In this document: piece after piece, positions 1 through 40,836 of the stretch
Layout of the letters: the number at the start of each line of letters is the position of its first letter
Position numbering within the stretch: the stretch's first letter is position 1
Origin: Chloroflexota bacterium
GTDB taxonomy: Bacteria > Chloroflexota > Dehalococcoidia > Lucifugimonadales > UBA2985
Reading direction: 5' to 3'
Length of the DNA: 40,836 bases
Assembly: GCA_028877205.1 (NCBI GenBank)
Contig: JAPPHY010000020.1
Span: forward strand, 1-40,836
The notes under the pieces: generated by a model
The model's database searches: none
Told to the model about the DNA's origin: nothing
What the model saw: the letters and a program-made list of their open reading frames with translations, nothing else
Position numbers and translations under genes: made by a program

Positions 1-3000
1 AATGGCTGTACCTCTACAATAACCAGTTGAGCGGGTCGATACCGGAGGAACTCGGTAGCCTCTCCAATCTGGAATGGCTGTACCTCTACAATAACCAGTT
101 GAGCGGGTCGATACCGGAGGAACTCGGCAGCCTCTCCAACCTGGAGATCCTGTGGCTCGGGAACAACCAGTTGACAGGTCCGCTCCCTCAGAGCTTCACA
201 AACCTGACGGCCCTTGAACAATTCCGCATTGCTGACAACGCTGGGCTTTGCGTGCCAACAGATACCACATTCCAGAACTGGCTACAAGGCATTCCGAGTA
301 GAGACAACGGCTCCAACTGCTCGGCGTCGGCGCTCGGAGCTCCAACCATAGGCGCGGTCACTCCCGGAACGGGATCACTCGCCGTATCCTGGACGGCTCC
401 TTCCAGCGACGGCGGTTCGGCGATCACCGCGTACGATCTGCGCCATATAGAGACCTCAGCCGACGAGGCGGTCGACTCCAACTGGACCGTGGTGGATGAC
501 GTGTGGACCACGGGCGGCGGGACGCTCCAGTACACCCTGACCGGTCTCACCGGTGGCACACAGTACGACATCCAGGTGCGGGCAGTAAACGCAGGGGGAG
601 ACGGGCCCTGGTCTGCGACCGCAACCGGAACGCCAACGGCGGCCAGCGCCGACCGCATCGCTTTTTCCTCCCACCGCGACGGAAACCGGGAGATATACGT
701 GATGAACGCCGACGGCTCCGGCGTCACACGCCTCACCAACAACTCCGCTGAAGATGGCTCCCCCGCGTGGTCGCCCGACGGCAGGCGCATCGCGTTCTAC
801 TCCCTCCGCGACGGGAACTATGAGATATACGTGATGAACGCCGACGGCTCCGGCGTCACACGCCTCACCAACAACTCCGCTGATGATGTCACCCCCGCGT
901 GGTCGCCCGACGGCAGGCGCATCGCGTTCACCTCCCTCCGTGACGGGAACTATGAGATATACGTGATGAACGCCGACGGCTCGGGCCAGTCGCGACTCAC
1001 CAGCAACTCCGCTGCCGCTGTTTACCCCGCGTGGTCGCCCGACGGCAGGCGCATCGCGTTCTACTCCCTCCGCGACGGGAACTATGAGATATACGTGATG
1101 AACGCCGACGGCTCCAGCGTCACACGCCTCACCAACAACTCCGCAGGCGATTTCAATCCCGATTGGTCGCCCGACGGCAATCGCATCGCGTTCGACTCCA
1201 GCCGCGACGGGAACCGGGAGATATACGTGATGAACGCCGACGGCTCCGGCGTTACACGCCTCACCAACAACTCCGTTGTGGATTATGACCCCGCGTGGTC
1301 GCCTGCTGCAGATCTCACCGATCGCGAAATCCTTGTCGCCCTCTACAATGCCACCGACGGCGCCAACTGGACGGACAACACCAACTGGCTGAGCGACGAG
1401 CCGCTAGGAGATTGGCACGGCGTCACTACGGATGCGGATGGGCGAGTTACTGAACTAAGCCTCTCCAGGAACAGCCTGGCCGGCACAATCCCCTCGGAAT
1501 TGGGCTCCCTGTCCAGTCTGACGAGTTTGTCGCTCGGTCGCAACAACCTCACGGGTGCAATCCCCGCTGAACTGGGTAATCTGTCTAACCTGGAAACCCT
1601 GTGGCTCGGCGACAACCAGTTGACTGGCGCCATTCCGGCCGAACTGGGCAGCCTGTCCATCCTGAATTACCTGGGTCTGGAGAGCAACGCCTTGACCGGC
1701 CCAGTACCAACCGAACTGGGCGACCTAACAATACTGACCTGGCTGGCGCTCAACAGCAACCAACTGACAGGAAGCCTCCCTCAGAGTTTCACAAACCTGA
1801 CTCAGCTTCCTGATTTCGCATTCAGCGATAACGCAGGTCTTTGCGCGCCAACGGATGCAGGATTCCAGACGTGGCTGCAAGGCATAAGCAACAGCAATAT
1901 GGTGATTGAAGTCGCTGTGCCCTTCGGTCCGAACTGTGCGGATCCCTCCACGGGCTCCACCGACTACGACGCGGATGACGACGGCCTGATAGAAGTGGGC
2001 AGTTTGGCGCAGTTGAACGCCATCCGCTGGGACCTGGACGGCGACGGCACGCCCGCTTCAGTCAACGCGTCAGACTACTCCTCGGCGTATCCCAACGCGG
2101 CTGCGGGCATGAACTGCCCATCCACAGGCTGCATCGGCTACGAGTTGACCGCCAACCTCGACTTTGACACCAACGGAAACGGCAGGGCCGACGCTGGTGA
2201 TTCCTACTGGAACGATGGCGCGGGATGGGAGCCAATCACAGACAGCGCTAGGAGCGGGTACCAGGACGCCACATTCCACGCCACGTTCGAGGGGAACTCC
2301 CACGTGATCTCGGGCCTGTACATCAACCGCTCCGGTGGAAACGTTGGTCTCTTCGGGATAGTCTGGGGCGGGGAGATACGCAATCTCGGGCTCGAAGGTG
2401 TGGCCGTGAGCGGCGGCGGCTTCACCGGGGGGCTGGTTGGGATTGCATACAGCAGCCCCTCTTCCGTCATCAGCGCAAGCTATGTGACAGGTGCTGTGTC
2501 CGGGTCCGGCGTGGACTCGGTCGGTGGCCTGGTTGGTTTCAACCAGGCCACCATCACCGCGAGCTATGCCGCGGTCTCCGTGTCCGGCACCTTGAATGTC
2601 GGCGGGCTGGTCGGGACCAACCACAGCAGTACAGGCTCCATCAGCGCGAGCTACGCTACGGGCTCAGTCACCGGGCGCAGTCAAGTGGGTGGGATTGTCG
2701 GGAATAACCAGGGCGGCTCCATTACCGCGACCTATGCCACTGGTCCCGTGTCAGGTACGGGTTTGTTAATCGGCGGGCTGGTTGGTGATAACGACCGAGG
2801 GAATGTTTCTGCAAGCTACTGGGACACCCAGACATCCGGCCAGTCCACCAGCGCCGGCGGCGAGGGCAAGACCACCAGCGAGCTGCAGTCGCCCACGTCC
2901 AACACCGGCATCTACGCCACATGGGACATCAACGTATGGGACTTCGGCACATCCAGCCAGTACCCGGCGCTCAAGGGCTTGGCAATCGGCGTTGCCGAGC

Positions 3001-4067
3001 AGCGCCGGTCGCATCCGGCAGGGGCGCCGCCCACCGACTACGACACCGATGACGACGGCCTGATAGAAGTGGGCAGGTTGGCGCAATTGAACGCCATCCG
3101 CTGGGACCTGGACGGCAACGGCACGCCTACTTCGGCCAACGCATCGGACTACTACTCGGCATTCCCCAATGCGCCTGCGGGCATGGGCTGCCCGTCCACA
3201 GGCTGCACCGGCTACGAACTGACCGCCAACCTCGACTTCGACACCAACGGCAGCGGCGATGCTAATTCCGGCGACACCTACTGGAACGGCGGCTCGGGAT
3301 GGGACCCGATTGTAGATGGCGCCAGGAGTGGACACCAAGACGCCACATTCCACGCCACGTTCGAAGGGAACTCCCACGTGATTTCGGGCCTGTACATAGA
3401 CCGCTCCGGAAGAAACATTGGACTCTTCGGCAGTGTCTGGGGCGGAGAGATACGCAACCTTGGGCTCGAGGGCGTCGTCGTGAAAGGAGGCGCCTCCAAC
3501 GTCGGAGGACTGGTTGGGAGCATAAGAGGCGGCAGCTCCCACGACTCCCTCATCAGCGGAAGCTATGTAACAGGCACCGTCACCGGCAGCACTGGGGTCG
3601 GCGGACTGGCTGGTTTCAGTTCAAACGAGGCCTCCATAAACGCGAGCTATGCCGCGGTTTCCGTGTCCGGCAACGTGAATGTCGGCGGGCTGGTCGGGAC
3701 CAACCACAGCAGCGCTTCCATCAGCGCTAGCTACGCCATGGGCTCCGTCACCGGGGGCGCCGGGTATGGCGGCGGGTTGGTCGGAAGCAACCAGGGAGGC
3801 TCCATTACCGCAAGCTATGCAGCGAACTCTCTGTCCGGGCAATTCATGGGCGGACTGGTTGGCGATGACAGCGGAGGCACAGTCACCGCCAGCTACTGGG
3901 ACACCGGGACATCCGGCCAGACCACCAGCGCTGGAGGCGAGGGCAAGACCACAAGCGAGTTGCAGTCGCCCACGTCCAACACGGGCATCTACGCCACTTG
4001 GGACAGCTACGTATGGGACTTCGGCACAACCAGCGAATATCCCAATCTCAAAGGGGTCGGCTCCTGA
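1..4067 (+). CDS. Giant modular repeat protein (LRR, FN3, TolB-like propeller, LRR, two GLUG modules), 5' end missing
   Basis: The frame is open at the left edge (first codon at base 3), so the N terminus and any signal peptide are absent. Modules by window position: leucine-rich repeats of the [13 protein letters not shown] type (3-290); a fibronectin type III domain (about 337-640); five TolB/PD40 units with [11 protein letters not shown] and AWSPDG (650-1305); a second LRR domain opening [10 protein letters not shown] (1312-1880); then two tandem copies of a module of about 345 residues (1955-2990, 3030-4060), each opening with a D-rich DGLIEVG segment and carrying GLUG motifs such as NVGGLVG. 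All modules are of the kind used for extracellular protein or glycan binding, so a surface or secreted adhesin-like role is inferred; no catalytic motif is seen. Each GLUG copy ends with a conserved SYWDT and a WDFGT segment. No C-terminal anchor is visible. It stands first in a run of exported repeat proteins on the same strand. Confidence 0.85.
3..149 (+). repeat. Tandem 72-bp LRR-coding repeat, nearly identical copies
   Basis: Units start at bases 6 and 78 and are almost identical at the nucleotide level, each coding one 24-residue leucine-rich repeat ([21 protein letters not shown]). The near-identity, including silent positions, points to recent unit duplication or ongoing slippage. The array continues beyond the left edge, so the copy number is unknown. 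Confidence 0.85.
650..1310 (+). repeat. PD40 propeller-coding repeat, about 129 bp x 5
   Basis: Five consecutive units of about 129 bp (43 residues) code TolB-type blades with the shared core [17 protein letters not shown] and WSPDG. DNA identity between units is high, especially around the core. The repetition is coding and explains the long inverted-strand shadow reading frames here. Confidence 0.85.
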
Positions 4068-4183
4068 CGGCGAGCCGTCGGCATCAAGACTAAGGAGGGA
4101 ACCCCAGACTCGCTACTATCGAACGTTACGTTGTCGTGGGGTATAGGCCAATGTCTCGGGATTTTTTCGCACGGGGAGCAAGT

Positions 4184-5992
4184 ATGTCAAAACTCATAGC
4201 AATAACTGCGCTGACGATGCTCATTGCCATGCTAACCGGCTGTTCAGGTGACACGGCACCTACAGCAACGCCTTTGCCGGCCGCGACGCCCACCACCGCG
4301 CCTTCGGCTACGCCAGAGGCTACGCCCACAACCGCGCCGACAGCAACCCCGGAGGCAACGCCGACAACCGCGGCGACAGCGACACCCACGACCGCGCCAA
4401 CAGCGGCGCCAACGACGACACCGACAGTGACTGCCACCGCTGCGCCAACGCCTATGCCGGAAACCCTGTCCACGGCTACGCCTGCTCCCACCACGGACAC
4501 ATCGGGCCAGACCCAAGGCGGAGGCATTCTTGATCTCGACATAGGAACAGAAACCACGTGGCAGCCGGTGTTCGACACTTTCACCGCACGGGAGCAGAGC
4601 TGCATTCGCGACTCCATTGATTCCGACACGCTTGATGCCCTCTTAGCCGAATCCTTCCTGGAGGAAGACTCAACGTTAACCGAGGAGCAAGTCGTACAGT
4701 TATTCTCGTGTCTCGATGAAGAGACCGCCGGCGACCTGCTGATAGCGGCCATTGTCGCTGATGCAGAGGCTGCAGGGGCCAAGGTGGGGGAGGCGTCAAT
4801 CACCTGCATGCAGGAACTGCTGCAGGATGTCGACCTCGCCGCGTTGTTCGCAGCCGAAGACAATAGTCCAGAGGCTGAGGAGTTTATCCTTCTGTTCTTC
4901 GGCCTCTATGCCTGTGTCGAGGACCCTTCCATGCCAGACGTGGGCGGACAGCCGGACACTTCCACAGACGACCACGGCAACGATGGCGATAGCGCGACAG
5001 CCGTAGCGGTGGGAGCGGCCGTCGGAGGCGCCATCGATTACCAGGGCGATCGGGACTTCTTCCGCTTCACCGCCCAGGCCGGCCAGCTTTACCAGATAGA
5101 CGTCGCACTGGGTACGCTGGACGACTCCGATCTGGATCTACTGGACTCCGATGGCTGGGATCTGGCGTACAACGACGACTTTGGGAACTCCCGGGCGTCG
5201 CGCATCGTCTGGGAAGCCACGGAGTCGGGGGACTACTACGTTGGAGTGGGTGGCTGGGGCACCGGCTCCTACACACTGAGCGTCACCATACTCGACATCA
5301 TGGACGACCACGGCAACAATACCGATGGCGCGACAGCCGTAGCAGTGGGAGCGACCACAGGAGGCGTCATCGATTACGAGGGGGACAGGGACTACTTCCG
5401 CTTCACCGCCCAAGCCGGTCAACTCTACCAGATAGACGTTGCACTGGGTACGCTGGAGGACTCTCAGGTGGATCTGCGGGACTCCAATGACTGGGAGCTG
5501 GCGTACAATGACGACTTCGGAGACTTCCGGGCGTCGCGCATCATCTGGGAAGCCCCTGAGTCTGGCGACTACTACGTGTTAGTGTCTGCCGACTGGGGTT
5601 CCAGCACCGGCAGCTACACCCTGAGCGTCTCCCTTTCTGCCATAGTCGATGACCACGGCAACAACGTTGGCGGCGCAACGGCTGTGTCTGTCGGAAGCGC
5701 CGTGCAGGGGAGTCTGGACTACGATGGCGACAGGGACTTCTTCGCGTTCGAGGCGCAGGCGGGCACGGTCTACCGGATAGACGTGACCCTCGGAACCCTG
5801 GACGACTCCGTGGTGGAGTTGCTGAACGCCGATGGCTGGAACCTGGAGTACAACGACGACTTCGGTGATTCCCCTGCCTCGCTCGTAGTCTGGGCGGCCC
5901 CGGAGTCCGGCGACTTCTACGTGGTAGTGTCTGCCGGATGGGGTTCCGCAAACAGGACTGGCACTTACACCCTGACCATCACAGTCCCGTAG
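4184..5992 (+). CDS. Lipoprotein with Thr/Pro linker, Cys-containing helical domain and three PPC-like C-terminal repeats
   Basis: A 602-residue exported lipoprotein. The start at 4184 is chosen because it has a GGGGAG site 5-10 bases upstream and yields a clean lipoprotein signal: a basic start, a hydrophobic run and the lipobox LTGC (Cys20). A frame extension to a GTG at 4136 would spoil the signal. Residues about 23-125 are a Thr/Pro/Ala linker of ATPTTAP type that likely spans the cell wall. Residues about 130-250 form a helical domain with several cysteines. The rest is three repeats of about 113 residues, each opening DDHGN and containing DRDFFRFTAQAGQLY and YNDDFG, resembling bacterial pre-peptidase C-terminal (PPC) domains. 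PPC domains are usually tails of secreted proteases, but no protease domain is present, so this is probably a binding or surface-display protein. It lies about 115 bp after the giant repeat protein. Confidence 0.85.
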   Translation: MSKLIAITALTMLIAMLTGCSGDTAPTATPLPAATPTTAPSATPEATPTTAPTATPEATPTTAATATPTTAPTAAPTTTPTVTATAAPTPMPETLSTATPAPTTDTSGQTQGGGILDLDIGTETTWQPVFDTFTAREQSCIRDSIDSDTLDALLAESFLEEDSTLTEEQVVQLFSCLDEETAGDLLIAAIVADAEAAGAKVGEASITCMQELLQDVDLAALFAAEDNSPEAEEFILLFFGLYACVEDPSMPDVGGQPDTSTDDHGNDGDSATAVAVGAAVGGAIDYQGDRDFFRFTAQAGQLYQIDVALGTLDDSDLDLLDSDGWDLAYNDDFGNSRASRIVWEATESGDYYVGVGGWGTGSYTLSVTILDIMDDHGNNTDGATAVAVGATTGGVIDYEGDRDYFRFTAQAGQLYQIDVALGTLEDSQVDLRDSNDWELAYNDDFGDFRASRIIWEAPESGDYYVLVSADWGSSTGSYTLSVSLSAIVDDHGNNVGGATAVSVGSAVQGSLDYDGDRDFFAFEAQAGTVYRIDVTLGTLDDSVVELLNADGWNLEYNDDFGDSPASLVVWAAPESGDFYVVVSAGWGSANRTGTYTLTITVP

Positions 5993-6056
5993 GAGAAGCG
6001 CCACCGGCAGACTGGTTCTTGAATCTTCAGACACCAAGACCTGGAAAGGGGGCGAT

Positions 6057-7223
6057 ATGCCAAAGCAGTTCACTTCGGCAGAGTGGAAACTGATCAACAA
6101 TCGACTTGAGGATGACCCGGAGCGGTACGGTCTCCCGCAGAGGGAGTACGGCTCGGTTCTAATGGGCTCCTTCAACATCCGCAAGCTGGGGTCGGCCAGA
6201 AGCCGGAACCTGGCTACGTGGGAGTTTCTGGCGGACGTCTGCCGTAGCTTCGACCTGCTCGCCGTCCAGGAGATCATGGACGATCTCTCCGGCCTGCGGC
6301 GGCTGATGTCCCTGCTGGGGCCGGAGTTCAGCATGGTGGTCTCCGACCAGACCGGCGTGTTCCCCGGCGAGCCAGGGGTGGGAGAGCGGATGGGTTTCAT
6401 CTATCGCTGGAACACGGTGGAGCGGATGGAGGTGGCCAGCGACGTCACCTACGACCGCTCCAAGGTCATCGACTCCATCGCCAGCGACTATGACACGTTT
6501 ACCAAGGTCATGACGCCCTACGCCAAAGGGTTGGCGGACTACGAGGCGGGAAGGCGCAGGAGGAAGCCCAGGCTCAATCTGCCTGTGTTCCTGAGCTTCA
6601 TACGCCAGCCCTTCTGCGTGGCCTTTCGCGTCGCCGGTCACCCCGGCACTCGGCCCTACGAGATAATGGCGGTCAACGCCCACCTGTATTTCGGGAACTA
6701 CATCTCCGACCGGCGGCAGGAGTTCAACGCGCTGGCCGACTGGCTCATGAGCCGTCTGAAGACGAACAGCCGGGCCTACTATCCAAACTTCATCCTCTTC
6801 GGCGACCTGAACCTGGACTACGACGACCCCGCCCGCGACAGGAAGCGGATCGAGGACCGCATCAAGTCGTTCAATAGCGAGTTGGAAGGCGCCAACGTCA
6901 ACTTCCCGTTCCTGGACGTGCATCCGGGCCGGGACGACATCTTCCGCACGAATGCGCGGCTGACGGAGACCTTCGACCAGATCGGCCTGTTCAGTCGCGA
7001 CCCGCGTCTCCCGTCCTATACCGAGAACGCCACGATGGGCGCCAATCCCTTGGGGCCGGACTACGGCGTGTTCGAGTTCGGAGACCTGTTCAGCGAGGCG
7101 CTATTGGGTCGTCCATACCGGGAGCTGTCGTCCGACGAACGGGCGGACCTGGTGCCAAGGTTCGAGCACAAGGTCAGTGACCACCTGCCCCTGTGGATTC
7201 GGATGCCGCTGCCGACAAACTGA
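6057..7223 (+). CDS. Endonuclease/exonuclease/phosphatase (EEP) family protein
   Basis: A 388-residue protein of the Mg-dependent EEP fold (DNase I, AP endonuclease and inositol phosphatase relatives). Visible motifs in order: SFNIRKLG near residue 38 (the N of the first EEP motif), LLAVQEIMDD near 66 (the metal-binding E), NAHLYFG near 205 (catalytic-type H), LFGDLNLD near 245 (the D-x-N pair), and SDHLPLWI close to the C terminus (the D-H of the last motif). All key residues of the fold appear present, so it should be an active phosphoesterase; substrate unknown. No signal peptide is evident, unlike its neighbours, so it is predicted to be cytoplasmic. The ATG at 6057 is preceded by a purine-rich site, GGAAAGGGGG. 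Family members of this length with an R-rich insertion are often annotated only as endonuclease/exonuclease/phosphatase. Confidence 0.85.
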   Translation: MPKQFTSAEWKLINNRLEDDPERYGLPQREYGSVLMGSFNIRKLGSARSRNLATWEFLADVCRSFDLLAVQEIMDDLSGLRRLMSLLGPEFSMVVSDQTGVFPGEPGVGERMGFIYRWNTVERMEVASDVTYDRSKVIDSIASDYDTFTKVMTPYAKGLADYEAGRRRRKPRLNLPVFLSFIRQPFCVAFRVAGHPGTRPYEIMAVNAHLYFGNYISDRRQEFNALADWLMSRLKTNSRAYYPNFILFGDLNLDYDDPARDRKRIEDRIKSFNSELEGANVNFPFLDVHPGRDDIFRTNARLTETFDQIGLFSRDPRLPSYTENATMGANPLGPDYGVFEFGDLFSEALLGRPYRELSSDERADLVPRFEHKVSDHLPLWIRMPLPTN

Positions 7224-7319
7224 GCGGGGCTCCGGTCATAAGGCATCATACAGGGTCGGCGGGGCGAGGGAGGACGAGAGTTGCCGCAATCAAAAAGACA
7301 AAGCAGTTAAGAGGTGGAC

Positions 7320-7766
7320 ATGTCGGGAAGATTCAAACTGCCAATGCTAGTGACGCTGGCCGCGTTAGTTGCAATTCTGGCCGCTCTTTCGGCGGCCTGT
7401 GGCGGTTGGAAGGAATTGTCCCTGGACGAGTACCTTGAGCGATTGGACTGTGAGTCGCTCGACGATACGTCCCAAGCGGAACCGGATACCTACGGCGAGT
7501 TTGCTGCCACCATTTCCGCGGTGATAGACAGGATGTCTCCTCTGGTCCCCCCGACCGAGGTCGCGGAATGGCACCGAACGCTCTTGGCCTCCATGGAAGA
7601 CTTCAAGGCCAGCCTGGACGATTTCCCCAAGGACGATGAGATAGACCTTTTCGCATTGGCAGGTGTTCTTGAGTCCTTTGAGGAAACGGATGCGACTGTG
7701 GAAGAGTCGCTCAACCGTATGCCCGACGACGTCCGTCAGCAATTGGACGATGCCGGTTGCACATAG
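7320..7766 (+). CDS. Small lipoprotein with helical EYL/WH domain
   Basis: A 148-residue protein. The ATG at 7320 has an AAGAGG site just upstream; a GTG two codons earlier is less likely. The N terminus is a lipoprotein signal ending LSAACGG. The mature part is predicted helical and acidic, with the pattern EYLxxxxC near the start, PPTEVAEWH in the middle and DDAGC at the end. The same pattern occurs inside the lipoproteins at 10645-13146 and 13260-14813, so this gene looks like a stand-alone version of that domain. Function unknown. The two flanking cysteines could form a disulfide outside the cell. It sits between the EEP protein and the RCC1/ankyrin lipoprotein, with about 100 bp on either side. 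Confidence 0.8.
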   Translation: MSGRFKLPMLVTLAALVAILAALSAACGGWKELSLDEYLERLDCESLDDTSQAEPDTYGEFAATISAVIDRMSPLVPPTEVAEWHRTLLASMEDFKASLDDFPKDDEIDLFALAGVLESFEETDATVEESLNRMPDDVRQQLDDAGCT

Positions 7767-7864
7767 ACGGATTCCGTATAACCAAGCTCCGGGATGGAGA
7801 GTGCGAGCGGAGACCCCGTGGGGTCCGCGAGGCCCGCACTTGGAGCAGTAGCGAGGTGTAGCAA

Positions 7865-10579
7865 ATGGACAAGCTGGGAAGACTCAATCTGCTGGCCCTG
7901 CTGGCGCTGGCGGTCATCGTCGTGACGCTCGTCGCCTGTGGTGGCGACGCAACGCCCGCGGAAGATGCACCCACCGATGGAGAGGCCCAGGTCGGCTCCG
8001 ATTCCTCTGAGACCGGTACGACGCCGAGTGGCGCTGAAAGGGGAACCTCCCCCGATGCGCAGCAGTCGTCCACCGGAGCAACTGCCGACGGATTCATCTC
8101 CGTCAGCGCTGGGGAGTTCCACACATGCGGAATAAGGAAGGACGGCACGATTGACTGCTGGGGCTCCGACGAGAGTCCCCTCACAGTCTTTGGCAACAGA
8201 GATTCTACGTTCCAATCCGTACCCCAAGCCGGGCTGTTCATCTCCGTCAGCGCGGGCAAGGGACACACCTGCGGGGTACGGAAGGACGGGACGGTCGCCT
8301 GCTGGGGGGCCTTCAAGGATGCTCCGTCAAGAGACGACCTCGTCTCTGTCAGCGCCGGGGGCTGGCACACGTGCGGACTGGTGAGGGACGGCACGGTCAT
8401 CTGCTGGGGCGCCGGCGTAGACAGCGAAGGAAACTTCGTCGAATACCCTGCGCCGCCGGACGGGGAGTTCACTACCGTCAGCGCCGGAGGGCTGCACACA
8501 TGCGGAGTAAGGACGGACGGGACTGTCGCCTGCTGGGGTGCCGGCGTGGATAGCAAAGGAAATTTCGTTGAGAATCCCACGCCGCCTCCGGATGGTGAGT
8601 TCACCTCCGTCAGCGCCGGGGACCTGCACACCTGCGGTGTGCAGACGGACGGGACCGTAGCCTGCTGGAGCTTGGACGAGGAGTTAGGAAAGGTCTTCGG
8701 CCAGGCGACGCCTCCGGACGGGAAATTCACTTCCGTGAGCGCCGGAGCGGCCCATACCTGCGGAGTGCGGACGGATGGGTCCGTCGCCTGCTGGGGCCTG
8801 AACGACGATGGACAGGGGAACGTCATCGGCCAGGCGCCGCCGCTGGACGGAGAGTTCACATCCGTCAGCGCCGGGGGTGCGCACTCCTGTGGCGTAAGGA
8901 CTGACGGCTCCGTCGCCTGCTGGGGGTCCAACATCGGGAGAGACGGAGACGTTGTTGGCCAAGCCACACCGCCGGCGCCTTTTTCGATAACCGACCCCGA
9001 CACGCTATGCAGCGCCATGAATCGGGGCGACCTTGAGAGTGTCAGGCGGCTCGTTGCCGCCGGGGCGGACGTAAATGCCGACATAGACTGCCCTAAACCC
9101 GATCCTGACTTCATCGGAACAGGTAGTGACTTCACTCTCCGCTATGCACTACATCGGGGCAATCCCGAAATGGTGCGGATTCTCGTGGACGCAGGCGCCG
9201 ACGTCAACGACTGGCACTTCTACAGGGCGATCCGCCGGGGTGATCCTGAGACCGTGCGCATTCTTGTGGATGCGGGCGCGGACGTGAACGCAACGGACTC
9301 TCGGGACTATCCGCTTCTCTACCTGGCGGTCGAAAACGGCTACCTTGAGATCATGCGGATTCTCGTGGCCGCAGGAGCGAATGTGAATGCTGGAGTCTCC
9401 GATGGCTACTCCCCTGTTCTCTCCGAAGCGGTCCAGCGGGGATCGCCGGAGGCCGTCAGGATACTTGTTGCAGCCGGAGCCTACGTTGACACGACGGATT
9501 TTCACGGCAGGTCAATGCTGTCTCTGGCCAGGGACCGTGAAAACTCCGAGATTGAAACGATCCTTTTGAATGCCGGGGCCACGGGTAAGAGTGCTGGCAC
9601 GCCAAGGGAAGAGACTGTGCCGGCGCCGGCGGAACCGGCAGTGGTGGAACCGGCAGTGGCACAGGCGACGGCGGAGCCTCAGCCATCTGGAGAGGGCACC
9701 GTCACAGCGGCCGTCACTTTGGTCAGTATAGGGCAGTTCACTTCGGTCAGCGCAGGACTATTCCACACCTGCGGGGTAAAGACCGACGGCTCCCTGGCCT
9801 GCTGGGGCCTCAACGAGGACAGATATGGCGATGTTATTGGTCAGGCCATGCCGCCGGAAGGAGAGTTCAACTCGGTCAGCGCCGGAGGGCTTCACACCTG
9901 CGGCATAAGGACCGACGGCTCCCTGGCCTGCTGGGGTTCCAATGAGGACTTCGATGGCAACGAGGTGGGCCAGGCCACGCCGCCGGGAGGAGAGTTCTCC
10001 TCTGTAAGCGCCGGAGCCCTTCACACCTGCGGGATAAAGACCGACGGCTCCCTGGCCTGCTGGGGTTCCAATGAGGACTTCGATGGAGCTGACGTTGGTC
10101 AGGCCCGGCCCCCGTCCGGCGAATTCGTCTCGGTCAGCGCCGGGGACGAACACACCTGTGGGGTAGGCCGAGACGGTCTCCTGGCCTGTTGGGGGAGTGA
10201 CGCAAGGGGTAAGACCACGCCGCCCTCCGGGGAGTTTGTCTCGGTCAGCGCCGGTTGGGACCACGCCTGCGGTCTGAGAAGCAACGGCGCCGTCCAGTGT
10301 TGGGGCCACGACGGTGATGGCAGGGCCACGCCTCCGTCCGGGGAGTTCACCTCGGTCAGCGCCGGGCTGTTCCACACTTGCGGGCTGAGGCAGAACGGCT
10401 CTATCGAGTGCTGGGGCTCCAACGAAGGGCTTGGAGGGCAAGAGATTGGACAGGCCACGTCGCCGTCCGGAGAGTTCACCTCCGTCAGCGCCGGTGATTA
10501 CCACAACTGTGGGGTTAGGAGCGATGGCTTCGTCGAATGCTGGGGCAGCGACCTCCATGGCCAGGCCACGCCGCCATGA
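7865..10579 (+). CDS. Lipoprotein with two seven-repeat RCC1 propellers flanking an ankyrin domain
   Basis: A 904-residue lipoprotein. The ATG at 7865 follows a GAGGTG site. The signal peptide ends LVACGG and is followed by a QVGSDSSETG linker shared with the next two large lipoproteins. Residues about 76-374 hold seven RCC1-type repeats (SVSAGxxHTCG and a CWG motif per repeat); about 376-575 hold roughly five ankyrin repeats (ILVDAGADVNA type); after a Pro/Ala/Glu linker, about 620-904 hold seven more RCC1 repeats. Seven is the canonical RCC1 blade number, so each block should close as one beta-propeller. Each blade carries two cysteines about eleven residues apart, suggesting disulfides in an oxidising extracytoplasmic setting. 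RCC1 and ankyrin domains bind proteins; the partner is unknown. The stop overlaps a candidate downstream ATG (ATGA at 10576), but the next gene more likely starts at 10645. Confidence 0.88.
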   Translation: MDKLGRLNLLALLALAVIVVTLVACGGDATPAEDAPTDGEAQVGSDSSETGTTPSGAERGTSPDAQQSSTGATADGFISVSAGEFHTCGIRKDGTIDCWGSDESPLTVFGNRDSTFQSVPQAGLFISVSAGKGHTCGVRKDGTVACWGAFKDAPSRDDLVSVSAGGWHTCGLVRDGTVICWGAGVDSEGNFVEYPAPPDGEFTTVSAGGLHTCGVRTDGTVACWGAGVDSKGNFVENPTPPPDGEFTSVSAGDLHTCGVQTDGTVACWSLDEELGKVFGQATPPDGKFTSVSAGAAHTCGVRTDGSVACWGLNDDGQGNVIGQAPPLDGEFTSVSAGGAHSCGVRTDGSVACWGSNIGRDGDVVGQATPPAPFSITDPDTLCSAMNRGDLESVRRLVAAGADVNADIDCPKPDPDFIGTGSDFTLRYALHRGNPEMVRILVDAGADVNDWHFYRAIRRGDPETVRILVDAGADVNATDSRDYPLLYLAVENGYLEIMRILVAAGANVNAGVSDGYSPVLSEAVQRGSPEAVRILVAAGAYVDTTDFHGRSMLSLARDRENSEIETILLNAGATGKSAGTPREETVPAPAEPAVVEPAVAQATAEPQPSGEGTVTAAVTLVSIGQFTSVSAGLFHTCGVKTDGSLACWGLNEDRYGDVIGQAMPPEGEFNSVSAGGLHTCGIRTDGSLACWGSNEDFDGNEVGQATPPGGEFSSVSAGALHTCGIKTDGSLACWGSNEDFDGADVGQARPPSGEFVSVSAGDEHTCGVGRDGLLACWGSDARGKTTPPSGEFVSVSAGWDHACGLRSNGAVQCWGHDGDGRATPPSGEFTSVSAGLFHTCGLRQNGSIECWGSNEGLGGQEIGQATSPSGEFTSVSAGDYHNCGVRSDGFVECWGSDLHGQATPP

Positions 10580-10644
10580 GCAAAGTGATGCCCTTGAACG
10601 GGCCAAGCCGGACCGTGCCCCGGAAGTGCAAAGTGCCGATAGGG

Positions 10645-13146
10645 ATGATGAGATTGCGAAGATCCAATCTGCTGGCCCTGCTGGCGCTGGCGGTCATTGT
10701 GGTGGCGCTTGTCGCCTGTGGGGATGATACGACGCCCACCGGCGGAGAGACCCAGGTCGGCTCCGACTCCTCGGAAACCGGGGCGACGCCGAGCGGCGAC
10801 AAACCCGCTGAAGGGGAGACCGCCGCCGATGGGCAACGTTCATCCACCACCGAGACGTCGGCTGCGGCGGAAGAAGGGACCATCGCGTTCCGTTCAGACC
10901 GGGACGGGAAGTACAGAGTGTACGTAATGGATGCGGACGGTTCCGGCGCGAGGCGGTGGACAGATTACCCGGGGTACCACTGGTTCAAAGGACGGTCGCC
11001 GGATGGACGGCGCATCGCGTTCACTTCAGAACAGGACGGGAAAGTCGACGTGTCAGTGGTGAATGAGGACGGTTCCGACGAGACACTGCTGACCGATGAC
11101 CCAGGGGAGGACTGGTTCGGGGGATGGTCGCCGGACGGACGGCGCATTGGGTTCGATTCGGACCGGGACGGGAACTGGGAATTATACGTGATGAACGCGG
11201 ACGGCTCCGGCGTCACCCGGCTGACAGATGACCTCGGGGAGGACTCGTTTGGAGGATGGTCCCCGGACGGACAGCGTATTGCGTTCGATTCAGACCGGAG
11301 CGGGAACTTCGAAGTATACGTGATGAACGCGGACGGCTCCGGCGTAACGCGGCTGACGGATGACCCGGGGAAGGACTACTTCGGAGGATGGTCGCCGGAC
11401 GGACGCCGCATTGCGTTCGATTCAGACCGAGACGGGAACTGGGAAGTATACGTGATGAACGCGGACGGCTCCGGCATCACGCGATTGACGGATGACCCGG
11501 GGAAGGACTACTTCGGAGGATGGTCGCCGGACGGACGCCACATTGCGTTCGATTCAGACCGAGACGGCAACTGGGAAGTATACGGGATGAACGCGGACGG
11601 TTCCGGCGTGACGCGGCTGACGGATGACCCTGGAAGGGATAGGTTCGCAGGATGGTTATCCATCTCTCTCGATGCGCAGGCTGCCGTTTCTCAAGACGCC
11701 ATGACACCTGACGGGTTCAATTCCGCCAGCGCCGGGGCACAGGGCAGTTCACGCACGAGTGCGGAGGAGTACCGGGCAGTTTGTGGGCTGATGGACGCCC
11801 AGGCCAACGCAACTTTGGCTACAGAGGAGCTGAGCTTTGCGGAGACCGCGGCGGTCCTGGAGGATCTCATCAAGCAGAGTGAGTCCGTTGAAGTGCCGGA
11901 AGTGCTTGCCGACTGGATGGAAGTCCGGTTGACCTTTCTAAGAGACTTGAAAAGGGTGTCTGAGGATGGACCGGGAGAGGATGCCTCTGAGGATGAACTG
12001 AACGAATACGGTGAAAGCACCGTGCTTCCGATAACCATACGGTATGCCGAAGAGGAGTACAGAGTCTTCAGAGACATGAGCCGGGACACCATTACAGGCT
12101 TGTTCAAGGCCGGCTGCGTCGAGGAGGCAACGCTCAGGTGGATCTTCGATGAAGCGGAAATGGAGCAGCTGCGGCTGGGAGAGGCAACCGAATTCTCGTC
12201 CGTCAGCGCTGGTGAGATCCACACCTGCGGGGTGAAGACCGACGGCGCGGTCGAGTGCTGGGGCGACACTACCTTTGGACAGACCAAGCCTCCCGGCGGT
12301 GCGTACGTCTCCGTCAGCGCCGGGAGTTACCACGTCTGCGGGGTGAAGACCGACGGCGCGGTCGAGTGCTGGGGCGACACTACCTTTGGACAGACCAAGC
12401 CTCCCGGCGGTGCGTACGTCTCCGTCAGCGCCGGGAGTTACCACGTCTGCGGGGTGAAGACCGACGGCTCGGTCGCATGCTGGGGCATGAACGACGAGGG
12501 GCAAGCCACGCCGCCCGACGGCGCATTCGTCTCCGTGAGTGCCGGGCACAACCACGCCTGCGGGGTGAAAACCGACGGCTCGGTCGCATGCTGGGGCTCC
12601 AACGAAACTGGGACGGGGGAGGTCGCCGGACAGGCCACGCCGCCCGACGGCGAATTCGTCTCCGTTGGCTCCGGGACTAACTACTCTTGCGGACTGAGAA
12701 CCGACGGCTCGGTCGAGTGCTGGGGAGTGAACCCCGATTACAGAACGCCCAGGGGTGTGCTCACCTCGCTCAGCGCCGGTTCTGCCCACACCTGCGGCCT
12801 GAAAGCCGACGGCTCGGTCGCGTGCGCGGGCTGGAACGATTATGGAGAAGCCACTCCGCCCCTGAACGGCGAGTTCGTCTCAGTGAGCGCCGGTGGGAAC
12901 CACACCTGCGGGGTGAGAACCGGCGGAACTGTGGAGTGCTGGGGCTCGAACGATCTTTATGGTGGGGAAGTCGTCGGACAGGCCACTCCCCCCGGTGGCG
13001 CATTCGCTTCCGTCAGCGCCGGGGATGTACACACCTGCGGCGTGAGGACCGACGGCTCGGTCGAATGCTGGGGCGATGACCACAGCGGAAAGGCCACGCC
13101 GCTCGGAGAGTGGAATCTGTATGATCTCGCTCAGATATATGGGTGA
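10645..13146 (+). CDS. Lipoprotein with TolB-like propeller, helical domain and eight RCC1 repeats
   Basis: An 833-residue lipoprotein. I chose the ATG at 10645 because its N terminus (MMRLRRSNLLALLAL, ending LVACGDD) aligns without gaps to the signal peptides of the genes at 7865 and 13260; an in-frame ATG at 10576 overlapping the previous stop would add 23 residues ahead of the signal. Residues about 78-338 form six PD40 units ([17 protein letters not shown]), the number expected for a TolB six-bladed propeller. About 369-512 is the helical domain (EEYRAVCGL, EVPEVLADW, KAGC) seen also at 7320 and 13260. About 515-822 is an RCC1 block with eight repeats, one more than the usual seven; two of them are coded by an exact 111-bp tandem duplication. 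A surface binding role is inferred; no enzyme motif is seen. Confidence 0.87.
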   Translation: MMRLRRSNLLALLALAVIVVALVACGDDTTPTGGETQVGSDSSETGATPSGDKPAEGETAADGQRSSTTETSAAAEEGTIAFRSDRDGKYRVYVMDADGSGARRWTDYPGYHWFKGRSPDGRRIAFTSEQDGKVDVSVVNEDGSDETLLTDDPGEDWFGGWSPDGRRIGFDSDRDGNWELYVMNADGSGVTRLTDDLGEDSFGGWSPDGQRIAFDSDRSGNFEVYVMNADGSGVTRLTDDPGKDYFGGWSPDGRRIAFDSDRDGNWEVYVMNADGSGITRLTDDPGKDYFGGWSPDGRHIAFDSDRDGNWEVYGMNADGSGVTRLTDDPGRDRFAGWLSISLDAQAAVSQDAMTPDGFNSASAGAQGSSRTSAEEYRAVCGLMDAQANATLATEELSFAETAAVLEDLIKQSESVEVPEVLADWMEVRLTFLRDLKRVSEDGPGEDASEDELNEYGESTVLPITIRYAEEEYRVFRDMSRDTITGLFKAGCVEEATLRWIFDEAEMEQLRLGEATEFSSVSAGEIHTCGVKTDGAVECWGDTTFGQTKPPGGAYVSVSAGSYHVCGVKTDGAVECWGDTTFGQTKPPGGAYVSVSAGSYHVCGVKTDGSVACWGMNDEGQATPPDGAFVSVSAGHNHACGVKTDGSVACWGSNETGTGEVAGQATPPDGEFVSVGSGTNYSCGLRTDGSVECWGVNPDYRTPRGVLTSLSAGSAHTCGLKADGSVACAGWNDYGEATPPLNGEFVSVSAGGNHTCGVRTGGTVECWGSNDLYGGEVVGQATPPGGAFASVSAGDVHTCGVRTDGSVECWGDDHSGKATPLGEWNLYDLAQIYG
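12225..12466 (+). repeat. Exact 111-bp tandem duplication of one RCC1 blade
   Basis: Bases 12225-12335 recur without change at 12336-12446, and identity continues about 20 bases into the next unit. The unit is exactly 37 codons, one RCC1 blade, so the frame is kept. Identity includes silent positions, which indicates a very recent duplication or an assembly artefact. Confidence 0.85.
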
Positions 13147-13259
13147 AGTCTGACATGGTGTCATGATGAGGATAGTGAACCGAGCAACTTCCGAGACATA
13201 GTTGGAGAGTCTCCTCTGGCCCCCCCATCCACATCTGTAGGTGGAGCAAGGAACAGCAC

Positions 13260-14813
13260 ATGGACAAGGCAAGAAGGCTCAATCTGCCGACGCCGCTGGC
13301 GCTGGCGGTCATCGTGGCCGCGCTTGTCGCCTGTGGGAGCGATGCACCGTCTGAGAATGCTGCGCCCGCCAGTGGAGGGACCCAGGTCGGCTCCGGCTCC
13401 CCGGAGACCGGGACGTCGTCGAGCGACAGCGAAGCTGCCGAAGAGGAATCCGCTGACGAGACGCCCACGGCCACGCCCGTTGACAGGGCGCCTGCCGCAG
13501 GGGAACCCGCCGACGAAGCACCCGCCGTGACGCCCGTTGCCCAAGCGCAGGACAGTTCCCGAATGTCTCCCGGCGAGTACCTGGAAATCTGTGGGCTGGC
13601 AGAGAGGGCATTCGAGGAACCACTCGAAGACCCCTTTGACTTGGAGGAGATCGGGCTACGATTCGAGGATGTCATCGACCAGTTTGAATCCGTTCGTCCG
13701 CCGGAAGAGTTTGCCGACTGGCACCAAGCCATCGTGACCTATCTGAACGCTCTGGTGGAGGTGATAGACGACACTTCCGGACCCGGAGGGGACGCATCAG
13801 ACGAGGAAGCCGAGGACTATGCCCTCCGGATAATGGGCCCGGTGGCGTTTCAGCACCTCCCCAGGATCTTCGAGATCATCGAGGGCATGGACCCTGACTA
13901 CGTTGCACGCATGGTTGAGGCGGGATGCGTCGACGAGGAAGACATTGGCGCATCCTCCGTTGATGAAGAAAGCAGCGAACCTGCGCCGGAGGACGGTGAC
14001 GGCGTTGCAGGAGCCGTGGCCGCCGACTTCGCCTCCGTCAGCGCCGGAGGGGGCCATACTTGTGGAGTGAGGACCGACGGCCGGGTGGAATGCTGGGGGC
14101 ACGACGGCGTTGGACAGTCCACGCCACCGGACGGTGAGTTCATCTCGCTCAGCGCCGGAACGGCCCACACTTGCGGCGTGAGGACCGACGGAACGGTCGA
14201 CTGCTGGGGCGTTGACGGGGAAGGCCAATCCAGCCCGCCAGACGACCTGTTCGCTTCAGTCAGCGCCGGGGGCTACCACACCTGCGGAGAGAGGACAGAC
14301 GGCTCCGTCGAGTGCTGGGGCTATGACGAAGAAGGGCAGTCTACGCCGCTGGACGGCGAGTTCGTCTCCGTAAGCGCCGGAACGGGTCACACCTGCGGGC
14401 TAAGGACGGACGGAACGCTCGCTTGTTGGGGCGACGACAGCTTGGGACAAGCCACACCGCCGGACGGCGAGTTCGTCTCAGTGAGCGCCGGTGGCGTCCA
14501 TTCCTGCGGTGTGAGGACCGACGGAACAGTCGATTGCTGGGGATTCGACAACCCGGTGCAGTTCACGCCCCTCGGCGGTTCCTTCGCTTCGATAAGCGCC
14601 GGCACGACGCATGCCTGCGCGGTGCTGGCCGGCGGCTCGGTCGGCTGCTGGGGCGCAGACACCGGCGCCACGGGCAAGATCGCGTCGCCCAGCGGCTCAT
14701 TTGCCTCGGTGAGCGCCGGGGACTCCCACACATGCGGTGTGCGGCCCGACGGCTCGGTGGAATGCTGGGGGTCGGATGAGTACGGCCAAGCCACGCCGCC
14801 GGGAGCATCCTGA
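13260..14813 (+). CDS. Lipoprotein with helical domain and one seven-repeat RCC1 propeller
   Basis: A 517-residue lipoprotein; the ATG at 13260 has AAGGA seven bases upstream. The signal peptide ends LVACGSD and is followed by a QVGSGSPETG linker and a Pro/Ala/Glu-rich spacer with an imperfect repeat (DEAPAVTPVA type). Residues about 99-230 are the helical domain (GEYLEICGLAE, RPPEEFADWHQA, MVEAGC) that also occurs at 7320-7766 and in the preceding gene. Residues about 257-517 are seven RCC1 repeats with the two-cysteine pattern HTCG and CWG; the sixth repeat is variant (HACA). It appears to be the reduced sister of the previous gene, lacking the TolB propeller. The 113 bp before it hold no gene. 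Confidence 0.87.
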   Translation: MDKARRLNLPTPLALAVIVAALVACGSDAPSENAAPASGGTQVGSGSPETGTSSSDSEAAEEESADETPTATPVDRAPAAGEPADEAPAVTPVAQAQDSSRMSPGEYLEICGLAERAFEEPLEDPFDLEEIGLRFEDVIDQFESVRPPEEFADWHQAIVTYLNALVEVIDDTSGPGGDASDEEAEDYALRIMGPVAFQHLPRIFEIIEGMDPDYVARMVEAGCVDEEDIGASSVDEESSEPAPEDGDGVAGAVAADFASVSAGGGHTCGVRTDGRVECWGHDGVGQSTPPDGEFISLSAGTAHTCGVRTDGTVDCWGVDGEGQSSPPDDLFASVSAGGYHTCGERTDGSVECWGYDEEGQSTPLDGEFVSVSAGTGHTCGLRTDGTLACWGDDSLGQATPPDGEFVSVSAGGVHSCGVRTDGTVDCWGFDNPVQFTPLGGSFASISAGTTHACAVLAGGSVGCWGADTGATGKIASPSGSFASVSAGDSHTCGVRPDGSVECWGSDEYGQATPPGAS

Positions 14814-14837
14814 CCTCAGCGGAGGAGCGTTCAAGTG

Positions 14838-16268
14838 ATGTCGATAAAGGTGATAGCGATAGCGGCACTGCTGGGGGCCATGACAACGGTCGCCGCACCG
14901 GCATGTAGCGAAGTTGCCCAACCCACGCCGACGCCAACATCGAAAGAGGGAACGAACACAGCCGCTTCCATACGCCCCGCGCTGCCCAGCACGTCATATC
15001 CGACCCCAACCGTTCCGCCTTCGCCCGAACCCACGGCAACACGCGCACGCCTTCCGGAGCCTCCCACTCTCCACCACGCGATTCTGTTTGGCAACATCGA
15101 CGCTGTTCAGACCTTCGTGGACGGCGGCGCCCCTGTCAACAGGAAATACATCTACAGCGACGGCGTGTTTCTCAACTCGACGAGTACACTCGCTACCCCT
15201 CTCTACTGGGCAATTGAAGGAGGCGTACCCGAGATAGTGCGCATCCTGGTGGACGCGGGCGCGGATGTCAACGCCACGTTCCGTAGTAGCGGAGGGCCGA
15301 TCTTCGCTGAAAGCACGGAGTCCGGCAGTCTGCTTGACTACGCGGTTGAGGGCGGCAAAGTTGAAATCGTACAGACACTCCTGGATGCGGGCGCGAACTA
15401 CGAAGCCGGTGCGGACCCTCTCCGCCTTGCGCGTGTATACCAGAAAGCTAACGAAATTGCCGCCTTCAATCAGGAGCTGCTAGATGCCGTGAGACAGGAT
15501 CAAGACCCGGCGGTGATCCAGGCGCTGCTGGACGCAGGGACCGACATCCACGCCAAGGGCCGAGAAGGTAAGACGCCTCTGCACTACGCAGCGACGACCA
15601 GCACGAATCCCGCTGTGATCCAGACGCTGCTGGACGCAGGGGCCGACATCCACGCCAGGGACTCGTGGGGCGACACGCCTCTGTATAACGCGGCGGAGTA
15701 CAGCAGGAGTCCGGCGGTGGTCCAAGCCCTGATTGACGCCGGGGCAGACATCCACGCCACGGACAGGAGGGGCGAGACCCCTCTGCACAGGGCTGCAAAG
15801 AGTCACCACGGAGGCCCTGCGGTGGTCCAGGCGCTGCTGGACGCCGGGGCCGACATCCACGCCACGGACAGGAGGGGCGAGACGCCTTTGCATTACGCGG
15901 CGCAAAACAACTTTAAACCGGCTGTGATCCAGACGCTGCTGGACGCCGGGGCTGACATCCACGCTAGGGACGCGCGGGGCGACACGCCTCTGCACGTGGC
16001 TGCACAGGGTCGCTACGAACACCTGGCGCTAATACAGGCGCTGCTGGAAGCAGGGGCCGACATCCACGCGAAGAACAAACGGAGCGAGACGCCTTTACAC
16101 GTGGTTGCGGAAAATCGCTCCGCAAGCCAGGCGATGGTCCAGGCGCTGCTTGACGCCAGAGCTGACATCAGCGCCAGGAACATCGATGGCCAGACCCCTC
16201 TGGACGTAGCGACGGACAGAAGAAACCGTGATGCGATCAGGCTGCTTCAAGAAGCGGCAAATCCCTGA
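14838..16268 (+). CDS. Exported ankyrin-repeat protein
   Basis: A 476-residue protein. GGAGGAG lies at 14821-14827; the ATG at 14838 is preferred, with a GTG one codon earlier as an alternative. The N terminus is a hydrophobic signal ending AAPACSE; the residue before Cys and the proline make the lipobox non-canonical, so anchoring is likely but not certain. A short Thr/Pro linker follows. From about residue 75 the protein is ankyrin repeats: two or three diverged units, then a regular array of about eight 33-36-residue units with LLDAGADIHA and TPLHYAA. The regular units are similar at the DNA level, suggesting expansion by duplication. Ankyrin arrays mediate protein-protein contacts; in sponge and other host-associated bacteria they are often proposed host-interaction factors, but nothing here proves that. 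It follows the RCC1 lipoprotein by 24 bp and could be cotranscribed. Confidence 0.85.
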   Translation: MSIKVIAIAALLGAMTTVAAPACSEVAQPTPTPTSKEGTNTAASIRPALPSTSYPTPTVPPSPEPTATRARLPEPPTLHHAILFGNIDAVQTFVDGGAPVNRKYIYSDGVFLNSTSTLATPLYWAIEGGVPEIVRILVDAGADVNATFRSSGGPIFAESTESGSLLDYAVEGGKVEIVQTLLDAGANYEAGADPLRLARVYQKANEIAAFNQELLDAVRQDQDPAVIQALLDAGTDIHAKGREGKTPLHYAATTSTNPAVIQTLLDAGADIHARDSWGDTPLYNAAEYSRSPAVVQALIDAGADIHATDRRGETPLHRAAKSHHGGPAVVQALLDAGADIHATDRRGETPLHYAAQNNFKPAVIQTLLDAGADIHARDARGDTPLHVAAQGRYEHLALIQALLEAGADIHAKNKRSETPLHVVAENRSASQAMVQALLDARADISARNIDGQTPLDVATDRRNRDAIRLLQEAANP

Positions 16269-16357
16269 GGGAGCCTGCCACTCAGGGCACCGATCCCCAC
16301 GTCTATTGGGTTATCCATGAAGAGAGCGCATATCGGCGTGTAGAAAGGCGAGATGCG

Positions 16358-17656
16358 ATGACCATACTACGGGCGCTTTGCGGGCTGACCCTGGGACTGT
16401 TGGTGTTTGCTGGACTCCTGTACCTCCTCGTGGTTGTCAACATTGTCCAACGCCTTGATGACCCGGAACTCTACCGTGCCTCGTTCACGGAGACGGACGC
16501 CTACAACCGCATTTACGACGAAGTGCTCGTAGACGCGGCGGTTCAGGATCAGACCCTGGACCTGCTCGGAGGAGTGGGCCTGGAGACGCAAGAGGCCATC
16601 GAGGTGCTCAGGGACGTGATACCTCCTGCCTACCTTCAAGAACAGGTGGAAGCGAACATAGATAGGTTTACCGGATTCCTGTCCCATGACCTGGAGAGAC
16701 TGAATCTTTACCTGGAACTGAAAGAGCCTTTGGACCGCGTTGAAGCGGTGGTTCTAGACAAGGCAGAGCAGGTCATCACTGAACTCGAAGTCGAAGAGCC
16801 TCCCACTGCAACTACAGAGTGCACAGAGGACAGCTTGCAGAGTCTGGCCGGCGATTTGGCCAACGAGTTTTCCGGCTTGTCCGCCGGTCAATTGCCGGAA
16901 TCCGTGCCTTCGCTAGAGACTCTGGACCAGGACTGCCGTAGACAGGAGTTTGATAAATGGATTGACCAGGTGGCAAATAGTCCTCAGCTAGACTCTCAGA
17001 CTGCTAGGATAATTGAAGATCAAAAAGATGACCTGCGGGAGTCTTTCATAGAAGGGGACACAAGAGCATTCCTGGAGAAAGCGGCCGCTCCTCTGGTCAG
17101 TCCAGTGATCGACGACTCATTGGAGGAGATACGCCAGGACTTGCAGTTGAGCGACCGGTTGGACCTGTTGGCGAAGCTGGCCGAAGGTTCCGACGACCTT
17201 ACTCGCGAGGACATCGACGAACAGGCCGAGTTCCTTCGCGATACTGTGAGCACAGCCAGCGGAACAGGGCGGATGGTCGCTCTCCTGGTGATAATCGTGG
17301 GCAGCTTGTTGCTGGCGGCAGTATACATCCCGAATCCAAAAGGTATGCTCCGGTGGCCGGGGCTGACCCTGCTGATTGGAGGCGGGGTGTGCCTCGTGGT
17401 GGGCTTCGTGCTGAATTCCGTAATTCCCGGCCGGGTAGGCGACGCGGTGACCGATTTTTCGTCGGGTACTCCCACGGCCCTCATCGGTCTGGCAGGCGAT
17501 CTTGTGGAGTCATTCGCCCGGCAGTTTACCGCCGGGTTCATTCCGGGAGCTGCGACCGTTCTGGTGGTCGGAGCGGTGCTGTTCGGAGCCTCCTTCTTCG
17601 CCGACCGGCTCTGGTCAATTGTGCGCGGTGCGCCGATCGACCGCGGAATGCCCTAA
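16358..17656 (+). CDS. Membrane protein with large extracytoplasmic domain, unrecognised family
   Basis: A 432-residue protein that I do not recognise. The ATG at 16358 has AAAGG nine bases upstream. One transmembrane helix lies near residues 8-28 (LTLGLLVFAGLLYLLVVV). A long, acidic, mostly helical region follows to about residue 300, likely outside the membrane, with two cysteines (near TTECTED and DQDCRRQ). Three further hydrophobic segments are near 305-325, 331-354 and 390-418. The layout (one N-terminal anchor, long helical domain, C-terminal membrane bundle) fits a sensor- or scaffold-like membrane protein. No catalytic motif is visible. It sits between the ankyrin and LRR/TolB lipoproteins. 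Confidence 0.75.
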   Translation: MTILRALCGLTLGLLVFAGLLYLLVVVNIVQRLDDPELYRASFTETDAYNRIYDEVLVDAAVQDQTLDLLGGVGLETQEAIEVLRDVIPPAYLQEQVEANIDRFTGFLSHDLERLNLYLELKEPLDRVEAVVLDKAEQVITELEVEEPPTATTECTEDSLQSLAGDLANEFSGLSAGQLPESVPSLETLDQDCRRQEFDKWIDQVANSPQLDSQTARIIEDQKDDLRESFIEGDTRAFLEKAAAPLVSPVIDDSLEEIRQDLQLSDRLDLLAKLAEGSDDLTREDIDEQAEFLRDTVSTASGTGRMVALLVIIVGSLLLAAVYIPNPKGMLRWPGLTLLIGGGVCLVVGFVLNSVIPGRVGDAVTDFSSGTPTALIGLAGDLVESFARQFTAGFIPGAATVLVVGAVLFGASFFADRLWSIVRGAPIDRGMP

Positions 17657-17704
17657 AACTCAAAAGGGCCGCATACATTCTAGGTTACGAAGGGAAACCA
17701 CATC

Positions 17705-19057
17705 ATGAAATCTCTCCGGCGATTGGGACTAGTTGTGTCCAAACTGCTCTGCTTGGTGGTCCTTACATCGCTGGTCGCGGTCCTGGCCTGCTCCAAGGAA
17801 GGCCCGGCTCCGAGTCCGCAGCCCACAGCGACGGCTGTGCAAGCGCCCACTGCCACCGGCATGCCGGACCCCTCGGCCACCGCCACCCGCCCGCCTCCGG
17901 TCGCTACACCCGTCCCCGTGTCCGATGGAGACAGGGCTGTGCTTGAGGCGCTCTACAACGCCACCGATGGTCCAAACTGGAGGAACAACGCTAACTGGCT
18001 GAGCGACGCGCCGTTAGATGCATGGCACGGTGTGCTTACTGACGATGGCCGCGTCATCGGGCTGCTATTGGACGACAACAAGTTGAGCGGCGAGTTTCCT
18101 CCGGACCTGGGTAAACTCGACAACCTGTGGTATCTGGAACTCTCGCTCAATCAGTTGAGCGGGTGCATACCCAGTGAATTGCGAGACGTGCCCTTTAGTG
18201 AACTCGGCGAGCTCGGTCTGCTCTTCTGCGACGACACAGGTACACAGGCTGCCGCGCCGACGCCGAAACTAACCAAACTCACCGACAACTCCTCAACGGA
18301 ATGGGCTTCCGCATGGTCTCCCGACGGAAGCAGACTCGCGTTCTCCTCCAACCGCGACGGCGATCTTGAGGTATACGTGATGAACGCCGACGGTTCCGGC
18401 GTCATTCAACTCACCGACAACTCCGACCGTGACGGGGGTCCCGCATGGTCTCCCAACGGCATCAGGATCGCATTCGCCTCAGACCGTGACGGGGACTTTG
18501 AGATATACGTGATGAACGCCGACGGTTCCGGCGTCACCAAACTCACCGACAACTCCGCGTGGGACGCGGACCTCGCATGGTCTCCCGACGGAAGCATGGT
18601 CGCGTTCGCCTCAGACCGGGACGGGGACTTTGAGATATACGTGATGAACGCCGACGGTTCCGGCGTCACTCAGCTCACTGACAGCTCCGCATGGGAAGGG
18701 AGTCCCTCATGGTCTCCCGACGGAAGCAGGGTCGCGTTCGCCTCAGACCGTGACGGGGATTCCGCGATATACGTGATGGGCCGCGACGGCTCCGGCGTCA
18801 CTCAGCTCACCGACAACTCCGACCGTGACGGGGCTCCCGCATGGTCGCCCGACGGAAGCAGGATCGCGTTCACCTCCTTCCGCAGTGGGTTTAGTGAGAT
18901 ATACACAATGAACCCTGACGGCTCCGGCGTCACCGAACTCAACGACGAGTTCGAGTGGGAAGAGAACCCCGCATGGTCGCCCGACGGAAGCAGACTCGCG
19001 TTCTCCTCCGAGCGAGACGGGGACTTTGAGATATACGTGATGGCCGTAGAGAACTAG
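17705..19057 (+). CDS. Lipoprotein with LRR domain and six-bladed TolB-like propeller
   Basis: A 450-residue lipoprotein. The ATG at 17705 follows an AAGGGA site. The signal peptide ends AVLACSK, then a Pro/Thr/Ala linker to about residue 75. Residues about 78-175 are a leucine-rich repeat domain opening LYNATDGPNW, the same cap seen in the giant protein at the left edge, with two or three LRR units. Residues about 190-450 are PD40 repeats with six WSPDG/WSPNG motifs ([11 protein letters not shown]), the expected number for a complete TolB-type propeller; the last blade ends right at the C terminus. These domains bind peptides or glycans. It is a small relative of the 1-4067 protein made from the same LRR and PD40 modules. 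It ends the lipoprotein cluster. Confidence 0.87.
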   Translation: MKSLRRLGLVVSKLLCLVVLTSLVAVLACSKEGPAPSPQPTATAVQAPTATGMPDPSATATRPPPVATPVPVSDGDRAVLEALYNATDGPNWRNNANWLSDAPLDAWHGVLTDDGRVIGLLLDDNKLSGEFPPDLGKLDNLWYLELSLNQLSGCIPSELRDVPFSELGELGLLFCDDTGTQAAAPTPKLTKLTDNSSTEWASAWSPDGSRLAFSSNRDGDLEVYVMNADGSGVIQLTDNSDRDGGPAWSPNGIRIAFASDRDGDFEIYVMNADGSGVTKLTDNSAWDADLAWSPDGSMVAFASDRDGDFEIYVMNADGSGVTQLTDSSAWEGSPSWSPDGSRVAFASDRDGDSAIYVMGRDGSGVTQLTDNSDRDGAPAWSPDGSRIAFTSFRSGFSEIYTMNPDGSGVTELNDEFEWEENPAWSPDGSRLAFSSERDGDFEIYVMAVEN

Positions 19058-19100
19058 GACTGGCTGGCATGGATTAATTCCTCCATACGAGACCCAGGGG

Positions 19101-19453
19101 TGCACCCTGACCTTCGACGACATTGAAACGGTACTGGCAGCTTACCGCACTGGGCAGTGCGATGCAGCCACCGCCAGCCGGATCCAATTGGCGACCCTGA
19201 CCGATTCATTCGGTCCAGACCCCAGCGCGCATGTCATCCTGCCCGGCGATTTCCCGCAGCGTCTCAACAGGTTCAGAGAAGCGTCGGGGCTCCCTTGGCG
19301 GAGATTGCGCGCCGCATCGAGACCCATCCTCTCACCATCAGGTGCTGGAGAGGCGACGGGGTAAGGCCGACACTGCGGCCGCCTGGGAGAAGCCATCCCC
19401 TGAAACGCAAAAAAAGCCGCATACATGGGCGATGGGGGAAGGACGCCGCCTAG
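19101..19453 (+). pseudogene. Frameshifted HTH (XRE-like) regulator remnant
   Basis: In one frame, bases 19101-19364 read a segment containing FDDIETVLAAYRTGQ, SRIQLATLTDSFGP and LPGDFPQRLNRFREASGLPW. The next part of a typical small HTH protein is found in another frame from about 19298: AEIARRIETHPLTIRCWRGD, up to the stop at 19453. Adding one G in the TTGGCGG at about 19297 would join them as GLPWAEIARR, a plausible helix-turn-helix. No start codon with a ribosome site precedes the first part. I read this as a single-base frameshift in a small DNA-binding regulator, either real decay or a sequencing error. Confidence 0.6.
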
Positions 19454-19467
19454 CGGCATCCTCCCCC
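19434..19467 (-). terminator. Intrinsic terminator after the PRTRC-type operon
   Basis: GGGGG-A-AGGA (19434-19443) pairs with TCCT-CCCCC (19459-19467) with one bulged A, around an inner GCCGC/GCGGC stem and a 3-base loop. On the minus strand a run of seven T follows at 19415-19409, about 19 bases downstream of the stem. It lies 27 bp after the stop of the last minus-strand gene. Confidence 0.65.
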
Positions 19468-19493
19468 CGTGTGTTGCGCTCTGGCGGCCCGGC

Positions 19494-20000
19494 CTAGAAC
19501 AGCCTCAGCGTCTGCTGCTGCGTCTCGGCCTCCTGAGTCTCCGCATTTGCGTCCTGGGCCGCCCCCTGCTGACGCCGGTTGCGCCGCTTGGGTGGGGGAG
19601 CGGGCCGCTCGTAGGCGGGATGCTTGGGAGCCTCCTCCCACCTGGCCCTCGCCCTCTCGGTGACCCCCACGACCTCCTGCGCCAGCGCGGGCAGGTCATG
19701 GTCCTCGAAGGTCTCGATGTGCGGGTCCGACGAGGGCTGCTGCACCCCGATGACGGCCCTGCCTCCCTTGATGGAGACGACGACCTTCAGCTCGTCGGCT
19801 GCTTCCGTTTCGGCCTCGGCGTCGGACTTGTCCCCGTTGTCGGCAGCGACCTCAGCGTCCTGTTCCGCGTCGCCACTGGCGACCTGCTCGACGGCCTCGG
19901 CGGGCGCGTCGTCCGCCTTGTCCGCCGCGTCGCCGAAGATGCTCTCCTCGACGCTCACGGCGTCCGGGCGGGTTGCTTCCGTTCCGTTCTCGTCCGGCAT
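19494..20000 (-). CDS. Acidic protein at the end of the PRTRC cassette
   Basis: A 168-residue protein starting at an ATG preceded by AAGGAAAGGAG. The N-terminal 70 residues are very acidic and Ala/Glu/Asp-rich, probably disordered. A short folded core follows (ELKVVVSIKGGRAVIGVQQP, then SDPHIETFEDHDLPALAQEV), then a basic Pro/Arg stretch (PAPPPKRRNRR) and a Gln-rich tail ending TLRLF. I do not recognise the family with confidence; position in the cassette suggests a PRTRC accessory protein, perhaps in the role of protein E. Base composition matches its neighbours. Confidence 0.65.
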   Translation of the reverse strand: MPDENGTEATRPDAVSVEESIFGDAADKADDAPAEAVEQVASGDAEQDAEVAADNGDKSDAEAETEAADELKVVVSIKGGRAVIGVQQPSSDPHIETFEDHDLPALAQEVVGVTERARARWEEAPKHPAYERPAPPPKRRNRRQQGAAQDANAETQEAETQQQTLRLF

Positions 20001-20054
20001 GGTCTTCTCCTTTCCTTATATATATGGCTTCTCCGCTGGCCTGTGGGCCGGCCG

Positions 20055-20438
20055 CTAGGCCGCCGTCCGCGACTGCCTCTTGATCTCGCCGAGGGTCGTC
20101 GGCTCCCAGTAGAGGTCGCGCTCCACGCCGGGCACGCCCCCGAACACGGTGACCTCCGCCAGCTCGGTTAGGTCAAAGTAGCCAAGCTCCTCCTCGAACC
20201 CGTGGACGAGGCCGAAGCAGAGGCCGGTCTCCGCGTCCCACTCGGTGATGTACCAGGTCCAGTTGCTGTACGGGGAGAACAGTTTGGCCGGCGCGAGGAC
20301 GCTGTCGTAGTCCTCGACGTTCTCGTTGGCGTAGAGGGCGGGGATGGTCTCACCGACCTCCTTCGTCATCAGATTGTGCCTGCGGAGCCCGCTGTTCGGG
20401 TCCTGCCAGGTCGTGGTGGTTACGTTCTTGTCAGACAT
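20055..20438 (-). CDS. DUF2958 domain protein
   Basis: A 127-residue protein. The start at 20438 (MSDKNV) is chosen because GAGGAG lies five bases upstream; an in-frame upstream start would lack a site. It matches the DUF2958 pattern: IPALYANE, then LFSPYSNWTWYITEWDAETG, FGLVHGFEEELGYFDLTEL and a C-terminal VERDLYW segment. DUF2958 genes are common on integrative elements and plasmids and often accompany PRTRC genes; the molecular role is unknown. It lies about 50 bp after the ThiF-like gene and 55 bp before the acidic protein, so is likely in the same operon. Confidence 0.85.
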   Translation of the reverse strand: MSDKNVTTTTWQDPNSGLRRHNLMTKEVGETIPALYANENVEDYDSVLAPAKLFSPYSNWTWYITEWDAETGLCFGLVHGFEEELGYFDLTELAEVTVFGGVPGVERDLYWEPTTLGEIKRQSRTAA

Positions 20439-20485
20439 TGTTTCTCCTCTCTTGTTCGCTCCAAGACTTCGATTGCGTGCGCCGA

Positions 20486-21286
20486 TCACTCGACGTAGGT
20501 CCCCACCGTCCGCTCCACCGCCTCCGGGGTGACGTAGGTGGGCGTGACCGTGCCCAGGTCCATGTCAAGGTAGAGGGCCATGAAGGGGCAGGTGCCCGCC
20601 ACCATTCGGCGGACCACCTGTAGCACCAGGGACGCCATCATCTGGTTGATGGTGGGGTCCTGGTCGGTGAGGTCGAGGGCCGCCGCGCAGTCCACGTCCG
20701 GCGGCCTCGTGGAGACTGCCCTCAGCAGGTCGGGCCGCTGGAGCGTGGGCGCCGGGGCCAGGTAGCAGGTCTCACCCTCGAAGGCGGGCTCCTCCCAGTC
20801 CACCCGGCCGGAGACGTTCCCCACGAGCACCTGTCCCCAGTTCGTGTCGTTGCCAGCGTCGATGAGCCACCGTCGCGGGTCTCCCGGCAGACACTCCGCC
20901 ATGGCCCGCCGTGCGGCGGCGTTGTCGGCGCAGCCGATGATCAGGCTCTCGCCGTAGTCGATGAGGCCGGGGTAGACGGGCCCGTTTGGGCGTTCGTCAT
21001 ACTCGCGGAAGGGGTAGACGGAGTAGCCCACCGGTCGCCGGTAAGCTTTCGCCAGCCGGTCGGCCAGGGCCTTGCTCTTGAACTGCCCCACGTCCCCGGC
21101 GAAGAAGTTCTGGCGCAGCAGGTTGTGGGGCTCCACCCGGTCGTGGTCGACCAGGACGATCCTGGCTTCCCGCCCCTGGAAGAGACGGCAGAGGCCCTCG
21201 GCGACGAAGCCGCCCGTCCCGCCGCAGCCCACCACCGTTATCCAGGGGTTGTCCAGCAAGAACGCGTTATCAAGGCGGTAAGGCAT
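20486..21286 (-). CDS. PRTRC system ThiF-family (E1-like) adenylyltransferase
   Basis: A 266-residue E1/ThiF/MoeB-fold protein. The ATG at 21286 follows a near-perfect AAAGGAGGTGA ribosome site. The nucleotide-binding loop VVGCGGTGG is at residues about 18-26, followed by VDHDRVEPHNLLRQNF (the conserved acidic residue and the R-x-x-x-x-x-R/Q pattern that contacts ATP) and IIGCADN, as in ThiF homologues. E1-like proteins adenylate the C terminus of a ubiquitin-like or sulfur-carrier protein; in PRTRC cassettes the substrate is unknown. The gene overlaps the end of the JAMM-type PRTRC A gene by 49 bp, implying translational coupling. The E1-plus-JAMM pair resembles ubiquitin-like conjugation and deconjugation partners, which is inference. 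Confidence 0.9.
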   Translation of the reverse strand: MPYRLDNAFLLDNPWITVVGCGGTGGFVAEGLCRLFQGREARIVLVDHDRVEPHNLLRQNFFAGDVGQFKSKALADRLAKAYRRPVGYSVYPFREYDERPNGPVYPGLIDYGESLIIGCADNAAARRAMAECLPGDPRRWLIDAGNDTNWGQVLVGNVSGRVDWEEPAFEGETCYLAPAPTLQRPDLLRAVSTRPPDVDCAAALDLTDQDPTINQMMASLVLQVVRRMVAGTCPFMALYLDMDLGTVTPTYVTPEAVERTVGTYVE

Positions 21287-21927
21287 TCGATCACCTCCTT
21301 TGCGATTTCATCGGTCGAGTCAGGCTCCTTGCCCATCAGCCGTAGGCCGGGGTGCGGACCGTCGAAGACCTGCGGCCAGTCCGCCGGGGCGAAGTGGCCG
21401 TAGACGCCGACCCGGAGCCTCAGCTCGGGTTCCGGGTCGTCGAGGCGTCCCACGACGCCGTAGATGCGGAAGCCCTGCTCGTCGCCGTCGTCGGTCTTCG
21501 AGAAGAAGGCGCGGGAGCTTCCGTGGGAGTGGAACTCGGCCACCACCCCTGGGGGCGGTGTGTACTTGAGGCGTGTCGCCGTCCCCTCCTGCTCGGGGAC
21601 CACCAGCCGGTAGGCTCGCCCGTCCCACCGAACGGCGAAGAACCGCTCGGTGTGCGGGTCGTCGTGGAACCAGCGCAGCCCGACCTCGAAGAGCCGGGCC
21701 GGGATGGGGCCTTTGGCAAGCTCCACCTTCTCGGTGACGGAGGCCAACCCCCGTACCTCACAGGGAGCGGCGAGCACCCGCGCCGTCAGTTGGGCGCTCT
21801 CGGACTGGACGTAGAGTCCGTCCGCCCCGAGAACGTAGTCGTAGCCGATCCCCTGGACTCCGGCCAGCCCGTCTCGGTGATTGACGAGGTAGCCGACCGG
21901 CCCCTGACCAGCCTTAGCGGTAGGCAA
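21238..21927 (-). CDS. PRTRC system protein A (JAMM/Mov34-like metalloprotease)
   Basis: A 229-residue protein. I chose the TTG at 21927 because GGAGGGGAGG lies five bases upstream and the N terminus then begins LPTAKAGQGP; the frame stays open to an ATG at 22011, but that would overlap protein B by about 100 bp. The motif EFHSHGSSRAFFSKTDD at residues about 130-146 fits the JAMM zinc signature HxHx7Sx2D exactly, so metal ligands and the catalytic serine position are present. JAMM proteins cleave isopeptide or C-terminal bonds of ubiquitin-like proteins. The gene overlaps PRTRC B by 14 bp and the ThiF-like gene by 49 bp. The target protein is unknown. Confidence 0.88.
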   Translation of the reverse strand: MPTAKAGQGPVGYLVNHRDGLAGVQGIGYDYVLGADGLYVQSESAQLTARVLAAPCEVRGLASVTEKVELAKGPIPARLFEVGLRWFHDDPHTERFFAVRWDGRAYRLVVPEQEGTATRLKYTPPPGVVAEFHSHGSSRAFFSKTDDGDEQGFRIYGVVGRLDDPEPELRLRVGVYGHFAPADWPQVFDGPHPGLRLMGKEPDSTDEIAKEVIECLTALITRSCWTTPG

Positions 21928-22621
21928 GTCGCCTCCCCTCCGAGGCCGCCATCGCCTGGGCCACCGTGCACTGGGGAACAAGGTCCTTAACCGGGTAGTC
22001 AGTCTTTCCATCTATCTCCTCCCATAGCGCGTGCAGGTTGTCGGGGTGCTTCTTCGAGCGGTCTTTCGAGTCCCCGGTGCCCGAGAAGAATGACTGGAAG
22101 AAGGACTCCGGTATGAGTCCGACCTCCTCCGGGAACTTGTGGCTTCCGGGGCAGACCCGCCCGTCCCGGAAGACGTTGAAGGCGGGCATCTTGTAGAGCA
22201 TCTGCTCAGGGTCCGCTGGCCGATCCTTCGCGGCGTAGACCCAGGGGGCGCGGGCCGGTGAGCAGATGAAGACTAGCCCTGGCATGGGGAGCCGGAGCCG
22301 TGCGGGTGGCTTGAACGCCTCCCGTTGTAGGGCAACCGGCCAGACCTGCGGCGGCCTCCAGAGGGCCGCCACCTGCCCGGTCTCGCCCTGGCCCCACCAC
22401 AGGGTCTCCTGGGGCAGCAGCCCCGAGGAGAAGCCCAGGTGCTGGATGAACACGTTGGCGATCTCGTCCGATGAGACGGTCCTCACCCATGTGGAGTCGC
22501 CCTCGAAGCCCCGCAGCAGGAGCGTCTCGTGGTACACCTCCAGCTGGAGGTTCAGCCTGTCGCTGGGGATGTCAGCCGGTCCCGGCAGGGACCACTCGGT
22601 CCTTTCGGCGTCAGTCGTCAT
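21914..22621 (-). CDS. PRTRC system protein B
   Basis: A 235-residue protein recognised by the segments PQETLWWGQGETGQVAALW, LVFICSPARAPWVYAAKDRP, FNVFRDGRVCPGSHKFPEEV and IPESFFQSFFSGTGDSKDRS, which are typical of PRTRC protein B. No catalytic function is known for the family. The two cysteines (FICSP, RVCPGSH) are notable family features. It overlaps the upstream F-position gene by 11 bp and the downstream A gene by 14 bp, consistent with one coupled operon. Confidence 0.88.
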   Translation of the reverse strand: MTTDAERTEWSLPGPADIPSDRLNLQLEVYHETLLLRGFEGDSTWVRTVSSDEIANVFIQHLGFSSGLLPQETLWWGQGETGQVAALWRPPQVWPVALQREAFKPPARLRLPMPGLVFICSPARAPWVYAAKDRPADPEQMLYKMPAFNVFRDGRVCPGSHKFPEEVGLIPESFFQSFFSGTGDSKDRSKKHPDNLHALWEEIDGKTDYPVKDLVPQCTVAQAMAASEGRRLAYR

Positions 22622-23456
22622 GGTCGTCGTCCTCTTTTCCTTGTTGTTGTTCAGGCACGAGAGGCAGGACGGCGTCTAGCATCTCGGCGAAGCGGGCCGG
22701 AAGGTCCTCCTCCAGCCACTCGGCCAGGTTGCAGACCGAGTCCATGAGTTCCCTGGCCTTCCGCCATTCCTCCGTCCCCTCCCTGATGAGGTCGTCGTCC
22801 CACGGGTCGGCGAAGCCGTCGTAGGAGCCGTCCTCGTAACAGGCGTCGAGGAAGAAGTTGCCGGTCTCGGCGAAGACCCAGGAGGCGGCCTTCGCCGCCC
22901 CCGCGAACCGGGTCTCCTTCACCACCTCGGTGAGGGTCTCGACCGGTATGCCGCCCTTGGGAATCCTCTCCAGGGTCTCCTTGGGGATGTGCTCGGAGGC
23001 CGACTCCAGCCAGGCCGTCCGTATCTCCTCGGACTCCCCGTAGAAGGAGTCCGGGGGCTTGACCAGCAGGAGCAGGGCCGAGAGGCCGTCCCGGTAGCCG
23101 TTCCACAGCTCGTGGACGCCCTCGTAACCGAAGCCCATCAGGTCGAAGGGGATGCCCCTTCTGAGCCACGTCCAGGACGGCTCGTCCCCATCCTCCATGA
23201 AGAACTCGAAGTAGGGGGCGTATAGGGGGAAGTGCCGCTCGGCGAAGAGCCGGGCGAACCGCTCCACCCTCGTGCGCACGTCCAGGGCCGAGAGCGCCTC
23301 CTCCGCCTCTTGGGGGAAGATGCGGCGCACAAGGCCCGTGAACCATGCGTAGTCGTCGGCGTATCCGACGATGGTGACCATCTCCCGCAGCGACGGCGGA
23401 CGCCGCAGGAGCAGTTTGGCGAGCCCGCTGATCAGCGCCGGGGCCGCAGCTTCCAT
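22611..23456 (-). CDS. Probable PRTRC system protein F
   Basis: A 281-residue acidic protein with ATG at 23456 preceded by GGAGG at seven bases. It lies exactly where protein F stands in the usual PRTRC order (C-F-B-A-ThiF). Visible segments include MVTIVGYADDYAWFTGLVRR, LYAPYFEFFMED and FGYEGVHELWNGYRDGL; the C terminus is Glu/Asp/Gln-rich. No enzymatic motif is evident. The family assignment relies mainly on position; the sequence alone is not diagnostic to me. Confidence 0.65.
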   Translation of the reverse strand: MEAAAPALISGLAKLLLRRPPSLREMVTIVGYADDYAWFTGLVRRIFPQEAEEALSALDVRTRVERFARLFAERHFPLYAPYFEFFMEDGDEPSWTWLRRGIPFDLMGFGYEGVHELWNGYRDGLSALLLLVKPPDSFYGESEEIRTAWLESASEHIPKETLERIPKGGIPVETLTEVVKETRFAGAAKAASWVFAETGNFFLDACYEDGSYDGFADPWDDDLIREGTEEWRKARELMDSVCNLAEWLEEDLPARFAEMLDAVLPLVPEQQQGKEDDDHDD

Positions 23457-23659
23457 CGCATGGCCTCCAGCAGTCGTCCGGTGGTCGAGGCGTAGTCCTG
23501 CGCCTGGGTGCAGGCCGCCTCGATCTCCGCCTGGCGTGCGGCCGCGGCATCCAGATCGAGGGAGCCGTCGGGCCGTGTGAGCTCCGCCGTGAGCTCGATG
23601 ATGCGCAGGTTTACCGGCGGCACGACCGCCAGCAGACCCGCGAAGGTCGGGGTGTCCAT
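23432..23659 (-). CDS. Small helical protein in the PRTRC cassette, unrecognised
   Basis: A 75-residue protein with ATG at 23659 and an AAGGAGGG site five bases upstream. It is predicted almost fully helical (LAVVPPVNLRIIELTAEL, then an Ala-rich heptad-like stretch DAAAARQAEIEAACTQAQ), possibly a coiled coil. It overlaps the end of the C gene by 49 bp and the start of the F-position gene by 25 bp. Its insertion between C and F is not part of the standard cassette I know. Confidence 0.65.
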   Translation of the reverse strand: MDTPTFAGLLAVVPPVNLRIIELTAELTRPDGSLDLDAAAARQAEIEAACTQAQDYASTTGRLLEAMRWKLRPRR

Positions 23660-23868
23660 GGGATGCCCTCCTTACCGGGTGGAAGCCCCCTGGTGCCCAC
23701 CCTGCGCTGGAACTCGTAGATGGTGTCCTCGCCCCTGGTCGTCTCCTTGACCGAGGCGTTGGCGATCTCGCCGTAGAAGTCGGCGAGGGTCGCCTTCACC
23801 TGGTCGACGGTCATCTCGGGGTCGGGGTCCGGGAACTCGCGGTCGTCGTATACGAAGATGCGTGCCAT
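23611..23868 (-). CDS. PRTRC system protein C
   Basis: An 85-residue protein recognised by the N terminus MARIFVYDDREFPDPDPEMT followed by VDQVKATLADFYGEIANA and YEFQRRVGTRG, characteristic of PRTRC protein C. The ATG at 23868 has AAAGGAG eight bases upstream. After RRVGTRG the frame runs on through a Pro/Arg tail that overlaps the next gene by 49 bp; one extra G in the run of five G at about 23690 would instead end the protein after GASTR, close to the usual family length. The family is small, about 70 residues, of unknown role. Confidence 0.85.
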   Translation of the reverse strand: MARIFVYDDREFPDPDPEMTVDQVKATLADFYGEIANASVKETTRGEDTIYEFQRRVGTRGLPPGKEGIPWTPRPSRVCWRSCRR

Positions 23869-23962
23869 TGGGTCTTTCTCCTTTCGGTGTTGCTGACGGG
23901 TGCCTTGACGTGCGGGGAGGCCGCCGCTTCGTCTGCGACGGCCTCCCCGTGACTTCGGCGGT

Positions 23963-24673
23963 CTAGCGTCCGGTGCCGACCGTCTCCTTCTCCCGTTCCT
24001 GCTCCAGCGCCCACTCGAACATCGAGAGGCTTGCGGGCTTGGGCTTGCCGTTGCTGCGCTTCGGCTTGACCGGCTCCTCCGCGAGAAACTCGGCCCAGGA
24101 GAACAGCGACTGCTGAGGCTCCGTGGGCTCGTCGTCGTGATGGCCGTTGGCCCCGTTGCTGTTGACCGGGGTCGGCTCGACCTCCGGCCCGATGCCGAAC
24201 AGGTCGTCGTGGCCGTTGGCGTGGTGGCTGTTACCGTTGACCTCGACAGCTTCCGGCTCGACCTCGACGGCCTTCCAGCCGTCGTCCACCAGGTACTCCT
24301 CGGCCTGTGCCTCGGCGTCCCTGGCTTGGGCGAACGCCGCCTCCATCGCCGCGTCGTCGGCGGCCTCCTCGTGGCCGCTGACGATCTTGCGGGCCAGGGC
24401 CATCATCACGTCGTCGCCATCGTCCCCGTAGGCGGCCAGCCCTTCTTCGGGCAGCTCCCCTTCCACCGCCAGCGAGCTTTGCAGCTTCTTCGCCACCAGC
24501 TTCAGGGCGTCGGCCTGCAGCGTGTTCCGGTAGGACATGAACACCACCTTGACCGGTCGTGTCTGCCCGATGCGCCACGAGCGGCGGGAGGCCTGCCGCA
24601 TGACGTAAGTGCTGTAATCCTTCTTCGTCTGCCAATCGACACGAAAGCGGACACAAAAAAATACGGTTCTCAT
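23963..24673 (-). pseudogene. C-terminal stub of a SNF2-type DEAD/DEAH helicase
   Basis: About 236 codons. The sequence DYSTYVMRQASRRSWRIGQT near the start is helicase motif VI of SNF2-like proteins (the arginine-finger QxxRRxxRxGQ region), followed by KVVFMSYRNTLQADALKLVA and VEGELPEEGLAAYGDDGDD, then a long linker (HHANGHDDLFG) and a C-terminal tail ending with FEWALEQ. Motifs I-V, including the Walker A and DEAH boxes, are missing. Upstream of about 24640 the similarity stops and there is no ribosome site, so this is a 5'-deleted remnant. In complete elements such a large helicase lies upstream of the PRTRC genes. The breakpoint sits about 200 bp from the divergent R-M operon. Confidence 0.75.
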
Positions 24674-24820
24674 GGACAGCCGATTTGGAAGCAGCCGAGG
24701 ATCGATAGAAGGTAGGGTAGCCTTACAGACCTCTCCGGCCCGACGAGGTAAGCTTTGGAGGCGAGGCTAGGCCATGTTCCTATGTTCGGCAGCTTACTGA
24801 CCCTGTAACAATGTCAAGCA

Positions 24821-24849
24821 TTGACTGAATAGCCATACACTGCTATGTT
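24821..24849 (+). promoter_or_regulatory. Sigma70-type promoter of the R-M operon, leaderless
   Basis: TTGACT at 24821-24826, a 17-base spacer ending with TGC, and TATGTT at 24844-24849, i.e. a near-consensus -35, optimal spacing and an extended -10. The expected start site, about 7 bases after the -10, is the A of the ATG at 24856. No Shine-Dalgarno sequence precedes that ATG. Confidence 0.7.
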
Positions 24850-24855
24850 ACTCGC

Positions 24856-25488
24856 ATGGCATGTGTTGCAGACCTCGCCCATGTACACCAGGGCCTCGCC
24901 CAAGCTGGACGCGGGGCCGGATCGCAACGCGGCGACTGGATGCTCCGCATCGTCGAGAGCGGCGACCTGCGTGACGACGGTTGGCTGGAATCACACGGTC
25001 TTCGGGAAGTGGGAGTCGTGCGCACCCTGCGCACCGAGCGCCACCTGCTGAGACCCTTCGACATGCTGGTGACGGCCCGCGCAGGGTCGCTTCAGACCGC
25101 GCTTGTGCCACCCGGCGTGTCGCGTACGGTTGCGGGTGTAACCTTGCTGGTGGTGCGGCCCAAGAGACCCGAATCCGGCTTGGGACACTGGCTCTGGTAC
25201 TTCCTCACTTCCTCCCAGGGCCGAGCGCAACTCGCCAGACGGCTGGTGGTCAGCGCCACGGTGACGACCCTATCCGCGCGGAGTCTGGGGGAGGTCGAGA
25301 TTCCCTTGCCGTCAGGTCGAGAGCTCGACGCGGTGGCCCGGCTCGTGGAGGCGTCCGAGGATGCATACGTTGCGGCGGTCGAGGCCGCCCGCCTGCGCCG
25401 CGAGACGCTTAGGGACTCCGTAGTCCATGACATAGGCCGCAGGGCCGCATCTCCATCAATAGGAGGGATTCCAGTTGCCGCTCACTAA
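24856..25488 (+). CDS. Half-size HsdS-like protein (single TRD), type I R-M locus
   Basis: A 210-residue protein resembling one half of a type I specificity subunit. Residues about 1-155 look like one target recognition domain (GDWMLRIVESGDLRDDGWL, LLRPFDMLVTARAGSL, SGLGHWLWYFLTSSQGRAQL, LSARSLGEVEIPLP). Residues about 160-200 are the conserved helix typical of HsdS (ELDAVARLVEASEDAYVAAV, then LRRETLRDSVVHD). No second TRD is present. The ATG at 24856 lies at the predicted transcription start, without a ribosome site. The stop overlaps the start of hsdM by 14 bp, so translation is probably coupled. It may be an extra specificity module, a dimerising half-subunit, or a regulator of the full-length HsdS; the sequence cannot decide. 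Confidence 0.75.
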   Translation: MACVADLAHVHQGLAQAGRGAGSQRGDWMLRIVESGDLRDDGWLESHGLREVGVVRTLRTERHLLRPFDMLVTARAGSLQTALVPPGVSRTVAGVTLLVVRPKRPESGLGHWLWYFLTSSQGRAQLARRLVVSATVTTLSARSLGEVEIPLPSGRELDAVARLVEASEDAYVAAVEAARLRRETLRDSVVHDIGRRAASPSIGGIPVAAH

Positions 25489-27001
25489 ACAGGAGCTTGA
25501 GTCCAAGCTGTGGCAGGCCGCCGACATTCTGCGCGGGCAGATCGACGCCGCCGACTATAAGAACTACATCTTCTCCATCCTCTTCCTCAAGCGACTCTCC
25601 GACCGCTTTGACGAGGAGGTTGAGAGCGCGGTGGAGTCGGGCGTTGCCCGTGAGGTTGCGCTCACTGACCAGGACGAGCATGAGTTCTTCGTCCCGGATT
25701 CCGCCCGCTGGTCCGCCCTCACAGGAGCTACCATGAGCCTGGGCGAGGCGCTCAACGTGGCCAGCCATGCCATTGAAGAGGCCAATCCCAGGCTGGACGG
25801 TGTGCTGGCTCCAAACAACTGGAACGACGAGTCGAAGCTGGGCAGCCCGGCCAACCGGGAGCGCATCATCCGCAGCCTGCTGAACCACTTCGGCGACCTG
25901 GACCTGAGCTACGAGAACCTGCGCAGAGACACGGCAGGCGGGGGAGACGTGCTGGGCGACGCCTACGAGTACCTCATCAACAGGTTCGCCGACGACGCCG
26001 GCAAGAAGGGCGGCGAGTTCTACACGCCCCGCTCGGTGGTGCGGCTCATCATCGAGCTGCTTCGGCCCCGGGAGGGAATGCGCATCTGCGACCCTACGGC
26101 GGGCTCTGGAGGTATGCTCATCTACGCGGCGCAGTACGTGCGGGAACAGGGCGGAGACTATCGGAATCTCGCGCTCCACGGCCAGGAGCGGAACCTGGGG
26201 ACGCTGGCCATAGGCAAGCTGAATCTGCTCCTCCACGGCCTACGCGCCGGTCGATTGGAGGCTGGTGACGTGATAGCGGAGCCGGGTCTTGTGGACCAGT
26301 CAGGACGGCTACTGTCCTACGACCGGGTCATCGCCAATCCTCCCTTCAGCCTCAAGAACTGGGGGCATGACTTCGCTCCCACCGATCCGCACCACCGCTT
26401 CGACCGCTACGGAGCAACTCCGCCCAGGACCAGGGGCGACCTCGCCTTCCTGCTGCACATGCTGGGAGTGACCAACTCCCAGGGCATGGTGGGCGTGGTC
26501 ATGCCCCACGGAATCCTGTTCCGTGGCGGAGCGGAGGGAAAGATACGGCGGGGCATCGTTGAGGCCGACCTGTTCGAGGCGGTGATCGGCCTGGCCCCCA
26601 ATCTCTTCTTCGGGGCCAGCATCCCCGTCGCCATCTGCGTGCTGAACAAGGCCAAGCCTGTAGAGAGGCGGGGGAAGGTGCTGTTCGTGGACGCGGCCCA
26701 GGAGGGCTACTTCCGTCCCGGCAAGGCCCAGAACTTCATCGACCCGGAGCACATAGGCAGGATCGTCGAGGCGTACAGAGACTTCGAGGACGCGGAGCGG
26801 TTCGCCCATGTCGCGGAGATTGAGGAGATACAGGGGAACGACTTCAACCTGAACATCAGCCGCTACGTGGATACCACGGAGCCGGTGGAGGTCATGCCGA
26901 TAGAGGAGGCACTGGCAAAGCTGCGAGAGGCGGAGCGGCGGCGGGATGAGGCGGTGGCCAGGATGGACGAATTGCTGGCGGAGATAGGCTATGCCAGGTA
27001 G
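25475..27001 (+). CDS. hsdM: Type I restriction-modification DNA methyltransferase subunit HsdM
   Basis: A 508-residue N6-adenine methyltransferase subunit. The TTG start at 25475 is supported by AGGAGG at 25461-25466, eight bases upstream. Residues about 5-110 are the HsdM N-terminal domain (LWQAADILRGQIDAADYKN, FLKRLSDRFDEE). Motif GGEFYTPRSVVRLI precedes SAM-binding motif I DPTAGSGGM near residue 207 and the catalytic NPPF near 288. The C-terminal helices end with the usual EAERRRDEAVARMDEL coiled segment that contacts HsdS. It methylates adenine in the sites chosen by HsdS, in a complex with HsdS and HsdR. All key motifs are intact. Confidence 0.95.
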   Translation: MPLTKQELESKLWQAADILRGQIDAADYKNYIFSILFLKRLSDRFDEEVESAVESGVAREVALTDQDEHEFFVPDSARWSALTGATMSLGEALNVASHAIEEANPRLDGVLAPNNWNDESKLGSPANRERIIRSLLNHFGDLDLSYENLRRDTAGGGDVLGDAYEYLINRFADDAGKKGGEFYTPRSVVRLIIELLRPREGMRICDPTAGSGGMLIYAAQYVREQGGDYRNLALHGQERNLGTLAIGKLNLLLHGLRAGRLEAGDVIAEPGLVDQSGRLLSYDRVIANPPFSLKNWGHDFAPTDPHHRFDRYGATPPRTRGDLAFLLHMLGVTNSQGMVGVVMPHGILFRGGAEGKIRRGIVEADLFEAVIGLAPNLFFGASIPVAICVLNKAKPVERRGKVLFVDAAQEGYFRPGKAQNFIDPEHIGRIVEAYRDFEDAERFAHVAEIEEIQGNDFNLNISRYVDTTEPVEVMPIEEALAKLREAERRRDEAVARMDELLAEIGYAR

Positions 27002-27016
27002 GAGGCTAACTGGGCC

Positions 27017-27253
27017 ATGCCGGTCATACTGAGGGCGGGGCCATATCGGTTCTTCTTCTACGCGAGCGACCGGGGAGAGCCTCCCCACATTCACGTAGAA
27101 CGCGATGACCGCATCGCCAAGTTTTGGCTGGAGCCGGTCAGGCTTCAACAGACAGGTGGATTGAGGCGGCATGAGATACGCCGCATTGAGAGGATAGTCG
27201 AGGAGAATCAGACTTCGTTTCTGGAGGCTTGGAATGAACGTTTCAACGCTTAA
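27017..27253 (+). CDS. DUF4160 family protein
   Basis: A 78-residue protein matching DUF4160: MPVILRAGPYRFFFYASDRG, EPPHIHVERDD, AKFWLEPVRL and a C-terminal EENQTSFLEAWNERF. It begins 15 bp after hsdM and overlaps the next gene (DUF2442) by 20 bp. DUF4160 and DUF2442 genes frequently occur as a pair and have been suggested to act as a toxin-antitoxin-like unit; here that is inference from the pairing. Confidence 0.88.
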   Translation: MPVILRAGPYRFFFYASDRGEPPHIHVERDDRIAKFWLEPVRLQQTGGLRRHEIRRIERIVEENQTSFLEAWNERFNA

Positions 27254-27584
27254 GGTGAGTGTTCCGGAGGCCATGACGGTTGAGGTGACCGACGACACCT
27301 TGACCGCAGAGCTCTCCGACGGGCGAACCGTGTCGGTGCCGCTGTCCTGGTATCCGAGGCTCATTCATGCCACGCCGGAGGAACGTCAGAACTGGCGGCT
27401 GATCGGCGCTGGCGAGGGCATCCACTGGCCCGCCCTGGATGAGGACATCAGCGTCGAGATGCTGCTGGGAGGCTGGCCTTCGGGAGAAAGCCAGAATTCC
27501 TTCAAACGCTGGCTGGAAGCGAAGCGGGCAGGACTTCCGGTGACCATCCACGAGATACGCCCGCCCACGAACGAAGGTAACTGA
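27234..27584 (+). CDS. DUF2442 family protein
   Basis: A 116-residue protein matching DUF2442: LTAELSDGRTVSVPLSWYPR, ATPEERQNWRLIG and GIHWPALDEDISVEMLLGG. The ATG at 27234 lies inside the end of the DUF4160 gene (20-bp overlap), implying translational coupling. The usual family length is 80-90 residues; this one has an extra C-terminal part of about 25 residues (FKRWLEAKRAGLPVTIHEIR). It is the probable partner of DUF4160; function unknown. Confidence 0.88.
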   Translation: MNVSTLKVSVPEAMTVEVTDDTLTAELSDGRTVSVPLSWYPRLIHATPEERQNWRLIGAGEGIHWPALDEDISVEMLLGGWPSGESQNSFKRWLEAKRAGLPVTIHEIRPPTNEGN

Positions 27585-27592
27585 AGAGACCG

Positions 27593-28843
27593 ATGGGGCG
27601 CTCAGGCGACAATGGGGCTGTACCAGACGGCTGGCGCATGGTGCGGTTGGGGGACCTGGTAACGCTGAGCCAGGGTGGGACTCCTCGCAAGAATGAGCCT
27701 GCCTATTGGGGAGGCCATGTGCCATTTGTCACGGGTGCGGACTTGACCGACTTCCGAGTGTCTCGGGACCACGCCCGTTCTTTCCTCACTCCCAAGGGTC
27801 TCAGGTCGGGCACTACTGTTGTTTGTAAACCAGGAGATTTGCTCTTGGCTACAAGAACGAGGGTAGGGCTCGCTGGCATAGCCACTGATGTCATGGGAGC
27901 AAGCCAAGACATCACTCGACTGGTTGCCAACGGTAGAGTCCGCTCGGACTACCTTTGCAGAGCATTGATGAAGACGGCGCACTCTTTGCAGAAGATGTCC
28001 CGTGGCACAACCATCCAAGGCATAACCAGAGGCGATGTTGAGGCCCTTCCCATCCTGCTCCCCCCACTACCCGAACAGCGGGCCATCGCCGCCGTGCTGG
28101 ACGGCATCGATGAAGCAATCGAGAGAACCGATGCGGTCATCGCAGCCACCGAGCGGCTGCGCGACTCCCTGCTCCACGACCTCCTCACTCGCGGCGTCCC
28201 CGGATGGCACACGGAGTGGAAGGAAGCGCCGGGTATCGGGACTATACCGACGGACTGGGCGGTGGTGCGGCTGGGGGATGTGTGCAGCCCTCCACAGTAT
28301 GGAGCCGCAGCAGCGGCACGCGACCATGACCCTTCCTTGCCGCGTTACGTGCGTATAACAGACTTGACGGATGATGGCCATTTGCGACCAGACGACGCTC
28401 GTTCAGCGGCCCCACGTGAGGTCACGGGTTTCGAACTTCTGCCTGGCGATCTGCTGTTCGCGCGCAGCGGTGCGACAGTCGGCAAGACATACATGTACCA
28501 AGCTGAGGATGGCCCTTGCGTCTTCGCCGGTTATCTTATTCGATTCCAATCCCATCGTGAACAAGCTGATCCTCGGTTCCTCTCATTGTGGACCCACAGT
28601 CTGGCATACTGGAAATGGGTTGCCTCCATGTTCAGAGCCGGTGCTCAGCCCAACATTAATGCAGCTGAATATGCTTCGATGCCGATCCCTCGTCCTCCTT
28701 TGCATGAACAGCGCACAATCGCTGAGACGCTCCGTGCATTGGACAAGTCCATCGAGGCTGGAAAACGGCAATGTGAACTGCTAGCGGCGTCGAAGACATC
28801 AGCGGCCGACGCGCTGCTGACGGGACAGGTTCGGTTACCTTAG
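27593..28843 (+). CDS. hsdS: Type I restriction-modification specificity subunit HsdS
   Basis: A 416-residue protein of normal HsdS length with two target recognition domains. TRD1 spans about residues 12-155 (GWRMVRLGDLVTLSQGGTP, then AYWGGHVPFVTGADL) and ends with a central conserved helix (LPEQRAIAAVLDGIDEAIER). TRD2 spans about 215-375 (IPTDWAVVRLGDVCS) and ends with the repeat helix (EQRTIAETLRALDKSIEAG). Two different TRDs imply a bipartite asymmetric recognition sequence, which cannot be read from the protein. It starts 9 bp after DUF2442. The TRD regions have more A/T than hsdM and hsdR, common for exchangeable specificity domains. Confidence 0.93.
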   Translation: MGRSGDNGAVPDGWRMVRLGDLVTLSQGGTPRKNEPAYWGGHVPFVTGADLTDFRVSRDHARSFLTPKGLRSGTTVVCKPGDLLLATRTRVGLAGIATDVMGASQDITRLVANGRVRSDYLCRALMKTAHSLQKMSRGTTIQGITRGDVEALPILLPPLPEQRAIAAVLDGIDEAIERTDAVIAATERLRDSLLHDLLTRGVPGWHTEWKEAPGIGTIPTDWAVVRLGDVCSPPQYGAAAAARDHDPSLPRYVRITDLTDDGHLRPDDARSAAPREVTGFELLPGDLLFARSGATVGKTYMYQAEDGPCVFAGYLIRFQSHREQADPRFLSLWTHSLAYWKWVASMFRAGAQPNINAAEYASMPIPRPPLHEQRTIAETLRALDKSIEAGKRQCELLAASKTSAADALLTGQVRLP

Positions 28844-28853
28844 GAGCAATTCT

Positions 28854-29765
28854 ATGCCCGACAAAGACGAAAACCAGTTTGCTGCCATTGACTTGCCGGT
28901 AGCTCTCTACTTGAACCAACGTTTGACTTTTGATGTGCTTGCAGCACTGAAAGGTGGCTTCTCACGCCTGGAGACCGTACAAACTACGTCGTCCGGTGGA
29001 ACAACCACAGAAGTGTCAGGAGGCGCTCAGCTTGGCATCAGCAATATCTTTGCTCTTCTGCGCGTACAGTTCGGCGGGCGTGGGTCTCGACAAGCAGAAC
29101 AGTTACACACTGACAGCACTACATCAGAGATTATCCACACCCCGGCATCTTTGTTTGCGAGCGCTCGAAGGGACCTGTATGAGCGTGGATTAGTCAAAGA
29201 GGTATCAAGTTCGGGCGAACTTGATGCGATTCAGCCTGGCGATTTTGTGGAGTTCAGGGCCGCCTTGCGAAGAAATCCATTTGTTGAGTTTCTGTCCGCA
29301 TTCACTGAGATAGTGCCACTCATGGAAGTATTCGGAGAACAGGTGGAGACAAAGAGCAGCGGCCGTCAGCGCAAACAAGGCAGGAGCGCGAACTCCGAAA
29401 TGCTAAAGCAGGTCAAGGCACTGCTAACCTTGGTGACCGCTAAGGGGTCCCAAGACCTGATTGCAGAAGTCGGCTCTGTTCGTTTTGTTCTGACCACTGA
29501 ACAGGACTACTTTATTGATCCCACCATGAATGACGTCATAGACGGAACCTTCCACGTCTTCGGCAAAGTGAGCCGGGTGATCGCCAACGACAGTGAAGGA
29601 ACCATTAGCCTGATGAGGAAGACAGCACTTGGTAGATTTGGGACAGTAGTCAACCAGCTCGGCACAGCAATGACTGCTGTCGAAGGGCTCGGATTCGAAG
29701 GCTCTCTAGAAACTGAAATCAACGGACCTGCCATCCAGGTCATACCGATCTCTATCTTTTCGTAA
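28854..29765 (+). CDS. DUF6414-like protein embedded in the R-M operon
   Basis: A 303-residue cytoplasmic-looking protein. The N terminus (VALYLNQRLTFDVLAALKGG, then FSRLETVQTTSS) and the layout resemble DUF6414 proteins, which occur in defence loci, but I rate that family call as tentative. The middle part is an FALLRVQFGG...QAEQLHTDST region followed by a possible helical segment LFASARRDLYERGL; a C-terminal part (IAEVGSVRFVLTTEQDYFID, FHVFGKVSRVI) looks like a beta-rich domain. No nuclease, helicase or ATPase motif is visible. It sits between hsdS and hsdR, 10 bp after the former and 6 bp before the latter, and its codon use is more A/T-rich than the hsd genes, suggesting a later insertion. 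Confidence 0.8.
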   Translation: MPDKDENQFAAIDLPVALYLNQRLTFDVLAALKGGFSRLETVQTTSSGGTTTEVSGGAQLGISNIFALLRVQFGGRGSRQAEQLHTDSTTSEIIHTPASLFASARRDLYERGLVKEVSSSGELDAIQPGDFVEFRAALRRNPFVEFLSAFTEIVPLMEVFGEQVETKSSGRQRKQGRSANSEMLKQVKALLTLVTAKGSQDLIAEVGSVRFVLTTEQDYFIDPTMNDVIDGTFHVFGKVSRVIANDSEGTISLMRKTALGRFGTVVNQLGTAMTAVEGLGFEGSLETEINGPAIQVIPISIFS

Positions 29766-29771
29766 ACTGTC

Positions 29772-32700
29772 ATGACCACGCCTTCCAAGCTCAACGAATT
29801 CAACCACGCCGAAGCCCCAGCCGGACGTTTGCTGGAGAGGCTGGGCTGGGCCTACGTGCCGCGCGAGGAGCTGGCGGCAGAGCGAGGCGGCGAGCGGGAG
29901 GTGCTCCTGAAGGGACGGTTGCGGTCGGCGCTGCTGCGCCTCAACGAGTGGATGACCGAGGCCCAGTCCGACCGGGTCATCTTCGACCTGGAGCACATCG
30001 ACGCCACCGGCATGGGCCGCAACCAGGCGGTACACGAGTACCTGACCTATGGCAGACCCTTGACCGTTGACGGGCCGCAGGGAAGGGACTCGCGCACCGT
30101 CCGCTTCTTCGACTTCGACCATCCTGAAGGCGGACTCAACGAGTACGTCGTCACCACGCAGTTCCGCGTCCGCCGGGCCAACGAGAGAGGCGGCGCAGAG
30201 GACGACGAGCGCATGGTCATTCCCGACATCGTGCTGTTCGTCAACGGCATCCCCCTGGTGGTGATGGAGGCCAAGTCGCCTTCCCTGATGGACGTATGGA
30301 AGACCAATGCGGTGCGTCAGTTGCGACGTTACCAGGAGGCAGGACCGGAGTGGCGCGGGAGCGGCGCTCCTGAGCTCTTCCACTACAACCTGCTGTGTGT
30401 CGCACACTGCGGGGCGGCTGCCGCGTACGCCTCCATCGGCGCGCCGGAGAACGCCTACTTCGAGTGGAAGTGGCTTGGGAGCCACTCCGAGGACGACGTG
30501 AGACAGAGGTACGGGGTCGAACCCCAGGGGCAGGCGCAGCTCATCGCCGGCCTGCTGCCTCCCGCAACCCTGCTGGACATCCTCCGCGACTATGTGGTCT
30601 ATGAGCCGGAGCGGGGACGTGTGGTTAAGAAGCTGCCACGCTACCAGCAGTACCGCACGGTTCGCGCTGGCTTGGAGCGATTGCTCACCGGCCTGAAGCC
30701 GGAGGAACGGGGCGGCGTAGTCTGGCACACGCAAGGTTCGGGCAAGTCGCTGACCATGCTGTGGCTGGCAACGAAGCTGCGCCGGGAGCCCCGTCTGGGC
30801 AATCCCACAATTGTCGTGGTGACGGACCGTACGCAACTGGACCGGCAGATCACCGGCACCTTCGAGCGTTGCGGCTTCCCCGCGCCGGAGCGGGCGGCCA
30901 CCAGCCGAGACCTGCGCCGCCTGCTCACCACGGGCGCAGGGCGCACGATCATGACGACCATCCAGAAGTTCGAGGAGGCGCTGACGACGCCGGAGGGCGA
31001 GCTTGACGTGCTCAACGCCTCGGAGAACGTCATCGTCATGGTGGACGAGGCGCACCGCACGCAGTACGGCATCCTCGGGGGACGGCTCTCCAAGGCGCTG
31101 CCCAACGCGGCGCTCATCGGGTTCACCGGAACGCCCATAGAGAAGGGCTTCAAGCGCAACACCATAGGGCGCTTTGGCTCGCTTATCGACACCTACACCA
31201 TCCCCCAATCGGTGGCCGACGGCGCGACGGTGCCCATTTTCTACGAAGCGCGCCTGCCTGAGCTTGCCATCGAGGGGCCGGAGACCCTGGACAAGCTATA
31301 CGATGCCATGTTCGGCGACGAGCCGCCCGCTGTCCAAGCGCAGATTCGCCGACGCTACGCCAACAAAGAGACGGTGGCTGAGGCGGAGCGACGCATCGAG
31401 ATGATCGCCCTGGACATCGCCGAGCATTTCAAGGCGAAGGTTCGCCCCAACGGGTTCAAGGCCCAGGTGGTTGCGCCCAGCCGGGTCGCGGCCCTCCGCT
31501 ATGCCAGCCGGCTGAGGGACTTCGGCCTTAGCGCCTATCCCATCATCACCACAGCCCCCAACGACGGCCCGGAGTTCAAGGCGGCACGCGAACTCGACCA
31601 GGGGCAGGTCGAAAGCGCCTTCGTCGATCCGGAGGGCGAGCCGGAGGTGCTGGTCGTGGTGGACATGCTGCTGACCGGGTTCGACGCGCCCGTGGAGCAG
31701 GTGCTCTACCTGGATAGAGCGCTGCGGGAGCATGCCCTGCTTCAGGCCGTTGCGAGGGTCAACCGCCGGTTCTCGCATAGAAAGGACGGGGCGGAAACCG
31801 AGAAGACCCACGGCTTGGTCGTGGACTACCACGGCGTATCGCGGGACCTCGAAGACGTTCTTTCAACATTCGACTGGTCGGATGTGCATGACACGATGCA
31901 GGAGCTGGACGAGGACCCGGCGTCGGTTGTCGAGGCGGCGGCCGTCCAGGCCGAGTCGCACTTCAAGGGCCGGAACCTGAACGACACCTGGGCGTGCGTC
32001 AGCGTCTTCGCGCCCGACGCCAGCACCGAGGGCAACTTCAAGGCCGACCTTTTCGAGCGGTTCAACGCCGACTATAGCCGGTTCTCCCGCCTTATGGACC
32101 GCTTCCTGCCAGACCCGCGCGCGCTGGACTACACGGACCGGCTGGCGCGGCTCACGGAGATACGCGCCTACGTGCGCGCCCAATTCCTTCGCGAGGACGC
32201 CGACATCGACTGGACGGAGATTGGGGCCAAGGTGAAGAAGCTGGTGGACGAGCGCATCAGCGCCCAGGTGCGGGAGATGATGCGACCGGTGTCCATACTT
32301 GACCAGGACTTCGACCAGAAGATCGCCGCCCTGCCCCACGACGAAGCGCGGGCGTCCATCATGGAGCACGCCATCCGCTCCCAGATCCACGAGAGTCTGG
32401 GAGACAATCCCGCATTCTACGAGCGCTTGTCCGAACAGCTGGCCCGCATCATCGACGATCTGCGCAACAGGGTGATAGACGCTGCCGAGGCGTGCCGGCG
32501 CTACGCGGAGGTGCGGGGACGAATGCGAAGCGAGGCCGACATCGCAGCGGAGTTCGGTCTCTCACCCACCTCCTTCGCCATCTACGCGCTGCTGGAAAGA
32601 CGCCCGGAGAATGGAGAGGTTCCTCCCCGGCACATCGCAGAGGAGCAGGGCGTTTACCACGTTCAGATAGATGAGGAGGCCAGGAACGTTGCCCTGAGGA

Positions 32701-32882
32701 TCGAGTCGGTCGTCGCCCAGCGCAGCAGGGTCGTGGATTGGCATGTGAACGAGGATGTCAGGCGGCTGATGCGCCGGGACATCAAGCGCGAACTCAGACC
32801 CAAGGGCGACTACGCGGAAGACCAGCTGGAGGAGTTGGCCAGCCGGATAGTCGAGCTTGCCAGCCGCCGGAGCGGGCAGTGA
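29772..32882 (+). CDS. hsdR: Type I restriction endonuclease subunit HsdR
   Basis: A 1036-residue restriction and translocase subunit. The N-terminal nuclease domain shows the PD-(D/E)XK core IPDIVLFVNGIPLVVMEAKS (Asp near residue 154, E-x-K near 166-168). The SF2 motor follows: Walker A TQGSGKSLTM near 320, VVTDRTQLDRQI, the DEAH box in MVDEAHRTQYG near 424, GFTGTPI near 455, then DMLLTGFDAPVEQVLYLDR and AVARVNR (motifs V-VI). The C-terminal helical part binds the methylase. It cleaves unmodified DNA after ATP-driven translocation, in complex with HsdM and HsdS. The ATG at 29772 has no strong ribosome site and lies 6 bp after the previous stop, so it may rely on coupling. All catalytic motifs look intact. 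Confidence 0.95.
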   Translation: MTTPSKLNEFNHAEAPAGRLLERLGWAYVPREELAAERGGEREVLLKGRLRSALLRLNEWMTEAQSDRVIFDLEHIDATGMGRNQAVHEYLTYGRPLTVDGPQGRDSRTVRFFDFDHPEGGLNEYVVTTQFRVRRANERGGAEDDERMVIPDIVLFVNGIPLVVMEAKSPSLMDVWKTNAVRQLRRYQEAGPEWRGSGAPELFHYNLLCVAHCGAAAAYASIGAPENAYFEWKWLGSHSEDDVRQRYGVEPQGQAQLIAGLLPPATLLDILRDYVVYEPERGRVVKKLPRYQQYRTVRAGLERLLTGLKPEERGGVVWHTQGSGKSLTMLWLATKLRREPRLGNPTIVVVTDRTQLDRQITGTFERCGFPAPERAATSRDLRRLLTTGAGRTIMTTIQKFEEALTTPEGELDVLNASENVIVMVDEAHRTQYGILGGRLSKALPNAALIGFTGTPIEKGFKRNTIGRFGSLIDTYTIPQSVADGATVPIFYEARLPELAIEGPETLDKLYDAMFGDEPPAVQAQIRRRYANKETVAEAERRIEMIALDIAEHFKAKVRPNGFKAQVVAPSRVAALRYASRLRDFGLSAYPIITTAPNDGPEFKAARELDQGQVESAFVDPEGEPEVLVVVDMLLTGFDAPVEQVLYLDRALREHALLQAVARVNRRFSHRKDGAETEKTHGLVVDYHGVSRDLEDVLSTFDWSDVHDTMQELDEDPASVVEAAAVQAESHFKGRNLNDTWACVSVFAPDASTEGNFKADLFERFNADYSRFSRLMDRFLPDPRALDYTDRLARLTEIRAYVRAQFLREDADIDWTEIGAKVKKLVDERISAQVREMMRPVSILDQDFDQKIAALPHDEARASIMEHAIRSQIHESLGDNPAFYERLSEQLARIIDDLRNRVIDAAEACRRYAEVRGRMRSEADIAAEFGLSPTSFAIYALLERRPENGEVPPRHIAEEQGVYHVQIDEEARNVALRIESVVAQRSRVVDWHVNEDVRRLMRRDIKRELRPKGDYAEDQLEELASRIVELASRRSGQ

Positions 32883-33607
32883 CCGAGGGGGGCCGTGTAC
32901 GCTTCGGGGATACCAGCATCGACTACAAGGTGCGACGCAGCAGTCGGCGCAGGAAGACCGTCCAGATCACGGTGGATGGCGGCGGGGTGCAGGTCGTCGC
33001 GCCGACGACCACGCCCGTCAACGAGTTGCGCGCCATTGTGCGGAAGCGGGCTGGCTGGATACTGAGTCACGCCTCGGACCGGATGCTGGAAACCGCCCCC
33101 AAGCGCTTCGTGAGCGGGGAGACGCTGCCCTATCTGGGCCGCAACGTCCGCATGGTTGTGGAGGACGCAGACGTGCGCAAGGCGGAAGTCCGCTTCGATC
33201 ACTGGAGGTTCCGGGTCGCCGCCCCGCAAGGATTGAGCGGCGATGAACGCTACGAGTCGATCCGCCGAGCAGTAGTGCGCTGGTACCGCTCGCGCGCCCA
33301 AGAGAGACTTGAAGAGGTCGTCGAACGGTGGACGCCGCGGCTTGGACATGGAGATAGGATTCGTGTGCTGGTGCGCGACCAGCGTCAGCGTTGGGGAAGT
33401 TGCGCGCCCGACGGGACGCTGCGCTTCAACTGGCGCGCCATGATGGTGAAACCGGCGCTGATGGAATACGTCGTCGTCCACGAATTGGCGCACCTGACCC
33501 ACCGGGACCACTCACCGGAGTTCTGGACACTCATTGCTTCGGTGATGCCGGACGCGCAGCGGCGTCGCCAGCATCTTCGGGAGAGCGGAAAGTCGCTGCC
33601 CCTGTGA
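32879..33607 (+). CDS. YgjP/SprT-like (DUF45) zinc metallopeptidase
   Basis: A 242-residue protein. I chose the GTG at 32879, whose bases overlap the hsdR stop (GTGA), a typical coupled start; the frame is open further upstream inside hsdR, but with no support. The N-terminal part (IDYKVRRSSRRRKTVQITV) and the C-terminal domain match YgjP-like proteins: DQRQRWGSCAPDGTLRFNWR followed by VVHELAHLTHRDHSPEFW near residues 198-216, which holds the HExxH zinc motif and the third His. These proteins often follow type I R-M genes in genomes; their role there is not established. It ends the operon. Confidence 0.9.
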   Translation: MTEGGRVRFGDTSIDYKVRRSSRRRKTVQITVDGGGVQVVAPTTTPVNELRAIVRKRAGWILSHASDRMLETAPKRFVSGETLPYLGRNVRMVVEDADVRKAEVRFDHWRFRVAAPQGLSGDERYESIRRAVVRWYRSRAQERLEEVVERWTPRLGHGDRIRVLVRDQRQRWGSCAPDGTLRFNWRAMMVKPALMEYVVVHELAHLTHRDHSPEFWTLIASVMPDAQRRRQHLRESGKSLPL

Positions 33608-33930
33608 TGGCTGCACGGACAAATGAGCGGGACTCCGACTGTGAGCCAAGCCTCGCCCGCCGTTCAGCCCGCCTCAGGGCCGCAGAAGAATATCGCTGTA
33701 CCCTCTCAGATAGATGTGGGACAGATTGAGGCTATCCTGGCGCTGGTCTAAGGAGAGTACAAGGGGCTACCGAAGCTAGAGACGAGCGGATGTTGAACCG
33801 GCAGGTGATGCCGCTTTTCGGGAGACTGCTTATTGCCGCAGCCAACTGGCGCCAATTGTCTCTCAGTACACGTCTGATACGAGCGTAGACATTTCGGCAA
33901 CGCCAAAAAGCGACATATATGTGCCCGGTA
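33608..33930 (+). other. Intergenic stretch with one weak small ORF
   Basis: About 320 bp between the R-M operon and the terminator hairpin. The only reading frame worth naming is 33623-33751 (42 residues, MSGTPTVSQASPAVQPASGP then DVGQIEAILALV), with no good ribosome site; its composition is coding-like only in part. No other gene, repeat or RNA is seen. Confidence 0.4.
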
Positions 33931-33967
33931 GAGAGGGAGACCATCAACTTCCGATGGCCTCCCTCTC
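33931..33967. terminator. Long hairpin between convergent genes, likely terminator
   Basis: GAGAGGGAG-A-CCATC (33931-33945) and GATGG-C-CTCCCTCTC (33953-33967) pair over 15 positions with one mismatch around a seven-base loop. It is 7 bp beyond the stop of the minus-strand multi-HTH gene and is followed on the plus strand by TTT. It can serve both converging transcripts; the T-run is short, so efficiency is uncertain. Confidence 0.55.
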
Positions 33968-33974
33968 TTTGCGC

Positions 33975-35132
33975 TTAAGCGGTCGTAGGCTCCGGCCGCA
34001 TCAACAGGGCGGAGCAGCTCGGCGCCACCACGTGGTCCACCGACACCTTGCCCCTGCCGTCGTACCCGGCGCGGAAGGCGTACTCCACCTTCGCGCCCCA
34101 GGGCACCCGGCCGCCGACGCGCACCGCGCCGCCCCTGGCAGTGCCGTCCCGGCCACGGGCGCCGTGCACCACCATCCCGCTGCGCTCACCCTTCTTCCAG
34201 CCCAGGACCTTCATGGCAACGGGCATCACCCGCTGCGGGTCTTGGCTGCGCCGGAACAGCGCCCCGTGCAGCTTTCTGATGACCACGGCGGACGGGCTGC
34301 GCTGGCCGTTCATGATCTGGGAGAGGTGACCGGAGCTGATGCCCGCCCGCCTCGCGACCTCGTTCTGGCTGACGTTTAGCGCGTCCATCTGCTCCCAGAT
34401 GAACTGGCGGTCGATGTCGGGGCACTGGGCGGAAGCGACCTTCGCACGCCCTCCAAGCACAGCCTCGACCCGAGCCTGAAGCTTCACGCCCATGCTCCTG
34501 TGCCCGCGTGACACCTGGGACAGGTACCCGGCGGACACGCCCACCTTCTCGGCCAGCTCCCGCATGGTGATGCCGAGGGCGCGGGCGGTCTCCCGGATGA
34601 AGCTGCTGTCCGTCCCTTCGACCACCTCGCCCTGACGGTTGGCGAGCTTGGCCGGAGCGACCCTGGCCGCCACCCCAAGAGCCGATTCGATGCTGGCCTG
34701 CACCTTGACGCCCATGTTGCGGCGGCCACGGGCCACCTGGGTGAGGTAGGAGTAGCTCACCCCCGACCGGTCGGAGAGTTCCCGCATGGTGTAGCCCATC
34801 GTCCGTGCCTGCTCCCGGATGTAGCTGCTCTCCGAATTGACCTCGCCGCGCTGTCGGTAGACGAAGCCCTGTCCTGGGACCTCGCCCAGCACAGCCATCG
34901 CCTTCTCCCGCAGGTTGGGGGTCCAGGGCTTCTTGCCCGTGCCGACCTGGGAGAGGTGGCTGGCGCTCACGCCCATCAGGGCCGCAAGCTCCCTCATGGT
35001 GAGGCCCTTCTTCCTGGCCACCGCCCTGAGTTCGCTCTCAGGCTTGCCCATGGCCTCAACGGGCGTTGCCGCATCCGTCGTTGTCTCCGTCGTGTTCTGC
35101 CGATTGGTCGTTGGTGTGGTTGCCGTCGTCAT
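33975..35132 (-). CDS. Regulator with four tandem HTH (XRE-type) domains
   Basis: A 385-residue protein. I chose the ATG at 35132 because AAAGGAG lies about eight bases upstream; the frame is open for 57 more codons without support. After a Thr-rich N terminus there are four helix-turn-helix units: residues 34-83 (KKGLTMRELAALMGVSASHL), 102-153 (GYTMRELSDRSGVSYSYLTQ), 175-227 (GITMRELAEKVGVSAGYLSQ) and 242-293 (LNVSQNEVARRAGISSGHLS). Units 2 and 3 are the closest pair, including the following NMGVKVQA/SMGVKLQA stretch, so the protein grew by internal duplication. The C-terminal 90 residues form a basic, beta-rich tail. XRE proteins normally have one HTH; four in one chain suggest binding to several adjacent operators or cooperative looping. 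It is transcribed away from the neighbouring HTH/coiled-coil gene at 37105. Confidence 0.85.
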   Translation of the reverse strand: MTTATTPTTNRQNTTETTTDAATPVEAMGKPESELRAVARKKGLTMRELAALMGVSASHLSQVGTGKKPWTPNLREKAMAVLGEVPGQGFVYRQRGEVNSESSYIREQARTMGYTMRELSDRSGVSYSYLTQVARGRRNMGVKVQASIESALGVAARVAPAKLANRQGEVVEGTDSSFIRETARALGITMRELAEKVGVSAGYLSQVSRGHRSMGVKLQARVEAVLGGRAKVASAQCPDIDRQFIWEQMDALNVSQNEVARRAGISSGHLSQIMNGQRSPSAVVIRKLHGALFRRSQDPQRVMPVAMKVLGWKKGERSGMVVHGARGRDGTARGGAVRVGGRVPWGAKVEYAFRAGYDGRGKVSVDHVVAPSCSALLMRPEPTTA

Positions 35133-35157
35133 GTCGCTTCTCCTTTCAATGAAGAAG

Positions 35158-35293
35158 CGGGACGGCCGCCACCCCGTGGGGCGGAGACAGTCCCGCTCGA
35201 ATTGATGTCCCGGCAGCCGGGACCGTCTCCGTGGGTTGGTTGCTGGCAAAGAGAAGGGCCACCCTTCCTCGCGCGGAGGAAGAAGCGGCCCTT
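35158..35293 (-). promoter_or_regulatory. Structured leader of the multi-HTH gene with competing stems
   Basis: Within 160 bp upstream of the gene: a two-tier hairpin (AAGGGCC 35254-35260 with GGCCCTT 35287-35293; inner CTTCCTC/GAGGAAG with a GCGCG loop); a perfect GTCCCGG-CAG-CCGGGAC hairpin (35207-35223) enclosed by GGAGAC 35183-35188 and GTCTCC 35225-35230; and CGGGAC 35158-35163, which can pair with GTCCCG 35190-35195. The last stem and the 35207-35223 stem use interchangeable arms, so alternative folds are possible, as in attenuators. Confidence 0.5.
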
Positions 35294-35385
35294 TGCTCGC
35301 CAACTGTTATGGGGGCCTTGTGTGCGAGAGGCCGGGGCGTGAAGCCGTCAATGCCGACTCCGGCGCCCTTGGTCTCGCCTACTAA

Positions 35386-35400
35386 CTACTCAACGTGCAT
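35386..35400 (-). CDS. Four-codon upstream ORF (MHVE) with strong ribosome site
   Basis: On the minus strand, AAGGAGG at 35412-35406 is followed after five bases by ATG CAC GTT GAG TAG. The site is better than that of most genes in the window, yet the ORF codes only four residues. It lies about 250 bp upstream of the multi-HTH gene, ahead of the structured leader, and may be a leader peptide. It may also be chance. Confidence 0.35.
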   Translation of the reverse strand: MHVE

Positions 35401-35594
35401 GTGCACCTCCTTGATATTGATGTTGCTGACCCGCGCGGCATCCGGGGCGCGGGTTGTGTGTGTGATGGGTTCGTTTGACGCAAGACGCACTTCGCCCACG
35501 GTCGGATGCCGGACGCGGGGACGAAGTGGGGTGAGAAAAACGCAGCTCGTCCAGGGTCATATCACGGGGATGCGGACCGGGGAGCTGCTGTGAG

Positions 35595-36055
35595 AGGAAA
35601 TGCGTCCGGCCCGCAGATTTCAATCCGAGACCGGCGCGGTGAGAGCGACGCAGCCCTACAGAGTCATCGCAGGACGGCGTGCGTTGAAGCTGCGACCCAA
35701 CCGCGTGACGGTTGCGCCGCAGGCATGAGGAACTGGCCGGGGTGCACGCACTCCGACCCGGGATCTCCGTACTCGCTACGGTGGTGTCCCGACTTCCGAG
35801 ACGGCATCGGGGGAGCAACGGCTCGACCCCTCGACCGGCTCACGCATCGGGAAGGCGCTTGTCCCTCCGGGGCGACCATCGGGAGAGCGAGGCTCAATCC
35901 TTCCGGTCAGACCCCTGGGCGGTTGTTCGGAGAGCGAAGGCTCGATCCTATGCAACCGGTCCCGGATTCAGAGACGGGAACCCTCCAGGTTTCTCGGCAC
36001 GAAACGCTGGAAAAAGCCAGAAACTGCGTAAATTATCGCCCGGTCGGACGGGCAA
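35595..36055 (+). ncRNA. Candidate structured RNA, copy A
   Basis: This roughly 460-bp stretch has no convincing coding frame but shares ordered blocks and helices with 37785-38345. Clearest element: a 33-base hairpin at 35690-35722 (CTGCG, 4-base bulge, AACCG, loop CGTGA, CGGTT, 4-base bulge, CGCAG), followed 8 bases later by AACTGGCC at 35731. Copy B has the same lengths but a different inner stem. Further on are three bulged hairpins with GAGC/GCTC cores and a 3' RA bulge (35809-35830, 35882-35900, 35929-35948). The 3' end has CCAG-GTTTC/GAAAC-CTGG (35985-36010), then GGAAAAAGCCAG and ATTATC. Strand is inferred from G-T pairs that fit only plus-strand RNA. No Rfam family is recognised. Confidence 0.5.
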
Positions 36056-36152
36056 ATGGAAGGCTTCGAAAGGGGTTTCGGGCCAGCCCAACGTGAATCA
36101 CTCGCTCCGAGTTTGCGCCCGTTTAGCCGCGCTTTAGCAGCCGCCGGAAACC

Positions 36153-36176
36153 GGCCCCGGAGCCGGCTCCGGGGCC
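36153..36176 (-). terminator. Perfect 12-bp inverted repeat at the end of the HTH/coiled-coil gene
   Basis: GGCCCCGGAGCC at 36153-36164 is followed at once by its complement GGCTCCGGGGCC to 36176, touching the stop codon of the minus-strand gene (36176-36178). It would form a very stable hairpin just beyond that gene. No T-run follows, so it could be a Rho-independent-like stop or mRNA end protector. Confidence 0.45.
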
Positions 36177-37105
36177 TACTTCCACCACAGCCCCACGGTG
36201 AGGACCCGGCGCACCCAGCGCAGCAGCTCCCACCTTGCCAGGGACCTCCTCGTGTCCGCCAGCGCCGTCCACCGCCAGGTGGTCTGGCCACTGCGCCCGA
36301 ACCCCCTGAGCGCCTGCTTCTCCGGCGGCAGGGTCAGCCCGTGCTCCTCCAGCATCGCCAGTTCCAGCACGAGCAGCCGCTCATGCGTCGTGAGCCACGA
36401 CAGGCTCTTTCCCTCACTGGGGTGACCTGTCCGCAGGCTGCGCCACTCCTCGATGAGCGGCCAGGCTTTGCCGTAGACCTCCCGGTCGTCGTCGGCAGGC
36501 TTCACCGTGACCACCTCGGGCTCCTTGCGCCGCTCCCTTAAGGGCTTTTTGGGGCGCAGGCCCGCCACCGGAGGTGCGGCCCCGGTCTCCGACCGGCCCG
36601 CCTTCTTCTCACCCGCGTCCTCCGCTTGGGTCCCTTCCTCGCCGCCGCCCTCGGCATCGGACTTGCCGGCCGCCGCAATGCGCAACTTGTCCAGTCCGTC
36701 CCGGAGCTCCTTCCCCAGCGCCCCCATGCCGGATTCCAACGCGGCCACGCGTTCCTCGACCATTCCGACCGACTCCCTGAGCCGCTTCACCTCCGGGCTG
36801 TCGCCCGCGCTCGACAGCCGTTCGATGGCGTCGCCCATGCGTCCCGTGATCTCGCCGGTCTCCTCGGCCTTGACCAGCGTGCGGTAGGCAACGCCCAGCA
36901 GTTCCGCAGCCTCCATCCGGCCCTCCTCCCGCACCAGCTCCCGCAGGAACCCCCTCAACCTGTGCCGCCGCATCCGCTCCTTGTCCGCGTCGTCACCGTC
37001 CCCGACTTCGCTCGTCAGGGTTTCATCGTCCAACACGTCGGCGTCCTGGTTCCCGCCATCCTGGGTCTCCTCAACCCGCGTGCCGTTCAACTCTGCCTCG
37101 TTCAT
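36176..37105 (-). CDS. HTH and coiled-coil protein, unrecognised
   Basis: A 309-residue protein with ATG at 37105 and GAGGAGG about eight bases upstream. Residues 1-45 are acidic. Residues about 48-98 look like a helix-turn-helix (LRGFLRELVREEGRMEAAEL, LLGVAYRTLVKAEETGEI, RMGDAIERLSS). About 105-145 is a coiled coil (VKRLRESVGMVEERVAALES). A charged linker follows (Glu/Gly/Lys-rich), then a C-terminal helical domain (WPLIEEWRSLRTGH, HERLLVLELAMLEEHGLTLP) ending in a Trp-rich segment, VRRVLTVGLWWK, which may contact membranes. It probably binds DNA; the twin palindromes at 37239 and 37357 lie just upstream of it and could be its operators. I do not know the family. Confidence 0.75.
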   Translation of the reverse strand: MNEAELNGTRVEETQDGGNQDADVLDDETLTSEVGDGDDADKERMRRHRLRGFLRELVREEGRMEAAELLGVAYRTLVKAEETGEITGRMGDAIERLSSAGDSPEVKRLRESVGMVEERVAALESGMGALGKELRDGLDKLRIAAAGKSDAEGGGEEGTQAEDAGEKKAGRSETGAAPPVAGLRPKKPLRERRKEPEVVTVKPADDDREVYGKAWPLIEEWRSLRTGHPSEGKSLSWLTTHERLLVLELAMLEEHGLTLPPEKQALRGFGRSGQTTWRWTALADTRRSLARWELLRWVRRVLTVGLWWK

Positions 37106-37238
37106 GCGTCAAACCTCCTCATGTTCATGTCCGATAGGGGCGTCCTGTAGAGGCCATCACGGCCCGGTTTAGGCCTCGTTCCCCAAATCGCTCGCTCCGA
37201 TTTAGCAGCGATGCGCTCCGCTGTTCCGCTTTTCCGAC

Positions 37239-37370
37239 TTGCATTTCTGCAACTTCCGCCCAAATCGGGTGAACCCGCCCTTATCTCGAAGTGCTCGCAA
37301 CAACGGCCCCACACCCCTCCATTCCAACCTGATTCAGCTACGAACTCACCACCGACTTGCATTTATGCAA
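37239..37370. promoter_or_regulatory. Twin TTGCA-N4-TGCAA palindromes, candidate operators
   Basis: CGACTTGCATTTCTGCAAC (palindrome core 37239-37252) and CGACTTGCATTTATGCAAC (core 37357-37370) share 18 of 19 bases and stand 118 bp apart, in the gap between the minus-strand HTH gene (start 37105) and the start of the duplicated small-gene segment. The 118-bp spacing is close to 11 helical turns, which would place both on one face of the DNA. The twofold symmetry is typical of dimeric regulator sites. Confidence 0.5.
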
Positions 37371-37520
37371 CCGGCGCATTTCCTTGTACACGGGTAGTAC
37401 ATCACATCCGGCCTTTTGGGATGGAGACCTCGTGAGGGAGCATCCCGCGAGCGCCCCCCTCACGGACCGTGTTTTTTCGCCCCTCGGCTCCCCAGACTCA
37501 ATGGCATTCAGACCGACATT

Positions 37521-37562
37521 GATAGCCCTTTTGGGGCTCACGCGAGCCCGGTGAAGAGAGTG
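37521..37562 (+). promoter_or_regulatory. Duplicated leader with mutually exclusive hairpins, copy 1
   Basis: AGCCC 37524-37528 can pair with GGGCT 37534-37538; alternatively GGGCTC 37534-37539 pairs with GAGCCC 37544-37549. Both stems use the same central strand. The arrangement and the surrounding words (CCGACATTGA, GAAGAGA, then ATGAACGACA) recur at 39021-39067 upstream of the intact gene. Confidence 0.5.
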
Positions 37563-37793
37563 ATGAACGACAGGAGCAGACAGAGCGGACAACGGATATC
37601 CGAGGAGGGATTCTCCGAATGCGGCGTGGTCAGGGTCATCTCCAGGCTTGCCCCCGACGCCGAGGGCCGGCTGCGCCGCCTCTTCATCCTGCCGCTCAGG
37701 CCCACGGACGAGGAGAGGCAGGCGGAAGTCCCAGAAGGACCCGCCCTCGGATCACCGACTCGTGGACAACCACCTGGAGGCAGAAGCCCAATG
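37563..37793 (+). pseudogene. Decayed copy of the small gene at 39068
   Basis: The frame from ATG 37563 reads MNDRSRQSGQRISEEGFSEC and RVISRLAPDAEGRLRRLFIL, aligning with MNDKRR, EEDFSEFGEV and RVISRPAPDAEDRLLRLFTL in the intact gene. Near 37735 an extra four bases shift the frame; the expected end (VDNHLEAEA) is found in another frame, and its TGA has become CAA. No YhcG-type gene follows; candidate RNA B lies there instead. The duplication also covers about 250 bp upstream. Confidence 0.6.
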
Positions 37794-38345
37794 CGCCCGC
37801 TATCGGGGTGGGTCAATTCCAACTTAGCATTGGCATCCGAACGTCATCTGTCTCCGGCGAGGCGGTCAACCCTCAGCCAGGACCGCACCCCATCAACTGC
37901 GTGCGGAAGCTGCGGTGCGGCTGCGTTCCAGCCATCCCGCAGACGTGCTGAACTGGCCAAAGCGACAGGCGCACTTTGGCCAGTTTGCCGGGGACGATGC
38001 GCTAACACGTCGTCCCCCTGGTCAGACTGCGAGGCGATCAACCCCAGCCGTCAGACCGGTGCCCAACGGAGGGAGCGATCAACGCCGAACGTCAGGCAGA
38101 TGTCCTTCGAGTGGAGGACCAACGTCAAACTCCAACCCGCTGGACTGGACCGAGGACGGAGGCCCCTGCGTCAACTCCGTCGATCCGGCCCGCGCTGGTT
38201 GCGGAGGACCAACGTCAAACTCCGCATCGCCAGCATTCCCTCTTGGGCGAAGCCCGTGCAACAGGGATCACGCACCCAGGTTTCTGTGGTCGGAAACCTT
38301 GGAGAAAGCCAAACAGTGAGGTCATTATCACCGATCTGCGAGACC
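37785..38345 (+). ncRNA. Candidate structured RNA, copy B
   Basis: Counterpart of the element at 35595-36055. The hairpin at 37910-37942 is CTGCG, GTGC, GGCTG, loop CGTTC, CAGCC, ATCC, CGCAG: the same 5-4-5-5-5-4-5 layout as copy A with the inner stem fully changed but still paired. AACTGGCC follows at 37951 with the same 8-base spacing and here forms a 12-bp stem (AACTGGCCAAAG/CTTTGGCCAGTT). A GGGGACGA/TCGTCCCC stem follows, then several bulged hairpins, two of which share an exact 21-base word (38113-38133, 38203-38223). The 3' hairpin is AGGTTTC/GAAACCT (38278-38299), followed by GGAGAAAGCCAA and ATTATC. A long plus-strand open frame runs through it but has no protein-like signal. Confidence 0.5.
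38113..38223 (+). repeat. Exact 21-bp direct repeat, 90 bp apart
   Basis: The word GGAGGACC-AACGTCAAA-CTCC occurs at 38113-38133 and 38203-38223. Each copy folds as GGAG/CTCC enclosing GAC/GTC with an AAA bulge on the 3' side. A diverged unit (GGAGGCC...GTCAACTCC) lies between them at about 38158-38178. Confidence 0.7.
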
Positions 38346-38930
38346 AAGAAGACCCCATGCGTGCCCCCACCCCGGATATTGCTCCAGCGCGACCTTGGGC
38401 AACGTATTGCTCCACAACTACCGCCACAACCACCTCTGCGTGAGCACCCGCCACACCCTGGACGCAACCTCGCTTCTGCCCCGCGCTCTCTGCGTGTCGT
38501 AAAGCGCCGCGTGGTGCCAGCTGACCGGGCCTCATGGGGTACATGTGCTCCAGGTCTTTGCTGTCCTAGATGCCGTGTTGGGTCGTCTCTATGGCAGTTT
38601 CCTGCTTCCCCGCAAACTCGTTTCAGCTTTGACTTCCACCAGGTCCGCGTTTCTTGCGATGTCTCGCCCGGTGTAACGCACCCCCACCTCAAGCGCATCT
38701 TTTGGCCGCTTTTGTCATCGGGCCGCCGATTTGGGCCGCGTCATGCACCCCCACCTCAAGCCTGCTTTTGTCATTGCCGACCGAACTCCACCCTTTCAAC
38801 AGATTGCTCGCCGACCACCTCCTGTAGAGGGCGATTTGCCCCTGATTCAGCTACGAAATCACGACTCAGGCCACTTCGTCACCAAACTCCATTTCCTGTA
38901 CACCCCCAATACTGCGCGAAGAGGCTTGTT
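38346..38930. other. No gene seen; short direct repeats
   Basis: About 585 bp without a convincing gene on either strand. The word GCACCCCCACCTCAAGC occurs exactly at 38678-38694 and 38745-38761, and each is followed within 30 bases by GCTTTTGTCAT. The last 60 bp (CTGATTCAGCTACGAA, CATTTCCTGTACAC) belong to the duplicated segment that has its other copy near 37341-37395. Confidence 0.5.
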
Positions 38931-39020
38931 CGTTGGCGACCTTCCGTGGCGCCACCACGCGTGAGGTCTTTTTCGGCGTTCGAGTTGTTCACACTCTCTG
39001 GCGAGGGCTGCGATCCGCCG

Positions 39021-39067
39021 ACATTGACAGCCCGGTGCGGGCTCACGAGAGCCCGGCGAAGAGAACG
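39021..39067 (+). promoter_or_regulatory. Duplicated leader with mutually exclusive hairpins, copy 2
   Basis: AGCCCG 39029-39034 pairs with CGGGCT 39038-39043, or CGGGCTC 39038-39044 pairs with GAGCCCG 39049-39055 around an ACGA loop. The second stem ends 12 bases before the ATG at 39068 and just before GAAGAGA, the likely ribosome site, so the choice of stem could expose or crowd that site. Copy 1 at 37521 keeps both options despite base changes. Confidence 0.5.
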
Positions 39068-39292
39068 ATGAACGACAAGAGGAGACCGAAAGTGCGACGG
39101 ATGCCCGAAGAGGACTTCTCGGAGTTCGGGGAGGTGAGGGTCATCTCCAGGCCCGCACCCGACGCCGAGGACCGGCTGCTCCGTCTCTTCACCCTGCTGC
39201 TCAGGCCCTCGGCCGGCGACGGGCAAGCGGAGTTCGAGAAGGACGCGCTCCCGGACGTCCAAGTGGACAACCACTTGGAGGAGGAAGCCTGA
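39068..39292 (+). CDS. Small charged protein, partner gene of the YhcG-type nuclease
   Basis: A 74-residue protein that I do not recognise: a basic N terminus (MNDKRRPKVRRM), an acidic segment EEDFSEFGEVRVIS, a helical RPAPDAEDRLLRLFTLLLRP and an acidic tail ending VDNHLEEEA. The purine-rich GGCGAAGAGAACG precedes the ATG at 39068. Its TGA overlaps the ATG of the nuclease gene by one base (TGATG), a coupled start. The decayed copy at 37563 shows the same protein pattern, with changes concentrated outside the two conserved segments, supporting that it is a real gene. A role as a regulator or partner of the nuclease is inferred from coupling only. Confidence 0.65.
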   Translation: MNDKRRPKVRRMPEEDFSEFGEVRVISRPAPDAEDRLLRLFTLLLRPSAGDGQAEFEKDALPDVQVDNHLEEEA

Positions 39293-40497
39293 TGCCATCC
39301 GAGATGTCCCCCAACCGCAATCAGCCATCACTGAGGCGTTCAACCCTCAGTCACGACGCCCCGTACGAGGCTGTCTTCGGAGACGTGTCGAGAATCATCG
39401 ACGCGGCCAGAGACTCTGCCGCTCGGTCGGTGAACGCCGCCATGACCACCGCGTACTGGCTGATAGGACGTCGCATCGTCGAGTTCGAGCAGTCGGGAGA
39501 GGAGCGGGCCGAGTACGGGGCGGCGCTCATCGAGAGACTGGCTGAGGACCTGACCGGAAGGTTCGGTCGGGGCTTCTCCCTCCAGGGCATCTACAAGATG
39601 CGTCTCTTCTACCTCTCGTTCCCGTCTGACCGGATTCTCCCGACAGTGTCGGGAAAATCGGCTTCATCCCATCGACAGAGGATTCTCTCGACGGCGTCGG
39701 GAGAATTCATGACCGCATCGGACGGCGTAGGCTTCGAAGACCTGCTGTCAGCCTTCCCGTTGCCCTGGTCGGCCTATGTGCGGCTGCTGTCGGTCAGGGA
39801 CGAGCAGGCCCGCGAGTTCTACGAGACGGAGGCGCTGAGGGGAGGGTGGTCGGTCCGTCAGCTAGACCGACAGATCGCCTCCCAGTTCTACGAGCGCACC
39901 GCCCTGTCCAAGAACAAGGCTGCCATGCTCACGTCGGGACGGAAGCCCAATGCCGAAGACGCCGTGCTGCCCCAGGAGCAGATCAAGGACCCCTTCGTCC
40001 TGGAGTTCCTCGGCCTCAAGGACGAGTACTCCGAGAGCGATCTTGAAGACGCGCTCATCCGCCATCTGGAGACCTTCCTCATGGAAATGGGAGACGACTT
40101 CTGCTTCATGGGCAGGCAGAGGCGGCTGCGCATCGGCAACAGGTGGTACAGGGTTGACCTGCTGTTCTATCACCGGGGACTGCGGTGCCTCGTGGTCATC
40201 GACCTGAAGATCGGTGCGTTCAGCCACGCCGACGCCGGGCAGATGCACCTCTACCTGAACTACGCGCGGGAGCACTGGGTCCGCGAGGGCGAGAACCCGC
40301 CCGTGGGCCTCATCCTGTGCTCCGAGAAGGATGAGTCTTTGGCGCGGTACGCCCTCGACGGCCTGCCGAACAACGTGATGGCCGGGGAGTACCGCATCAG
40401 CCTGCCCGACGAGGAGCTGCTGGCGACGGAGATCGACCGCACGAGACAGGCGATGGAGGTGCGCGGCGCACTCTCAGGGAACGGCCAGGAGGAGTGA
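39292..40497 (+). CDS. YhcG/DUF1016-family PD-(D/E)XK nuclease domain protein
   Basis: A 401-residue protein of the YhcG (DUF1016) family. The N-terminal helical domain spans residues about 22-170 (AAMTTAYWLIGRRIVEFEQS, YGAALIERLAEDLTGRFGRG, FSLQGIYKMRLFYLSFP); the nuclease domain spans about 225-395 with KDPFVLEFLGL, YSESDLEDALIRHLETFL, RIGNRWYRVDLLFYHRGLRC and LVVIDLKIGAFSHADAGQMH, where VDLLF and IDLK supply the D and D/E-x-K residues. Between the domains (about 39627-39710) is a variable insert coded by two similar DNA words containing GGATTCTC and GTCGGGA. The family is found in accessory and defence regions; its substrate is not established. It is coupled to the small gene upstream. Confidence 0.9.
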   Translation: MPSEMSPNRNQPSLRRSTLSHDAPYEAVFGDVSRIIDAARDSAARSVNAAMTTAYWLIGRRIVEFEQSGEERAEYGAALIERLAEDLTGRFGRGFSLQGIYKMRLFYLSFPSDRILPTVSGKSASSHRQRILSTASGEFMTASDGVGFEDLLSAFPLPWSAYVRLLSVRDEQAREFYETEALRGGWSVRQLDRQIASQFYERTALSKNKAAMLTSGRKPNAEDAVLPQEQIKDPFVLEFLGLKDEYSESDLEDALIRHLETFLMEMGDDFCFMGRQRRLRIGNRWYRVDLLFYHRGLRCLVVIDLKIGAFSHADAGQMHLYLNYAREHWVREGENPPVGLILCSEKDESLARYALDGLPNNVMAGEYRISLPDEELLATEIDRTRQAMEVRGALSGNGQEE

Positions 40498-40528
40498 ATG
40501 AGCGCGCCGCAGGGAGCAGACGCGCACT

Positions 40529-40558
40529 TTGACTCCCTCTAGTCCGGCGCGGTAAAAT
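40529..40558 (+). promoter_or_regulatory. Sigma70-type promoter before the recombinase
   Basis: TTGACT at 40529-40534, an 18-base spacer and TAAAAT at 40553-40558. The expected start is near 40565. Downstream is a stretch without an ORF that ends in a terminator-like hairpin, then the recombinase. Confidence 0.6.
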
Positions 40559-40564
40559 GCGGTC

Positions 40565-40690
40565 AGAAAGAAGTTGGCCCGGCGATGCTGCAAACACCCC
40601 GGGCCGTGGCGCCACCTGAGGTAACAGGTGATGCGAGATGATTGTACTACTCGCAGACCCGCTCCCGACAGGAGGCGGGTCTTCTTCATT
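40565..40690 (+). ncRNA. Candidate small RNA or attenuating leader ahead of the recombinase
   Basis: About 125 nt bounded by the promoter at 40529 and the hairpin at 40656. It can fold into GGCCCGG/CCGGGCC (40576-40605), CACCTG/CAGGTG (40613-40630), CGAG/CTCG (40634-40653) and the terminal stem. No ORF longer than a few codons with a ribosome site is present. It could be an independent small RNA or a 5' leader that controls read-through into the recombinase. Confidence 0.45.
40656..40690 (+). terminator. Intrinsic terminator or attenuator
   Basis: GACCCGC (40656-40662) pairs with GCGGGTC (40675-40681) and is followed by TTCTTCATTT. It lies 26 bp before the recombinase ATG, so it either ends the small RNA or attenuates the recombinase transcript. 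Confidence 0.6.
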
Positions 40691-40715
40691 TCAGGGAACA
40701 CTAGTGGAGGCAGAC

Positions 40716-40836
40716 ATGGCGACGAGAATCACCGATAGGCAGACAGGAACGAAGCGGGCGGCCATCTACGCCCGCGTATCCGACAAGAGCCAGGACACCG
40801 AGGACAAGACCTCCATCTCCGAGCAGATATCCGACA
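40716..40836 (+). CDS. Serine recombinase (resolvase N-terminal domain), cut by the window edge
   Basis: Forty codons are visible from the ATG at 40716 (GGAGG five bases upstream). After a short basic start (MATRITDRQTGTK) comes RAAIYARVSDKSQ, the catalytic strand and serine motif (YARVS) of the serine recombinase family, then TSISEQISD. Such enzymes cut and rejoin DNA through a covalent serine link. The preceding-gene spacing and the family suggest a large serine integrase or transposon-type resolvase, but the rest lies beyond the window. It marks this end as part of a mobile region. Confidence 0.85.
   Translation, partial: MATRITDRQTGTKRAAIYARVSDKSQDTEDKTSISEQISD

Follow-up and report, generated by a model that had tools for sequence, protein, structure and literature searches.

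A predicted family of structured, approximately 500-nt non-coding RNAs linked to an HTH gene in conjugative elements of Chloroflexota

Two diverged elements in the window (the whole 40,836-nt stretch of DNA analyzed here), copies A and B, are identified by comparative sequence analysis as genes of a previously unnamed family of structured non-coding RNAs of approximately 500 nt, residing in conjugative elements of Chloroflexota. That this is a genuine non-coding RNA gene is close to certain, and a functional tie to cl0, the HTH gene upstream of it, is probable. Our favored explanation, held with slightly better than even confidence, is that of an RNA family of integrative conjugative elements (ICEs) that has its own promoter, forms a cassette with cl0 and acts in trans with the Cl0 protein. 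The features discussed are listed in Table 1.

Table 1. Positions of the RNA copies, their structural elements and neighboring genes in the window
Feature	Position	Strand	Description
RNA copy A	35536..36026	-	About 490 nt, transcribed leftwards; promoter, terminator, covariation, fold
RNA copy B	37785..38318	-	Diverged type with GGAGUUUGACGUUGGUCCUCC modules; covariance-model match; 3′ boundary approximate
Sigma-70-type promoter, copy A	36032..36061	-	TTCCAT (36061-36056), 18 nt, GATAAT (36037-36032)
-10 box GATAAT, copy B	38324..38329	-	Promoter alignment
Intrinsic terminator, copy A	35536..35589	-	GCAGCUC...GAGCUGC, then CGUUUUU; 486 nt from RNA start
5′ hairpin CCAGCGUUUC...GAAACCUGG	35985..36010	-	Conserved GGCUUUU before it; about 98% of cells paired in 88 sequences
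Hairpin GGUUC...GAAUCC	35964..35982	-	Helix 3 of R1 alignment; loop GUCUCU (35975-35970)
Bulged-hairpin module 1	35921..35957	-	GGAUCGAGCCUUCGCUCUCC within outer stem; helices 1-2 of R1 alignment
Bulged-hairpin module 2	35874..35908	-	GGAUUGAGCCUCGCUCUCC within GACC/GGUC; sequence, fold
Bulged-hairpin module 3	35800..35839	-	GGGGUCGAGCCGUUGCUCCCC; sequence, fold
33-nt hairpin, copy A	35690..35722	-	CUGCG/CGCAG outer stem; covariation in alignment A5
33-nt hairpin, copy B	37910..37942	-	Sequence; covariation in alignment A5
cl0	36176..37105	-	309 aa; Cro/Xre-like HTH (37-101), coiled coil, basic C-terminal helix; precedes RNA A in the same direction
Decayed cl0 C-terminus remnant	38454..38531	-	Just upstream of copy B; tblastn E 6.7e-5
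cl1	33975..35303	-	Four tandem HTH_3 matches (Xre/HTH_3 repeats); downstream of RNA A, as in many island copies

Copies, homologues and database searches

The preliminary description of this DNA proposed two copies of a structured RNA of roughly 500 nt, and both copies are present together with the hairpins described in them. Its claims and expectations on size, structure, covariation, homologues, a conserved neighboring gene and the lack of a named family all stand, while its assignment to the plus strand does not. The grouping of A and B into one family is borne out by homologues in many genomes and by a single covariance model, R1, that retrieves both. This model of 111 positions was built mainly from other genomes, with the A segment included in its training set and B excluded. 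It yields 96 matches in 93 loci, among them A with 90.2 bits and B with 42.5 bits (E 6.7e-11); as B lay outside the training set, its match is independent.

Copy A has an 80% identical relative elsewhere in its genome, on a different contig, and relatives of 84-90% identity in two members of the order; copy B has a 79% identical relative in the same genome. Three loci from other genomes (L050, L051 and L152) repeat the arrangement of the window, with A-type and B-type RNAs approximately 2.2 kb apart and cl0 between them. The window is part of a 2.0-Mb genome, and close matches come from metagenome-assembled genomes of Dehalococcoidia/Chloroflexota, many of which, going by their isolate names, we take to originate from marine sponges. 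A protein-coding reading was rejected: no frame stays open across the homologues, and single-base insertions and deletions are abundant.

A search of the whole window, on both strands, against Rfam 15 (including ROOL, GOLLD, OLE and HEARO) gives no match at gathering thresholds, in agreement with the earlier statement that no named family fits. Among nine homologue loci searched at E<=1, the only Rfam match is a weak and unrelated one to ftsZ-DE, far below its gathering score. No description of the cl0-linked RNA family was found in the literature. Chloroflexi-1 RNA (RF01698), listed for Chloroflexus aggregans (PMC2864571), is likewise a candidate structured RNA of this phylum, and cmscan reports no match to it.

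Transcribed strand and secondary structure

The RNA is very likely made from the minus strand. Promoter, terminator, the asymmetry between G.U and A.C pairs, and folding z-scores all point to this strand; the plus-strand RNA proposed earlier was rejected on the promoter, the terminator, the G.U bias and the fold z-scores of copy A. The promoter lies just beyond the plus-strand 3′ end of the element and reads leftwards into it. The motif ATTATC, previously read as part of the 3′ end of the RNA, is the reverse complement of the -10 box GATAAT and falls outside that end. In a position profile of 62 diverse loci, the -10 box (GATAAT, GATACT, GACACT or AATACT) is fixed at -12/-11, with a weaker -35 box 17-18 nt upstream of it. 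A promoter score of at least 7/12 is reached in 37 of 58 diverse loci, compared with at most 7 loci in 300 shuffles and 4 on the opposite strand. A strict single-sequence promoter scan of the window listed none.

The terminator feature of copy A recurs at 449-513 nt in five further loci (L036, L038, L041, L042 and L046). Scanning the transcript strand reveals terminators within 700 nt in 26 of 84 copies, and the search on copy B found none. The sequences support a sigma-70 promoter belonging to the RNA itself, and A-type copies are predicted to stop at the intrinsic terminator after approximately 490 nt.

Base-pair composition and folding bear on the same question. On the minus strand, the ratio of G.U to A.C pairs is 75:25 in alignment A3 (p 3e-7), 30:17 in A2 and 30:18 in A5, an asymmetry due in part to one bulge-shifted hairpin; outside this hairpin, the context-clean counts are close to equal. 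For copy A, the 491-nt minus strand has a better fold than any of its 100 shuffles (z -2.57; plus strand, z +0.76), and over 25 copies of 470 nt the mean z-score is -2.81 for the minus and -1.52 for the plus strand (p 0.002). For a 223-nt segment, both strands fold equally well.

The pairing of the RNA is well supported. Across 88 distinct rows of the R1 alignment, 87% of cells are paired and 17 of 23 pairs have changed on both sides, so that many pairs covary beyond those of the two hairpins first described. Cells changed on both sides number 121, compared with 33 +/- 4.7 after shuffling, in a null of shuffles rather than of trees that does not model the relatedness of the sequences. On each of the five measures, none of 500 shuffles reaches the observed value, and a shift of the partner by one to three columns at least halves the covariation score. 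Most covariation measures are also significant in an unguided MAFFT alignment (A2). When A and B types are combined in one MAFFT alignment, no covariation is significant against a tree-based null, probably because the number of hairpins differs between the types and leads to misalignment, which the covariance-model alignment resolved.

The 33-nt hairpin was originally noted for a constant outer and a changing inner stem, and the same pattern appears in 27 aligned homologues (alignment A5). Here, 24 cells have changed on both sides, compared with 11.1 in shuffles, and the covariation score of 0.310 drops to at most 0.135 once the partner is slid. The hairpin reported at the 3′ end, CCAGGTTTC/GAAACGCTGG followed by AAAGCC, proves nearly invariant across 88 distinct sequences. 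In copy A, the loop GUCUCU of the second hairpin can form a long-range pairing with AGGGAC (35866-35861). In a set from which copy A was left out, only 6 of 1000 permutations reach the observed mean for pairing between the second-hairpin loop and the conserved AGGGA, and register-specific compensations occur, written on the plus strand as TTCCTTCG/CGAAGGAA and ATCCC/GGGAT. The predicted RNA core is characterized by this supported long-range pairing and by repeated stem-bulge-stem modules.

Another reading of the same hairpins, which we consider very unlikely, is that they act in the transferred DNA strand as a single-stranded DNA promoter, a primase start or an origin, with the RNA being incidental. 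The position in a conjugative element, next to genes for primase, SSB and Rad52, and the few non-Watson-Crick pairs in the alignment of the RNA 5′ core, are in keeping with such an element. Like Frpo-type leading-region single-stranded DNA promoters (PMC9849209), the element is structured, intergenic and close to establishment genes of a conjugative element. Unlike the Frpo type, however, it is framed by a conserved sigma-70 promoter of the double-stranded type and, in A-type copies, by a terminator on the same strand. The G.U bias on that strand indicates RNA pairing, and the RNA is retained in islands that carry no transfer genes within the stretch examined.

The cl0 gene and its linkage to the RNA

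The stop codon of cl0 typically lies 75-160 nt before the RNA start. In 393 genomes of the class, cl0 is present in 35 and the RNA in 28, all of which are among the 35 (Fisher p 1e-36); seven cl0-positive genomes have no covariance-model match, and none of the 358 cl0-negative genomes carries the RNA. With an iterated profile, the RNA element adjoins 45 of 61 copies of one neighboring gene. The preliminary description had pointed to HTH or nuclease neighbors: the HTH gene cl0 is the probable true partner, and the nuclease gene (DUF1016) is an incidental neighbor of copy B.

Searching 84,980 species with a DNA pattern for the 5′ hairpin, which does not depend on cl0, gives 50 places: 45 in Chloroflexota, 1 on a contig labeled Acidimicrobiia, and 4 chance matches lacking the RNA profile. 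For 39 of the 46 real RNAs found by this pattern alone, a cl0 match lies in the adjoining stretch. The contig labeled Acidimicrobiia (L136) carries both RNA and cl0 with scores matching those of the Chloroflexi contig L143 and is probably misbinned. Ten covariance-model matches above 36 bits in other classes of the phylum all have cl0 alongside, and weaker matches are without it. Protein searches of viral contigs, phages and plasmids give no cl0 match; the RNA pattern has no match in viral contigs and, in plasmids, only a chance-like 38-nt match in Streptomyces.

Linkage alone could account for the co-occurrence of RNA and cl0. A trans-acting RNA independent of Cl0 and merely linked to its gene, for example a homo-oligomeric ornate RNA, would resemble ROOL and GOLLD, which span several hundred nucleotides, are highly structured with pseudoknots, lie on mobile elements and have no known function (PMC12286853). 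The new RNA is likewise large, structured, pseudoknotted and mobile-element-borne, with up to 8 covariance-model matches per genome. We nevertheless judge this independence quite improbable, given the near-perfect linkage to cl0, which extends outside the class. No protein partner has been identified for ROOL, and both ROOL and GOLLD, found in phages, lie near tRNA islands rather than such a gene (PMC12286853), in contrast to an RNA of Chloroflexota conjugative elements with a fixed HTH partner gene. Given its ROOL/GOLLD-like size, complexity and mobile-element setting, and no Rfam match, we regard the RNA as a new family belonging to a general kind already known, whose unusual feature appears to be a constant candidate protein partner.

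Cl0 has no Pfam, NCBIfam, PHROG or PADLOC match. In its AlphaFold model (pLDDT 77), the HTH domain resembles Cro and HigA2 antitoxins (Z ~5.8), a coiled coil spans residues 104-148, and the C-terminal helical domain ends in an Arg-rich helix. The fold search gives no confident match beyond the Cro/HigA2-like HTH; Avd (4dwl), whose fold would be expected in the protein partner of a diversity-generating retroelement RNA, aligns over 88 residues with Z 6.1, a value shared by many other helical chains. The C-terminal 45 residues carry a net charge of +2 to +13 in 25 of 25 members. A DNA- or RNA-binding role of Cl0 is plausible.

Copy B stands beside a decayed cl0 remnant, and its relative on contig C13 adjoins a cl0 that contains four stops; the B-type copies of this genome may thus be relics. 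Upstream of cl0, two operator-like palindromes (CTTGCATTT[AC]TGCAAC) occupy 37238-37253 and 37356-37371 of the window, but only 10 of 70 cl0 genes have them upstream; the palindrome TTGCATTTATGCAA is found in only 10 of 70 loci. In 48 of 70 loci, a conserved motif (approximately AATC[CT]CTGTACACG..ATGACA[CT]CACA) lies upstream of cl0, 180-320 nt ahead of the point where the cl0 profile match begins. Its orientation is always opposite to that of cl0, and it hardly occurs anywhere else in the loci; in appearance it resembles a nic/oriT core or a strong operator.

Conjugative setting and possible function

On the transcript strand, cl0 and the RNA are followed in ICE copies by genes for a Zn-ribbon protein, cl5, a DnaG-like primase and Rad52, with genes for a Cas4/RecE-type nuclease, RadC, SSB and a DNA methyltransferase further along. 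A T4SS operon (VirB4-like, TrbL, PrgI) runs opposite to cl0. The ancestral setting is a conjugative element in which the RNA sits between the T4SS operon and the primase/Rad52/SSB/RadC operon, and these T4SS and DNA-processing genes point to an integrative conjugative element. No PF03432 relaxase was found in five genomes. In islands, the multi-HTH protein gene cl1 replaces the downstream operon, and the window copies sit in an island that also carries type I restriction and DUF1016 nuclease genes. The best weak NCBIfam match of the cl1 relative in L036 is the conjugal transfer regulator TrbA.

The main rival to a trans-acting RNA is a cis-acting leader or attenuator, in which the RNA would form the 5′ leader of the DNA-processing operon, with a terminator controlled through folding or through a bound protein. 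The RNA shares a strand with this operon, and the terminator positions of 449-513 nt compare with a first operon gene that, in ICE copies, starts approximately 450-560 nt from the RNA start. We consider the leader unlikely, as islands keep the RNA and cl0 while the next gene is cl1 or unrelated, often 0.65-1.5 kb away, and no alternative antiterminator helix has been identified. A leader calls for a constant downstream gene or operon; instead, the downstream side varies between ICEs and islands while the upstream cl0 is constant. The leader model leaves unexplained why it is cl0 rather than the downstream operon that remains with the RNA, and the retention of cl0 where that operon is replaced favors cl0 as the partner.

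For the favored explanation, in which RNA and upstream cl0 form a cassette, we infer an RNA that works in trans together with Cl0. The pseudoknotted core and the repeated bulged hairpins of the RNA would bind the protein, possibly by way of its basic C-terminal helix, and thereby scaffold, sequester or redirect it; such direct binding is a possibility we place somewhat below even. The resulting ribonucleoprotein may tune the divergent T4SS operon and the flanking DNA-processing operon (primase, Rad52, exonuclease, SSB, RadC), as a transfer or establishment switch of the element. Protein-sequestering small RNAs of the CsrB/RsmZ type carry repeated hairpins with GGA loops. By analogy, the repeated similar hairpins of the new RNA could bind several protein copies, although they are built as stem-bulge-stem modules instead of GGA loops. 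A dedicated ribonucleoprotein switch between maintenance and conjugative transfer, with an HTH regulator controlled by a pseudoknotted RNA bearing several protein-binding hairpins, is the most far-reaching version and a rather doubtful one. If true, it would represent RNA-based control of conjugation by means other than antisense RNA.

With this family, the few known ornate RNAs of mobile elements gain a large member supported by covariation. Its near-constant candidate protein partner, compared with none identified for ROOL (PMC12286853), makes the function of the RNA directly testable. It also opens a view on the control of conjugative elements in uncultured Chloroflexota, many of them from sponge microbiomes.

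Two further repeats occur in the window. A duplication of approximately 280 nt (37513-37794 and 39018-39295, 78% identical) contains a small ORF that starts with MND and shares a VRVISR stretch; one site lies past the 3′ end of RNA B and the other immediately precedes the DUF1016 nuclease gene. Distant parts of the window, at 654-1303, 10865-11656 and 18272-19043, share tandem repeats whose period is approximately 132 nt (44 codons).
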